The notes under the pieces: model-generated
What the model was told of the DNA's origin: nothing
The model's database searches: none
What the model saw: only the letters and a program-made list of their open reading frames with translations
From: Pseudomonadota bacterium
Lineage (GTDB): Bacteria > Desulfobacterota > Desulfobulbia > Desulfobulbales > SURF-16
Assembly (NCBI GenBank): GCA_018816555.1
Contig: JAHIVT010000086.1
Coordinates: forward strand, 1-64,000
Length of the DNA stretch: 64,000 bases
Reading direction: 5' to 3'
Position numbers and translations under genes: made by a program
Shown here: one piece after another, positions 1-64,000 of the stretch
Position numbering within the stretch: position 1 is the first letter of the stretch
Layout: each line of letters starts with the position of its first letter

Positions 1-153
1 ACCGGCCTGGTGGATTTCCTGAGTGTGCTGGAGAGCCAGCGTGCTCTTTATTTCTCCCAGGACCAGCTGGTGCAGAGTGATCAGCGAGTCTTTCTCGATC
101 TGGTTGCTCTGTTCAAGGCCCTGGGCGGCGGCTGGCAGTTTAGGGAACCTTGA
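1..153 (+). CDS. Outer-membrane efflux protein (TolC/NodT family), C-terminal fragment
   Basis: Frame 1 reads TGLVDFLSVLESQRALYFSQDQLVQSDQRVFLDLVALFKALGGGWQFREP*, a typical NodT/OprM C-terminus; 5' end lies outside the window; followed by RND adaptor and pump genes. Confidence 0.85.
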   Translation, partial: TGLVDFLSVLESQRALYFSQDQLVQSDQRVFLDLVALFKALGGGWQFREP

Positions 154-301
154 AAAATTGCCCTCTGGCCCGATTACCATGTCGCGGCAAAAAGAAAAAT
201 GCTCACATATACCTAATATGCGGAGTTTATACCCATTAGGGTGCTTTTTATTTTCACCGCTCCTTGTTCTCGAACCAGATGTCTAATTTTTCAAGGCACC
301 C
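143..301. repeat. MITE-like imperfect palindromic element at the 3' end of the efflux OMP gene
   Basis: Left arm GGGAACCTTGAAAAATTGCCCTCTGGCCCGA (143-173) matches the reverse complement of 270-301, GGGTGCCTTGAAAAATTAGACATCTGGTTCGA (about 25/32); the interior is also partly palindromic. Confidence 0.6.
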
Positions 302-445
302 TTTAATGATCGGACGGTGACGCCCAGGCGGCGGGGCAGGGAGATGCTGTCGGCCTCACACGAAAACGGGGGGTGCTGATGGCAGATAGCAGACAGGAGG
401 CGGGCTCGTTGCCCGGCCGTCTTGAATAGTTTTGAGGATCAAGTG

Positions 446-1609
446 ATGATTGGGTATGTGAACACGAACTGGCGCACCAGCATCTGCGCAATACTGGCTA
501 TTATGTTGCTTCTCCTCACCGGCTGTTCCGGGAGCAAGGACAAGGCCAAGGCGGCGGATCAGCAGAAAAAATCCGCTGTGCCGGTGACCATCGCCGTTGC
601 CGACCGCAAGACCATGCCGGTGGAGCTGATGGCCATCGGCAACGTGGAGGCCTTTGCCACGGTGGCCATCAAGTCACAGATCACCGGCGAGCTGCAGACC
701 GTGCATTTCCAGGAGGGGCAGGAGGTGAAAAAGGGCGATATGCTCTTCACCATTGATCCCCGGCCCTATGAGGCGAAACTCTCCGAGGCGGAGGCCAATC
801 TGGCCAAGGGGCTGGCCGAGCTGGACAACGCCCGCAAGCAGGTGGACCGTTACGGGGCCGTGGCGCAGAAGGGGTATGTGTCCGCCGAGCAGTACGACCA
901 GGTGCGCACCAGCGCCGCCACCCTGGAGGCCGGCATTCTGGCCGATAAGGCGGCGGTGGAGAATGCCAGACTCGATCTTGCCTATTGCGCCATCCGTTCC
1001 CCCATTGACGGTTTTGCCGGCAATATCAAGGCGGACCAGGGCAATCTGATCAAGGCCAATGCCGATACCGACATGGTCACCATCAACCAGGTGCTTCCCA
1101 TCAATGTCGCCTTTGCCCTGCCGGAAAGGGACCTGCCCCAGGTGAAGCGGTATATGAAGGCTCGCCCTCTGCAGGTCATGGCGGCCATCTCCGAGGAAGA
1201 AGGGCAACCCCTTAGCGGTAAACTCACCTTTATCGACAACACCATTGATCAGGCCACCGGCACCATTCTGCTCAAGGCGAGCTATGCCAATGAGGACGGC
1301 AGGCTCTGGCCCGGACAGTTCGTCAATGTGGTGCTTGCGCTCACCAGCCAGCCGGATGTGGTGGTCATCCCCACCCTGGCTGTGCAGACCGGCCAGAAAG
1401 GTCAGTATGTGTATGTGGTCAAGGAAGATCTCTCCGTGGAATATCGGGACGTGGTCACCGGCATAAACGCCGGCAGTGAGGTGGTGATTGACCAGGGGCT
1501 GCAGGCCGGTGAGAAGGTGGTAACCGACGGCCAGCTCCGTCTTACGCCGGGGGCTCTGGTGAAGATTGCCGACAGCGTCCGGCAGCAGTCAGGCAAGGAG
1601 AGCCAGTGA
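446..1609 (+). CDS. RND efflux periplasmic adaptor (membrane fusion protein), lipoprotein
   Basis: Lipobox LLLLTGCSG; MFP motifs (GNVEAFATVAIKSQITGELQTVHFQEGQEVKKGDMLFTIDPRPYEAKL). Longer ORF from TTG at 422; ATG at 446 is preferred. Confidence 0.9.
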   Translation: MIGYVNTNWRTSICAILAIMLLLLTGCSGSKDKAKAADQQKKSAVPVTIAVADRKTMPVELMAIGNVEAFATVAIKSQITGELQTVHFQEGQEVKKGDMLFTIDPRPYEAKLSEAEANLAKGLAELDNARKQVDRYGAVAQKGYVSAEQYDQVRTSAATLEAGILADKAAVENARLDLAYCAIRSPIDGFAGNIKADQGNLIKANADTDMVTINQVLPINVAFALPERDLPQVKRYMKARPLQVMAAISEEEGQPLSGKLTFIDNTIDQATGTILLKASYANEDGRLWPGQFVNVVLALTSQPDVVVIPTLAVQTGQKGQYVYVVKEDLSVEYRDVVTGINAGSEVVIDQGLQAGEKVVTDGQLRLTPGALVKIADSVRQQSGKESQ

Positions 1610-4600
1610 ATATCCCGGAGCTTTTCATCCGCCGGCCGGTGATGACCACCCTGGTCATGCTGGGCATCCTGGTTTTCGGCATAATGAGTTATGGTCTGCT
1701 GCCGGTGAGCGAACTGCCCAGTGTCGATTTCCCCACCATTCAGGTGACGGCCAGTCTGCCCGGGGCCAGTCCCGAGACCATGGCATCTTCCGTGGCAACG
1801 CCCCTGGAGCGGCAGTTTTCCACCATCGCCGGGGTGGATTCCATGACCTCCACCAGCGGTCAGGGGGTGACCAATGTCACCCTGCAGTTCTCCCTGGACC
1901 ATGATCTGGACGGTGCGGCCCTGGACGTGCAGACCGCCATCTCCAAGGCGCTCAAGCTGCTGCCCGCGGAGATGCCCAGCCCGCCCTCCTATTCAAAGGT
2001 GAATCCTGCTGATTCGCCGATTCTCTACCTGGCGCTGAGCTCGGACATCCTGCCCCTGTCCACCGTGGACGAGTATGCGGAAACCCTCATGGCCCAGCGC
2101 ATCTCCATGGTCAGCGGCGTGGCCCAGGTCATGGTTTACGGAGCCCAGAAGTATGCGGTGCGGGTCCAGGTAAATCCTCGGGCCCTGTCCTCCATGGGCA
2201 TTTCCCTGGATGAGGTGTCCACCGCCATCCAGGAGAGCAACGTCAACCTGCCCACCGGCACCCTGTACGGCCGGCATCAGGCCTTTACCGTGCAGGCCAC
2301 CGGCCAGCTCGGCAGCGCCGACGCCTACCGCCCCCTGATTGTGGCCTACCGCAACGGCTCGCCCATCCGGCTTGAGCAGCTCGGTCGGGTCATCGACAGT
2401 GTGGAGAACGACAAGGCGGCAAGCTGGCTCAACCGCAGCCGGGCCATTGTCCTGGCCATCCAGCGGCAGCCGGGCACCAATACCGTGGAGGTGGTGGATG
2501 CCATCAAGGGACTGCTGCCCTCTTTCCGGGACAGGATTCCCGCCCCGGTGAATCTCTCCATCCTCTATGACCGTTCCCAATCCATCCGGGAATCGGTGCA
2601 CGACGTCAAGTTCACCCTCTATCTCGCCATCTGCCTGGTGGTCATGGTGATCTTTCTCTTTCTGCGCAATTTCTCCGCCACGGTCATCTCCAGCCTCGCT
2701 CTGCCGCTTTCCATCATCGGCACCTTTGCGGTCATGGAGCGTCTGGGCTACAGCCTGGACAATATTTCCCTCATGGCCATCACCCTGTCGGTGGGTTTTG
2801 TGGTGGATGACGCCATCGTCATGCTGGAAAATATCGTGCGCCATATGGAAATGGGCAAGGGCAGGATGCAGGCCGCCCTGGACGGTGCCAGGGAAATCGG
2901 CTTCACCATTGTCTCCATGACCCTTTCCCTTACCGCCGTATTCATTCCGCTGTTCTTCATGGGCGGCATCATGGGCCGGCTGCTGCATGAATTTGCCGTG
3001 ACCATCAGCGCGGCGGTGCTGATTTCAGGCTTTGTCTCCCTGTCGCTGACGCCGATGCTGTGCAGCCGTTTCCTGAAGCCGCCGGGCACTGCCCGGCACG
3101 GCAGGCTGTATGCCGCCTCCGAGCGCTTTTTCGACGGCATGCGGCACGGCTATGAACAAAGCCTGCAAGTGGTGCTGCGCCACCGGCTGGTGACGCTGAT
3201 CTGTTCCATCCTGCTGGTTGCGGTTACCGCCCATCTTTTCAAGATCATTCCCAAGGAGTTCATCCCCAGCCAGGACACGGGACGCATCGTCGGCTTTACC
3301 GAAGGCGCCCAAGGCATCTCGTATCAGTCCATGGTGGAGCATCAGCAGGCGGTGGCCGAGGTTCTCAGCCAGGAGCCTGGTGTCGCCAACTTCATGTCCG
3401 CGGTGGGGGCCAGGAGTTCGAGCCCCACCGGCAACTCCGGCCGCTTTTTCTTGACTCTCACGCCCCTTTCCGAACGGCAGGCGGGTGTTGACCAGATCAT
3501 TCAGGATCTGCGGCAGAAACTGGCGGCCATACCGGGCATCAAGGTGTTTATGCAGAACCCGCCGGTTATCAGGATCGGCGGCCGGCTGACCAAGAGTCTC
3601 TACCAGTATACCCTGCAGGCAACGGACATGGAGGAACTGCAGCAGTGGGCGCCGCAGGTTGAGGACAAGCTGCGGGACATCCCGGAACTGCAGGATCTCT
3701 CCAGTGACCTGGAAATCACCAACCCCCAGGTGGTGGTGGATATAGACCGCAACAAGGCCCTGACTCTCGGCATCACTCCGGAACAGATTGAAAGCACCCT
3801 ATATGATGCCTATGGCTCCCGGCAGGTGTCAACGATTTATACCTCGGCAAACCAGTACCAGGTCATTCTGGAGGTGGAGCCGCAGTATCAGCAATCACCC
3901 GCCTCGCTGTCGCTTCTCTATCTCCGGTCAAACTCGGGCAAGCTTGTGCCTCTGGACAGTGTGGCAACGCTCCACAGGAATCTTGGCCCCCTGACCATCA
4001 ACCACACCGGTCAGCTCCCTTCGGTGACTCTGTCCTTCAACCTCAAGCCCGGCGTGGCACTCGGTGATGCGGTGGACAGGATCCGCACGGCCGTACAGGA
4101 AATGCGGCTGCCTGCCACGGTCACTACCAGCTTCCAGGGCACGGCCCAGGAATTCGAGGCATCGGCCAAAGGCATGTGGTTGCTGCTCACCCTGGCCATC
4201 CTGGTCATCTACATCGTGCTGGGTATCCTGTATGAGAGCTTCATCCACCCGCTGACTATCCTCTCCGGCCTGCCTGCCGCCGGTGTCGGCGCGCTGGTGA
4301 CGCTGCTGCTTTTTGACACCAGCCTGAGCATCTATGCCTTTGTGGGCGTCATCATGCTGATCGGCATAGTGAAGAAGAATGCCATCATGATGATCGACTT
4401 CGCCCTGATGGTGCAGCGCAAGGAGGGGAAAAGCCCGGCGGATGCCATCTATGACGGCTGTATCCTCCGCTTTCGGCCGATCATGATGACCACCATGGCC
4501 GCCCTCATGGGCTCTCTTCCCATCGCCCTGGGCTGGGGCGCCGGGGCGGAGGCCCGCCGGCCTCTGGGTCTGGCGGTGGTGGGCGGTCTTCTCCTTTCCC

Positions 4601-4725
4601 AGTTTCTGACCCTCTACATAACGCCGGTGATCTATATTTATCTGGAGTCGTTTGTGGTAAACATGAAAAAACTGTTCAAGGGGCGGCGGCAGCATGCGGC
4701 TGCGGAAGAGATTTTCCCGCTGTAG
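1606..4725 (+). CDS. RND multidrug efflux permease (MdtB/MdtC/AcrB-like)
   Basis: 1039 aa, HAE1-type RND sequence (FIRRPVMTTLVMLGILVFGIMSYGLLPVSELPSVDFPTIQV, GFVVDDAIVMLENIVRH); overlaps the adaptor stop. Confidence 0.95.
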   Translation: MNIPELFIRRPVMTTLVMLGILVFGIMSYGLLPVSELPSVDFPTIQVTASLPGASPETMASSVATPLERQFSTIAGVDSMTSTSGQGVTNVTLQFSLDHDLDGAALDVQTAISKALKLLPAEMPSPPSYSKVNPADSPILYLALSSDILPLSTVDEYAETLMAQRISMVSGVAQVMVYGAQKYAVRVQVNPRALSSMGISLDEVSTAIQESNVNLPTGTLYGRHQAFTVQATGQLGSADAYRPLIVAYRNGSPIRLEQLGRVIDSVENDKAASWLNRSRAIVLAIQRQPGTNTVEVVDAIKGLLPSFRDRIPAPVNLSILYDRSQSIRESVHDVKFTLYLAICLVVMVIFLFLRNFSATVISSLALPLSIIGTFAVMERLGYSLDNISLMAITLSVGFVVDDAIVMLENIVRHMEMGKGRMQAALDGAREIGFTIVSMTLSLTAVFIPLFFMGGIMGRLLHEFAVTISAAVLISGFVSLSLTPMLCSRFLKPPGTARHGRLYAASERFFDGMRHGYEQSLQVVLRHRLVTLICSILLVAVTAHLFKIIPKEFIPSQDTGRIVGFTEGAQGISYQSMVEHQQAVAEVLSQEPGVANFMSAVGARSSSPTGNSGRFFLTLTPLSERQAGVDQIIQDLRQKLAAIPGIKVFMQNPPVIRIGGRLTKSLYQYTLQATDMEELQQWAPQVEDKLRDIPELQDLSSDLEITNPQVVVDIDRNKALTLGITPEQIESTLYDAYGSRQVSTIYTSANQYQVILEVEPQYQQSPASLSLLYLRSNSGKLVPLDSVATLHRNLGPLTINHTGQLPSVTLSFNLKPGVALGDAVDRIRTAVQEMRLPATVTTSFQGTAQEFEASAKGMWLLLTLAILVIYIVLGILYESFIHPLTILSGLPAAGVGALVTLLLFDTSLSIYAFVGVIMLIGIVKKNAIMMIDFALMVQRKEGKSPADAIYDGCILRFRPIMMTTMAALMGSLPIALGWGAGAEARRPLGLAVVGGLLLSQFLTLYITPVIYIYLESFVVNMKKLFKGRRQHAAAEEIFPL

Positions 4726-4777
4726 GATGGGCGTGTCTAAAGGACTTAGATGTTAAAATGTGACGTTTTATCTGTGC

Positions 4778-4795
4778 CGTCATGCCGGCATGACG
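4778..4795. repeat. Perfect 18-bp palindrome CGTCATGCCGGCATGACG
   Basis: Self-complementary sequence just downstream of the RND permease; possible terminator or REP-like element. Confidence 0.5.
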
Positions 4796-5233
4796 AAGAT
4801 TATTTAATTTCTAGTCTCAACAAACATTATCAGCAATGATTGTCGAGCTATGGTATTGTTTTTGTCAGAAAATTCGGGCTGAACAAAAAAATGCGCCAGC
4901 CAGGGAGCAGAAATATGAGAAAACCAGATGAACAGCGACCATGCGCGATGGGAAGGGCGGTTTGTGGAGCAGCTGGGCTTGCAGGAACACTGATCAGGCT
5001 GACGGTCGGCATAGTGGCTGTTGCCTGTTTGGGGTATCTGGCTGCAGGCTCCATAAGAAAGCAGGAGGGAAAAAAGAAAAAAATGTCACTCCACCCCTCT
5101 CGACGGGGAGATGGCATGCATCATAAATCGGCAGCGACACGCAGCAGCAGCGGACGGCAGGGCGCAGCTCGTGAAAATGCCAGCCGGCTATCTGGCCGTC
5201 CTGCCGGGCGGTTCCCGGGCTGACGACTGCTTC

Positions 5234-5923
5234 TTACGGCTTGGTGGCCAGCGAGGGGACAATGAGGCTGATCACCTGTTTTGCGTCGCCGGCCTGGGAC
5301 AATTCAGCAACTCTGCCCTGCAGGGTGTCGAGGGCTTCCTGGATCATACCCATAGTTTCATCATCAATAAGTTTGGCAAAGTCTTCTTTTTCGCCGCTTA
5401 AACCAAAAGTTATCTGCACGCCGCCATTCTGTTCGCCTGAAATGATCTCAAGGAGAGAGCGGTTCTTCACTCTCTTCAGGGCCATGGTGTAGAGTTTGAA
5501 AACAACATACTGCACCATGGATGGATTGTTGTGGATCGCCGGCAGGCCCTCACGAAGTTCGATCTTCAGATCAATCTCCCTGAGGCGTGAAAATCTTCGT
5601 AAAAATGTGAGTTCTTCCGCCAGCAGGTCATTCACCTGGAAAGTTGAAAACGGCGTGTCCTGGCGATGGGCAAACCCATTGAGATTGTTGGCCATGTCCG
5701 TGGCCTGGACGACTCGTCTCTGAATGGAGGTTGTAATTTTCTGTAGTTTGAGGGCAAGAGCTTCGTCCGTTATCCTGCCCATGTCGATCATGTCAGTGAT
5801 CAATCCATTTGATTCCTTGATGATGGCGAGATGATTCTTCAGGTCGTGGGTAAATCCGGCCAGTATCCGCCCAAAAAATTCAAGCTGCAGGGTGCGAAGT
5901 TCGTATTCACTGTCTTCTTTCAT
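5234..5923 (-). CDS. Histidine-kinase-like phosphotransfer protein with degenerate ATPase region
   Basis: H-box-like FFGRILAGFTHDLKNHLAIIKE; no recognisable N-box or G-boxes in the C-terminal part; adjacent to a response regulator and a histidine kinase. Confidence 0.7.
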   Translation of the reverse strand: MKEDSEYELRTLQLEFFGRILAGFTHDLKNHLAIIKESNGLITDMIDMGRITDEALALKLQKITTSIQRRVVQATDMANNLNGFAHRQDTPFSTFQVNDLLAEELTFLRRFSRLREIDLKIELREGLPAIHNNPSMVQYVVFKLYTMALKRVKNRSLLEIISGEQNGGVQITFGLSGEKEDFAKLIDDETMGMIQEALDTLQGRVAELSQAGDAKQVISLIVPSLATKP

Positions 5924-6306
5924 GGCTGTTTCCTGAGGGTTCTTTGTTCATAGGCCTGGTTTATTTTTTCAAGGAGAAGATCAAGATCAATGGGTTTCAT
6001 GATATAGTCGAAGGCACCACGTTCCATGCCCTCAATGCCGCTGGAGGTGGAGCCGTGGCCGGTCAGCATGATCACCTCAATGGACGGATCATGCGATTTG
6101 ATGCCGTTCAGCACTTCCAGGCCGCTCAGGTCAGGCATTTTCAGATCCAGGATGACGACATCAGGCGTCCGGACAAGAATGGTTGACAGGGCGTCTTTGC
6201 CGTTATTGACAGTTTCCGCCGCTATGTCTCTGAGTTCAAGACGTTCGGCCAGGGTTGCGGCGAACTCTACTTCATCGTCAACGATTAATACTTTTATTTC
6301 ACTCAT
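5920..6306 (-). CDS. Response regulator, single receiver domain
   Basis: [26 protein letters not shown]...VVILDLKMPDLSGLEVL...MLTGHGS...IMKPIDLDLLLEKI. Confidence 0.93.
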   Translation of the reverse strand: MSEIKVLIVDDEVEFAATLAERLELRDIAAETVNNGKDALSTILVRTPDVVILDLKMPDLSGLEVLNGIKSHDPSIEVIMLTGHGSTSSGIEGMERGAFDYIMKPIDLDLLLEKINQAYEQRTLRKQP

Positions 6307-8050
6307 TTTTATCTCTCTCTGCTGATTTGTCGGGTTTAATCGGTAAACGGATTTCAAAGGTAGCTCCCTTGCCGACTTCAGAGCTTACCGTGATGTCCCC
6401 ACCGAGTTTCTTAACCAGCCCATAAGTTATTGAAAGTCCTAAGCCTGTACCTTTGCCTGGTGCCTTGGTTGTAAAAAAAGGATCAAAAATGTGCTTCAGA
6501 ATATTTGGGGGAATGCCCGGGCCGCTGTCCTGGATTTTCACTACCACGTCTTTCGCCTGGAGAACCCCGCTGGTAATCGATATAAGCCCGTCCTTGCCGA
6601 TGGCGTCGATGGCGTTATTGATAATATTTAAAAAGATCTGTTGCAGTTGGCCCTTGTCGCAGTAAATTGTGGGGAGGTCCTCCTGGAAGTGCAGCTCCAG
6701 GCGGATACGGTTATACATGGCCTCTTTTTCCAGGAAATTTAAAACTTCCTGTATCAGTTCGTTCAGTTTGATCTCTTCCAGGATAACGTCCATGCGCCGG
6801 GCAAAACCCAGCAGTCGGTGGGTAATGGCCTTGCAACGGCTGACACCGTTTTGGATTCCTGCAATGGATGTGTAGAATTTATCCTTGTATTTGAAATCTT
6901 CAGTCAGACCCAGCAGGTCCTGCATCAGGCCGCTTTTCTGGTCAATGATTGCCAGGGGATTATTTATTTCATGGGCCACGCCGGCAGCCAGCCTGCCAAT
7001 GGAGGCAAGCTTGTTGGAGTGCTCCGCTTCGGTGAGAAGTGATTGCCTTTTTTCGTCGGTTTCGCGGATGCGGTTGGTGAGCATTGTCGAAAGAGAATAG
7101 GAAATCACCAGACAGGCCACCGAACAGCAGAGGAAGATCAACAGCAGTCTTTTGCGGAAGGAAGACCATGCGGCCTGGTGGACATATTTTTGTTTAATGA
7201 GTACCAGCATCCACGGCGTATTCTCAAGTGCGGCACTGACCTGCAGGACATCGCCCATACCCCGCTCCAGCTTGACGATATCGTGGATATGCGAGGAAGT
7301 TTCACATACCGGACAGTACTCCATGGAGTTGCCGAAAAAGCGGGAGGAGGTCTGCAGTTTGCCGGTTCTGCTGACGAGAAAGATATCATCTGACGCCTTG
7401 GTATTGATGGTTGAGATGAAATTCTGCAGGGTATCGGCATTGATGGTGGCGCGAAGCACCCAGAACTCCTCCGTATCAGGCCGCTTTTTACTGATTGCTA
7501 TGACAAAGTGGGGAATGTTGCGGTAGCCGAGAAAGACGTTGCTGATGTAAAAACCCCGGCTCACTACCTGGTCAAACCATTCCTGCACCCGGTAATTATA
7601 ACCCTGCAGTTTGTAAGGGCCGGCATACGTCAGCTGGATGCCCCGGGAGTCGATAACACCCAGGTCGACAAACCCATTGTATTTTAATTTGAGCCGGATC
7701 AGCATGGTATCCAGGGTTCCCTGCTCCAGGATTTCGTCACAGCGGTCCTCCCGGACAATGAATTCGATGCTGGAATGCAGTTCATTGATCAGGGCCTGCA
7801 TGGTTTTATGGGCGCCTTCCAGGTTCCATAGCAGCTGCTCCCTTTCCGTCGTCTGGAGAAGGTCCCTGTATTGAAAATAACCAATTGCCGCAGTAATGGT
7901 TGCCGGCAGCATGGAGATGGTGAGCATGGTTGTCAGCAGACTGATGCGAAATGTCTTGTACCTTTTATTCATGCCCGACGCATCATCAGTACCGTATTCA
8001 TCTCCCGGTAAAAACTTGGCCAGCCAGCGGTTGAACTTATTCATGGACAT
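6299..8050 (-). CDS. Membrane sensor histidine kinase with extracytoplasmic Cache-like sensor
   Basis: N-terminal TM, ~270-aa sensor, second TM, H-box [14 protein letters not shown]-box [15 protein letters not shown]-boxes DSGPGIPP / [10 protein letters not shown]. Confidence 0.93.
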
Positions 8051-8406
8051 GCCTCATCGCCGACAGCACCGGTCAGTATGGTTCCGGAGACAAGGCGGTT
8101 TTCAAGAACCAGTTGCAATGCCTCTGCATAGGGTCCGATAACCGAGTCAAAAATCTTCTTTTTGGTCCAGGAAAGGTATTTGTAATGCCGTTCTTCAATA
8201 CCGCCGCAGACGACGATTGTAATATCCTCCTTGGTAATAAAACTGCAGAGTTCATCTGCAGACGGTCGTGAGATGAGAATGGTTCTTGGTTTCTCGAACA
8301 GATTTTGCCCGTCGGTTGAAGCGATCAGAACCTCTGATACCATGTCAAATCTCGGGGCTATGAAATTCCCCTGGATGGTAATCAGTATTTTGCTAAGTTT
8401 TTCCAC
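8041..8406 (-). CDS. NifB/NifX-like (dinitrogenase Fe-Mo cofactor-binding fold) small protein
   Basis: 121 aa; KILITIQGNFIAPRFDMVSEVLIAS ... DITIVVCGGIEERHYKYLSWTKKKIFDSVIGPYAEALQLVLENRL resembles the Nitro_FeMo-Co fold; overlaps the downstream HK start. Confidence 0.55.
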   Translation of the reverse strand: MEKLSKILITIQGNFIAPRFDMVSEVLIASTDGQNLFEKPRTILISRPSADELCSFITKEDITIVVCGGIEERHYKYLSWTKKKIFDSVIGPYAEALQLVLENRLVSGTILTGAVGDEACP

Positions 8407-8433
8407 GGATGTCCTGTATTTTGTTTGATGGAA

Positions 8434-9846
8434 TTAAGTAAACCCGTGCATTTTCAGTTTGCGCCACAGGGTTGTCCGCCCCCAGCCCAATATCTCAGCG
8501 GCCTGGGACCGGTTGCCTCTTGTCTTGGTCAAGGCCTGCAGAATCATCTCTTTCTCAATATCATTCCAGTTGCCTCCTCTGGGTTTGAATGACTCCGTGT
8601 GAGAAATTTCTTCCTGATGACCGTTGTCATATGCCTTTGGCTGCGGCATGCTGCTGGTGACCTGGTGGGTAAATATATATTGGGGAAGATGCTCGGACCT
8701 TACCCGTTTGCCCTGGCAGATGTTGGCTGCATATTCAATGATATTGCGAAGTTCGCGCACGTTGCCGGGATAGGCATAGGACAACAGTTTGTTGTGGGCA
8801 TTTGTTGTGAACCCCTTGATGGATTTGTTCAATTTTGAATTGAATTCCCTGAGGAAATGGTCAAGCAGCAGGCGGATATCACCCTCCCGTTCCCGCAGGG
8901 GGGGCAGGTGGATACGCAGCACATTGAGCCGGTAAAAAAGGTCTTCACGGAATTTGCCATTCTGGATCTGTTCCCGCAGGTCCCGATGGGTGGCGGCAAT
9001 AACCCGTACATCCACTTTTGTCTTCTGGGTGCCGCCCACCGGATAGAACTCCTTGTCATCCAGAACGGAAAGGATTTTCACCTGCAGGGGCATCGGCAGA
9101 TCGCCGATTTCCGTCAAAAATATCGTGCCGTCATGGGCAAGGCGAAACATGCCCGGTTTGTCTTTGACCGCACCGGTAAAGGCGCCACGGACATAGCCGA
9201 ACAACTCCGACTCGAGAAGTGATTCGGGAAGCGCGCCGCAGTTGACCTTGATAAAAGGATGTCTGGCCCTTTTGGATGCCTTGTGAATGGCTTCGGCGAT
9301 GATATCCTTGCCGGTGCCGGTTTCGCCGGTGATCAGAACCGAGGCGTCGGTATGGGCAAGCACCGGCATGAGTCCGAAGACTTCTTGCATTTTGGGGCTG
9401 TGCCCCAGGATGACATCCGTGCCGTCGTAGATGCGTTGACTCTTGTTTTGCAGGACCGAGATGTCTTCCAGGACCACGAGCAGTCCGACAAGATTACCGC
9501 TTTCGGATCTGAGAGGGGAGATGGTAAACTGAATAGGAATTTTTCTGTGATTCCGATTGATAATATTCCCCTCAATGGAGATCGGCTGGCCTGTTTCCAA
9601 CGCCTTATGAAAATGTTGATTCTTTGGCCCCAGGTTGCAGCGGAGAATAAAGCTGCCGTATACCCCCCTGGCCTGAGCGCTGGTATAGCCGGTGAGGGCT
9701 TCCAGATAGCAGTTCATCTCCACCACACGAAGCCCGGTATCCAGTATGACAATGGCATGCGGGAAACCATTCAACAGCTCTGAAACAGCTATTTCATGGA
9801 GAGATGATAGTTTCATTGATGCCGTGAGTCCATTTTCAAGATTCAT
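8434..9846 (-). CDS. PAS-domain sigma54-dependent transcriptional activator (Fis family)
   Basis: GETGTGKDIIAEAIH Walker A, ELFGYVRGAFTGA (GAFTGA loop), C-terminal Fis HTH NRSQAAEILGWGRTTLWRKLK. Confidence 0.96.
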   Translation of the reverse strand: MNLENGLTASMKLSSLHEIAVSELLNGFPHAIVILDTGLRVVEMNCYLEALTGYTSAQARGVYGSFILRCNLGPKNQHFHKALETGQPISIEGNIINRNHRKIPIQFTISPLRSESGNLVGLLVVLEDISVLQNKSQRIYDGTDVILGHSPKMQEVFGLMPVLAHTDASVLITGETGTGKDIIAEAIHKASKRARHPFIKVNCGALPESLLESELFGYVRGAFTGAVKDKPGMFRLAHDGTIFLTEIGDLPMPLQVKILSVLDDKEFYPVGGTQKTKVDVRVIAATHRDLREQIQNGKFREDLFYRLNVLRIHLPPLREREGDIRLLLDHFLREFNSKLNKSIKGFTTNAHNKLLSYAYPGNVRELRNIIEYAANICQGKRVRSEHLPQYIFTHQVTSSMPQPKAYDNGHQEEISHTESFKPRGGNWNDIEKEMILQALTKTRGNRSQAAEILGWGRTTLWRKLKMHGFT

Positions 9847-10060
9847 TTAAAATCGTATGCTGCTGCAACAGGAACATTCCAGCTGTTTTATAATGTTTAA
9901 TATTGTTTTGAACAATTCCTTTTATCCGTTGCTTCATGATTATTTTCCTGTATTCCCTCCGCTGTTGGTTGCTCCCGCATCTTCTGGCCGGGAAAGTTTC
10001 CCATGTTTTGGTTTTCCTCCTTGACTTCACATTGAGCAATCATTTCACGAAAACAAACGT

Positions 10061-10095
10061 GCATCTGTGAAGCAGGAAATCAGCTTCACAGATGC
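10061..10095 (-). terminator. Hairpin downstream of the universal stress gene
   Basis: GCATCTGTGAAGC / GCTTCACAGATGC perfect 13-bp stem with 9-nt loop, followed on the minus strand by ACGTTTGTTTT. Confidence 0.7.
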
Positions 10096-10109
10096 GATAT
10101 GAGAAAAAC

Positions 10110-11060
10110 TCAATCTGCTGCGATCAAAGCAACAAAATGATCCGGACAGTGATGAACAATCTTGCGGCTGACACTGCCCATGAAAATCTCACTGATGGCA
10201 TTGCGACCGCGCCTGCCCATAAAAACCATGCAGTTGGGCCGTTTGTTGATTTCCTCTTCTATCACTCCGGCCGGATCGCCAAACCTGGCAACCTCGGAGA
10301 TGATATCTGCAGGAACACCGTTGTCCAGGAGCAGCTTCTTGGCATCCGACAAAATCATATCAGATGCTGCTGCCGGAACTTTCCCCTGCTCCACCTCTTC
10401 GCCGAAACGGGCGGCGTCCAGCACATGGACAAGGGTGACCTCCTTGACCACCGCAGAACACCCGCCCAGAAGAAGGGCTGCCTCTGTCACGGCTGCATTG
10501 GAATGGGCCGATCCGTCCACGGCAATAATGCAACGGCCGGCCGGGCATTCTGTTCTCCCTTCGATCTTGCCGACCAGATAAACACTGGCATGAATGTCTC
10601 GGTGCAGAAGCCCGGCGGTCACGCTGCCGACAAGAACCTCCTTGAGCGGCGACAAGACCCTTCTCTCCATGATAATCGTGGAATAGTCGCTGCCGGATAC
10701 CTCAGCAATACGCCCCACCGGATCGCCATCCTCAATGCGGATATCAATGGGCGCCTTGACGCCCTCCTTACGCAGTAGCTGCTCGGCCTCCTGCATCTTC
10801 GGCTCGATCTCCTGCTGGATATGCTGATTCTTCAGGCGTTTGAAAAGATCCGACTCCAGGACAAACTCGGTGCGCACGTCCACATTGGCCATATGGGTGC
10901 TCAGGTATTTGCCCGCCATCACATGCAGCAGGCTCACCTTTTCGATCCGGCTGCCCAGGCCCGCATCAATCATCCCCATCAGCCAGGCGGTCCGCGCAAA
11001 GGTTTCAGGACCTTCCACGGGCAGTAGAAAACTTGATAATATTTTGCTCTTCATATTCAT
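10110..11060 (-). CDS. Universal stress protein, tandem UspA domains
   Basis: Two Usp-like halves; C-terminal half ends VFMGRRGRNAISEIFMGSVSRKIVHHCPDHFVALI (GxxG..GS motif). Confidence 0.9.
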   Translation of the reverse strand: MNMKSKILSSFLLPVEGPETFARTAWLMGMIDAGLGSRIEKVSLLHVMAGKYLSTHMANVDVRTEFVLESDLFKRLKNQHIQQEIEPKMQEAEQLLRKEGVKAPIDIRIEDGDPVGRIAEVSGSDYSTIIMERRVLSPLKEVLVGSVTAGLLHRDIHASVYLVGKIEGRTECPAGRCIIAVDGSAHSNAAVTEAALLLGGCSAVVKEVTLVHVLDAARFGEEVEQGKVPAAASDMILSDAKKLLLDNGVPADIISEVARFGDPAGVIEEEINKRPNCMVFMGRRGRNAISEIFMGSVSRKIVHHCPDHFVALIAAD

Positions 11061-11067
11061 TACTCCT

Positions 11068-12864
11068 TTAATAAAACATCAGCAGCCAGACATTGGCAGC
11101 GGCCACACTGAGAATCATATAGGGGAATGCAACCTTCATGAAGCCGATGAATTTGATCGGATGCCCCGCTGATTCAGCAATACCCAGGGTGACCACGTTG
11201 GCGCTGGCACCAATCATCGTGCCGTTGCCGCCGAAACAGGCACCAAAGGCCAAGGCCCACCAGAGCACATTGGTTTCCGCCGCCCCGGGAATGACCTCGG
11301 TGAGATAGGCAACAACGGGCAGCATGGTGGCGGTAAAGGGGATGTTGTCGACAAAGGCGCTCATGATGGCCGCCACCCAGAGAACCAGACAGATGGAGGT
11401 GGTCAGATTGCCGCCGGACATATTAAGCACGAAGTCCGCGATGATATCAAGCAGGCCGGTTTCCTCCACCGCGCCCACCAGCATAAAGAGAAACATGAAA
11501 AAGAGCAGGGTCGTCCACTCAATGTCCTTTTCGATCAGCTCAAGCAGCTTGATTTTTTTGGTCAGCAGGCCGTAGGTGAACAGCAGCGAGGCGCCGAACA
11601 TGGCGGCGATGCTCACCTCCATGTGCCAGTAACCGTGGGTCAGAAACATGCTGACGACAATGCCCATGATAATGGCGCCCACCGTCAGCAGCATGCTGTC
11701 GGTGATCTTGTACTCTTCCCGCAGCTTGGCAATAAAGGCCGGTACATCATCGATCTTGGCCTTGGCGTAGTCCTTGCCGTAGCCGATCTTGGTATAGAAA
11801 AACAGAATGAACATGGAGACGACAACTACCGGCGTCAGGTTCTTGACAAACTGCATGAAGGTCAGCCCGGCATAGGAGCCGATCATGATATTGGGCGGAT
11901 CGCCGATCAATGTCGCCGTGCCGCCGATATTGGAGGCCAGAATCAGCGGAATAAGCAGTGATATGGGAGAAATACCCAGGGACAGGGCAATCTCGATGGA
12001 CACCGGGGTGAGCAGCAGCATGGTGGTGACGTTATCGAGAAAAGCGGAGGCCACGGCGGTAAAGCTCATGAGAATGAGGGACAGCGCCATGACATTCCCC
12101 CGGGCCAGCTGATAGCATTTATAGGCGCACCACTGAAAGACCCCTGTATGCTTGAGAATGCCGACAATGATCATCATGCCCATGAGCAGCAGGATGACGT
12201 TCATGTCGATGGCCTTGATGGCGCTTTCATAGGAGAGAATATGGTATTCGGGATTGATGGTGCCGAAGGTGTAGCTGATGACCAGCATGATGGACGCCCC
12301 CAGCATGGCGGCAAGCGTCCTGTGCAGCAGCTCAAACGAAATGAGAATATAGGCCAGGACAAACACCGTGGTGGCGATCCAGAAGGCCGGACCTTTAGAG
12401 CGTTTGATGGTGACGTCCGCCTTGGCCATATAGTCATTGCCGGCGCGGGAGATATGGTCCGGGGTGATGATTAAACTGTCTCTGGCATAACTTGGTTTAT
12501 ATGCGGAAATCTTGACTTCCGCACCTTCCAGGCTGCCGGTCGGCACCTCGAACTTGCCCTGAAAGGTGCCGTCCATCTCTGTTTTTATACCACCGGCACC
12601 CGCGCCATGCCCTCCTGGTTTACCCATCTCAAGGGGAGTGCCGTTTACCTCCACTTCAATATCCGCATCGCCGACTCCGACGCCGTGGGGATTGACAATT
12701 TTGCCGAAGACATCCAGCACGGCAACATTTTCATTGCCGCTCACAGCATGCTCAGCTGTTGATGCTGCCGATGGCCGCACCCCCGCAAAGGCGGTCAGCA
12801 GACAAACCGCGGCAAACGTCATAAGAATTCCCGACAGATATCGGGATATTTTCGCAAACCTCAT
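11068..12864 (-). CDS. ArsB/NhaD-type (SLC13/IT superfamily) permease with N-terminal extracytoplasmic Ig-like domain
   Basis: Signal peptide, ~100-aa domain (VLDVFGKIVNPHGVGVGDADIEVEVNGTP...), then multi-TM transporter (ASAFLDNVTTMLLLTPVSIEIA, LILASNIGGTATLIGDPPNIMIGS, ACFGGNGTMIGASANVV). Confidence 0.9.
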   Translation of the reverse strand: MRFAKISRYLSGILMTFAAVCLLTAFAGVRPSAASTAEHAVSGNENVAVLDVFGKIVNPHGVGVGDADIEVEVNGTPLEMGKPGGHGAGAGGIKTEMDGTFQGKFEVPTGSLEGAEVKISAYKPSYARDSLIITPDHISRAGNDYMAKADVTIKRSKGPAFWIATTVFVLAYILISFELLHRTLAAMLGASIMLVISYTFGTINPEYHILSYESAIKAIDMNVILLLMGMMIIVGILKHTGVFQWCAYKCYQLARGNVMALSLILMSFTAVASAFLDNVTTMLLLTPVSIEIALSLGISPISLLIPLILASNIGGTATLIGDPPNIMIGSYAGLTFMQFVKNLTPVVVVSMFILFFYTKIGYGKDYAKAKIDDVPAFIAKLREEYKITDSMLLTVGAIIMGIVVSMFLTHGYWHMEVSIAAMFGASLLFTYGLLTKKIKLLELIEKDIEWTTLLFFMFLFMLVGAVEETGLLDIIADFVLNMSGGNLTTSICLVLWVAAIMSAFVDNIPFTATMLPVVAYLTEVIPGAAETNVLWWALAFGACFGGNGTMIGASANVVTLGIAESAGHPIKFIGFMKVAFPYMILSVAAANVWLLMFY

Positions 12865-12904
12865 AATCTTTCTCCTTTTTCATGTTTCCTGTTTGCCGCG
12901 CATT

Positions 12905-13030
12905 TCATCCTGCAATCCCATGGGAAGTAAGGTCAATCCTGTCGGCACCAGGCGCTCCTGATGCCAAGCTTAAGGCCGGTAGGAACAGAAGTGTGCCTGC
13001 CGTAAAAATGGCTGTAAAAAACCGATTCAC
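12905..13030 (-). CDS. Small secreted peptide or truncated transporter N-terminus (41 aa)
   Basis: GTG start after AAAAGGAG; (M)NRFFTAIFTAGTLLFLPALSLASGAPGADRIDLTSHGIAG*; clear signal peptide, about 40 bp upstream of the 11068..12864 gene. Confidence 0.5.
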   Translation of the reverse strand: MNRFFTAIFTAGTLLFLPALSLASGAPGADRIDLTSHGIAG

Positions 13031-13128
13031 AATTTTCTCCTTTTTTTTTAAGATGCTAACTGCATTTAATGAAGCTCCCTTTGCCTGAATGTTGCGTTGT
13101 TGTTTTTGTTGCTTAATACTCAAACAAG

Positions 13129-13179
13129 CACCTTCAGCCTCGGGGCGGCAGGATTTCTGCCGTCCGGAGTCTGAAGGTG
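13129..13179 (-). terminator. Long hairpin between the DASS transporter and downstream genes
   Basis: CACCTTCAGcCTCgGGgCGGCAG-gattt-CTGCCGtCCGGAGtCTGAAGGTG. Confidence 0.65.
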
Positions 13180-13205
13180 ACTAAATTGCCGTTTTCGTCA
13201 TGTTT

Positions 13206-14702
13206 TTACGAAGCCGCGGGCAGGGTAATGGGCATGCCCATCAACGGCCAGATCACTGCTACCGCCAGGGCAACCACCAGCATCAGGATGATTGAGGCTG
13301 GAACGCCGTAGCCGAAGAACTCGCCCGGGGTAAACTGTTTCGAGTTGTAGGCGATGGCGTTCGGCGCCGCGCCGACCAGCAGCAGAAAAGGCATACCGGC
13401 GGTCACCAGGGAGGCAAACAGGATGACCTCGCCTGCCACGCCCAGGTAAGGGGCGATAACCAGCGCCACCGGCAGCGAGATGGCGATGGCCGCCACGTTC
13501 ATGATAAAGTTGGTCATCACCAAGACAAAGAAGGCGATGCCGAGAACAAAAATGAACCAGTGGGCGTTCTGGAACATGACCAGCCAGTTGACGGCCAGCC
13601 AGCTTGCCGCGCCGGTATCCCACAGGCAGAAGCCGATTGACATGGCGCCGGCAAACAGCAGGATGATGTTCCAGGGAATTTCTTCCAGATCATTAATGGT
13701 CAGAATGTTGACCACGAAAAAGAGGATGGTCGAACAGAGCAGTATGGCGGTCTTGTCCAGCACCTTGAGTGCTGGCACAAAGGAACGCAGGGAGATGATG
13801 ACAATGGCTGCACCGACGATGAGGGCGGCAATGACCTCTTTTCTGGTGACCGGGCCCAGGGCCTTGTGCATGGTTTTCGCTTTCTCTTTCAGGCCCGGAA
13901 TTCTTGCCTTTTCCGGTTTCAAAAAGACCATGAAAAAGCCCCAGAGAATAAAGGTCATCAGCCAGCCGATGGGAAACATATACCAGGTCAGTTCAAAGAA
14001 GCTGATCTCTTTACCCATGATGTCCTTGTAAAAACCAAGGGCCACGGCGCCGCGGGCTGCTCCCAGCAGGGTGACGATGCTGCCGGCGCCGGCCACATAG
14101 GCCATGCCGATGAACAGTCCCTTGCCGAATTTGGTCGGTGTTTCATCCTCGCTGTACATGGCGTAGATGGCCATCAAGAGAGGATACATGGTGGCGGCCA
14201 CCGCGGTATGGGCCATGATGTGGGTCAGCAGCGCGGTGAGCACAAAGCAGCCCAGGTAGATCATGCTGGTTTTTTCACCGACAACGGCCAGCATCTTGTA
14301 GGCGATCCTCTTGGTGAGCCCTGTTTTGGTGAATACCATGCCGATAACAATGGAGCCGAAGATAAAGAGTACCGACGGGTCCATGAAATCCTTAAAGGCC
14401 ACCTTGGCGGGCCGGATCAGGAAAAGCGCCTGCAGCACGCCGATCATCAGACTGGTGACGCCGATGGGTACCACCTCAAAGACCCACCAGGTGCCGGCCA
14501 GACAGAAAACGGCCAGCGCGCCCTTGGCCTCACGGGATAAGGCAAAGCTCTTGCCCAAGGGGTCGATGGCATCCGGCCAGGGCGGGCAGTAATAAACCAC
14601 CACAAACAGGATCACGCCTATGGACATGAACATGAGCCGTTTCCAGTCAAACGGCTCTTTTTTAGTGGGTAAACCCATTTTTTCCGATTTTGCTTGTGTC
14701 AT
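13206..14702 (-). CDS. SLC13/DASS family anion:sodium symporter
   Basis: 498 aa multi-TM protein; WWVFEVVPIGVTSLMIGVLQALFLI, FLLLVGAAPNAIAYNSKQFTPGEFFGYGVPASI. Confidence 0.92.
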   Translation of the reverse strand: MTQAKSEKMGLPTKKEPFDWKRLMFMSIGVILFVVVYYCPPWPDAIDPLGKSFALSREAKGALAVFCLAGTWWVFEVVPIGVTSLMIGVLQALFLIRPAKVAFKDFMDPSVLFIFGSIVIGMVFTKTGLTKRIAYKMLAVVGEKTSMIYLGCFVLTALLTHIMAHTAVAATMYPLLMAIYAMYSEDETPTKFGKGLFIGMAYVAGAGSIVTLLGAARGAVALGFYKDIMGKEISFFELTWYMFPIGWLMTFILWGFFMVFLKPEKARIPGLKEKAKTMHKALGPVTRKEVIAALIVGAAIVIISLRSFVPALKVLDKTAILLCSTILFFVVNILTINDLEEIPWNIILLFAGAMSIGFCLWDTGAASWLAVNWLVMFQNAHWFIFVLGIAFFVLVMTNFIMNVAAIAISLPVALVIAPYLGVAGEVILFASLVTAGMPFLLLVGAAPNAIAYNSKQFTPGEFFGYGVPASIILMLVVALAVAVIWPLMGMPITLPAAS

Positions 14703-14745
14703 TGTTTTCAGTCCTCTCTCTTCTCCTCAATTTGTCATGAAATGT

Positions 14746-15270
14746 CTACAGGTCGCAGTGGCTGCTGATCGCCTTGAATATCTCCTCCATACGGATAACG
14801 CCGACGATTTCTTCATTGGCAACAACCGGCAGATTGTAATCTTTGGCGTTCAGCATGATGAGCAATGCCTGTAAAAGGTGGGTGTCCGCTGAGACTGTAT
14901 GCTCAACCGACGACATGAATTTGCTGATGGGTTTGCTCCACTGCAGGGAGCATTCCTTGAAAAATGAATCCTCCACCAGAAGTGCCAGATTGGGGAAATC
15001 CGCGGTTTTCCCTTCGAATTTGTTTACCTTTGTCGCCTCAACCAGCTGCGGAGCAAGGCCGTGCAGAATGTCCGTCATGGTTATCCTGCCGGTAAGCTGG
15101 TTCTGATCATTGACCACAAGAGCGTCAAAGTACCGGAGCTGGTCTTTTTCTCCGGCAGTAAAAGAGTGGATCACTTTTGCTGCGTCGCGGAGAGTCTTTT
15201 TTTCATTCAGGTGGGGGTAGCGTTCAAGTGGAATGGTGTAGTCTCTTACGACCGGAATGTCTGTTTTCAC
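14746..15270 (-). CDS. Tandem CBS-domain protein
   Basis: GTG start at 15270 after AAGGAGAACAGCT; two CBS-like repeats (FDALVVNDQNQLTGRITMTDILHGL; DYNLPVVANEEIVGVIRMEEIFKAI). Confidence 0.85.
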   Translation of the reverse strand: MKTDIPVVRDYTIPLERYPHLNEKKTLRDAAKVIHSFTAGEKDQLRYFDALVVNDQNQLTGRITMTDILHGLAPQLVEATKVNKFEGKTADFPNLALLVEDSFFKECSLQWSKPISKFMSSVEHTVSADTHLLQALLIMLNAKDYNLPVVANEEIVGVIRMEEIFKAISSHCDL

Positions 15271-15422
15271 AGCTGTTCTCCTTGAAATTGGGAAAATCTT
15301 GTCATTTTGTCTTGCGGTTTTACCCAAGACCGCCCGTTTTTGCGGGAGAAATGAGCGCAATTTTCCTGTGCCGTATTTCTCCTTTTGAAAAAACAGTCAA
15401 TGCCTTCAGGCGAACCTCTAAT

Positions 15423-15448
15423 GCCTAACCTCAATAAGGAGGTTAGGC
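15423..15448 (-). terminator. Hairpin downstream of the response regulator
   Basis: GCCTAACCTC-aataag-GAGGTTAGGC perfect 10-bp stem just after the 15452 stop. Confidence 0.7.
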
Positions 15449-15451
15449 GGG

Positions 15452-15892
15452 TTACCAGCTTTTACTTTTGATGATGTTCTCTACTTCTTCCTGTGATTTC
15501 TTTTCCAGGATCAGCATTCTCTTGTGTTTGGCTTCGCTGATCTTTTCCAGCAGCACTTTCATGTCAACGGGTTTTTCAAGAAAGTCTTCGGCCCCGAGCT
15601 TCATCGCTTCGATGCCGCTTTTCACTGTCCCGTGGCCGGTCAGCATGAGGATCTCAAGGTCCGGCCTTTTCTCCTTGATCCGTCTCAATGTCTCGAGTCC
15701 GTCAATGCCCGGCATGGCGAGGTCGACGATAATCGCATCGAAATTCTGGTTTTCCACCCGGGCCACGGCGTCCTCGCCGCTCAACACGGTGTTTACCTTG
15801 AGGCCGCGGGTTTCAAGTCTCTCGGAAAGCATGTTGCAGAACTCCTCTTCGTCGTCGACTAACAGCACTTTGGCCTGTAGTTTTTCCTCCAT
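15452..15892 (-). CDS. Response regulator, receiver domain
   Basis: KVLLVDDEEEFCNMLSERLETRGLKV...AIIVDLAMPGIDGLETL...MLTGHGTVKSG...FLEKPVDMKVLLEKI. Confidence 0.93.
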   Translation of the reverse strand: MEEKLQAKVLLVDDEEEFCNMLSERLETRGLKVNTVLSGEDAVARVENQNFDAIIVDLAMPGIDGLETLRRIKEKRPDLEILMLTGHGTVKSGIEAMKLGAEDFLEKPVDMKVLLEKISEAKHKRMLILEKKSQEEVENIIKSKSW

Positions 15893-15931
15893 AATCTTCT
15901 CCTGTGGGGTGATTGCAATTCACCTGCGTTT

Positions 15932-17188
15932 TCAACCATATCTTCCGTTGCGGCTGCTTGCGCCGCCTGCGGAAGTCATCTTGCCAGATTCTGCTATTGA
16001 TTTGTATGCCTCATAAATGGTGGCGGACAGCTTGTCAATATCGGTCGGTTTCTGCAGATAGGCAAAGGCGCCGAGATCCATACAGGTTTTTTTGTCGTCT
16101 TCCGTGCCGTGTCCGGTGAGAATAATAACCTTGATATTGGGATGCGTCTTTCTGGTCTGGCGCAGAACTTCGATGCCGTCAATACCCGGCATCTTCAGAT
16201 CAAGCACCATGACATCCGGGTTGTCGTCGTTGAGCAGGTCCAGAGCCTGCTGTCCGTCATAAACCGCATGGGAACCAACATCGCGGCTGATCAGTCGCTC
16301 CGATAAGGTCTGGGCAAACTCTTTTTCATCATCCACCAGCAAAACCTTGGATGGAAGTTCAAACTGCTGTTTGCGGTAAATGGAGGTTTTGTAGTCTGGT
16401 CCTTTTGCCACCTCAACGGCCTTAACCCCGCCAACTGCTGAGGCGATTTCGGCAAGCTCGCTTTCCATTTTGCCGAAATTGAGCACACTTTTATTGACAG
16501 TGAGGCGGACGCTGCCGTTGTCCGCCGCCACTTCGATGTTGTGACCTTTGTTGAGCAGAGCCAGTTCCACCTGGGCCCCGAGAGCCATATCCTTGATAGC
16601 CTGCCGCGAAGCGTCGGTTTTCTGCACAGCGTTTTTGTGCAGATTTTCGAGGATAACCTGCAGGATGTCTTTGGTGGTGGTTTGGTCGGCCGGGATGACA
16701 ATGTCATAAAGGGTGGGGTCCCACGCCTCTTTTTTATAAAGAAAATCGGTCAATTCAAAGGCGCTTGCGTCACTTTTGTGAATCTGGCGCTTCGCTTCTT
16801 TTTCAGCGATCCCGGTGGTTGCGGCTCGCTGGATTCTCTGCTCTTTGTTGCCGGCGACCAGTACCTTGAGGACATGGCTTACCTGGGCAGGAATCAGCAG
16901 GGTAATAAAGCCGTAATAGATGCATCGGTCATTTTCACCCAACTTTTCCGACAGGGAAGATTTGAGAAAGGCAAGATGTTTTTCTTTCTCCAGGGTGAAC
17001 TGGTTGAATACCGACATTTTCGCGTAAAGGGCCTGTTCCAGTTTGTTTTTGTCGACTTTGTACTTTGAGCAGGCATCGGCAATAATGTCTTTGTCGCTGA
17101 CGATTTGAGATCCGGTCAGGGTCGACAGCTCGCTTATGATTTCTGTTTCATTGGTAAAGGTACTGGAAAACAAGGCGATTGCTGGCAT
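15932..17188 (-). CDS. Cytidylate-kinase-like / BON-like / receiver domain fusion protein
   Basis: N-term IALFSSTFTNETEIISELSTLTGSQIVSDKDIIADAC... similar to cytidylate-kinase-like family; middle VELALLNKGHNIEVAADNGSVRLTVNKSV...VGGVKAVEVAKG is BON-like; C-term KVLLVDDEKEFAQTLSERL...MVLDLKMPGIDGIEVL...ILTGHG...LQKP receiver. Confidence 0.8.
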   Translation of the reverse strand: MPAIALFSSTFTNETEIISELSTLTGSQIVSDKDIIADACSKYKVDKNKLEQALYAKMSVFNQFTLEKEKHLAFLKSSLSEKLGENDRCIYYGFITLLIPAQVSHVLKVLVAGNKEQRIQRAATTGIAEKEAKRQIHKSDASAFELTDFLYKKEAWDPTLYDIVIPADQTTTKDILQVILENLHKNAVQKTDASRQAIKDMALGAQVELALLNKGHNIEVAADNGSVRLTVNKSVLNFGKMESELAEIASAVGGVKAVEVAKGPDYKTSIYRKQQFELPSKVLLVDDEKEFAQTLSERLISRDVGSHAVYDGQQALDLLNDDNPDVMVLDLKMPGIDGIEVLRQTRKTHPNIKVIILTGHGTEDDKKTCMDLGAFAYLQKPTDIDKLSATIYEAYKSIAESGKMTSAGGASSRNGRYG

Positions 17189-17256
17189 ATTGCTTCTCCT
17201 TTTGGGAAAATTAAATAGATGTATTACACAGTTAAATTTTCATATCCATAAAAGCA

Positions 17257-17273
17257 TGCAAATGATGTACCGG
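17257..17273 (-). promoter_or_regulatory. Candidate sigma54 -24/-12 promoter upstream of the CK-like/BON/REC operon
   Basis: Minus strand CCGGTACATCATTTGCA: GG-N10-GC spacing conserved; about 70-85 bp upstream of the 17188 start. Confidence 0.4.
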
Positions 17274-17834
17274 TAAGTGATATGTTGTGGTAGTGACGTA
17301 AATACAGTAGGTTATTGTTTTGGGCGCGTCGGGTTGTGTTCTGGTGAAATGGTTCATAATGAAACAAAAAAGAACAGGCGAAGGTGTTTCGGCTAGCTGA
17401 AACGCCTTTCCTTATTGAAACGGAAGGGGGTAGGGGGGTGTGTTTCACAATGTTTAATTGTGGAACCGAGACAGGAGATGGGCAACTGGTGCGGTTGCTG
17501 TATCAACATGATACGTTGCACAAAACGTCTTTTTTTTGATCCTTATCTGCGGGTTCGTATATATTTCTTTTTTCTTTGCCAGAGAATTTTAGCCTATGCA
17601 AGAAAAATCGACAGGATACCAGGCGCTTTGGGTTCGATTTTTTCTTTTTGTGGCAGCTCGCCGCCGAAAAGGTCAAGTTGATACGCAGAAGAATGCCCAT
17701 GTCCAAGCCTGAGCGCGCGTAGATATCTTTTTTTGCCGAAATCCCGGCTTCTTTCTATGCGTGGAAACCACTCGTAAAGTGTCCATCGTGGCGGGATGGA
17801 TTCTTTAACCTCACTGTCACCAAACCGCTATGTG

Positions 17835-17863
17835 TTGACAATGGATACACGCTGGCGTATATT
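17835..17863 (+). promoter_or_regulatory. Sigma70-type promoter of the toxin-antitoxin operon
   Basis: TTGACA-N17-TATATT, overlapping inverted repeats (GTGTTGACAATGGATACAC; GTATATTTTTTGCATAC) that could be the autorepression operator. Confidence 0.65.
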
Positions 17864-17890
17864 TTTTGCATACACAAGTGAGGTGTCATT

Positions 17891-18169
17891 ATGCAACATA
17901 CGGAAACTCGTGAGGCTTTGATTAATATTCGTGCTTTACGTGCGCAGAGGGATCTAATTGACAAGGCTGCGGCAGTGAGAAACAAAACCCGCTCGGACTT
18001 CATGCTTGAAGCTGCTTGCCAAGAGGCGGAAAATGTTTTGCTGGATCGTCGATTATTTCATCTCAAAGATGAAGAGTATGAGGCTTTTGAAGCGGTACTG
18101 AAAACTCCTGTTGGCGACAGTCCCGCCCTTCGTAAGCTGTTGGCCCAGAAACCTCCATGGGAAAGCTAA
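17891..18169 (+). CDS. tacA: DUF1778/TacA-type ribbon-helix-helix antitoxin
   Basis: 92 aa; INIRALRAQRDLIDKAAAVRNKTRSDFMLEAACQEAENVLLDRRLFHL is characteristic of TacA/DUF1778; overlaps a GNAT gene. Confidence 0.92.
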   Translation: MQHTETREALINIRALRAQRDLIDKAAAVRNKTRSDFMLEAACQEAENVLLDRRLFHLKDEEYEAFEAVLKTPVGDSPALRKLLAQKPPWES

Positions 18170-18663
18170 CATCGCCGGCACAAATCAATATGGTGCATAT
18201 TACTGACAATTTTAATTGCGGAGTTTCCTCTCTTGACCAATGGCTCCGCAGGCAGGCCTTGAAGAATGAGGCGTCAGGTGCTTCCCGGACTTTTGTTGTT
18301 TGCTTTGGAAAAGAGGTTGCCTGCTACTACGCTTTGGCCACCGGAAGTGTTTTGCGACAGCAGACCCCGGGAAAAATCAAACGTAAAATGCCTGAGCCTA
18401 TTCCAGTAATGGTGCTTGGCCGTCTGGCTGTTGATCGTAAATGGCAGGGATCAGGCCTTGGCAGCAGTTTGTTGCGAGATGCATTGTTACGAACCTATAA
18501 TGTTTCCACGCTAGCGGGTATTCGGGCTCTGCTGGTCCATGCGTTATCAGAAAATGCCAAAGCATTTTACCTTCGGCATGGCTTCTTGCAATCCCCCATA
18601 GATCCAATGACGCTGATGCTGAATTTGCAGGATGTGCAGCATTGTCTTGAAAAAGCAGAATAA
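18157..18663 (+). CDS. tacT: GNAT acetyltransferase toxin (TacT/AtaT-like)
   Basis: 168 aa; GVSSLDQWLRRQALKNEASGASRTFVV, PIPVMVLGRLAVDRKWQGSGLGSSLLRDALLRT acetyl-CoA loop. Confidence 0.93.
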   Translation: MGKLTSPAQINMVHITDNFNCGVSSLDQWLRRQALKNEASGASRTFVVCFGKEVACYYALATGSVLRQQTPGKIKRKMPEPIPVMVLGRLAVDRKWQGSGLGSSLLRDALLRTYNVSTLAGIRALLVHALSENAKAFYLRHGFLQSPIDPMTLMLNLQDVQHCLEKAE

Positions 18664-18764
18664 CCTTTTCCGATAAAAACTTCTCAGTTCGAGCTGTTTT
18701 CCTGTCAACTCCTTTCCAATCTACACCATAACACCGGCGAAGAGGTTTTTTCTGCCCGGAAGAA

Positions 18765-18867
18765 TCAGGAAGTCTTAAATTTCTTATTTCTATTTCAATG
18801 AATTAGATTGCCGATGCTAATCTTTGCCGATATTAACTATTAATAGGTGCGACAATTTGCCATCTTT
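18765..18867 (+). repeat. ~103-bp element (copy A) homologous to complement(50420..50524)
   Basis: Shared TCTTAAATT...TTCAATGNATTAGATTNCCNATNCTAATCT...ATAG(GT/CC)GCGACAATTTGCCAT(CT/AT)TT; both copies keep AGATT-N9-AATCT. Confidence 0.65.
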
Positions 18868-18908
18868 ACTTTCATTAAATCATATTGGAATAATTTTTTA
18901 GGATGAAA

Positions 18909-18985
18909 TACAGATAAAGCCAAACTCACTGTAAGGTGAGGACGGAAAGCCACGGAGCTTTCAAGCGAGCCGGGTTGCCTGATTT
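18909..18985 (+). promoter_or_regulatory. Cyclic-di-GMP-I (GEMM-I) riboswitch aptamer
   Basis: ACAGATAAAGCCAAACTCACTGTAAGGTGAGGACGGAAAGCCACGGAGCTTTCAAGCGAGCCGGGTTGCCTGAT: GEMM-I hallmarks (GGACG(C/G)AAAGCC core, tetraloop-receptor-like GGGTTGCC). Confidence 0.9.
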
Positions 18986-19006
18986 GTAAGGGTAGCTCGG
19001 CTTTTC
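18968..19006 (+). terminator. Riboswitch expression-platform hairpin overlapping the aptamer 3' strand
   Basis: AGCCGGGTTGCC (18968-18979) pairs over 12 bp including G-U with GGTAGCTCGGCT (18991-19002), then a short T run. Confidence 0.7.
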
Positions 19007-19268
19007 TATTTCCAAGAGAAAAAACAAATATTTTATTCCTTAGATGGAATTATCGTTGGGAAACCAACTTGTAGGTGCAATTGACGAAAAAAAAACAGAG
19101 TGACCTCGAGTCTTCGTGGCACTGGGATAGTCAGGCCATATAGTGGGTTCAGGGGACGTCCATAAAATTATGAATTTCCATGTATGTCTAAGCTTTTATC
19201 GTGATTTAAGGACATCCCTATTGCCCAAGATTAACGGCTTGCAAGAGCCAAATGATAAGGAGGGACAA

Positions 19269-19958
19269 ATGATGAAAAAAAGTAATGCGATAGTAGTTTT
19301 TTGGGGGCTTATGGTACTTCTAATGGTAACGCCTGCGTTTGCTGAAGACACAGGACAGCCGGAAATGTTTGAAAAGACCTATGGTGAATGGTCTGCCAAC
19401 TGGTGGCAATGGTTGGAATCCCAGGATTTCACCCCCCTAACGAAGCAGGGTAAAGTTGACTGTAGCGCGGGTCAACTAGGCCTTGTATGGTTTCTTGCGG
19501 GATCGGATGGAACTGGTCCGGTAGAACGTAAGTGCACCGTTCCCAGCGGAAAGCCGCTTTTCTTTCCTCTGGTAAACGCAGAGTTCAATAACGTGCCTGG
19601 CGAAAGCACTTGCGCTGATGGTCAGTTGGGAGGCCCCTGCACAGAAGCCGAGAAGCGAGAGATTCTGGATGGTATTATGAGTGATAATACCCCAGGCATC
19701 TTTAATAGTCGTGTTTGCAATCTGGATAGTACTGTTGACGGGATGCCGACTTTATTCTCTAATTTTGCAACCGCTCGCACTCAATCGCCACCTTTTTCGT
19801 TTCTGGGCGATACAGAGACAGTGTCTGACGGTATCTGGGTAATGCTTAGTCTGCCGGAAGGAAAGCACACGCTCCATTTCAAGGGCGCGCTCTGCGATTT
19901 AGATACTAACATCCCAATCTTTGAAGTAGATGTGACATACAAACTGACTGTAAAATGA
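19269..19958 (+). CDS. Conserved secreted protein of unknown function, predicted to be controlled by the c-di-GMP riboswitch
   Basis: RBS AAGGAGGGACAA, signal peptide MMKKSNAIVVFWGLMVLLMVTPAFAED, then YGEWSANWWQWLES...VWFLAGSDGTGPVERKCTVPSGKPLFFPLVNAE. Confidence 0.85.
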   Translation: MMKKSNAIVVFWGLMVLLMVTPAFAEDTGQPEMFEKTYGEWSANWWQWLESQDFTPLTKQGKVDCSAGQLGLVWFLAGSDGTGPVERKCTVPSGKPLFFPLVNAEFNNVPGESTCADGQLGGPCTEAEKREILDGIMSDNTPGIFNSRVCNLDSTVDGMPTLFSNFATARTQSPPFSFLGDTETVSDGIWVMLSLPEGKHTLHFKGALCDLDTNIPIFEVDVTYKLTVK

Positions 19959-20224
19959 TAAAGACTTAACCAGTGCAACAACACAGACCGGCTAGCCAGT
20001 CGCTTCGCCCTGGTTAGCCGGCGGATTATGACTGGCGTTCATCCATTGATATTGCCAATCTAAAATCTGAAAAAGTCAAACGGACCTCAGGAAGAGGTGC
20101 CTGCTCACATTTAAGAATTTAGTATCGGACTATAATCTGTCGACTTCAGGAGGTCTGACTGTCCATTCGAAGTCAAGATATTCCTGTACACCCCAGAATT
20201 TGAAACGGAATAAGGGGATTGGCA

Positions 20225-22351
20225 TCAATTCTCAACGCTAACGTTGAACTCCTCCATCTGAATACTCGCGTTCTTGCCTTCCCCCAGGAGATGGAAGGAG
20301 AAGGACTGCCGGGCCACCGGGTTGTCGAAGGAGAATTCGAGTTTCCCTTCCTCTTGAGCATGGAGGAGAGGAAAATCGGGGTGTGGGATGCTGTTGATGG
20401 TCCCTTGCCACATCTTTAACACCAACCAGAGGTGTACCCCCTCCGCAGGCGCCTGGAGAACTTTCACCCGGATCGAGACATGGACCTTGGAGTTGGCCGG
20501 GAAATCAAGGTCTTGGGCGCCCACCAGGTTGTCCGACCACTCATTCCTGATCGTCTCCCGCAGCTGACGGATTTCGCCGCCGGCGAACTTCAGCACCCGG
20601 ACCCCGTGTTGGGGGAGAAGTTTGCGATCCAGGGTGCCTGCGATGAGAAAGATCGGATTCCTCCTCCCTTCCTTGTCCCGCAGAAACTCGGCCGGTGGCG
20701 GCCCCAACAGGCTATCTGACTTGCCCACCCGGCAGCGGCCGTCGTCGGAGCACTCGTAGCGAAGGTTGTTGGCCGTATGCCAGCGGCGTTTGGAGGCGGT
20801 GTAGGAGACCATCTCCCTCGGCGTAGGGTAGTCGCGGAAGAAACTTCTGCCCACTACCCCGGCGGGAATCGGCAGTCCCAGGTAATCGAGGATGGAGACC
20901 TCGGTGTCCACCAGGCCATAGCCCCCCTGCTTGAGGCGCGGGAACTGCCCGTCCTCCGGGGCGAGGATGATCCCCAGCCCCCAACTGCTGACCCACTCGG
21001 CCAGTTCCGAGCCATGGGACTCGTCGGAAGTGATGATTACCAGGGTGTCCTCAAGCACCCCGTCCTTGCGCAGGTTTTCGATGAACCGTCCCACCGCCTG
21101 ATCCAGCAGATCCACGGTGGCAGCCCGGCGGTCGGGGTAGTTAGCCACGACATTGTCGGGCACGGCGTAGGGTTGATGGGTGCCCACCGTCAACAGGGTC
21201 AGCATCCATGGCCGATGCTTCTGCTGAAGGGTGGCGATATAGTCACGGGCGCCGCGAAAAAAAACCGAGTCGACCACCCCCCACTCGAAGGGGTAGGGAT
21301 TGGGCTCCTTAAACCATTCCGAGCCGTGCACCTCCTGAAACCCGATTAAGGGCATGAACCGGTCCTTGCCCATAAAGGCGAGCCCGGCCCCTTGCAGATA
21401 GTGGGTATCCCAACCTTTTTCCGCCATTTGCTCCGGCAGGCACTCCTTGGCCCGCTCCGGGTTGCCGGACAGCTCCACCGCCTTGGGCGTATCCCAGGAT
21501 AGTTTGCTGAAATCGCCACACAGCAAGGCGTAGAGGCCGCGGATGGTCTGATGGCCGTGGTCGGTAAAGTCGGGGATCAGCATCGCATCCCGGGTGCTCT
21601 CCGCCAACCGGGCCATGGAGACTTTGTCGTAATCAACCCCCATGGCCTGGCGGATGTCAGGGTAGTAAAGGCCCGGCATCCCCTCCAGGGTGACGATCAG
21701 GACATTCTTGGCCGCCCCCTTGGCCAGCATGGGTTTGCCGTCGAGATCGGTCCGGTCCAGGCCCCGGGGCAGCTGGAAGTTGGCCAGGTCCTCAGGGGTA
21801 AGCGGCGGCGGGGCGAAGAAGGTGTCGATGATGAACCAGTGCAGGGAGTTGTGACGGGCGATTATGCTCTGGTCGTCGTTTTCAAGGCTGAGGCGGGCCT
21901 GGATCAGCAGGATAACGGCGCCCGCGGCCAAGCCGACAAAGGCATAGCGCCATTTGGGTCGGGAAAGCGGCAGGACACAAACCAGGAGCATCGACAGAGC
22001 CAGGGGCCAAACCAGAGCGGGTGACGAGAGGTTGAAGCTGGCCGTGCTGTTCCTCACGAAATCAAGATTGGTCAGGTAGTGCAGGTCTTGCCAGGCGGGC
22101 AGGCGGTTCATGGCCGCCACCAGTTCATTCGCGCCGATCATGAAGGCGACCCAGACCACGGCCAGGATCACCCGCAGCCAGCGGGGGCTCCAGATGAGCA
22201 GGACCAGCAGCAGGAGGCCCACGCCGCCGTCGGACAGAAGCCCGATAAATTCGCTGCTGCCCGTATGCAGCAAACGCCAGACAAGCGGCGTCATGGTCAG
22301 GACAGCAAGGGAGAGAAAGGCTATGATCGATTGCATGGGTGCGGGTTTCAT
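20225..22351 (-). CDS. Membrane sulfatase-fold phosphotransferase (LTA synthase / phosphoethanolamine transferase-like)
   Basis: Five or so N-terminal TMs then alkaline-phosphatase-superfamily domain: NVLIVTLEGMPGLYYPDI, FTDHGHQTIRGLYALLCGD, WMLTLLTVGTHQPYAVPDN, TLVIITSDESHGSELAEW. Confidence 0.85.
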   Translation of the reverse strand: MKPAPMQSIIAFLSLAVLTMTPLVWRLLHTGSSEFIGLLSDGGVGLLLLVLLIWSPRWLRVILAVVWVAFMIGANELVAAMNRLPAWQDLHYLTNLDFVRNSTASFNLSSPALVWPLALSMLLVCVLPLSRPKWRYAFVGLAAGAVILLIQARLSLENDDQSIIARHNSLHWFIIDTFFAPPPLTPEDLANFQLPRGLDRTDLDGKPMLAKGAAKNVLIVTLEGMPGLYYPDIRQAMGVDYDKVSMARLAESTRDAMLIPDFTDHGHQTIRGLYALLCGDFSKLSWDTPKAVELSGNPERAKECLPEQMAEKGWDTHYLQGAGLAFMGKDRFMPLIGFQEVHGSEWFKEPNPYPFEWGVVDSVFFRGARDYIATLQQKHRPWMLTLLTVGTHQPYAVPDNVVANYPDRRAATVDLLDQAVGRFIENLRKDGVLEDTLVIITSDESHGSELAEWVSSWGLGIILAPEDGQFPRLKQGGYGLVDTEVSILDYLGLPIPAGVVGRSFFRDYPTPREMVSYTASKRRWHTANNLRYECSDDGRCRVGKSDSLLGPPPAEFLRDKEGRRNPIFLIAGTLDRKLLPQHGVRVLKFAGGEIRQLRETIRNEWSDNLVGAQDLDFPANSKVHVSIRVKVLQAPAEGVHLWLVLKMWQGTINSIPHPDFPLLHAQEEGKLEFSFDNPVARQSFSFHLLGEGKNASIQMEEFNVSVEN

Positions 22352-23586
22352 CAGGGTTCCTTAAAAAGACTCCGTACCACGGCAGGCAGATCTCCTTTCG
22401 GGATCAACCGGTTGCCCTCGCCCAACTCGTAGAGGCCGAACCACTCCTCGGGGTCGCCCGGTTCGTGCCGGACCTCGTCGTCCGGAGTCCAGCCGATCTT
22501 CCACCACTCGTCCTGGAATTCGAAAAAGACCAGGCCGCAGAAATGGTCGCGCAGGCGCGCAGTGCGGATATCCTGCCAGACCGAGCGGAACACCTCGGCG
22601 ACCTTCTCCGGCTTATGGCCGCCGTAATCGATCACCTCGGGCTTGGGCATGATCGGGGAGGTCGAGAGCCCTACCTGGGTCACCAGTATCGGCAACTTCG
22701 TCGTTGCAGCCAGTTCCTCCAGATAGCCCTGGAAGGTGGTTCCGGTCACGGAGCCGGGTGGCGAACTCAACACGCCATTGGCATAGGTGTAGACGTTCAT
22801 GCAGAGCAGATCGCCCATGTCCGGCACCAGCACATGCTCGCGGGGGACATCCAGGTCGGGACGGTCGGCAATGGGACCGATGTGGGTCCAACTGGTGTGC
22901 GCATAGAGGTGGCGCTGGCCGTAGCGGGTCAGTTCGTAGTCCATGGCCTGGTCGATGAGGCGAGCCAGGGCGACCTCGCTTGCACTGCGTCCCGTCACGG
23001 TCAGGTGTTTGCCCTTATAATCGCGTACCTCGGGGTGGAGTTTGTCGGTGCGTTCCACCGTGGCGGCCTGCAACTCATCGCCAACGGAGAACAGCACCAG
23101 GCGCTCCGGTCGGCCCACGGCGTAAGTATGGTCGATCACCTGCTTAACGCCGGCGAGGGTGTCCGCCAGGTATTTCTCGTCAAGCAGGTCAGGGGTGAAG
23201 GGGTCGATCCAGATATCCTGTCCGTACACCAGATCGGTGTCGTCAAGGGCGGCGAAGAAATTGGGCGGCATGAGCAGGGGAAAGACATGGAGGTAATTCA
23301 CACCCATCTCCCCCAGCAAAGCGAGGTGCACGGGATATCGCCCGTCGTTACCCGGTCCTGCACCCTGTTGCGGGGTCTCGCCCTGCAGATACGGCGAGTA
23401 GCCCATGCCGCGGAAAAAGACCGGCTTGTCGCCGATGCGGTCGATAAGTCGAACCCCTTGGACCACAAAACGGCGGGGTTGGGGGGTGTCGGGATGGATT
23501 TGGGCCGTTTTACCGGAAGCCAACGCCTCTCCGGCAGACAGACAAAACACCAAGAAAATAAGCAATGCTGATAATTTCGTGATCAT
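22351..23586 (-). CDS. Secreted glycoside-hydrolase-like (TIM barrel) protein
   Basis: Signal peptide; FFRGMGYSPYLQGE, LLGEMGVNYLHVFPLLMPPNFFAALDDTDLVYGQDIWI, RLVLFSVGDEL, LPILVTQVGLST, GLVFFEFQDEWWKIG; TGATG overlap with the next gene. Confidence 0.7.
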   Translation of the reverse strand: MITKLSALLIFLVFCLSAGEALASGKTAQIHPDTPQPRRFVVQGVRLIDRIGDKPVFFRGMGYSPYLQGETPQQGAGPGNDGRYPVHLALLGEMGVNYLHVFPLLMPPNFFAALDDTDLVYGQDIWIDPFTPDLLDEKYLADTLAGVKQVIDHTYAVGRPERLVLFSVGDELQAATVERTDKLHPEVRDYKGKHLTVTGRSASEVALARLIDQAMDYELTRYGQRHLYAHTSWTHIGPIADRPDLDVPREHVLVPDMGDLLCMNVYTYANGVLSSPPGSVTGTTFQGYLEELAATTKLPILVTQVGLSTSPIMPKPEVIDYGGHKPEKVAEVFRSVWQDIRTARLRDHFCGLVFFEFQDEWWKIGWTPDDEVRHEPGDPEEWFGLYELGEGNRLIPKGDLPAVVRSLFKEP

Positions 23587-23799
23587 AAGGTTTTGCGATA
23601 GAGATGTTCGTAAGGAAATCCGAAACCGGCCTTAGCGGCCAAGGTGGTGATAAGAAATTAAAAAATCAATAGCCCACGCCCTGCTGGATGTCAATGGCTT
23701 TGATGGCCGGAAACAGAATGATTTTCTTCAAAAGCGCGAAAAAAATTCAGTCCCCTCAGTCTGGAAGAAAAATTGAATTTGTCTTCCGGTCTTGTTTTT

Positions 23800-26700
23800 T
23801 CATGAATTTTTGCCAGCCAGGGTGCGGATATCATCAATGATGAGATACAGGGACGGCACCAGAATCAGGGTGATGACCGTGGCGAAAAGGACGCCGAAGC
23901 CCAGGGAAATGGCCATGGGGATCAGGAAGCGAGCCTGGCGGGAGGTTTCCAGGATCATGGGGGCCAGGCCGCCGAAGGTGGTGACCGTGGTGAGAATGAT
24001 GGGCCGGAAACGTTGTGCCGAGGCCGCCTGAATGATCTGCAGTGCTGTGCCGCCCTGTTCCCGCCTCAGTTCATTGGTCCGGGTGACCAACACCAGGGAG
24101 TCGTTCACCACCACCCCGGAAAGGGCGACAATGCCCAGTAGACTCATAATGCTCAGGGAGTACCCCAGCAGGAGATGGCCGAAGATGGCGCCGATAATGC
24201 AGAAGGGAATGGCCACCATGACAATCAGCGGCTGGATATAGCTGCGGAAGGGGATGGCCAGCAGGGCAAAGACCACCAGCAGGGCCAGGGTGAAGCCGGT
24301 TTTCAGGTTGCTCATGTTTTCCCGCATATCGGCCTGGCGGCCCTCGAAACTGTAGCGCAGGCCCGGGTAGTTGGCGGTCAGCCGGGGCAGCAGTGTTTCC
24401 TGCAGGTCGGTGATGATTTCCCCGGCCTTGCTGCGCGGGGTCACATCGCACTCCACCTGCACCACCCGTCTGCCGTTTCTGCGGGAAATCTCCATATAGG
24501 CCCGGCCGCGGGTGATCTGCACCACATCGCGCAGGGGGACCTCCTTGCCGTCCGGGCTTTGCAGCATCAGTTCGTCAACATGATATTTGGAGATGCGTTC
24601 CGCCTCGGGCAGACGCACCATGACCCGCAGTTCGTTTCTGCCCCGCTGCTGGCGCACCACCTCGGTGCCGTAAAAGGCGTTTCGTATCTGCCGGGCCACC
24701 TCCCGGGCGGTGAAGCCCATGCTTTTGCCTTCCTGCAGCAGGGTGAAGTCAAGCTGCTCCTTGCCCGGGGTGAAGCCGTCGTCAACATCGGTAACCAGGG
24801 GATAGGCCTCCAGGCCCTCAGCCAGTTCCCGGCTTGCCCGCTGAAGCACGTCCAGATTTCGGTGGTTGAGTTCAATGGTGATGGCGTTGCCGGAGCCGGG
24901 TCCCCCGGCATCGGATTCAAAGCGCAGTGATTTGATGCCGGCAATCTCGCCGGTCAGCTGCCGCCATCTCTTGGTAAAGGCCGCGGTTCCCATGATCTTA
25001 TCGCGCACATCCGGGGGGGCGAGATAGACTGTCATCTCGGCCTTGTTGCTGCCGCCATGGCCGATTTCCGTGAAAATACCCTGCACCAGTTCCTTTTCCT
25101 TGCCTGTTTCCGCTGCGGTCTGTTGGGCGGCCTGCAGCATGTGCTGGGTCACGGCATCGGTTTTTTCCACGGCCTCACCGTACGGCATGGTGAGAGTCGC
25201 CCGGGCGTAATCGGATTCGAGTTTGGGATACATTTCCATGCCCATGCGTCCGCTCACGGCAAAAGAAATGGTCAGCCCCAGCACGGCAATGGCGATGGCC
25301 AGGGTGATATAGCGGTAACTGAGCACGAAGCCGAGAAAGGGAAGATAACGGTTCTGCACCCAGTTACTGAAACCGGTGCTGAAGTCATGCTGTCTGGCGT
25401 GCAGGTATGCCCCCAGTCCCTTTCGTTTTTTCTCCTTCTGGTGAGCAAGATGGGCCGGCAGGACAAAGATACTCTCAAACAGGGAAACGGCGAAAACGGT
25501 GCAGACCACCAAGGGGATCACCCGGAATACCTTGCCGTCGGTCCCTGGGATGAAATAGAGGGGCATGAAGGTGGCGATATTGGTCAGGATGGAAAAGGTG
25601 ACCGGCATGGCCATGTCACGCGCCCCCTTGACTGCCGCCTCCAGCGGCCTCAATCCCGATTGCCGGTAATGGTAGACGTTTTCACCCACAACAATGGCAT
25701 CGTCCACCACGATACCCAGACAGATCAGATAGGCAAAAAGCGAGATCATATTGATGGACACGCCGAAAAGAGGCAGCAGGATAAAGGAACCCATGAAGGA
25801 GATGGGGATGCCCATCATCACCCAGAAGGCCAGGCGGAATTCGAGAAACAGGGCCAGCATCACCATGACCAGGCTGAGGCCCATGGCGCTGTTGCGCAGC
25901 AGCAGGTCGATGCGCTGGGCAAAGATCTCCGAGCGGTCGCGGAGGACATTGAGTTCGATGCCGGTGGGCAGGTTGGCCTTGATCTGGTCCAGGTGGCTGC
26001 GCACGGTTTCGGAAATCTGGATGGGCGTCTGGTCGCCGACGCTGTAGATATTGACCATCACCGAGGGTTTGCCGTTATAGGTGGCGTAATAATCGCTGTC
26101 GCGGTAGCCGTCGTCGATAGTGGCGATCTGCTCCAGCAGCACCTGGCTGCCGTCGTCCTTGGTGATGATCGGCAGCCGGGCGAATTCGCGGCCGTAATCT
26201 CGGCGCTCCTTGACCCGGATCAGGATTTCGCCGCTCTGGGCCTTGATGGAGCCGCCGGGCAGATCAACCGAGGCATTGCGCAGCCGGCTGGCCAGTTCCT
26301 CCAGGGTGAGATTGTAGCGCCGCAGATTTTCCAGGGGGACTTCAATGCTGATCTCCAGCGGCCGCACCCCGGAAAGATCAACCTGGGTGATGCCCGGGTC
26401 CTGCAGGAACTGGTCGCGCATCTGCTCGGCAAGTTCGTGCAGCGAGGCGGGCGCGGCATCGCCGTAGAGGACCACGGAGAGGACGACTCTCTTGTTGGTA
26501 ATGATGGTGATCTGCGGCTTTTCGGCATCCTCGGGAAAGCTGGTGATGCGGTCCACCTCGCTCTGTATGTCCTGGGATAGCTTCTGCAGATCCGTGCCGA
26601 TCAGGGCCTTGACGTCAACAATGGCCAGCCCCTCCGCGGCCGTGGAGGTCACCTCATCCACCCCGTCCAGTGCGCTGACCGCCTCCTCCACCGCCAGGAT

Positions 26701-26919
26701 AATGCCGCTTTCCACCTCCTCGGGGCTGGCGCCGGGATAGGAAACCGTCACCTCCACCGTGTCCACGTCAAAGACCGGGAAGAGCTCCTGCTTGATGTTC
26801 TGCAGGAAGATAAAGCCGCCGATGATACAGGTCAGCATGATGAGATTGGCCGCCACCGTGTGGCCGGCCATCCAGGCAATGGCGCCCTTGGCGATTTCCG
26901 GGGAACGCTTGTCTGTCAT
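23800..26919 (-). CDS. RND efflux permease
   Basis: 1039 aa; AIAWMAGHTVAANLIMLTCIIGGFIFLQNIKQELFPVFDVDTVEVTVSYPGASPEEVE; IVVDDAIVVGENVYHY. Confidence 0.95.
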   Translation of the reverse strand: MTDKRSPEIAKGAIAWMAGHTVAANLIMLTCIIGGFIFLQNIKQELFPVFDVDTVEVTVSYPGASPEEVESGIILAVEEAVSALDGVDEVTSTAAEGLAIVDVKALIGTDLQKLSQDIQSEVDRITSFPEDAEKPQITIITNKRVVLSVVLYGDAAPASLHELAEQMRDQFLQDPGITQVDLSGVRPLEISIEVPLENLRRYNLTLEELASRLRNASVDLPGGSIKAQSGEILIRVKERRDYGREFARLPIITKDDGSQVLLEQIATIDDGYRDSDYYATYNGKPSVMVNIYSVGDQTPIQISETVRSHLDQIKANLPTGIELNVLRDRSEIFAQRIDLLLRNSAMGLSLVMVMLALFLEFRLAFWVMMGIPISFMGSFILLPLFGVSINMISLFAYLICLGIVVDDAIVVGENVYHYRQSGLRPLEAAVKGARDMAMPVTFSILTNIATFMPLYFIPGTDGKVFRVIPLVVCTVFAVSLFESIFVLPAHLAHQKEKKRKGLGAYLHARQHDFSTGFSNWVQNRYLPFLGFVLSYRYITLAIAIAVLGLTISFAVSGRMGMEMYPKLESDYARATLTMPYGEAVEKTDAVTQHMLQAAQQTAAETGKEKELVQGIFTEIGHGGSNKAEMTVYLAPPDVRDKIMGTAAFTKRWRQLTGEIAGIKSLRFESDAGGPGSGNAITIELNHRNLDVLQRASRELAEGLEAYPLVTDVDDGFTPGKEQLDFTLLQEGKSMGFTAREVARQIRNAFYGTEVVRQQRGRNELRVMVRLPEAERISKYHVDELMLQSPDGKEVPLRDVVQITRGRAYMEISRRNGRRVVQVECDVTPRSKAGEIITDLQETLLPRLTANYPGLRYSFEGRQADMRENMSNLKTGFTLALLVVFALLAIPFRSYIQPLIVMVAIPFCIIGAIFGHLLLGYSLSIMSLLGIVALSGVVVNDSLVLVTRTNELRREQGGTALQIIQAASAQRFRPIILTTVTTFGGLAPMILETSRQARFLIPMAISLGFGVLFATVITLILVPSLYLIIDDIRTLAGKNS

Positions 26920-28130
26920 CAGCGCTGCTCCGCCTTGTCGTCTGCCGCGGTGCGCAGGGCCATGCCCTGCACCGGAGCGGCAAGGGAGGTGGTGATCAGT
27001 TGGTCACCGTCATGCAGACTGTTTTTTACATAGATGTACTCGTTTTCGTCCCAGGCGATTTCCACCGGACGGATATCCAGGGTATGCTGCTCGGTCATGA
27101 GCCAGATGTCGCTGCCGTTGTGCAGGGCCGAGCGGGGAATGCGAAAGGCGCTGGCCAGGGTTTTCCCCTGTATTTCCACCTGGACAAAGGTATTGATGGT
27201 CAACGGTGGTTTATTTTTGTTGGCGGCTTGCAGGCAGAGGGGGTCTTGTACCTCCACCAGCAGCCGGGCCATCCTGCTCTCCGGATCAACCCCTGCCATC
27301 AGTGATTTGATGGCGCCGGTGCGGAAGGTGTCCCGGCCCCAACCGGTAAGGTGGGTGATGCGCACGGCTGAGCCCTTGCTGCTGTTTGTGCCCGGAATAT
27401 TGATCCAGTCAAGCCGGTCAGCGGGGATGGATACCTCAACCCAGTACTGATCCGTGTCAACCAGGGTGACCAGATTGCTGCCTGCTGAGACCTGGGAGCC
27501 GAGCCCCACATGTTTTTCCTGCACCAGGGCGTTGAAGGGAGAGACAATACGGGTGCGAGCCAGATCGAGCTTCGCCTGTTCAAGCAGGGATTGGGCGGCA
27601 TCAAGTGCGGCTTTTCCCGCCTTGAGCTGCGGTTCACGCAGTACGAGTTCTTCATTCTCCTGTCTGATTGTTTCTCCGAGTAGCTGGTATTCGCTTCTGG
27701 CAACCGACTGTTTGCCCATCTCAAGTTTCAGCTCATACTCAGCCTGGACGACGTCGCTTTGCCGCTGGCGGACGGCAAGTTCGTAATCCGTGGGATCAAT
27801 GAGCAGGATTTCTTCTCCCTGTCGAAACCTGCCACCCGGCAGCAGGTTGGGTTGCGTTCTGACAATTTCGCCGTTGATACGGGCGGCGAGATCAACGCTC
27901 TGGGATGGCATGACCGTGCCCATGGCCTTGACCAGCACCTGATGGGCAGAGGCGTGCAGGGCAGTGGTCTCCACCAGGATGGCGCTGGCCTGGGGAGGTT
28001 TGCGCGTCGCCTTGGGACGGTGGGAGAGCCAGTAGAAGGCAATGGCGCCGGCACAGGCCAGGATGATGGCAATGAGCAGGACCCGCATCGCCTTGCCGAG
28101 TTTTTTCCCCGTTTGCATACTGTCGGTCAT
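26919..28130 (-). CDS. RND efflux periplasmic adaptor
   Basis: HlyD/MFP signatures, VKAMGTVMPSQSVDLAARINGEIVRTQPNLLPGGRFRQGEEILLIDPTDYELA; overlaps the permease start. Confidence 0.93.
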   Translation of the reverse strand: MTDSMQTGKKLGKAMRVLLIAIILACAGAIAFYWLSHRPKATRKPPQASAILVETTALHASAHQVLVKAMGTVMPSQSVDLAARINGEIVRTQPNLLPGGRFRQGEEILLIDPTDYELAVRQRQSDVVQAEYELKLEMGKQSVARSEYQLLGETIRQENEELVLREPQLKAGKAALDAAQSLLEQAKLDLARTRIVSPFNALVQEKHVGLGSQVSAGSNLVTLVDTDQYWVEVSIPADRLDWINIPGTNSSKGSAVRITHLTGWGRDTFRTGAIKSLMAGVDPESRMARLLVEVQDPLCLQAANKNKPPLTINTFVQVEIQGKTLASAFRIPRSALHNGSDIWLMTEQHTLDIRPVEIAWDENEYIYVKNSLHDGDQLITTSLAAPVQGMALRTAADDKAEQR

Positions 28131-28193
28131 ATTATTTACTCTCTCTCATTGTCTTCTGCCTTATCCCTCTTGCCCATTGCAAGAGAGGTGCGC

Positions 28194-28226
28194 GTAGGGG
28201 AGGAGCGGTTCGCGAACCGCCCCTAC
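28194..28226. repeat. Palindromic intergenic repeat
   Basis: GTAGGGG-aggagc-GGTTCGCGAACC-gc-CCCTAC, flanked by GCCTTA/TGCC heptamers. Confidence 0.6.
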
Positions 28227-28246
28227 ATCCCCTTAATGCCTTATGC

Positions 28247-29662
28247 CTATTGCCTCACTTCTTCCATTTCCCATCCTCCGGCCAGGGACCGGTAAAGACT
28301 GATACGGTATGCGATAAGCTGGCGGCCGGCACTGATCCTGCTGCGCTGCAGGCTCTGGTGGTTTAAGATGGTGGTGAGAAAGCGCAGAAAGTCCATGTCG
28401 CCGTATATGTAACGTTCTCTGGTCTGTTCCATGGACTGATTGGAAAGGACAATCTGCCGGTCCAGACTTACGAGAAAATTGCGTTGCTGGCTTTCGGCAA
28501 AGAGGGCGTCCTCCACCTCCTGCAGCGCAGTGAGAATATTCTGGCCGTAATTGTGCAGCGCCTCGGCTGTCACCCCTCGGGTGCGGTCGACCTCCGCTGC
28601 CCGCCGGCCGCCGTCAAACAGCGGGGCAGTGAGATTGCCGGCAAGATTTGCCAGCCAGTTGTCAAAGAGATCGCGGACATTGCTGTCGCTGGTTTCCGCA
28701 TTGGCCGAGAGGCTGATGCGGGGGAAGCGGGCGGCAATGGCCACGGCGAGCCGCTGGTCGGACGCCTGCACCTGGTAATAGGCCTTGCGGATATCGGGCC
28801 TTTTCTCCATGAGCTGCGCGGGCAGGCCGGTATCCGGCATGGGTGGCAGTTCCACCGCAGCTGTTGCGGCTGGAGGGGCAAAGTTGCCCGGGGCTTTGCC
28901 GATGAGAATGGCCAGCTGGTATTCCAGCAGCTTTTCGCGGGTGCGGGCGTTGATCAGTTCGCCCCGGGAGGCCTCCAGGATCTGGCGCTGCTGCAGCACG
29001 TCGGTGGCCCGGGCCTGGCCGTTTCGGAACTGGCTGGTAACCAGCTCCAGATATTTTTCATTGATTTTGATCTGTTCCTGCAGAAGCGCTAGCTGCTGGC
29101 GCTGCTCCAGCAGCTGGTACCAGACAGTGGCCACATCGGCGGAGAGGGTTATGGCCGCGGCCCGCAGGTCTTCTTGGCTTGCCAGCAGATCGAATTCTGC
29201 GGCCCGCCAGCCTGCGCGCACCCGCCCCCACAGATCGATTTCATAGCTGGCGGCAAGCCCCAGGGAATAGGTTGAGGAGCTGTCGCTGTCTGTTCCCACG
29301 GTTTTCACGGTCTGGCGGGCAATCTCTGCGGTACCATCCAGGCTGGGCAGCAGATCGGCACCGCTTTTGCGGGCAACGGCACGGGCCTGTTCCAGCCGGT
29401 CCCAGGCCATGCGCAGGGTGAGATTGCCGGAGAGGCTTTCGGCAATCAACTGATTAAGATTTTCATCCTGCAGGGCGAGCCACCAGCGGTCGGCCAGCAC
29501 CTCCGTGCCGGTGGCGCTGAATTTCCCGGGAACCTCAATGGGGGCAAAGAACTCCTTGATGACCGAGGTGCAGGAGGCAGTGACCAGCGACAGCAGGCAG
29601 AGGGCCAGGGTGAGCAGCAACTTTCCATGCGAAGCATAGGTACTCTTTTGCCGGAGGGTCAT
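28247..29662 (-). CDS. Outer-membrane efflux lipoprotein (NodT/OprM family)
   Basis: Lipobox LVTASCTS; SYEIDLWGRVRAGWRAAEFDLLASQEDLRAA is characteristic. Confidence 0.93.
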   Translation of the reverse strand: MTLRQKSTYASHGKLLLTLALCLLSLVTASCTSVIKEFFAPIEVPGKFSATGTEVLADRWWLALQDENLNQLIAESLSGNLTLRMAWDRLEQARAVARKSGADLLPSLDGTAEIARQTVKTVGTDSDSSSTYSLGLAASYEIDLWGRVRAGWRAAEFDLLASQEDLRAAAITLSADVATVWYQLLEQRQQLALLQEQIKINEKYLELVTSQFRNGQARATDVLQQRQILEASRGELINARTREKLLEYQLAILIGKAPGNFAPPAATAAVELPPMPDTGLPAQLMEKRPDIRKAYYQVQASDQRLAVAIAARFPRISLSANAETSDSNVRDLFDNWLANLAGNLTAPLFDGGRRAAEVDRTRGVTAEALHNYGQNILTALQEVEDALFAESQQRNFLVSLDRQIVLSNQSMEQTRERYIYGDMDFLRFLTTILNHQSLQRSRISAGRQLIAYRISLYRSLAGGWEMEEVRQ

Positions 29663-30414
29663 GGATGATTGCTCCGGTTGCCTGCTGTTGGTGTCATGTT
29701 ATCAGCCTGTGCTCGGGATTGCAGGCGGACAGCTGCGATACCTGCCAGGGAGAAGGTGACGATATGGTCGGTAAAGGCATCAATATCATGGAGGACGCAG
29801 CCGTTTTTTTCGTTTGTCCTGCCGGTCAGCAGCTTTTTGACCCGCAACAGGTGGAAACATTGTCCGACAATGCTTGCCTGGCAGAAATGGATCTGCTGGT
29901 CCGTGACGCCGGAACCGAGCAGTTCGAGGATAATGGACTGCAGGGCCTCGCTCTGGGGATTGATTTCTTTCTGCAGGATCTCTTTCAGCAGGCCGGTTGG
30001 GTTGGCCAGTTCCTTGTCAATAATGGCGAACTCGTGGGAATCGGGGGCGGCGATGCGCTGCAGCAGTGATCTGACTCTGCCCCGCAGACGCTGTTCGGCC
30101 GGGGCGTCCGGGCCGACCCCGCCGTCAGCCGGACAGGATTTGAGCGTTTCCCTGAATGAATGACGCCAGGATTCCACATAAAGATTTCTTTTGTTGCCGA
30201 AATGGTAGTTGACAGCCGCCACATTGGTTCCGGCCCGATTGCATATTTCTGCAATGGTGCTGTCCCTGAAGCCCTTTTCGGCAAAAAGACTGCTTGCCGC
30301 TGAAAGCAGATGGCGGCGGGTACGGATCGTATCTTTTCGTTGTTCCTCCACGGCAGTCTCCAAATGAAAAAGATGTATTGCGTATTTAAAATGGCCATTT
30401 GAGTTAGTCAACAT
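29659..30414 (-). CDS. TetR/AcrR (CecR-like) regulator
   Basis: TRRHLLSAASSLFAEKGFRDSTIAEICNRAGTNVAAVNYHFGNKRNLYVESWRHSF; first gene of the efflux operon. Confidence 0.93.
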   Translation of the reverse strand: MLTNSNGHFKYAIHLFHLETAVEEQRKDTIRTRRHLLSAASSLFAEKGFRDSTIAEICNRAGTNVAAVNYHFGNKRNLYVESWRHSFRETLKSCPADGGVGPDAPAEQRLRGRVRSLLQRIAAPDSHEFAIIDKELANPTGLLKEILQKEINPQSEALQSIILELLGSGVTDQQIHFCQASIVGQCFHLLRVKKLLTGRTNEKNGCVLHDIDAFTDHIVTFSLAGIAAVRLQSRAQADNMTPTAGNRSNHP

Positions 30415-30542
30415 GTTTTCTTGGCCGGGCCTTTCTTTTCAGGTCAGATGCCGTAGGGGATGAACAGGCACAACATGTACCCTTCATGTCAAAGAGCTTG
30501 TTACTTCGCTTTTGCTGCTGCTATAATATCTTTGATAATTAA

Positions 30543-30707
30543 AGAGCCTCTTGCAAAATGAACATAATGGACAGGTCGTCATTCCGGGCAAGCGCAGCGC
30601 GACCCGGAATCCATTGTGCTTGCTGGATTCCCGCTGGAGTTTACCCTTGCGAAGGCGGGGGCGGGAATGACGGTAAATTGATTTTATCTCATTTCGCAAG
30701 AAGCTCT
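30543..30707. repeat. 165-bp MITE-like element with 19-bp terminal inverted repeats
   Basis: Ends AGAGCCTCTTGCAAAATGA and revcomp AGAGCTTCTTGCGAAATGA (17/19); inside GTCATTCCGGGCAAGCGCAGCGCGACCCGGAATCCA ... CGGGAATGAC. Confidence 0.75.
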
Positions 30708-30807
30708 GAAGTAAATCCGGAAACGGGCGGACAGCAGAAATGACTCGGAGTTTAAGGCTGTTGAAGTTGGCGAACATTTTTAGCGGAAGAGATCCTGAGG
30801 ACAGATA

Positions 30808-33711
30808 ATGCCACGACTGCGCGATATTTCCATCAGAACAAAACTTTTCCTTCTCATGGGTTTTACCGCCTTTCTGGCTCTGGCCCTGGTGGCCACATCC
30901 CTTGTAGTTTATGAAAAAGCAAATGCCGGGAAATTTTATTCCCGGCAACTCATTTCCATGGCAGACATCATTGCCTTAAACAGCGGGGCGGTTCTGACAT
31001 TTCAGGATGAAGCTGCGGCCCGGGAAATATTGCATTCCCTGGCAGCGAAACCGGAAATCGTGCTTGCCCTTCTGCATGACAAAGACGGCAATATTTTCTC
31101 AAGCTACCACAGACCCGGGGTAAATGAAGAGGAATTAACGGCGGAATTGGACAGGGTGTATCAGGACAAAAAGAAGATCCTTGATGAGCTGGCGGCCAAG
31201 GGAGGGATCATCTTCATGTCCGCCAATCATATGCATGTCATACGTCCGGTCCGCATAGGTAATAATCTGCAAGGTGAAAATGATCTGGCGGGCGCCATTC
31301 ATCTGGTGGATAATATGCAGTTGCTTGAGCGTCGCCTGAGTGCCTATTACAAGGTTATGGCGGTCATTATCGTCATTACCTTTTTTGTCGTTCTCGCCCT
31401 GGCGGCCAGACTGCAGAGACTGTTCACCGAGCCCCTGCTGGAGTTGATGCAATCCATGGCCATGGTCAGACGGGAGAAAAATTATGCGGTGCGGGTCAGG
31501 AAGACAAGCAACGACGAGTTCGGAACCTTGATCGACCGCTTCAACGACATGATCACGGAGGTCCAGAGTAGGGACGGCGAACTGCAGGAATACAGTTCCG
31601 GCCTGGAGAGGATGGTTGAGACACGCACCAGGGAGCTTTCCCAGGCCAATGAAGAACTGGCGTCACTGGTTGCCGATCTTGAGCAGGCCAAAGCGGCGGC
31701 TGAGCAGGGAAGCAAGGCAAAAAGCGAATTCCTGGCCACCATGAGCCATGAAATCCGCACACCGATGAACGGCATACTCGGCATGACGGAACTGCTGCGC
31801 GGCACCGGACTCAACAACCGCCAGCTCCGCTTTATCCAGACCATTCAGCGGGCTGTTGACTCGCTGATGGCGGTCATTAATGACATTCTTGATTTCTCCA
31901 AGATTGAGGCCGGCAAGCTTGAACTTGAGAGTCACACCTTTAATCTGCGCGAACTGCTGGAGGATACGGCGGAGATGATGGCGGAGGGGGCTCATCTCAA
32001 GGGGATTGAACTGATACCTGTTTTTGCCGGCCATTTACCTGAGGTACTGCAGGGAGACTCAAACCGTCTGCGGCAGATTATCGTCAATCTGCTCAGCAAT
32101 GCCATCAAATTCACTGAGAGCGGCGAAGTGATGCTGCAGGTTGAGCAGGTAAGTGAAAAGGGCAATGAAGTCACCTTGCGCTTCGCGGTTCAGGATACCG
32201 GTATCGGCATTTCGCCGGAAATAAAGGAGCGCATATTTCAGGCCTTTTCCCAGGCTGACAGCTCAACCACCCGCAAATATGGCGGAACAGGCCTTGGCCT
32301 GTCGATTTCCAGCAAGCTGGTGGACCTGATGGGAGGCGAAATAGGGGTGGAAAGTGAGCTTGGCAAGGGGTCGACTTTCTGGGTTACCGTTACCTTCATC
32401 CGCCAGCAGCCTGAGGTAAGTGGTGGTGATGAACAGCATATGAAAAATCTGGTGGGTCTGCGGGTGCTCATTGTCGATGATAATGCCGTTAATCGTGCCA
32501 TTCTGAAAAACCAGGTCAGATCCTGGGGCATGAGCAGCGATACGGCGGAGAACGGTATCCAGGCCCTGGAAAAATTGCAGGAGGCGGCAGGGGCGGACAA
32601 ACCCTATGATGTCGTCCTGCTTGACTGGCATATGCCGGAGATGGACGGCATTGAGCTTGCCGGGCTCATCCGCAAGAAATACGACAAGAAGCATCTTCTC
32701 CTGGTGATGCTCAGTTCAGCGCCGTTTGATGAGGAATCGGTCAAGGCAACCCAGGCAGGTGTTGATCTCTATCTGAGCAAGCCGGTGCGGCAGAGTCTTC
32801 TTTTCAGCTGCCTCACCACGCTCTGGGAAGAAGCTGCAGCGGCTGCCGCCGGGGAAGGCCAGGAACTAAGCGTCGACGCTTTCCGTGCCGAGTCATTGCC
32901 TTTCCGGGCCAGTATCCTGCTGGTGGAAGATAATCTTGTCAATCAGGATGTGGCCCGGGAGATGCTGCATTACATGAACTGCCAGGTGGAGGTGGCCGAA
33001 AATGGCCGGGAGGCCCTGGATACAGTGGCACAGAAGGAATTTGATCTGATCCTCATGGATTGCCATATGCCGGAGATAGACGGATTTACCGCTGCCGCAG
33101 AAATCCGGCGCCGGGAAGCGGAAAAAGGAACAAAGAGACGGGTGCCCATTATCGCCCTGACCGGCGATGTGCAGACCGGGGTGAGGGAGCAATGCCAGGC
33201 GGCCGGCATGGACGACTTTCTGGGCAAGCCCTTTTATATGAATGATCTGCAGAATTTACTGGGCCGATGGCTGGCCGGTCGCATTGCGCCTCAGGCATTC
33301 GCGTCTGACGCCCAGGAGAATACCTCGCCTGCCGCGGAGACTCAGACCAGGCCTTTGCTTGATCAGAAGCGGCTTGACATGATCCGTGCCATGCAGCGCC
33401 CGGGCAGCCCCTCCGTGCTTGACAGGATAATCATCATGTATAATGAAAGTTCCCCTGAAATTCTGCGCGCCATTCATGAGGCGGTGCAGAAGGCTGATGC
33501 GGAATCCTTGCGGGAAGCGGCCCATAGCCTGAAGACCAGCAGCGCCAATCTCGGCGCCACGGAGCTTGCCGCCCTGTGCAAGGAACTGGAGCATCTGGGC
33601 GGCGGCGCCAAGGCCGAGGCGGCGGCAGAGTTACTTGTCCGGCTGGATGATACCTATCAGGAGGTGATTTCCGCCCTGACCCTGGAGATGGAGAAAACAG
33701 GCGATGAATAA
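30808..33711 (+). CDS. Hybrid sensor histidine kinase (TM-sensor-HAMP-HisKA-HATPase-REC-REC-Hpt, BarA-like)
   Basis: [39 protein letters not shown], two receivers ([28 protein letters not shown]), Hpt [13 protein letters not shown]. Confidence 0.95.
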
Positions 33712-35839
33712 GAACAGATCCTCAGGGGAACAGGCTGTTGTTCTCATTGTTGATGATGACATGGCCCAGCGTCTGCTTATGCGGGAAACACTCCACGACA
33801 GCAGCCTGGTGGTGGAGGAGGCGGCAAACGGTGTAGAGGCCCTGGCCGCTTTTGAGCGTTTCTCTCCCGATCTCGTGCTGATGGACGTGAAAATGCCGAA
33901 GATGGACGGCTTTACCGCCTGCTCAATGATGCGCAAGCTTGCCAGCGGGCAGGATGCGGTCATTGTGCTGGTCACCGGGCTTGAAGATTTTGCCTCCATT
34001 GGTCGGGCCTTTGACGCAGGCGCCACCGACTTTATCACCAAACCGGTCAACTGGCCTCTGCTCAGCCACCGGGTGCGCTATCTGCTGCGGGCAGGCCGCG
34101 CCTTTCGTAATCTGCGCCAGAGTGAAAACCGGCTGTCCATTGCCCAGCACATAGCAAGGCTGGGCAACTGGGACTGGAATATTGATAAGAACAGCATTTA
34201 CTGTTCCCCCCAGATGTACAGGATTTTCGGCTTGCCGGCAGAGGAATCCCCGGCAACATATGAGGTATTTCTCGAACGGGTGCATGCGGATGAACGCGAC
34301 TCTGTCAAGGATCTGGTACGCAAGGCGCTACAGGCCAAAAAAGCGTACAGCATCGATTATCGTATCGTGCAGTCCGACGGCGCCTGCCGTAATGTGCATG
34401 AACAGGCCGATGTCGTTTATGATGAGAGGGGAAATCCGGTGAGCATGCAGGGCACGGTGCAGGATATCACCGAACGGATCAAGACCGAGGAAAAGATCCG
34501 TTTCCTGGCCTATTATGACGGGTTGACAGGATTGCCCAACCGGCAGCTGTTCCTTGAACATTTCAACCAGGCCCTGTTTGCCGCCCAGCGCGACGGCAGC
34601 AAAGTTGCCCTGCTTTATCTCGATCTTGACCGGTTCAAGCGTATTAATGATACCCTGGGGCATAGTGCCGGCGACAAACTGTTGAAGGCGATTTCCATCT
34701 GTCTGGCAGACAGCATCCGCTCCTCGGATATTGTTGCCAAGGCCTGTCTTCCCGACAAACCAGGGGTCACCCTGTCAAGGCTGGGCGGGGACGAGTTCAC
34801 CATCCTGCTGACCAGGCTTGCCGAGGAGGAACAGGCCGGCCGCGTGGCGCAGCGAATTCTCGATCTGCTGAGTCAGCCGAACAGGATAGCCGATCAGGAG
34901 GTTTATATCTCGGGCAGTATCGGTATCACCCTTTATCCCAGTGATGGTGAGGATGTGGATATACTGCTCAGAAATGCTGATGTCGCCATGTACCATGCCA
35001 AGGAGAGCGGCAGGAATTCCTTTCAGTATTTTTCCGAGCAGATGAACCAGCGGACCATGGAAAAACTCAGCATTGAGACGGATTTGAAGAAGGCGCTGGA
35101 GAGAAACGAGCTGCTGCTCTATTACCAGCCCCAAATTGATCTGCAGACAGGCAAGCTCGCCGGGGTGGAAGCGCTGGTTCGCTGGCTGCATCCCCGGTTG
35201 GGCATGGTGCCGCCGTCCATGTTTATTCCCATTGCCGAGGAGACGGGGTTGATAGTGGATATCGGCCAGTGGGTGCTTGTTGAAGCCTGCCGTCAGGCGG
35301 TGCAGTGGCAAAAGGCCGGATTTGTTCCGGTACGCATGGGAGTCAATATTTCCAGCCTGCAGTTCAAACAGCAGAGCCTGGCAACCCTGGTGGGGCAGGT
35401 TTTACAGAAGACAGGCCTGGCTGCCGGCTGTCTCGAGCTTGAACTGACGGAAAGCGCCATCATGCAGAATGTCAGCCTGGTGAACGATACCCTTATCGAT
35501 TTAAAGAAGATAGGTGTCAATCTGTCGGTGGATGATTTCGGTACCGGATACTCGTCCATGAGCTATCTTAAGAGATTTCCGCTCGATACCTTGAAAATTG
35601 ATCGCAGTTTCGTCATGGATATCACCACAGATGCCAATGATGCCGCCATTATCAAGGCCATCATTGCCCTGGCGAAAAGCCTGGGATTGAAAACCATCGC
35701 CGAAGGGGTTGAGACAGGTGAGCAACTGGCCTTTCTGCAGGAGCAGGGATGCGATGAGATTCAGGGATTTTTTATCAGCAGGCCTTTGCCCAGCCGGGAA
35801 GCGGAACATTATCTCATTGACGGGAAAAAATTCTGTTAA
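33704..35839 (+). CDS. REC-PAS-GGDEF-EAL c-di-GMP turnover protein
   Basis: [66 protein letters not shown]. Confidence 0.96.
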
Positions 35840-35932
35840 ACAGCCCTAAGTGCGAATCCGCGGGAAAACAATATTGACTTCAGGGATTTGTCAGTGATAA
35901 TTCTTGAAAATTTAGCAGATACGGATAATATT

Positions 35933-36065
35933 GGCGATCTCGTAATGATAGAAAATTACCACAGAGAGCGCAGAGCTAACTAACTGTAATAAAAAATATT
36001 TCTTTGTGATCTCTGTGGTGAAAAAGACTTTTTACCCGCAAGGGGCATAAATACGAGTTCATCAA
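35933..36065. repeat. MITE-like CACAGAG-hairpin repeat, copy 1
   Basis: Ends TTGGCGATCTCGTA / revcomp TTGATGAACTCGTA; inside ACCACAGAGAGCGCAGAG...CTGTAATAAAAAATATTTCT...GATCTCTGTGGTGAAAAAGACTTTTTACCC. Confidence 0.75.
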
Positions 36066-36201
36066 TATACAGTGAAAGAAAAGCATGAGATTTGCCCTGG
36101 AAGTATGCTATGTTTGGCTTGATCGTATGGATGGCTTGAAAATGAATTGATAAGGCAGGGAGCCTGACAGTCAGGATGGAGAGTTGCGGTTGGAGGATGA
36201 T

Positions 36202-36420
36202 ATGAAAAAAGGAGTAGTTGTCGGTATATGTTTATTTGCACTCATGGCGCTTGTTGCCTGTTCAACGCCCTATAGAATGATGTTCAAGGACGGCACGGTG
36301 GTCGAGATGGCTGATGAGCCGGAGTTTGATAAGGACACGGGATTTTACGAGTACCAGACCCTGGATGGCAAGAATGTGCGGGTCAACAAGGATCAGGTTG
36401 TAGAGATCAAGGAAATGTGA
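36202..36420 (+). CDS. YgdI/YgdR-family small lipoprotein
   Basis: MKKGVVVGICLFALMALVACSTPYRMMFKDGTVVEMADEPEFDKDTGFYEYQTLDGKNVRVNKDQVVEIKEM; lipobox VAC; RBS GGAGGATG. Confidence 0.9.
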   Translation: MKKGVVVGICLFALMALVACSTPYRMMFKDGTVVEMADEPEFDKDTGFYEYQTLDGKNVRVNKDQVVEIKEM

Positions 36421-36450
36421 AGGTGCAGGCAAAAATTCTTGCGCCGAATT

Positions 36451-36517
36451 TTCGTGATGATAAATCAGGAAGTTTAAGCACTGTACGGCTGTCGAGGGGT
36501 TTTTTACGAGACAGTCA
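36451..36517 (+). repeat. Interspersed repeat GATAAATCAGGAAGTT..GCACTGTACGGC..GTCGAG..GAGACAGTC, copy 1
   Basis: Near-identical to 52833..52902. Confidence 0.75.
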
Positions 36518-36522
36518 AATGT

Positions 36523-36671
36523 GATGGCTTCGTAACCTCTTAAATTTACCACAGAGAGCACAGAGCCCACAGAGTTAACTGGCTGTAATAAAAAATATTT
36601 CTCTGTGATCTCTGTGTGCTCTGTGGTGAAAAAAAGACTTTTCACCCAAGGGGCAATAAATACGAGACAGT
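36523..36671. repeat. MITE-like CACAGAG-hairpin repeat, copy 2
   Basis: Same core as 35933..36065; ACCACAGAGAGCACAGAG pairs with CTCTGTGTGCTCTGTGGT; flanked by direct repeats CAAATGT at 36516-36522 and 36672-36678. Confidence 0.75.
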
Positions 36672-36777
36672 CAAATGTAAGCTGTACTCCCGGCACACTT
36701 GCCAGATGTAAAAAGCCTGCAGACCTGTTCGGTTTTTACGGACCCTGGCAGGTTTTTTTAGCTGAAACCACGCAGAA

Positions 36778-37410
36778 ATGGAAGCCCAAATCGATAAATT
36801 GGATCTGGAAAATGTCATGGCCTGCCCTGAATGCGATCTGTTGCTGCAGCAGGTGGACGTTATCCGGGGCCAGAAAGCGCTCTGTCCCCGATGCGGGCAC
36901 ATGCTTTATTCCGGCAAAAAGGATTCCCTTGACAAGACCCTGGCCCTTTCTATTTCCGGGCTCATCCTCTATCTGCCGGCCAATTTCCTGCCGCTCATGA
37001 CCCTGGATACCCTGGGGCTTGAGAAAAGTGGTTCCATTTATGACGGGGTTATCTCCCTGTACCAGCATAGATATTTCTTTGTCGCCATCATGGTGGCTTT
37101 AACCAGCCTTATTTTCCCCCTGGCCAAGCTGTCACTTCTTTTTCTGGTTTCCCTGGCTCTCAAGCTGAAGGTTTATCCCCGTTTTCTCTCGCTCTGCCTT
37201 CGTTATTACCATCATCTTGATGAATGGGGGATGCTTGAGGTATACATGGTCGGCATCCTGGTGACGATTATCAAGATGTATCATATGGCGCATATCCAGT
37301 ACGATGCAGGTTTCTTCTGTTTCATGGGCCTGTTGTGGGTAGCCCTCGGTTCTTCCGTGGTGCTGGATGAACATCTCTTCTGGCGTCTCATCGAGCATAA
37401 AAAAAGCTGA
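36778..37410 (+). CDS. pqiA: Paraquat-inducible protein A family membrane protein (first half)
   Basis: Zinc-ribbon CPECDLLLQQVDVIRGQKALCPRCGHML, then TMs (ILYLPANFLPLMTLDTLG). Confidence 0.88.
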   Translation: MEAQIDKLDLENVMACPECDLLLQQVDVIRGQKALCPRCGHMLYSGKKDSLDKTLALSISGLILYLPANFLPLMTLDTLGLEKSGSIYDGVISLYQHRYFFVAIMVALTSLIFPLAKLSLLFLVSLALKLKVYPRFLSLCLRYYHHLDEWGMLEVYMVGILVTIIKMYHMAHIQYDAGFFCFMGLLWVALGSSVVLDEHLFWRLIEHKKS

Positions 37411-37446
37411 CATCATGGGCAGAACCGGAGAGAGGAGAGGACCATA

Positions 37447-38058
37447 ATGAGCGATTTTCTCACTGCCAGGGAGGCCGGACTGGCCCTGTGTCATGATTGC
37501 CATAAGCTGATCCCCTGGCAGCATGAGCAGGGAGGCACCATTTGTCCCCGCTGCGGTGCGGATGTCCATATGCGCAAGCCGCACAGCATAAGCCGCACCT
37601 GGGCGCTGGTGATCACCGCGGTGATTCTGCTGGTTCCTGCCAATGTCCTGCCGATTATGGAGGTGGATTCCATGGGGTCAGCGGCTTATTCCACTATTTT
37701 AGACGGTATCATCTATTTTTTTGAAGAGGGTTCTTACGCTATCGGCATCGTCATCCTCACCGCCAGTGTGCTGGTACCGTGTTTTAAAATCATCGGCATT
37801 GTCCTGATCCTGCTGTCCGTTCATTTCCGATGGAAAAGCTGGCTCAGGCACAAGACACTGCTTTTTCGGGTCATCGGTTTTGTCGGACGCTGGTCCATGC
37901 TTGATATTTTTGTCATCGCCCTGCTGCAGGTTCTGGTTAATTTCGGCTATCTGACCTCCATTGAATCAGCGCCGGCCGCCACCTATTTCACCGGGGTAGT
38001 GCTGACCACCATGTTTGCCGCCATTACTTTTGATCCACGTCTTCTGTGGGATGCGTGA
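37447..38058 (+). CDS. pqiA: Paraquat-inducible protein A family membrane protein (second half)
   Basis: ALCHDCHKLIPWQHEQGGTICPRCGADVHMRKPHSISRTWALVITAVILLVPANVLPIMEV. Confidence 0.88.
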   Translation: MSDFLTAREAGLALCHDCHKLIPWQHEQGGTICPRCGADVHMRKPHSISRTWALVITAVILLVPANVLPIMEVDSMGSAAYSTILDGIIYFFEEGSYAIGIVILTASVLVPCFKIIGIVLILLSVHFRWKSWLRHKTLLFRVIGFVGRWSMLDIFVIALLQVLVNFGYLTSIESAPAATYFTGVVLTTMFAAITFDPRLLWDA

Positions 38059-40756
38059 AAGGGATTTTTTCGCCATGCAGACACCTGAAGTAAAGAAGAG
38101 AAGAGGCATCTCACCCATCTGGATATTGCCCGTTGTCGCCCTGCTTATCGGCGGCTGGCTGCTGTTCAAGGGGGTGCGCGAGGCCCCTATCGGCATTGTC
38201 GTCCACTTTGACAACGCCGAGGGCGTTACCGCGGGCAAGACCAGGGTGATGTATCGGGGCATTCCCCTGGGCATTGTTCGTGATATTACGGTGGATCCTG
38301 GGTTGCAGAGAGTTGCCATGGCCATTGACATGGACAGCAGGGCCAAAGACAATCTGGTGGAAGACGTCAAGTTCTGGATTGTCAGGCCCGAGGTGTCGGC
38401 CGGCAGGATCAGCGGTCTTGATACCCTGCTTGCCGGCAGCTACATTGAGGTGCAGAAGGGCGAAAGCACGGTTGCCCGCCGTGATTTCAGCGGCCTTCCC
38501 CATGCCCCGGCAATACCGCAAAGGGCTGCCGGCCTGCATTTCAAGCTGAAGGCTGATGAGCTGGGCTCGGTGCAGCGGGGAACGAAAATCTTTTTTAAGA
38601 ACATTTCCATCGGTTCCGTGCAGGGATATGCCCTTGATCCGGAGGCGGGGGTGACCATCGACTGCTATATTGATCCGCAATACCAGCATCTGGTCCGCAA
38701 AGAAACCCGCTTCTGGAACAGCAGCGGCATTACCCTGCAGGGGGATCTTGCCGGATTCAAGATCCACATGGAGAGTATGGCCTCCCTCATCTATGGCGGC
38801 ATCAGCCTGTACACCCCTGAGGAGAAGAAGGACAGCGTGCCTGCGGAAAACGGCGCGGTGTATCACCTGTACAGGGATTTTGACGAGGCGGACTACGGCA
38901 TCAAGATAACCCTGCAGCTGCCTTCCGGCATGGGGCTTAGCGCCGGTTCCTCCAAGGTGATGTATCGCGGCTTTGAGGCCGGTATTGTCAAGAGTCTGAC
39001 TTTCAACAAGGATGCCAAGCATAGTGTCACCGTTCAGATTCTCATGCAGCCCCAGGCGGAGTTTGCCCTCAGGACAAAAACAAAATTCTGGGTGGTCAGG
39101 CCGCAACTGTCGGTGAACCGGGTGGAAAATCTTGACACCCTGATAAAGGGTTCCCATATCTCTTTCGCGCCCGGCGGCGGGGAATTCTGTGATCATTTTA
39201 TCGTGCAGGAGCAGCCCAATTCCGAGGAGATTCTGGAGCCGGGGAGCAGGTTTACCCTTATTGCGGATAATTCCAGATCCTTTTCCCTGGGCGCCCCGGT
39301 TCTTTTTCGCAAGCTGCAGGTGGGTGAGATAACCGGTTTTGACCTTGACCCGGACGGAAACCATGTCCAGGCCCAGATTTTTATCCAGGAAAAGTATGCC
39401 CATCTGGTCAAAGCCGATTCCGTCTTCTGGAAGGTCGGCGGCATGCGCATCGATGCCGGTCTGGAGGGTATCAGTGTGGCGACGGAAACCGTGACATCCA
39501 TTCTTGCCGGCGGTGTGGCCTTTGCCAGCAGGAACCTGGAACAGAAGCCCGGGGCACCGGCGGCAGAGCCGAATGCCACGTTCACCGTGTTTGACAGCTA
39601 CCGTGAGGCAACGGAGGCCATTTCTTCCCTCAAGCCCAGGGGGCTGATGGTGCAGCTTGCGGCCGAGAGTCTCAAGTCATTGTCGATCGGTTCACCTGTT
39701 TTATTCAAACAGATCGAGGTGGGCGAGATTGCCGGATTTCATCTTGATGAAAAAAAACAGGACATTGTTCTCGATGTCTTTATTGCCGAAAAGTATGCCC
39801 ATCTGGTCAGAAACACCAGCAGATTTTACAATGTGAGCGGTGTCAGCGTGGAGGGCGGACTCGCCGGCATCAGGGTGCGCACGGAGTCACTCAAGAGTGT
39901 TATCGCGGGCGGCATTGCTTTTTATACCCCGGCTGAGGGAGAAGCGGTTACAGCCGATCAACTCTTTAACCTCTATGACGATTATCAGAGCGCCGAGAGC
40001 GCTGACAAGAGCACAATCACCCTGTATTTTTCAAAAGCCAACGGACTCAGAAAGGGTGTTGAAATCAGGTACCAGGGCATCAGGGTGGGCACGGTTAATG
40101 ATGTGCAGTATGGAGCGGACATGGACTCCGTGGTGGCTGAGGCGGTGATTGACCTGGGTGCTGAAAGGTTTTTCCGTCAGGACACCCAGGTCTGGCTGGT
40201 CAATCCGGAATTCAATCTTTCCGGCATAAATAATCTCGATACCATGATCCCGGGTCCTTACATTGCCGTAACCCCAGGCCATGGCGAGGCCGCCTCCGAG
40301 CTGACTGCCCTGGACACCCCGCCGGTCCGGGAGCGGAGCAGCAGCGGCCTGGATATTGTGCTGGAGACTGCTACCCTCGGTTCCCTGAAAAGGAATTCCC
40401 CGGTTTATTACCGGCAGGTGGCCGTGGGCCGTGTGACGGGTGCTGATCTGGGGCCGAACTCCCGCCAGGTCTGGGTCTATATCAATATCCATCCCCCCTA
40501 TGAGGCCTTGATCCATGAACATACCATGTTCTGGAACGTAAGCGGCATCAGGGTGGATGCCGGGCTATTTTCCGGGGTGCAGATCGATACGGAATCCATG
40601 GAGGCAATTGTGGCCGGCGGGATCAGCCTGGCAACGCCGGAAGGGGAGGCAATGGGACGGGAGGCGGAGCCGGGCAGCCATTTTCCGCTGCATGACAAGG
40701 CGGATGCCGGCTGGCTTGGCTGGCAACCTGCCATTGAGCTGAACAATGTAAAATAA
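38051..40756 (+). CDS. pqiB: PqiB/YebT-like MCE protein with seven MlaD/MCE repeats
   Basis: About seven repeats with VMYRGIPLG / IFFKNISIG / VMYRGFEAG / LFRKLQVG / LFKQIEVG / IRYQGIRVG / VYYRQVAVG; ATGCGTGA overlap with PqiA. Confidence 0.93.
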   Translation: MRERDFFAMQTPEVKKRRGISPIWILPVVALLIGGWLLFKGVREAPIGIVVHFDNAEGVTAGKTRVMYRGIPLGIVRDITVDPGLQRVAMAIDMDSRAKDNLVEDVKFWIVRPEVSAGRISGLDTLLAGSYIEVQKGESTVARRDFSGLPHAPAIPQRAAGLHFKLKADELGSVQRGTKIFFKNISIGSVQGYALDPEAGVTIDCYIDPQYQHLVRKETRFWNSSGITLQGDLAGFKIHMESMASLIYGGISLYTPEEKKDSVPAENGAVYHLYRDFDEADYGIKITLQLPSGMGLSAGSSKVMYRGFEAGIVKSLTFNKDAKHSVTVQILMQPQAEFALRTKTKFWVVRPQLSVNRVENLDTLIKGSHISFAPGGGEFCDHFIVQEQPNSEEILEPGSRFTLIADNSRSFSLGAPVLFRKLQVGEITGFDLDPDGNHVQAQIFIQEKYAHLVKADSVFWKVGGMRIDAGLEGISVATETVTSILAGGVAFASRNLEQKPGAPAAEPNATFTVFDSYREATEAISSLKPRGLMVQLAAESLKSLSIGSPVLFKQIEVGEIAGFHLDEKKQDIVLDVFIAEKYAHLVRNTSRFYNVSGVSVEGGLAGIRVRTESLKSVIAGGIAFYTPAEGEAVTADQLFNLYDDYQSAESADKSTITLYFSKANGLRKGVEIRYQGIRVGTVNDVQYGADMDSVVAEAVIDLGAERFFRQDTQVWLVNPEFNLSGINNLDTMIPGPYIAVTPGHGEAASELTALDTPPVRERSSSGLDIVLETATLGSLKRNSPVYYRQVAVGRVTGADLGPNSRQVWVYINIHPPYEALIHEHTMFWNVSGIRVDAGLFSGVQIDTESMEAIVAGGISLATPEGEAMGREAEPGSHFPLHDKADAGWLGWQPAIELNNVK

Positions 40757-40824
40757 TTCGCTCCTTTGCTTGTTTTTTTTATGCCATACTGTTTTTGTGA
40801 AAGCCCTGAAACCATGCAGATCCT

Positions 40825-43548
40825 ATGAATGAACGCCGGAAAATAATAGCCATATTCAGTACGACAGTTTTTCTGCTCATCTCCCTGGTTGTCGGCGGAA
40901 GCATCTATTTCCTCCACAAAACAGCGGTACGTGAGCAGGGCATCCGGCTGCTGGAAATGACCATCAGCAGGGCGAATTTGATTGAAGCCCTGGTCAGGGA
41001 CATGAAAGCCCTTGCACCCCTCGACAGTCTGCCTGACGGTTTTGACATCAATAAGTTTCTGCTGGCCCTGAACCTGCGTGCCGGAGAGATTGCAGAACAG
41101 TCGGAACGCATGACCTCTTTTTTTGCAGACAAAAATGAAAAGAGGAGTAAGAGTCTGGAGTTTGTTATTGCCCGCAGGGTGGGTGAGAGGGTTTATTTTA
41201 TCAATTCCCGCGGCATGGAGATGCCCCCTGTGCCTTTGGCATCAGTCAGCCAAAAACCCATCGGCCAGGCCATCCAGGGCAAGACCGGGGTCAAGCAGGT
41301 TATTGATCATCAGGGGTTGCCGGTGCTGGTGGCCTTCACCCATATTGAGGGAACCGACTGGGGACTTGCCTCGAAAATCGCCATTGATGATATGCAGACC
41401 GCTTTCTTTAAGGCGAGTTTTTTATCCATCGGCGTCGCCCTGGTGCTCCTGTTGGTCGGGGCAACCGTTCTGCTGACCATTGTCAATCCGCTCATCTACA
41501 ACCTTGAATCGGCCCGGGACGAGGCGGCAGCCGCCAATCGCACCAAAAGCGAATTTCTGGCCAACATCAGTCACGAGATCAGGACGCCGATGAACGGCAT
41601 CATCGGCATGACCGATCTTGCCCTGCAGACTGATCTGAGCCAGGAACAGCGATCCTATCTCAATACGGTGCAAGGTTCGGCCAAGAACCTGCTCGGTCTG
41701 CTCAATGATATCCTCGATTTTTCCAAAATTGAGGCAGGCCAGCTGGAAATGGAAATCCTTCCCTTTGAACTGCGGGAAACCATTGAAACCTGTGTGCAGA
41801 CATTTGCCGCCCAGGCCCACGAAAAGGGGGTTGAACTCTTTTCCTATCTTCCTGCCGATCTGCCGGTGGAAATTGTCGGTGATCAGCTGCGGCTCAGTCA
41901 GATTCTCTTTAATCTGGTGGGCAATGCGGTGAAATTTACCCAGCAGGGTGAGATCGTCGTGCGGGTCGAGCAAGCGGAAGCTGATCCGGAGGATGATAAT
42001 ATGCTGGTCTATTATTTTTCCGTTTCCGATACCGGCATCGGCATCCCTGTGGACAAACAGGAAATGATCTTTGACACCTTCAGCCAGGCTGACAGTTCGG
42101 TGGCAAGGCTGCATGGCGGAACCGGCCTGGGCCTTTCCATTGTCAAGAAACTGGTGGAGATGATGGGCGGCACGATCCGGGTGGAAAGCACACCCGGCGG
42201 CGGCAGTATCTTTCGTTTCACCGCCCGTTTCCGTCGGGGCGTTGCGGTGAAAGAGCAGGCTGCATTCCATATTGATACATCGAAGCTCCCGGTGCTGGTG
42301 GTGGATGACAATGAAACAAATCGCTACATCCTCAAGGAATTTTTACGGGGCTGGAACTTCCCCGTGGCTGAGGCTGCCTCGGCCGAGGAGGCACGGCGTG
42401 AGGTGGACCGGGCAAACCGGACCTCCCAGCCGTACAGGCTTCTGATTCTCGATTATCGCATGGCCGGGCTCAATGGCCTTGAACTGGCCGAACAGCTTGT
42501 CGAAAGCCTGGGTGAAGCCATGATGCCTTTCATTCTTCTTTCCTCCTCGGTGGAAAGAGGCATTTCCAAAAAGTGCCAGGAACTCGCCGGATGCTTTTTT
42601 CTGATGAAGCCCTTTAAAAAGGAAGAGCTGGCCCGCTGCATCCGTTTTGCCGTGAGTGGCCGACAACCGGAAGATATCCGGGAGAAGAGAAGAGACCAGG
42701 AGCAAATTGCCGGGAAGGTGAACATTCTGCTGGTGGAGGACCACTCCATTAACCGGGAGTTGGCCGGAATTCTGCTTGCCAAGCGAGGATACCAGGTGTT
42801 TGAGGCTGAGGATGGGGTTGCGGCGCTTCGTTTTCTGGTGGGAAACAGCATTGATCTTGTGCTGATGGATGTGCAGATGCCGTTGCTGGACGGTTTATCA
42901 GCAACAAAGATTATCCGTCTCTGTGAGGAAAGAAGGTTGGATGAAGCCCAGGAGCTTTTTCCTTTTCTGGCAGAAGGGGAAAACGCAGGACTGGTCGAGA
43001 AAATCTGCGATGTCTATGGTGGTGGTCATCTGCCGGTGGTGGCCATGACCGCCCATGCCATGCAGAAAGACAGGCAGCAGTGTCTTGAGATGGGCATGGA
43101 TGACTATCTGACCAAGCCGTTCAATGCCCAGGCGCTGTATGGGGTGCTTGACAAATTAACCGGTGCAGGTCCCGGCGGGCCGCTGGAGGTTACGACCACA
43201 CAGCCGCAAGAGTTGCCGGCCCCCGCCACGGTGCTGGAGGGCGTGCAGCTCAAACTCCAGCAGCAATATAACTTGAAGCCGGAAAAGATCAGAGATATTG
43301 TCAAAATCACGGTGAAAAGCTTGCAGGATCATCTTGAGGAGGCGGAACGGGCAGAGGCCGCCGGCGACTTGGTTGCGCTCAATTTCGCGGCCCACGCCAT
43401 GAAGGGCATTCTCCTGAATTTCTCCCTTGATGATCTGGCCCGCATGGCAAACGAGGTGGAAAGTGCCGCCATGCGCAAGGAGGAGGCACCGTTTAAGGTG
43501 ATGCTGGCCGAACTGCGCAAAAATCTGGAAGTATTTTTTGCCGAATAG
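40825..43548 (+). CDS. Hybrid sensor histidine kinase (sensor-HisKA-HATPase-REC-REC-Hpt)
   Basis: [45 protein letters not shown], receivers [16 protein letters not shown] and [15 protein letters not shown], Hpt [11 protein letters not shown]. Confidence 0.95.
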
Positions 43549-43716
43549 GGTAGAATGACCACTGGAAAGTCGTTTGGTTCCGCTGACATCGGTGGTCTTG
43601 CATGGCCGGGGCAACAGGGTTTGGCTGGACAGCAGGCCTCCAGCGATCATGCAGGTATCCGGCAGGAGCAACGGGCAGCTTTATTTTAATGAGACGTCAA
43701 GGCGAGAGATTCCTTT

Positions 43717-45180
43717 GTGACGAGACAGGCGGCAGAACTCAGATATGCAGTCCGTTTGCGGGTGGTTTTCAAGTATTTCGGGCAACTGTGTCTGGTGCTT
43801 GCGGCGTTGACTGTTGTGACGTTGCTGGTGTCCGTATTTTTCGGTGAGAGGGATATCAGCCTGCGTTATGCCATGGTGGTTGCCGTGCTCATTGCGCTGG
43901 GAGCCGCCTTTTCCCGCCTGCCGGCGCCGTCCAGTGTCCAGCCTAATGAAGGCATGGTGCTGGTGGCTCTCATGTTTCTCTTCACCCCACTCATGATGGT
44001 TTATCCGATGATGGCCGCGGGAATGGGCTTTGTCGACGCCCTTTTTGAGGCCATCTCCGGGGTGACCACAACAGGGCTGAGTACCATGGCGACCCTTACC
44101 GGGGCCCCTGCCACCTTTCTCTTTTCCCGGGCCTGGATGCAGTGGTATGGCGGTCTGGGCATCGTCATCCTCTCCCTGGGACTGGCCATGCAACCTGGTC
44201 TGGTGGCCAAAGGGCTGGCTGTTACCGAGGCCGAGGCCCATGATTTGGTTGGCGGCACAAGAGCCCATGCCCGGCGGGTCATGAAGGTCTATGTCGCCTT
44301 GACCGTTATCGGCATTCTGGGTGCGTTGCTGGTTGGGGTCAGTCTGTTTGATGCGGTGCTGTATACCTTTTCTGCCGTCTCCACCGGAGGGTTTGCCCCA
44401 TACGACTCCAGTCTCGGCGTCTTCGGCTGGCCTGCCCAGCTGTGGGTCAGCCTGCTCTGTCTGTCTGGGGCTGTTTCCCTGGGCTTCTACCACCGGATAT
44501 ACCGGCAAAGACACCTGATGCTCGGGGATTTCTCCCAGGCGCGGGCCCTGCTGGTTGCCGGACTGGTCATTTCACTGTTCCTGGGCGCAAGCATGCGCTT
44601 TGGAAGTGACATGCCCTGGGCAACAGTACTGCACCATGCGCCGGTGTTGGCCGTCTCAGCCCAGACGACCGCGGGTTTTGCTTCCACGCCGTGTTCGCAG
44701 CTGAATGCCGGCTCCAAGCTGATCCTCATCTTTTCCATGCTGGTGGGGGGAGGCGTGGGCTCCACTGCCGGTGGTTTTAAACTGTTGCGCCTGCTGATTG
44801 CGCTAAGCGTTTTTCGTTTTATCCTCCTGCGGACCTGTCTGCCGCAGCATGCCGTGGTCGAACCGCGGCTGGAGGGTCGTATTCTGGAGGGAAAGGAGAT
44901 TCAGGAGGCGCTGCTGCTCATTCTGCTGTTTGTCGCGGTTGTGGCGCTCTCCTGGCTGGTTTTTGTGGCAATGGGGTTTGATCCCCTTGACTCATTGTTT
45001 GAGGTGGCTTCGGCCACCGGGACAGTTGGGCTTTCCGTTGGCATAACAAATTCAGCCTTGCCCGCCCTGCTCAAGGGTGTTTTGTGCGTTGACATGCTCA
45101 TGGGCAGGCTGGAAATCATCGCCTGGCTGGTGTTGCTCTATCCGGGCACATGGTTTGGCAGAAGAATGGAGGTCAAATGA
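43717..45180 (+). CDS. trkH: Trk-type potassium uptake membrane protein
   Basis: FVDALFEAISGVTTTGLSTM, FSAVSTGGFAPYDSS, LVGGGVGSTAGGFKLLR, FEVASATGTVGLSVG selectivity-filter repeats. Confidence 0.94.
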   Translation: MTRQAAELRYAVRLRVVFKYFGQLCLVLAALTVVTLLVSVFFGERDISLRYAMVVAVLIALGAAFSRLPAPSSVQPNEGMVLVALMFLFTPLMMVYPMMAAGMGFVDALFEAISGVTTTGLSTMATLTGAPATFLFSRAWMQWYGGLGIVILSLGLAMQPGLVAKGLAVTEAEAHDLVGGTRAHARRVMKVYVALTVIGILGALLVGVSLFDAVLYTFSAVSTGGFAPYDSSLGVFGWPAQLWVSLLCLSGAVSLGFYHRIYRQRHLMLGDFSQARALLVAGLVISLFLGASMRFGSDMPWATVLHHAPVLAVSAQTTAGFASTPCSQLNAGSKLILIFSMLVGGGVGSTAGGFKLLRLLIALSVFRFILLRTCLPQHAVVEPRLEGRILEGKEIQEALLLILLFVAVVALSWLVFVAMGFDPLDSLFEVASATGTVGLSVGITNSALPALLKGVLCVDMLMGRLEIIAWLVLLYPGTWFGRRMEVK

Positions 45181-45860
45181 GAATTGTTTTTGTCGGAGCA
45201 GGCGAGGTGAGCATTGGCACCGCCAAGGCACTGATCAGTAAGGGGCACGAGGTGGTCATCATCGAGACCGACAAGGTGAAGATCAGCGAGCTGTCCTCTC
45301 AGCTGGATTGCAGTTTTTTACAGGGGGATGGCAGCAGGCCGGACATTCTGCGGGAGGTAAATCCCGAACAGACAGACGTACTGGTCTGCCTGTCCAACAG
45401 CGAACAGGCAAATGTCATCGCCAGTCTGGTGGGACGTTCTCTCGGTTTCAAACGGGTGGTGACAAGTATTGCCGATCCACAGTTTGAGAGCATCTGTCTG
45501 GAACTGGGGCTGAAGGATACCATTATTCCTTCCCGCACCATCAGCCGCCATTTGGAGGACATGATCAGCGGCGTGGAGAACCTCGAATTGTCAGTGGTCA
45601 TCAAGGATGAGGCCAGGTTTTTCACCCTGATTGCCAGAGAAGAGGATGCGGTGACCGCCAGGGAATTGAAACTGCCGGCGGAGGCCAAGGTCATCTGTTA
45701 TTATCGTGATGACAAGTTTTCCCATGCCGACGAGGAAACGAAATTCCGCAAGGGGGATGAACTGATCATATTGACGCACAGCAAAAATATTCCCGCCTTG
45801 CAGGAACGCTGGCAGGCAAAACCCATGGACAAGACCGGGGCTGACTCAGCAGATCAGTAG
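45177..45860 (+). CDS. trkA: TrkA-type potassium uptake regulatory protein (RCK_N/RCK_C)
   Basis: MRIVFVGAGEVSIGTAKALISKGHEVVIIETDKVKI Rossmann fold; ATGA overlap with trkH. Confidence 0.94.
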   Translation: MRIVFVGAGEVSIGTAKALISKGHEVVIIETDKVKISELSSQLDCSFLQGDGSRPDILREVNPEQTDVLVCLSNSEQANVIASLVGRSLGFKRVVTSIADPQFESICLELGLKDTIIPSRTISRHLEDMISGVENLELSVVIKDEARFFTLIAREEDAVTARELKLPAEAKVICYYRDDKFSHADEETKFRKGDELIILTHSKNIPALQERWQAKPMDKTGADSADQ

Positions 45861-46153
45861 CAGGCCGGAGTAGGCGGTCAGCCTGTATGGCGTTGTTACC
45901 CGTCCGGACTGTGCGGGCGTGACCGCTCATCTTCATTAAGTTTTCTCTGAAAGGCTACCTTATAAAATCAGGCATCTGGTTTGAGGACGAGAAACGGAAA
46001 AAATAATTTCTTTCATTAGTAGTAGCCTTAAATTGCTGCATGCAGAAGGATTTTTGAGATTAGATGTGGCGAGATTAAGTCGCAGCCGACTAATGTCCTC
46101 TCAACAGTTTGTCAAAATTTCCGGCACCAACTCTAAATCGACACCTTCCAGTT

Positions 46154-48394
46154 TCATGAACATGAATTCTCTTCGATGTGTAGTTTTTCGTTCATATTTC
46201 TTTCCTGCAATATCTTCCATACTTCACCGTTCTCAACTATTTCAATAAAATGCTGAACTGTAAAACCACAAGGAAACAGGTCGTCTTCTGGAAAGTTCTT
46301 CTCTAGCAACAAATTACCACTCAGTAGTTGTCGTTCATTCCTCAAAATTACAACCAGTCCTTCTAAAGAAACCTTCAGATATCCATCGACAATTTCCTGA
46401 TCATATTCAATCGAAGTGTCCACAATCCATGCATGAATTTTCACATTTTTTTCCACAGATGATAACCGTAAGTTTGAGAGTAAAGTCTCATCACTTTCAA
46501 TTGCATGCCGAACAGCAATTTGTTTACGATGTAGCTGCTGGGCTGCCTTTCGTAAAGTGGTCGTTCTATGAATCCAGGCCTCCTGCCTTGTCTTCCTCAA
46601 ATATGTTGATTTTACTTCTAAAATAAAAAGATGATTACCCTGGTAGCAAATCAGATCTACCTCCCCTGGATCAAAATCATCAATCACTTCTGGTTGATAT
46701 GCCTGTATAACGGCAAACCCTCTACTCCTGAATAAATCACCTAGTCGTGATTCAATACGATGGGTCTCATCCTTACGACCTTTTCGTCTGCATCCTATCC
46801 TTCGTAAATTATTTACCGCAGCGGTCAAGTTGTTCTGAGAGGCCATTAGCCACGGCAACTGAAATCCATATCTCCCCAGTTGAATGATCGGTTGCTCATT
46901 CAATTCAGGTGTCGGCATATTGGGAACTCTGGTTAGATTAACCTTCAGCTCTAGAAGATCATTTGTCCAGAACTCCAAAATTGCTTTTGCTGCATTGATA
47001 TCACCCTCTGGATATCGTTCCGAAACCGTCCAAGACTTTATACGTTCAACCTTCTTCGATGGTTCTGTCCAGGTTAAAGGGAAACGGTTTTCTCCTGTAG
47101 CAATACCTTCCATCATTAAATGGGATAACGCTGCAATCCAGTTACCTGATTCCTGCAAATTCTCCTGAAACTTCGCAATATATGATATGTTGAAAAATGC
47201 CGTCATGAGTTCGAGAGAGTGTATCGCTTTAAACAGATCAACCTGTGTACCATTAGGCAAGGAAATCTCCGATTCTAGCCCAAATACTTCACCCAACTGA
47301 AGATACACCTGGCATGCCTTGATATAGGCAAAACGATTAAACTCATCGTTTTCTGGCAACCCAAACTGCTGATTGGACATATCTGACTGTGAGTATTCGA
47401 GCACGGCCCTGTTGAACCAATAACCGTGAAGTGCAGATAGTTTCCTGCCGTTGAAATCCCAATCTGATTCTGCCGGAATGTCAATCGGGTAAATGGTTAG
47501 GTGATTTCCATCAAATCGATATCGGTAATCGTCGTCAAAACAAAATTCATAGATTGTTCCATGTAAGAAATCATTCTTTTTCACTACAGACGATATTAGC
47601 TTGCTGAATTGCTGCAATATTTCAAAACATCGTGATGGTGGCCTTTCGCCTGGTAATAACAGCGGCATCAGGTGCTGTTTCAGAGACTTCGCTAAAAATC
47701 GCTCATTTAGTCGTAGATCGTTCTCTGGCCTGCTTTTGAGCTTCCATATGAGAAGTTCACCCAATGCGTCCCAAACGCTTTGATGGTGTGTATCCCAATC
47801 TTCGTTAACGTGATGTAAATCGGATCGATTGGGCACTAAATTCTGAAAAGTGAACAAGCTCCCGTATAGCAGATACTCAAATATTGTCAACTCATCCAGT
47901 TTCTTTTGGAGATCAAAAATAAGATTGTTGTGCTGATGCAGTTCCTTACAGAGTAGCTGGCAAACTTTTATGAACTGAAGAAAATCAGAATTCCTATCGT
48001 TGGCTATCGAAAGAATACCTGTCCATGGCTGCGAATCTGGTTGAAGGAAAACTTGGGAATATCGTATCCCACGTTTAAGCGTCTCTGGTTCTGTCTCAAG
48101 TAAGCGCTGGAATAATTTTTCATTTGCTAAGCCCAGATGCAGCGAACGGCCGAGTGCAAATGAAATGACATCAGACGAATAATTGGTTTCAGTTACTGTT
48201 TCCCAGAAGGAGCATTCCCATAATGCAGCGGTTCGAACCTGTTGAGTATAGCCACTTTTTACAGGCCTGCCATCGAGGTAAAAGTGAGCGCAGGCTTCGG
48301 CAGCCAGTTTTTGGGAGCCAGTTGCCTTGAGATTAACTTGAAAAAACTTCTCATACGCCTGTCTGCACTGCTCAACCGTAGTAACAGAGGTCAT
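46154..48394 (-). CDS. Large uncharacterised protein with C-terminal PD-(D/E)XK-like nuclease motif
   Basis: 746 aa; FDPGEVDLICYQGNHLFILEVKSTYLRKTRQEAWIHRTTTLRKAAQQLHRKQIAVRHAIE: acidic residue then E-V-K with downstream helix, as in NERD/restriction-like nucleases; AT-rich island. Confidence 0.75.
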   Translation of the reverse strand: MTSVTTVEQCRQAYEKFFQVNLKATGSQKLAAEACAHFYLDGRPVKSGYTQQVRTAALWECSFWETVTETNYSSDVISFALGRSLHLGLANEKLFQRLLETEPETLKRGIRYSQVFLQPDSQPWTGILSIANDRNSDFLQFIKVCQLLCKELHQHNNLIFDLQKKLDELTIFEYLLYGSLFTFQNLVPNRSDLHHVNEDWDTHHQSVWDALGELLIWKLKSRPENDLRLNERFLAKSLKQHLMPLLLPGERPPSRCFEILQQFSKLISSVVKKNDFLHGTIYEFCFDDDYRYRFDGNHLTIYPIDIPAESDWDFNGRKLSALHGYWFNRAVLEYSQSDMSNQQFGLPENDEFNRFAYIKACQVYLQLGEVFGLESEISLPNGTQVDLFKAIHSLELMTAFFNISYIAKFQENLQESGNWIAALSHLMMEGIATGENRFPLTWTEPSKKVERIKSWTVSERYPEGDINAAKAILEFWTNDLLELKVNLTRVPNMPTPELNEQPIIQLGRYGFQLPWLMASQNNLTAAVNNLRRIGCRRKGRKDETHRIESRLGDLFRSRGFAVIQAYQPEVIDDFDPGEVDLICYQGNHLFILEVKSTYLRKTRQEAWIHRTTTLRKAAQQLHRKQIAVRHAIESDETLLSNLRLSSVEKNVKIHAWIVDTSIEYDQEIVDGYLKVSLEGLVVILRNERQLLSGNLLLEKNFPEDDLFPCGFTVQHFIEIVENGEVWKILQERNMNEKLHIEENSCS

Positions 48395-48815
48395 TAAAAT
48401 TGATTTTGCAATGGATTATGGAACGCCAACTCTGCCCCCCAAGATTTCAGAAATTCGAAAAAGTAACATTCGTGGTTAATAGAGCATAAGTATATCACTG
48501 GAGATTATTATGTCCTTTCCTTTCTTGCGTAAGCACTAAAATTGAAACTATTCCTGATGATCTTCGGAAAGGCTGGCGAGAGGCAGGCACGCCAATGATT
48601 CCAAGTCGGCGATGAACAGTAGGCATGTAAACCTGAGGGTAGTTTGATATTTTAAGATGTTCGATGGGGTAATCTTAAGAGATAATCGCGGTGCTGACCG
48701 GCGGCGAAGCCGCCAGGAACGACCTGCATCGCCAGCAGCCCACCCGAACTTGCCGCGTCAACGCCGCCGCGCTTCTTGCCGTCTGTGAATGCAATTGTTA
48801 GTTTTTTTCTTTTTG

Positions 48816-49295
48816 TTATAATAACTTATCATCTACGTAAGATCTAAAAGAAGAAGGGTGGAAATGCTTTACTTCTTCCCATCGGCTTCGGACAAAAGGT
48901 AGAGAAAATAAATCAGCTGCATCTTTAGCGAAATTTTCGAAATTAATATTTTCAATCATTGAATTTTTATAGTCGAGAAAAATCCTTAATGTATGATTGA
49001 TTAGCATTGTGGCTAGCATTTGTTGCCTAGCCTCTTCTTTGTCCATATTGACACTGGACGAAAAAACTTTTAGCAATTCATCGTTTTTAATAATTTCGAG
49101 GTATAGATCACGGTGAGCATTAATTATTGAATGTTGTATCGAGCTAGAGCTTATTAAAGATTGTTTTTTTAGCTCAAGTTGCATAAGCTCGACAGTCCTT
49201 TTAGTGGTAGACCATAATAGGAATGTGCCAAAAGTGTAAACTGCCGTACATATAGCAATAAAAACTGTACTTATCTCACTTGCATTCACTGCCAA
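48816..49295 (-). CDS. Small membrane-anchored protein, DUF6082-like by recall
   Basis: N-terminal TM (VFIAICTAVYTFGTFLLWSTT) then helical domain SIQHSIINAHRDLYLEIIKNDELLKVF...TMLINHTLRIFLDYKN...LFSLPFVRSRWEEVK; overlaps next gene by 20 nt. Confidence 0.6.
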   Translation of the reverse strand: MAVNASEISTVFIAICTAVYTFGTFLLWSTTKRTVELMQLELKKQSLISSSSIQHSIINAHRDLYLEIIKNDELLKVFSSSVNMDKEEARQQMLATMLINHTLRIFLDYKNSMIENINFENFAKDAADLFSLPFVRSRWEEVKHFHPSSFRSYVDDKLL

Positions 49296-49863
49296 GCCCC
49301 CATATTTCTGTTTCTCTTATTGGCGTTGACAATGAAATAGTTTCTTCTTTTAATTTTACATAGCTTTCAATTAAGCTGTCTGGCACTTTATTGATACCTA
49401 AAAATGTCCCTATGAAATCATACTCAAGCAAGTAACATTCTTGGTCGTCAAAGAGCCAATAATCTTTCAAAATAGGTACACTAGTTTTAAATGAAGGAAG
49501 TGTGTTAGTTATTATTACGGAAATATCTTCACCTGCATTTTGACTAGCATGATACCCCCATGCAACCTCATATTTTAAATATGTTGAGAAAGGCTTTCTG
49601 GCCAACCTTACTCTTTTCATTTTTGCCTCTCTCTCGCAAGCCTCATTGATTATCCCAACCCAATCTTCGTTAGCATTCAGTGGAGGAGGCTCGCCTTTTA
49701 AAAATTTCTGATATTCCTCTAACTCACCGGATACATTATATATGTCAAGCATTTCTAGTCTGAATGCATTATTTGAAAATTTAGAAAAGCAATTAAAAAA
49801 ACTGGTAATATCTACAGGTTTAAGACTCTTGAAAATTTCAATTGGCTCCATACCTAATCCCAT
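49276..49863 (-). CDS. DUF6879-like protein by recall
   Basis: FRLEMLDIYNVSGELEEYQKFLKGEPPPLNANEDWVGIINEACEREAKMKRVRLARKPFSTYLKYEVAWGYHASQNAGEDISVI...DYWLFDDQECYLLEYDFIGTFLG. Confidence 0.7.
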   Translation of the reverse strand: MGLGMEPIEIFKSLKPVDITSFFNCFSKFSNNAFRLEMLDIYNVSGELEEYQKFLKGEPPPLNANEDWVGIINEACEREAKMKRVRLARKPFSTYLKYEVAWGYHASQNAGEDISVIITNTLPSFKTSVPILKDYWLFDDQECYLLEYDFIGTFLGINKVPDSLIESYVKLKEETISLSTPIRETEIWGLGSECK

Positions 49864-49925
49864 ATCTATGGCTTTGCAAAAAACGACAAGGGGGCAGATT
49901 TAGGTTGCCCCCTTGTCCCTGTTGC

Positions 49926-50156
49926 TTATTTCATATTCTGAATCAAGTTTTTCAGCAATTCTTCTGTAACCTCAACAACCGTTTCATTTTCTGGAGGGTT
50001 AATGGTTTCTGTGATATTGCTGTCAACAATGACACCCTGGACAAAAAAACGACCGTCTTTACTTTTGTAGATCGTGGGGCATATTCCACCTTTACATATT
50101 CTTGGGCCACCACTATTGTTATAAGCGATCACTTCCAATTCAATTTTTGATTTCAT
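49926..50156 (-). CDS. 76-aa protein upstream of the DUF6879-like gene
   Basis: MKSKIELEVIAYNNSGGPRICKGGICPTIYKSKDGRFFVQGVIVDSNITETINPPENETVVEVTEELLKNLIQNMK; GGAGGC RBS; two Cys. Confidence 0.7.
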   Translation of the reverse strand: MKSKIELEVIAYNNSGGPRICKGGICPTIYKSKDGRFFVQGVIVDSNITETINPPENETVVEVTEELLKNLIQNMK

Positions 50157-50419
50157 TATGCCTCCTATATTTTATGTTTCTGTGTAGCAGGTCAATTTGA
50201 CCCATGTTTCTTTTTTAGAACTCACGTCCCGAGTTGAGCGGCGCGCCACCTATATTATTATCTAGCGCGAGATAATATCAAACCATCACTGAACATCCAA
50301 TTCCGGCTACACCCCCCCCAAAAAAGCACTCCCCAAATCGTGTCATTTGGCAATATCGGGACAATGTTTTGGTATTATTACCTATCCTGACAATCTTTAC
50401 AAAATGATGGAGCATATGC

Positions 50420-50524
50420 AAATATGGCAAATTGTCGCGGCTATTTATGAAATACACAAATCGGGAGATTAGAATTGGAAATCTAATGCATTGAATGGAA
50501 AAGGGAATTTAAGATGTTTCCTGA
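50420..50524 (-). repeat. ~105-bp element (copy B) homologous to 18765..18867
   Basis: See copy A; lies upstream of the three-gene cassette on the same strand. Confidence 0.65.
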
Positions 50525-50664
50525 AAAGGTCTTGGCAAGCTGTCAGCTGGATAGTTTCCGAAATTATGTATAACCTCTGAATGCCCTGCCACTTCGGCTT
50601 AGCAAGCTGTCCATTTCATCTTGTCCTCCTGCGTGGAATTAAGCATAACGTGTCGCTGTTGAGA

Positions 50665-50704
50665 TTTAAGCATAAAATGGCAAAACCATTGGTTTATGCT
50701 TAAA
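50665..50704. repeat. Inverted repeat TTTAAGCATAAA ... TTTATGCTTAAA
   Basis: Perfect 12-bp arms plus inner ATGG/CCAT; a third TTAAGCATAA lies at 50639-50648. Confidence 0.7.
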
Positions 50705-50779
50705 CCCACAGCATAGGGAGCATTATTGTTTTTTTCGCGATAAAGTAATCGGGCCAGAGAGCAATTTTTGAAGATGCCT

Positions 50780-52795
50780 TTAAAAAAGAACCGATTTGTT
50801 GCCGCCCCCCTCTTTGGCCCTGGTCAAGGCGTCATCAGCCATTTTTACAAACTGCTCCCTGGTAATTTCTTTGGCGAAATCAAGGGCGGAAACCCCCAGG
50901 GAGATAGTGCGGCAGATAGCCCCGCCTTCATGGTCAATCGCTAGCTTCTCTGTCTTTTGTCGTATCTGTTCAGCCAGGGCCATGGCATTTTCAGCCGTGG
51001 TACCCGGCAGGATGACAACAATTTCCTCTTCTCCATACCGGGCGACCGTGTCCACATTGCGGATCAGCGAGACCACAAGAGCTGCCAGGGCCTGCAGAAA
51101 GGCATCCCCGGCCGCAGGGCCATGGATGTCATTGATGGATTTGAAGCGGTCAACATCTATGAGAATGAGCGAGAGAGGCCTCAGGTGGCGCATTGCCCGG
51201 TCAAATTCCTCGGTGAGTTTTGTGTTGAAATAAGGCCGGTTGAAAATGTTAGTGAGGGCATCAATGGTGACCAGACGGCGCAGTTGATGCTCCATTTTTC
51301 TCTGCTCGGAAATATCACGGGTCATGGCGGTGAAAATCCATTGCCCGTTTTCTTTGGCGACACTTACCGACAGCTGCACAGGGATCGTTCTGCCGTCGCG
51401 GTGCAGGGCGGTTACCTCCTGCTGTCTGCCGACCATGCCGGATTTGCCTCCTGCAAGAAACTGTTTGATATACCGATCATGCTCTGCAGCCAGCGGCGGA
51501 GGCATGAGCATGTTGATGCTGCGGCCGACTGCCTCCTCCGGGGTGTAGCCGAATATGCGGGCGGCTGCCGGATTAAAGGTGGTGATGATTCCCTGCTCGT
51601 TAATACTGATGATCCCTTCCGGGACATTATCCAGCAAGGTCAGAAGTCTGGTTTCTTTTTCCTGCAGTTTATCCCGGGAAGCATTGCGTTGGGCGGTTAT
51701 GTCGGCCAGCAGCCAGGCGGTGACGGCTAAGAGCAGGAAAAGAACGGCGTCAAAATAGACCAGGTTTTTACCCAGAGGAAAAGAGCCGCCATGCAAGCTT
51801 GTCGCCGGGACAAAGGAAATAAGCTTCCAGTAATACTCCTCGCTCTGCCCGGAATAACAGCCGCATGGCCCGTCAGGATTCAGGTAGGCCCTGCGCGGCT
51901 CAAGAACAGATAACTGCGGATAGAAGGTGATAAAGGTATAAAGCCCTTCCCCTTTGAGGATATGCCCTTTTTCTGTGAAGGAAATGGATTCCCAGGCAGA
52001 GGGAAAACGAGCCTGGAAGGTCTGGTCTTTCCTGTCCGGGTAGAGAAAACCCCATTCTGCCTGGGGCGTTGGACCAAGCAGATAGAAACCCTGCCCGTTG
52101 ACGAGATAGATTGCCCGCTGTTTTTCCTGGGCGAGTTTCCGCAGCGGTTGCAGCAGATGGTCGGCGAGATAGGTCAGGATGATGACGCCCCTCTTCTGGC
52201 CGGCGCGGTCAAATACCGCAATCCCGCAGGTAATCACCGGGGTAGGGGGATTGTCGATCTTGCCCATGTCGCTGTTCAGCGTAATGGGGGACATATAGAA
52301 TTCCCCGGCTTTCAGCTTCATGATATTCTCGAAATAGTCGCGGTTTCCCACATACTGCAGTTCTTCTTGCGGGACAAATTTGGGCTGTCCGTAATTGTAG
52401 TTGACCCGGATGACTTCCTGACCCTGCCGGTCGATAAAGCGAATCCTGTCGTAGAGCTGGCGGAGGGTGGAAAAGGCAAGAAATTCGGCGGTCAGCGCAG
52501 TTAAAGAATCTTCCGTGCCATGGTTAACAAAGGCAAGCATCTCCTGCTGGGAGGCGAGCAGTTTCAGGTCCGACACCACGGATTTAAGGGGGGGGATTAA
52601 TGACTCCCGCTGATTTTCCAGCAGGAACATTTCATTGTTTTTCAGCAGTTCCTCTCTGGCGGTTGATTCTTTCTGGTAGAAGACGACGGATAGGGCGAAG
52701 AGGACAAGGATACCCGGTAGAAAAACAACAACAAAGTTTTTGAGGCGGGCCTTGGCATTTTTCCCGGTGATAGGTGAAGAATTTTTGTCATTCAT
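50780..52795 (-). CDS. Membrane Cache-PAS-GGDEF protein with degenerate GGDEF motif
   Basis: TM-flanked sensor, PAS (ILSINEQGIITTFNPAAARIFGYTPEEAVG), GGDEF domain with VARYGEEEIVVIL at the signature. Confidence 0.92.
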   Translation of the reverse strand: MNDKNSSPITGKNAKARLKNFVVVFLPGILVLFALSVVFYQKESTAREELLKNNEMFLLENQRESLIPPLKSVVSDLKLLASQQEMLAFVNHGTEDSLTALTAEFLAFSTLRQLYDRIRFIDRQGQEVIRVNYNYGQPKFVPQEELQYVGNRDYFENIMKLKAGEFYMSPITLNSDMGKIDNPPTPVITCGIAVFDRAGQKRGVIILTYLADHLLQPLRKLAQEKQRAIYLVNGQGFYLLGPTPQAEWGFLYPDRKDQTFQARFPSAWESISFTEKGHILKGEGLYTFITFYPQLSVLEPRRAYLNPDGPCGCYSGQSEEYYWKLISFVPATSLHGGSFPLGKNLVYFDAVLFLLLAVTAWLLADITAQRNASRDKLQEKETRLLTLLDNVPEGIISINEQGIITTFNPAAARIFGYTPEEAVGRSINMLMPPPLAAEHDRYIKQFLAGGKSGMVGRQQEVTALHRDGRTIPVQLSVSVAKENGQWIFTAMTRDISEQRKMEHQLRRLVTIDALTNIFNRPYFNTKLTEEFDRAMRHLRPLSLILIDVDRFKSINDIHGPAAGDAFLQALAALVVSLIRNVDTVARYGEEEIVVILPGTTAENAMALAEQIRQKTEKLAIDHEGGAICRTISLGVSALDFAKEITREQFVKMADDALTRAKEGGGNKSVLF

Positions 52796-52801
52796 AATTG
52801 A

Positions 52802-52900
52802 TGGCTTCGCAAAAAAGTCCCGTTACCCAATTCCCGTGACGATAAATCAGGAAGTTATTATGCACTGTACGGCTTGTCGAGAGGGTTTTCGCGAGACAGT
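52802..52900. mobile_element. MITE-like insertion flanked by 9-bp direct repeat CATAATTGA
   Basis: CATAATTGA at 52793-52801 and 52901-52909; imperfect TIRs TGGCTTCGCAAAA... / revcomp ACTGTCTCGCGAAAA...; interior matches 36451..36517. Confidence 0.6.
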
Positions 52901-53040
52901 CATAATTGAAAATTCCATGCCGGAGATGAAGGTGAGTAACCTCTGTAATTCTATTGATAAAACCGGCACATAGCAAGGGAAATTCCTGTGCGTTTCTTTT
53001 ATCGCTTTACCAATGATAGTAATTGCTATAAATTAAATTC

Positions 53041-56000
53041 ATGAATTCCCCCGATATTTCACTTCCTCAGGATAACTCCCCACGTTTGCTCAGAAATGTC
53101 GTCTTTTTCGGCGTAAGTATCGGCCTGTTTATTCTTGCCTTCAACTGGTGGTCCTTCATGAAAATTAATGCTGAAAGGGATCTCTATCGTTCTCTGCAGC
53201 AGGAAATGTTTTCGCTGGAAAAGGAAGTCAACCGGGTTGTTCTGCTGGAACGGGACGTCATCAATCAGCTGCTTGAAAAAGGAGAGCTGCAGGCGGGCGT
53301 TATTAAACAGTCGAATTTCCTGAACGTCTTGGGAAAATATCAGCATCTGGCTGATACGACCCGCACCGGAGGATTTTTCGCAGACTTTACGAAAGCGCTG
53401 CAGCGTCTGGAGGAAAATCGGATACAGGGCGCTGACTGGCGCGGACGTTACAATCAGCTGCTTGCTGAGAATGGGAAAGTCGGGCAGAAGCCGCACGATC
53501 TTCTGGTAAAGATTAGGCAGGAACTTGCCGCGTTTGAGGAGCTGCAGCGAAAAAAAGCTAAGGGGGGGGCACTGCGCCGGAAGATGGCGGAAAATGAGCT
53601 CTCTGTCGCCCTTGCCGGGATGCGTCATGATGTGGAGACGCTCGCCGTGCTCTGTGACTTGATAGCGGTGGAGAGAGACCGGCAGCATCTGGAACATATC
53701 GAAATCACTCATGTCCAGCAGTTGCTGGCGCAGATTGCAGGCAGCATGCATTTTTTTAACCGGCATATGCCGAATGAATTGACGGCTGTTGCCGGGCAAC
53801 TCGACCAATTTGCCATAAGTTTCTGGGGGGAAAATTATCAGAAAGGGCCCATAGGTGACATCATTACCCCCGGCACCGGCGGCTTTTATCATTTCCATAG
53901 ACAGCGTATTGAGCTTGAACAGGAGCATGACAGGCTGAAGAATCATATATTCCAGGATTTTATCATGGTCCGCACCGCCCAGCAGAATTTAATGGACATG
54001 GCCGGTAACTATCTGGAGATGGAAAGCCGCACCATACAGAAGGTCCTGAACCGCACCTGGTTGATCATTGTCCTGACCAGTTTCTCCATGGCGTTTCTCT
54101 TTCTTCTCTTTTCGAGACGAATCATCAGAATCTGTGAAAAAAGAATTGTAGAACGCAGCGCCATGATCAGCGAACTCAGAAATTCCCACTGCCTCCTGGA
54201 TCAGGTTTTTCAGACAGCCGGCAACGGCATGCGCATGATTGGAGCGGATTTCACTGTATTAAGGGTTAATGACGTCTTTGCTGAGCTGGTGGGGGCGCCT
54301 AAAGAGACCCTGGAGGGAGGCAAATGTTTTGAGGTATTTCCCGGTCCCTTCTGCCACACCGAACAGTGCCCTGTTTTTCTTCTGCAGGATGGCAAAGAGA
54401 GGGTCGAGTTTGAGGTTGAAAAGCTGCGCGCTGACGGAAAATTGATCACCTGCCGGCTCAGGGCGGCCCCGCTGCACAATGAACAGGGAGAATTCTTGGG
54501 CATCATTGAAGATTTCCATGACATCAGCGATATGGTGCTGGCGGAGAAGATTCTGCGTCAGGCCAAGGAGTCGGCGGAGGCGGCTAATGAGATCAAAGGT
54601 GAATTTCTGGCCAATATGAGCCATGAAATACGCACACCTTTAAACGGCATCATGGGCATGACCGATCTGGTGCTGGGAACGCAGCTTTCTGCTGATCAGC
54701 GCCGCTTTCTGGAAATGGTGAAAACCTCGGCCAACAGATTGCTCGACGTGGTCAATGAGGTGCTTGATTTTTCCAAGATCGAGTCCGGTTCCCTGGAAAT
54801 TGACCATATCCCCTTCAGTCTGTTTGATGTGGTGGGTAACTCATTGAATATTCTGGCCTTCAAGGCCCATGATAAAGGCCTGCAGCTCACCTATGAAATC
54901 GAGCATGATCTGATTGACGGTTTTATCGGCGATCCGGGTCGTCTGCGGCAGATTCTTGTCAACCTGGTGGGAAACAGTATTAAATTCACCAGTGCCGGCA
55001 AGGTGTTGGTGACGGTAACAAAGGCAAAACCGGATGAATACCCGGAAAGGATCAAGCTGAAGAAAGGGGAGAGGGATATGGGCCTGCATTTTACGGTGGC
55101 GGATACCGGCATCGGCATCGCTCCTGAGATGCAGGAAAGAATTTTCCAGGCCTTCAGCCAGGTTGACGGTTCCTCTTCACGCCAACATGGCGGCGCCGGG
55201 CTCGGGCTCACCATCTGCGCTGAACTGATTAGCATGATGGGCGGCGAACTATGGCTGGAAAGTCAGCCGGGGGCGGGAACCACCTTTCATTTCACACTGC
55301 TGCTGCAGACCCAGGTCAAACAAACCAGGAAGTTTGAACCGCTGCCGGTGGGGGAACTGCAGCGCATGTCCTTCCTGGTGGTTGCCGGCGAGGCCTCTGG
55401 ACGTTTTGTGTTAAAGGAGATGATCAATGAATGGACAAAGGATGTGCTGATTGCGGGTTCTGCAGAAGATGCCTTGAAGATGACGGTTGAGAAACGATTC
55501 AACGTGATTGTTCTCGATTCCCTGCCTGAGCATGATCAGCTGTTTGCTGTCGCCCACAAATTGCACCACATTGACAGAAATGCCAGGATCATCATGCTGA
55601 CTGCCGCCGGCCAGCGTGGTGACGGGCAGCGTTGCCGGGAAGTGGGTATTGTCTCCTATCTGCTCAAGCCGGTAAGTAAGACCGAACTTCTCGAGGCTCT
55701 GCGTATGGTGTTGAGCAGGCCGGGAGATGCCGGACTGGAGATGCCCCTGGTGACCCGGCATTCCATCAGGGAAAGCCTGCATACGCTTAATGTGCTGCTG
55801 GCCGAAGATGAGGAGATCAACAGGGTGCTTGCCGTTGAACTGATCCGTGCCCAGGGATGGCGGGTGACCACGGCGGAAAACGGCAGGCAGGTTCTTGATG
55901 CCTTGCAGGATGACTCTTTTCATGTCATTTTAATGGACATGCAGATGCCGGAAATGGATGGATTCGAGGCGGTTTCCCTGATCCGGAAACGGGAGAAGCA

Positions 56001-56547
56001 GAGCGGTGAGCATATCCCGGTTATCGCCCTGACCGCCCATGCCATGACCATTGACCGGCAGAAATGTCTGGATGCCGGGATGGATGGTTATGTGTCCAAG
56101 CCCATTGACATGAAGATCCTGAGGCAGGAAATGGAAAAGGTTCTCGGTATGGATTTGGCTATGAAAACAGTGACCCTCACCCCGAAGAAAAAAGGGGCGG
56201 AATTTATTGATTACGATGCCTTCCTCTATGACAGCTGTAACGGTAAAGTGGAGCTTGCCAGGAAACTGCTCAGGCATCTGCTGCAGGTGAGCGGCCCCCA
56301 GTGGCTGGAGGAAGTGGAGGCCGCCATCGCTGCCGATGATGAGGCGAGACTGAGAAAGGTATGTCATTCCCTGAAGGGGACCGCTGCCACGGTATCCGCC
56401 CATGCCTTTGCCGAAGCCGGGGCGGAGCTGGGTAAACTTGCCCGGGAAGGCAGAATGAGCGAAACGCCGAAAGGATTTGAACAACTCAAAAAAGAATTTA
56501 ATCGGATCGTGGAATGGGCCAGGGCAAGCGATCTTGATTTGCTTTAA
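53041..56547 (+). CDS. Hybrid sensor histidine kinase (sensor-PAS-HisKA-HATPase-pseudoREC-REC-Hpt)
   Basis: [36 protein letters not shown], receiver [15 protein letters not shown]...[12 protein letters not shown], Hpt [13 protein letters not shown]. Confidence 0.95.
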
Positions 56548-56560
56548 CGGCAGGCGAGGG

Positions 56561-56901
56561 GGATAAGGGATAAGGCATTAGGCACAAGGCATAAGGGGAT
56601 TAGGCACAAGGCATAAGGCACAAGGCAAAAGGGAAGGGGGATAAGGCGAGAGGCAAGAGGCAGAAGGTAGAAGGCGAGAGGCAGAAGGTAAGAGGTATAA
56701 GGGGGCGATAAATAAGTGAGGATTTGGGATTGGGGATTGCGGAATGCGGATTACCGGTTTAATCTTAGGCAACAAGTTGGAATTGCCAGAAGAAAATATT
56801 TTACACCAACCCCATGATCATGCATTATTTTTGTGCCTTGTGCCTTGTGCCTTGTGCCTTATGCCTAATCCCCTTATGCCTAATGCCTTATGCCTCTTTC
56901 C
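56561..56901. repeat. Heptameric AAGGCAY/TTAGGCA repeat arrays in inverted orientation
   Basis: Left ATAAGGCATTAGGCACAAGGCATAAGGGGATTAGGCACAAGGCATAAGGCACAAGGC; right (56831-56901) is its near reverse complement. Confidence 0.85.
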
Positions 56902-56919
56902 TTCTCACTCTTAAAAAAA

Positions 56920-58179
56920 ATGTTCAAATTCCTGCATACCGCTGATATTCACCTAGACAGCCCCTTAAAGGGCCTGGAGTCCTATGAGGACGCCCCGGTG
57001 GAGGAGATCCGCGAGGCCTCACGGCGGGCCTTTGACAATCTCATTGATTTCGCCATGGACGAGGAGGTCGATTTCATCCTCATCGCCGGCGATCTGTATG
57101 ACGGCCCCTGGAAGGACTACAATACCGGCCTCTTTTTTGTCAACCGCATGGGACGGTTGAAGAATGCCGGCATCAGGGTGTTTATCGTTGCCGGCAATCA
57201 TGATGCCGCAAGCCATACCACCAAGGCATTGTCCCTGCCGGATAATGTCACCCTCTTTTCGTCAAAAAAGGCTGAAACGAAACTGCTGGACGAGCTCCAG
57301 GTGGCCATCCATGGACAAAGCTATCCTGCCGGCGCTGTCAGTGAAAACCTCGCCACCCTCTATCCACCCAGACACCCCGGTTATTTCAACATCGGTCTCC
57401 TGCATACCGCACTCACCGGCCGGGCTGGTCATGAGCCCTATGCGCCCTGTTCGCTGGATGATTTGCGCTCCAGAGGATACGATTACTGGGCTCTTGGTCA
57501 TGTGCACCAGCAGGAAGTCGTGGCTCGCGACCCGTGGATCATCTTTCCCGGTAATCTCCAGGGCCGCCATATCCGGGAAACAGGGGCCAAAGGGGCGACC
57601 CTGGTAACCGTTGCAGAAGGCCGGGTCACGGCAATGGAACCGCGGGAATTTGATGTGCTGCGCTGGGTACAGTGCCGGGTTGATCTGTCGACCTGCGAGA
57701 CGATGGACGCGGTTTTCGAACAGGTACGGCAGGGGATCGAAACCCATCGGCTGACAAGGGACGGCAGGCCGCTGGCCATGCGGCTGATCCTCGTCGGTGC
57801 CTGTCCTGTGCATGCCGACCTTATTGGCCGGTGGACCCGGCTGATCGAGGAGTTTCGCGGCGTGGCCGCGGCCAGCGGTGAGGTGTGGCTGGAAAAGGTG
57901 CTGCTGCAGACCCGGCGCAGGTCGGATCTGGCCGAGCTTGTCGGCCGGGATACCGCGCTGGCCGGTATGCTTCACTCCCTGGATGAGCTGCAGCTGGGTA
58001 CGGAGGAACTCGTTGCCCTGGTGCCGGATCTGCCGGCCTTTAAAAGCAGGCTGCCCCATGAACTCTTTGAAGGTGAGGAACCTTTCCTGGCCGACTCCCC
58101 GGAGCAGATAAACGCCCTGCGGGATGAGGTAAGGGAGCTGCTGGTGGCAAGACTCCTCCAGCATGGAGGCCAGGGATGA
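56920..58179 (+). CDS. DNA repair exonuclease, SbcD/YhaO-like metallophosphoesterase
   Basis: MFKFLHTADIHLDSPLKGLE, LIAGDLYDG, FIVAGNHDAAS, YDYWALGHVHQQ. Confidence 0.93.
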   Translation: MFKFLHTADIHLDSPLKGLESYEDAPVEEIREASRRAFDNLIDFAMDEEVDFILIAGDLYDGPWKDYNTGLFFVNRMGRLKNAGIRVFIVAGNHDAASHTTKALSLPDNVTLFSSKKAETKLLDELQVAIHGQSYPAGAVSENLATLYPPRHPGYFNIGLLHTALTGRAGHEPYAPCSLDDLRSRGYDYWALGHVHQQEVVARDPWIIFPGNLQGRHIRETGAKGATLVTVAEGRVTAMEPREFDVLRWVQCRVDLSTCETMDAVFEQVRQGIETHRLTRDGRPLAMRLILVGACPVHADLIGRWTRLIEEFRGVAAASGEVWLEKVLLQTRRRSDLAELVGRDTALAGMLHSLDELQLGTEELVALVPDLPAFKSRLPHELFEGEEPFLADSPEQINALRDEVRELLVARLLQHGGQG

Positions 58180-61100
58180 GGATCAGGCGTCTTGATCTGA
58201 AGGCCTTCGGTCCTTTCACGGGCAGTACCCTGGATTTTCACGGCGAAAGTCCCGGCCTGCATATCATCTATGGCCCCAATGAAGCGGGCAAAAGCAGTTC
58301 CCTGCGTGGGCTCAAGGCCTTGCTCTACGGTTTCCCTGAGCGGACTGCGGATAGTTTCCAGCATGCCAATGAGAATCTGCTGGTGGCGGGCTGTCTGCAG
58401 GCCGATGACGGCCGGGAGATCAGTTTTCAGCGCCGTAAGAGAAGAAAGGCGGATATTCTTGACCCCTCTGGCAATCCCCTGGAAGATGGCGCCCTGTCCG
58501 CCTTTCTGCCCGGTATTGACCAGGGGCTTTTTGAGTCTCTCTACGGCATCGATCATGCCGTGCTGGTGCAGGGAGGGGAGGATATCCTGGCCCAGAAGGG
58601 AGAGGTGGGGCAGGCCCTTTTTGCCGCTGGTTCCGGCATTTCTTCCCTGCGTGCCATCCTCGGTTCCCTGGACGCGGAGGCGGATGAGCTGTTTAAGGCA
58701 CGAGGTTCAAAGCAGCAGATTAATACGGCCATTGCCGAATACAAGGAGCTGCAGAGGACGGTCAAGCAGGCCAGTCTTTCCCGCCGGGAGTGGCAGGAGC
58801 ATCGAAAACAGCTCGACGATGCGGTAAGTCAACGGCAAAGGCTACAGGATGAGCGCGAGGCAAAACAAAAGCAGGTGTATCATCTTGAGCGGTTAAAGCG
58901 GGCCATTCCCTTTCTCGCCACTCGGGCAAAACACATACAGCTGCTGCACGAGATGGGCGAGGTACAGGTATTGCCCCTGGATCTTGCCGACAAGAAGAGA
59001 GAAGTTGAACAGCAGCAGCGTGAAACCGGATTGCAGCTGCAGAAGGCCCGCGGCAGGCTGGATCTGCTCGGAAAGAAGAAGGAAGGGGTAGGATTTAATC
59101 AGATGCTGGTGGAGCATGCCGGGGCGATTGTTGATCTGCACCAGAGGCTTGGTCAATACCGTACTGAGGGACGAGACCGGGAAAAAAATGAAGGAATGCG
59201 GATTGGCAGCCGGACAGAGGCGGCGGAGCTGCTGAAGCGCATTCGGCCGGATCTGGCGCTGGCGGATGTTGAGTTGCTGCGGTCGGTGCTGCTCAGGAAA
59301 AATACAATCCAGGAGCTGATCAACAGCCACCATGCCCTGGATCTGCAGGTTGCCCAGGCAAAAAAACATGCCGGGGAGGCGGAACGGCAACTCAAAAGCA
59401 TTGCCGAGGTTTTAGGGAGGTTGCCGGAGGCAAAGGATGTCGGCTCTCTGGCCCGGGCGGTAAAACACGCAGGGAAGACCGGGGCAATCGATGCTGATAT
59501 CAAGGCAAAAATCCGTGAAATAGAGAGTGATAAAAAGGAGTGTGCGGCTGATCTCAACCGGCTGGGTCGCTGGTCAGGGGAGCTGCACCGGGTCGTTGAT
59601 CTGCCCGTGCCGCTGCCGGAGACGATTAAAGAATTTGCCGCCCGTTATCAGGAGCTGGAGGATGCCAGGCGTCAGCTGGCAAAAGAGAGCAGGGAGACAG
59701 ACAGGGAGCTGCAACAGGCGGTTGCCGAGAAAAAAAAGATTGAATATGGCGGGGAAGTGCCCACCGAGGAGGAGCTTGCGCTGGTACGCGGCAAGCGTGA
59801 CAATGGCTGGGGGCTTCTGCGTCGAAAGTGGCTGGCAGGAGAAGATGTAGACCGGGAAAGCCGGGAATATGACCCTCGGCCTTTGCCTGAGGCCTATGAA
59901 CAGTATGTGTCTGCCGCTGATACCCTTGCCGATCGTCTGCGCCGGGAGGCGGACAGGGCGGCCGGTTTTGCCGCCAGCAGGGCCCGCCTGGAAAGTCTGG
60001 AGGCGAAAAAGCAGGATCTTGTCCGCAGGCAGGAGGAGTTGGCAGAAGAGGTGCAGGTCTTTGCCGTCGGTTGGCAGGAGATTTGGCAGGAAAGCGGTAT
60101 TGAACCACTGTCACCTGCGGAAATGGCCTCCTGGCTCAATGAGTTTTCCGGCATCCGTTCCAGAGTGAAGGAGATCGGTAGAAAAGAGCAGGAACTGGAC
60201 GGAAAAAAAGAGCAGCGGCAGATCTTACAGCAGAGCCTGATCATGGAACTCGAGCTGCTGGGTGAGGCAAAAAAAATCACCAGTGAAGAACTGGAGCCGG
60301 TTATTGTCTTCAGTGAAACGGTGGTGACGGAACATGAAGCAAATCAGGCCGGACGGGAGAGGCTTGCCGAGAAAAAAAAGGAACTGCAGGAGAGCCTGGC
60401 CGCTGCCGCACTTAATCTGCAAACTACGAAAAATGACTTGGTAGAGTGGCAGGGGAAATGGCAGGACGCCGTGCAGGGTTTGGCAGCAGCGGGTAATACC
60501 CTGGCGCCGGCTGATGTCAATACCATGCTGGATGAGCTGCAGAACTGCTTTGCCAAGCTCAAGGACGCGGAGGTTTCCCGTAAGCGTATTGCCGGCATGA
60601 GCAAAAACATGGAAAAATATGAACAGGACGTCAAATCCCTCCTGCAGCGTGTCGCCCCGGAGTTGGCCGGTTTACCGCTTGAATTGGCGGTGACCAGGCT
60701 GCAGGCCATGCTGGGCAAGGCAAATGAGGACAGAGCCCTGTTGGCCAAATACGCGGAGGACATGGAAAATCTTGCAGAAGAGATCCTCCATGGCGAAGAA
60801 ACCCTGCAAAGCCTGAATGGGCAGATGGGGGAGTTTCTGCGACTTGCCGGCTGTCAGGACCTCAAGGCACTGGACAAGGCAATTGACCGGTCTGCTGAGT
60901 GGCGCAAAATCAAGGACATGCTCGTTGATGTCGAGACAACGCTTGCTGAAATTGCGGAGGGCCTTTCCCTCGAGGAAATCAGCCGGGATACCCGGGGTAT
61001 CCAGTCAACAGACCTGCAGGGACAGATCGATACCATCAAAAGAGAGATCAGCGAAGAGCTGAGCCCGAAGATTGATGAATTTTTCGAAGTAATCGGTCGT

Positions 61101-61682
61101 GAAAAAAACGAACTGGGAAAAATGGACGGCAGCTCCCGTGCCGCCGAGGCAGCGGAGCAAGCCGAGCAGGTGCTGGCCAGGATTCGGCGGCTTGCCGACC
61201 GCTATGTGCGGGTGAAACTTGCGGCAAGGGTGCTTCAGCAGGAAATCGAACGATATCGGGAAGAGCATCAGGATCCGATCCTCAAGCTTGCAGCCGGCTA
61301 TTTCAGGGAATTGACCCTGGGTTCCTTTACCGACCTGCGCACCGATCTGGCTGATAACGGGCAGCCGGTGCTGGCCGGCCTGCGTCCTGATGAGGCGCGG
61401 GGGGTGTATGTGCAGGGGATGAGTTCCGGCACTCGTGATCAGCTCTATCTTGCCCTGCGGCTGGCCACCCTGGAATGGCGCCTGCAGAGCGGTGAAACCA
61501 TGCCCTTCATCGTTGATGACATCCTCATCAACTTTGATGATGAGAGAGTCAAGGCGACCATCAGGGTGTTGGCCGGCCTGGCGGAGAAAACCCAGGTGAT
61601 TCTCTTTACCCATCACCGGCAGGTGGTGGAGGATGCCCGGGCGCTTGCGCAAACTGCCCAGATTATGATCCATGAGCTGTAA
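58176..61682 (+). CDS. SMC-like AAA ATPase, YhaN/SbcC-like
   Basis: MRIRRLDLKAFGPFTGSTLDF, YGPNEAGKSSSLRGLKALLYGFPERT Walker A, long coiled coil, GMSSGTRDQLYLALRLATLEW signature, MPFIVDDILINFDDERV Walker B. Confidence 0.94.
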   Translation: MRIRRLDLKAFGPFTGSTLDFHGESPGLHIIYGPNEAGKSSSLRGLKALLYGFPERTADSFQHANENLLVAGCLQADDGREISFQRRKRRKADILDPSGNPLEDGALSAFLPGIDQGLFESLYGIDHAVLVQGGEDILAQKGEVGQALFAAGSGISSLRAILGSLDAEADELFKARGSKQQINTAIAEYKELQRTVKQASLSRREWQEHRKQLDDAVSQRQRLQDEREAKQKQVYHLERLKRAIPFLATRAKHIQLLHEMGEVQVLPLDLADKKREVEQQQRETGLQLQKARGRLDLLGKKKEGVGFNQMLVEHAGAIVDLHQRLGQYRTEGRDREKNEGMRIGSRTEAAELLKRIRPDLALADVELLRSVLLRKNTIQELINSHHALDLQVAQAKKHAGEAERQLKSIAEVLGRLPEAKDVGSLARAVKHAGKTGAIDADIKAKIREIESDKKECAADLNRLGRWSGELHRVVDLPVPLPETIKEFAARYQELEDARRQLAKESRETDRELQQAVAEKKKIEYGGEVPTEEELALVRGKRDNGWGLLRRKWLAGEDVDRESREYDPRPLPEAYEQYVSAADTLADRLRREADRAAGFAASRARLESLEAKKQDLVRRQEELAEEVQVFAVGWQEIWQESGIEPLSPAEMASWLNEFSGIRSRVKEIGRKEQELDGKKEQRQILQQSLIMELELLGEAKKITSEELEPVIVFSETVVTEHEANQAGRERLAEKKKELQESLAAAALNLQTTKNDLVEWQGKWQDAVQGLAAAGNTLAPADVNTMLDELQNCFAKLKDAEVSRKRIAGMSKNMEKYEQDVKSLLQRVAPELAGLPLELAVTRLQAMLGKANEDRALLAKYAEDMENLAEEILHGEETLQSLNGQMGEFLRLAGCQDLKALDKAIDRSAEWRKIKDMLVDVETTLAEIAEGLSLEEISRDTRGIQSTDLQGQIDTIKREISEELSPKIDEFFEVIGREKNELGKMDGSSRAAEAAEQAEQVLARIRRLADRYVRVKLAARVLQQEIERYREEHQDPILKLAAGYFRELTLGSFTDLRTDLADNGQPVLAGLRPDEARGVYVQGMSSGTRDQLYLALRLATLEWRLQSGETMPFIVDDILINFDDERVKATIRVLAGLAEKTQVILFTHHRQVVEDARALAQTAQIMIHEL

Positions 61683-61703
61683 GGAATTGCGATGCGGCCC
61701 CGG

Positions 61704-63677
61704 TCAGCGCATCTCCTGCTTTTTCGGCTGCTTGCATTCGTACATCAGGTTGTCCGCCCTGTTCATCAACTCTTCAATGGAGCTGGGATGTTCTGGATCA
61801 TAGAGCACCACGCCGATGCTCAGTGAGAGTTCATAGCTCCGCTGCTCCAGGTTGTTTTTTGCCCGCAGGTTCTTTTCAAGACGATTGATGACGGATTTTT
61901 CGTCGGCCGGATCAATGAGCAGGACGGCGAATTCGTCGCCGTCGAGCCGGGCGATGGTATCCGAATCCCTGAAGGTGGAGCGGAGCAGATCGGCGGTCTC
62001 CGTCAGCACCTGATCACCGGCATGGTGACCCAGGTGGTCATTGACCCATTTCAGATTGTTCACATCGGCATACATCAGGAAGACATTGCCCTCCCGGCGT
62101 TTGGCCACCTGCAGCTGTTTGGTGGCCATGGTCATGAAACCGCGCCGGTTGAGCAGGGAGGTCAGTTCATCGGTGATGGCGATTTCCCGCAGTTTGGCTT
62201 CACTCTGCCGCAGGGCCATTTCCATTTTTTTGCGCCTGGAGATATTGATAGCCAGGCAGACGATGCCGTAAATATCTCCCTTGCTGTTCTTCATCGGCGA
62301 GGCGCTGAAATGGACCGGGATTTCCCTTCCCCATTTCGTCAGGTAGATCAGCTCGCATTCCCTGAGAATTTCCCCTTCATCCAGGTTGCTGAAAGGGCAG
62401 CCTGCCACTGCTTCATCATTTTTCAGGATGAATTCCAGCGGTTTGCCGGTCAACTCTTGTTTCTCATAGCCAAGCATGACGATGGTGGAGTTGTTGATGG
62501 TCTCGATCTTGCCGTCCCGGCCCAGGACAATGAGGCTCTCCTGCATGGAACTGAGAATGGTGTTGAAATAATCCCGGGAAATGGTGGTCTCCTGCAGATT
62601 CCTGGTCATGATATTGAAAGAGCCGATCAATTTGCCGATCTCGTCCCGTGATTTGATGTCGATGATTTCATTGAGATTTCCCTGGGCAATGGCCTTTGCC
62701 GCCCGGGTGAGCCTGGCCAGGGGCATGGTGATGCCGTTTGCCAGTAGATAGGAGAGAATACTGGCCAGTACGAAGAAGATGACGAACAGGATAATAAAGC
62801 TGACCCGCAGCTTTTTCACCTGCTGCATGAATTCCTCATGGGGTAGAACCGCCATGACCGTCCATTGCAGCTCCGGAATGGAGGTTGTGGCGACAAAGGA
62901 ATCAACGTCCCGCACATTGGCGCGCTGAAAGTATGGTATACGGCCAGGATCTTGCGGGGGAAGAAAAACCGCGAACTCTTTTTCATCCTTTGCACGGCTG
63001 ATGCTGATCTGCTCTGCCGATGCGTGGGTAGATGGGTTAGTAATGGTCATGATATTGCCGACCCCGTCACTTACCAGGAGATAACCGGCAGCGCTGAACC
63101 TGATATCAGCCAGGCTCGCTGCAATTTTCCGGTAGGGCAGGGTAGCCAGCAGCAGACCGGCAAATCGGTCCTCAAAATACTGGTGCTTGGCAATGGCCAG
63201 CCGCAGCACCGGCTCTTTGGTCTGCTGCATCGGCTCATTCTGAAAGATGAGAACCTTGTTCGGATGGGCAAGGCTTTCGGAGAAAAAAGAGCTGTCGCTG
63301 TAATCAGCAACATTCTGGGCAATTTCACCGTCGGTTACCCGCAATTCTTCGATACCCTGCCGGTTGATGAAACTGAGATTGGAAAAACTGCTGTGGAATC
63401 CGGCCAGGTATGAAGCAAGGGCGGCTTCCCGGAAGTTGATGGAATAATTGATCACCTCCGGACCATCGGCAATACGTTCCAGCAGGTCAGACTTGTTTTT
63501 AATAGAGCTGTTGATGGTTTGCACGGCATGCCGGGTAATGAATTCAAGGTATTGTTTCTGGCTGTTTTCCAGGGTGTTGATCAGATAAAAATAGGAAACA
63601 TTGGCCAGCAGAAGGTTGGTGAGCAGAATAATACCGGTGTGGGAGAGAAGAAGGGTAATTTTGAGGGAACGAAACAT
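61704..63677 (-). CDS. Membrane Cache-HAMP-PAS-GGDEF protein (DGDEF variant)
   Basis: Sensor, HAMP (YLLANGITMPLARLTRAAKAIAQGNLNEII), PAS, GGDEF signature DTIARLDGDEFAVLL. Confidence 0.93.
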   Translation of the reverse strand: MFRSLKITLLLSHTGIILLTNLLLANVSYFYLINTLENSQKQYLEFITRHAVQTINSSIKNKSDLLERIADGPEVINYSINFREAALASYLAGFHSSFSNLSFINRQGIEELRVTDGEIAQNVADYSDSSFFSESLAHPNKVLIFQNEPMQQTKEPVLRLAIAKHQYFEDRFAGLLLATLPYRKIAASLADIRFSAAGYLLVSDGVGNIMTITNPSTHASAEQISISRAKDEKEFAVFLPPQDPGRIPYFQRANVRDVDSFVATTSIPELQWTVMAVLPHEEFMQQVKKLRVSFIILFVIFFVLASILSYLLANGITMPLARLTRAAKAIAQGNLNEIIDIKSRDEIGKLIGSFNIMTRNLQETTISRDYFNTILSSMQESLIVLGRDGKIETINNSTIVMLGYEKQELTGKPLEFILKNDEAVAGCPFSNLDEGEILRECELIYLTKWGREIPVHFSASPMKNSKGDIYGIVCLAINISRRKKMEMALRQSEAKLREIAITDELTSLLNRRGFMTMATKQLQVAKRREGNVFLMYADVNNLKWVNDHLGHHAGDQVLTETADLLRSTFRDSDTIARLDGDEFAVLLIDPADEKSVINRLEKNLRAKNNLEQRSYELSLSIGVVLYDPEHPSSIEELMNRADNLMYECKQPKKQEMR

Positions 63678-63785
63678 GATGAGCCGTTAAATGGAGTAAT
63701 GGCCGAAAGCAGGATTAGGGAAACCGGCAGGCTGAACAGGGCGTGGGGTGCCGCGGCATGATTTGGTGAGACTGTCTCGCATATT

Positions 63786-64000
63786 TTACCGTTTTGTTAA
63801 GGCTGAAAATGCGCCATGGTCAGCCATGATCTTCTCGGCCGCCGGGCTGTAAAGAAAATCGATAAAGTTTTTCACCTCCCGGCCATGTTCATTTTTCCAT
63901 ACCAGACCGAGTGGCGCAACGAGTTTGTACGCTCCTTTTGTCACGTTATCCCGATCCGGCGAGACGTTTTCAAACTGCAGAACAACGATGTCAGGCTGGT
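63786..64000 (-). CDS. Periplasmic substrate-binding protein (PstS-like), C-terminal fragment
   Basis: Minus-strand reading QPDIVVLQFENVSPDRDNVTKGAYKLVAPLGLVWKNEHGREVKNFIDFLYSPAAEKIMADHGAFSALTKR*; continues past the window edge. Confidence 0.7.
   Translation of the reverse strand, partial: QPDIVVLQFENVSPDRDNVTKGAYKLVAPLGLVWKNEHGREVKNFIDFLYSPAAEKIMADHGAFSALTKR

Follow-up and report, generated by a model that had tools for sequence, protein, structure and literature searches.

A small-protein–DUF6879 pair with a membrane-anchored DUF6082-like third gene in a Desulfobacterota genome: a possible mobile sensor module with an exchangeable output

Genes for a small Cys-containing protein and for a DUF6879 protein recur as a conserved pair, and the third gene that joins them varies. 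It encodes an XRE-DUF5753 regulator in most actinobacteria. The cassette described here belongs to a rarer class, in which the third gene encodes a membrane-anchored protein of the DUF6082 type. It lies on the minus strand of a contig from a member of the Desulfobacterota (JAHIVT010000086.1), of which positions 1 to 64,000 were analysed; we refer to this whole 64,000-nt stretch as the window. The features discussed are the following, with the basis of each in brackets.

45861–50730, no strand: variable AT-rich island that contains the cassette plus an unrelated NERD gene (GC profile; congener alignment)
48816–49295, minus strand: gene 3, DUF6082-like protein, helical and membrane-anchored, 159 aa from TTG (Pfam PF19560; BLASTP; hydropathy)
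49276–49863, minus strand: gene 2, DUF6879 protein, 195 aa (Pfam PF21806; AF2; Foldseek)
49885–49917, minus strand: terminator-like hairpin, GACAAGGGGGCA / TGCCCCCTTGTC, then GTTTTTT on the minus strand (direct reading; RNA fold)
49926–50156, minus strand: gene 1, small Cys-containing protein, 76 aa (ORF; leave-out HMM; AF2)

The three proteins were assigned to families by profile searches. An earlier note on this DNA, made from the sequence without database searches, had placed the 195-aa product of gene 2 in DUF6879, and a strong HMM match was found: PF21806 aligned to residues 22–184 with E = 5.9e-33 (114.1 bits, cut-off 23.9). A DUF6879 profile built without the window protein or its closest relative recovered it among the 1539 ORFs with E = 2.4e-43. 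Its true start may be an internal ATG at 49851. The 76-aa product of gene 1, which has a GGAGG ribosome site upstream, had been likened to small actinobacterial proteins that sit beside DUF6879. A leave-out HMM of 64 relatives agreed with this, placing it at the top of the 1539 ORFs (E = 2.9e-14). The consensus of this small-protein family is C.GG.CP..Y.T+.G...VQG....E.VVEI...LL, with P27, G41 and E58 invariant and C26 and V61 nearly so. No family for the 76-aa protein was found in Pfam, PADLOC, NCBIfam or PHROGs. AF2 predicted a small alpha-beta fold for it (pLDDT 84.6), and a fold search of the PDB gave no match. At four actinobacterial loci (L005, L003, L058 and L103) the small proteins have about 105–120 aa and resemble two copies of the small domain in tandem.

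Gene 3 encodes a protein that is DUF6082-like but not a member of DUF6082. The resemblance named in the earlier note was seen against PF19560 (E = 5.3e-6), while the score of 26.5 bits fell just short of the cut-off of 26.7. A DUF6082 profile built without the window protein and its counterpart in G027, the other genome of the host phylum that holds the three families, found gene 3 weakly (6e-4 among 1539 ORFs) and missed the G027 third protein; BLASTP between the two gave 4e-11. No match was returned when the third protein was searched against plasmids by tblastn. Its hydropathy profile has one N-terminal hydrophobic stretch, at residues 8–26, which supports the membrane anchor that had been described. 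The reported overlap of 20 nt with gene 2 holds if translation starts at the TTG; a GTG six nt further on, at 49289, has a GGGGG at a better spacing, and a start there would shorten the protein to 157 aa and the overlap to 14 nt.

The three families share a narrow distribution in the host phylum. The Pfam model of DUF6879 matched 2 of 395 phylum genomes, the window genome and G027, which belongs to another family; within the host class it matched only the window's own genome (1 of 258). Separate profiles for the small and third proteins matched these two genomes of the 395 and no others. Both profiles include the window and G027 sequences, so that matches in these two genomes arise by construction whereas the absence elsewhere does not. 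If the families were independent, the probability that all three fall by chance in just these two of the 395 genomes would be about 2e-10. G027 also has the gene order of the window: a 101-aa small protein, a DUF6879 protein (E = 7.7e-29) and a DUF6082-like protein that scores 23.4 bits against PF19560, below the cut-off of 26.7.

In actinobacteria the usual order is the small gene, DUF6879 and then an XRE-DUF5753 regulator. In the window, as at most DUF6879 loci, the small gene lies directly upstream of DUF6879 on the same strand. We counted neighbours within 1.5 kb of 144 DUF6879 ORFs from the fetched loci: a small gene was present for 123, an XRE-DUF5753-like gene for 123 and both for 111, figures that describe this sample, which was found mostly via DUF6879. 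The window thus shares the first two genes and their order with this actinobacterial set, which has no published name, but its third gene encodes a membrane-anchored DUF6082-like protein instead of a DNA-binding regulator, and its host lies outside the Actinobacteria. No XRE-DUF5753 (HTH-DUF5753, Scr1-type) ORF is present beside the window genes. At one locus, L095:7806-8926, an ATP-binding ORF follows the small–DUF6879 pair and there is no XRE regulator; this is a possible third type of output.

The trio is otherwise found in soil actinobacteria. DUF6082-led searches turned up operons with the same three families, in the same order as in the window, in Actinomadura and Sphaerisporangium (four loci: L133, L134, L136 and L137). 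The actinobacterial link drawn in the earlier note is supported, and so is its view of the trio as a set, since the genes co-occur both in G027 and in these two genera. The Actinomadura and Sphaerisporangium proteins differ from those of the window in that their DUF6879 belongs to another clade, which includes the G027 protein, and in that their DUF6082 has at least two transmembrane stretches where gene 3 has one. DUF6082 was present in 6 of 247 actinobacterial genomes and in 4 of 40 DUF6879 genomes. A small gene lay near 11 of 15 DUF6082-type ORFs, with DUF6879 there too in five cases (G027 and the four actinobacterial loci). As the small gene accompanies DUF6879, DUF6082 or the two together, the small protein is the shared element.

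In the DUF6879 tree the window protein forms a long, deep branch with at most 34% identity to any relative, the nearest being a Nanoarchaeia protein. Given this depth, no donor was identified, and the window cassette was not copied recently from any of the actinobacterial cassettes sampled. The window protein groups with the regulator-linked majority, apart from the other DUF6082-linked proteins, which means that its third gene may have joined the pair in a separate event. DUF6879 also occurs in Nanoarchaeia-type genomes (L070, L093 and L114), where it has no small gene.

What kind of protein is DUF6879? The AF2 model had a pLDDT of 93.4 and a pTM of 0.88; plasmid-collection sequences were left out of the alignment rows used for structure prediction. 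The best PDB match to this model in Foldseek was PLD3 (8v07, E = 7.5e-6, TM about 0.5), and the other matches, poxvirus F13, NucT, Zucchini and the HKD-less FAM83B, all have the PLD fold. A further PLD-fold match was TrmB (2f5t, E = 1e-3), a regulator of which the matched domain binds sugar. DUF6879 is therefore predicted to have a phospholipase-D-like fold, similar to the HKD-less forms represented by FAM83 (DUF1669) and the TrmB domain. The HKD motif HxK(x)4D was found in none of the 97 DUF6879 alignment rows. In contrast to its fold, the sequence of DUF6879 has no detected similarity to HKD enzymes: profile comparison with HKD domains, PLDc_2 included, was not significant. We dropped the sequence-level link to PLDc_2, and the proposed relation to PLD is accordingly one of fold. 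Over the 97 diverse sequences E37 and R84 were invariant, and Y42, P91, Y95, G111, E112, D134, W136, D139 and G152 were nearly invariant.

The cassette stands out from its surroundings, as had been noticed, with a GC content of 0.353 against 0.546 and 0.539 in the flanks. Congener alignments stop at 45841 (G683) and, from the right, at 50730 (G680), and in G683 a different gene lies between the orthologues of the two neighbours, the TrkA-type gene on the left and the sensor gene on the right. The difference between 35% and 54% GC, together with the lack of the island in a congener, makes horizontal acquisition of the cassette well supported. The G027 cassette adjoins a phage-type integrase, an HTH-S24 (CI-type) repressor and TrwB/TraG coupling proteins, and so probably lies in an integrative conjugative element. 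These observations fit the earlier suggestion of a horizontally moved unit. DUF6879 was found on 50 actinobacterial plasmids and 44 viral contigs. A search of phage records for DUF6879 found none, and viral scans with the window protein alone, or with the window and G027 proteins as a pair, gave no match.

The island also contains a nuclease-like NERD gene (46154–48394, minus strand, 746 aa), which matched the PADLOC model 'viperin-associated NERD' with E = 1.5e-25. Relatives of its product with 35–39% identity are found on plasmids of Aeromonas, Vibrio and Pseudomonas, one of them beside HigB toxin and FRG-domain genes. Since it occurs on these proteobacterial plasmids without the trio, we rejected it as a member of the cassette. 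Two interspersed repeats lie nearby. One, at 50254–50524, is non-coding; seven or more other partial copies occur in the genome, several of which share one edge. The other, at about 48612–48716, lies just downstream of the cassette, and contig C175, where the first repeat is also present, has a copy of it (L176:4146-4225) immediately downstream of a TIR-domain gene. These repeats were considered as integron attC sites, but no attC-like ends were seen by eye. Elsewhere the window carries a c-di-GMP-I-GGC riboswitch (18910–18983, plus strand, 63.1 bits).

The trio had been called tightly spaced. This is so for genes 2 and 3, which overlap, but genes 1 and 2 are separated by 62 nt that contain the terminator-like hairpin. 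It is GC-rich, with a perfect 12-bp stem followed by a T run, and folds as RNA at −28.7 kcal/mol (z = −4.86); a consensus scan places its stem on the plus strand. No second copy of it is present in the genome. Nor was it seen at the other loci, where the genes are 2 nt apart (G027) or usually overlap (actinobacteria). The hairpin should terminate or attenuate transcription, and this would separate the dose of gene 1 from that of genes 2 and 3.

How might the three proteins work together? The exchange of third genes speaks for the small protein and DUF6879 as the core and the third gene as the output. An analogy comes from the XRE-DUF5753/DUF397 pairs of Streptomyces (Scr1/Scr2, WhiJ/BldB), a regulator with a small partner and of the same XRE-DUF5753 type as is found beside DUF6879 (PMC6262351, PMC10364602, PMC10294661). 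These are regulators, not toxin-antitoxin pairs (PMC10364602), and WhiJ9 is an activator in S. venezuelae (PMC10294661). The window cassette differs from them in having no XRE gene, and a profile comparison of its small protein with 11 DUF397 sequences gave no support for homology (hhalign probability 1.3). By this analogy, the core may be a sensor or modulator. DUF6879, as an HKD-less PLD-like protein, would sense by binding a ligand or partner and would not be a hydrolase. The small protein would bind DUF6879 and set its state, and the third protein would relay the output: to DNA where it is an XRE-DUF5753 regulator, as is common, and to the inner membrane in the window cassette. With the hairpin in place, more small protein would be made than DUF6879 and membrane protein, and the pair would stay capped until a signal shifted the balance. 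We put forward this reading, a mobile sensor module with an exchangeable output that is membrane-anchored in the window cassette, as a tentative one, plausible but short of probable. We are slightly less confident of a wider proposal, in which an undescribed mobile, modular signalling or defence system has an HKD-less PLD-like protein and a small Cys protein as its sensing core and XRE-DUF5753, membrane DUF6082 and possibly an ATPase as its outputs, and has been carried from actinobacteria to other phyla on plasmids, in viruses and in integrative elements.

Two rival explanations, each of which we consider unlikely, are kept in view of the hairpin, with its expected effect on gene dose, and of the mobility of the setting. 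The membrane protein, with DUF6879, might inhibit growth and be neutralised by the small protein, made in excess owing to the hairpin. Such a toxin-immunity unit would account for a small gene that comes first with a terminator-like hairpin right after it, a membrane-anchored last gene and a mobile setting. However, no cassette protein matched a toxin family, the hairpin lacks conservation, and most relatives have a transcription regulator as their third gene. Overexpression of the analogous XRE-DUF397 pairs, which had long been catalogued as toxin-antitoxin systems, was not toxic (PMC10364602). To much the same degree, DUF6879 might instead sense phage infection and the DUF6082-like protein act at the membrane. 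A defence role would suit the variable AT-rich island, the adjoining NERD gene with its PADLOC match, the recurrence of the repeats in another genome island with a TIR gene, and the integrative element of G027. Yet PADLOC 2.0 matched none of the three proteins, and at the related loci its one match was to the HTH portion of the XRE regulator; the NERD gene, moreover, travels without the cassette.

Two further explanations are less likely again. Catalysis at a new active site on the PLD scaffold (E37, R84, E112, D134, D139) would produce the conservation seen over the 97 sequences, including that of Y42, Y95 and W136. That pattern would also suit ligand binding, and the two residues of HKD that carry out the chemistry in the PLD fold, His and Lys, are absent; an active enzyme is thus rather improbable. 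It is very improbable that three unrelated genes are neighbours by accident, even though the hairpin splits gene 1 from gene 2 and DUF6082 often occurs without DUF6879: the order recurs both in actinobacteria and in G027, a distant genome of the same phylum, and the joint restriction to two phylum genomes is hard to obtain by chance.

In the literature searched we found no mention of DUF6879 or DUF6082. The parts of the cassette are known, as domains of unknown function, whereas the small-protein family, the lack of HKD and the way in which the genes are combined seem not to have been described. We regard the window cassette, whose third gene would provide a membrane output, as the membrane-output form of the actinobacterial pair, outside its usual hosts. 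The regulator type found beside DUF6879, XRE-DUF5753, controls development and antibiotic production in Streptomyces. A self-contained pair with DUF6082 in an unrelated background shows that the unit can do without actinobacterial development, and the cassette would offer a minimal version suited to a Gram-negative laboratory host. The predicted HKD-less PLD fold provides a first structural hypothesis for DUF6879.
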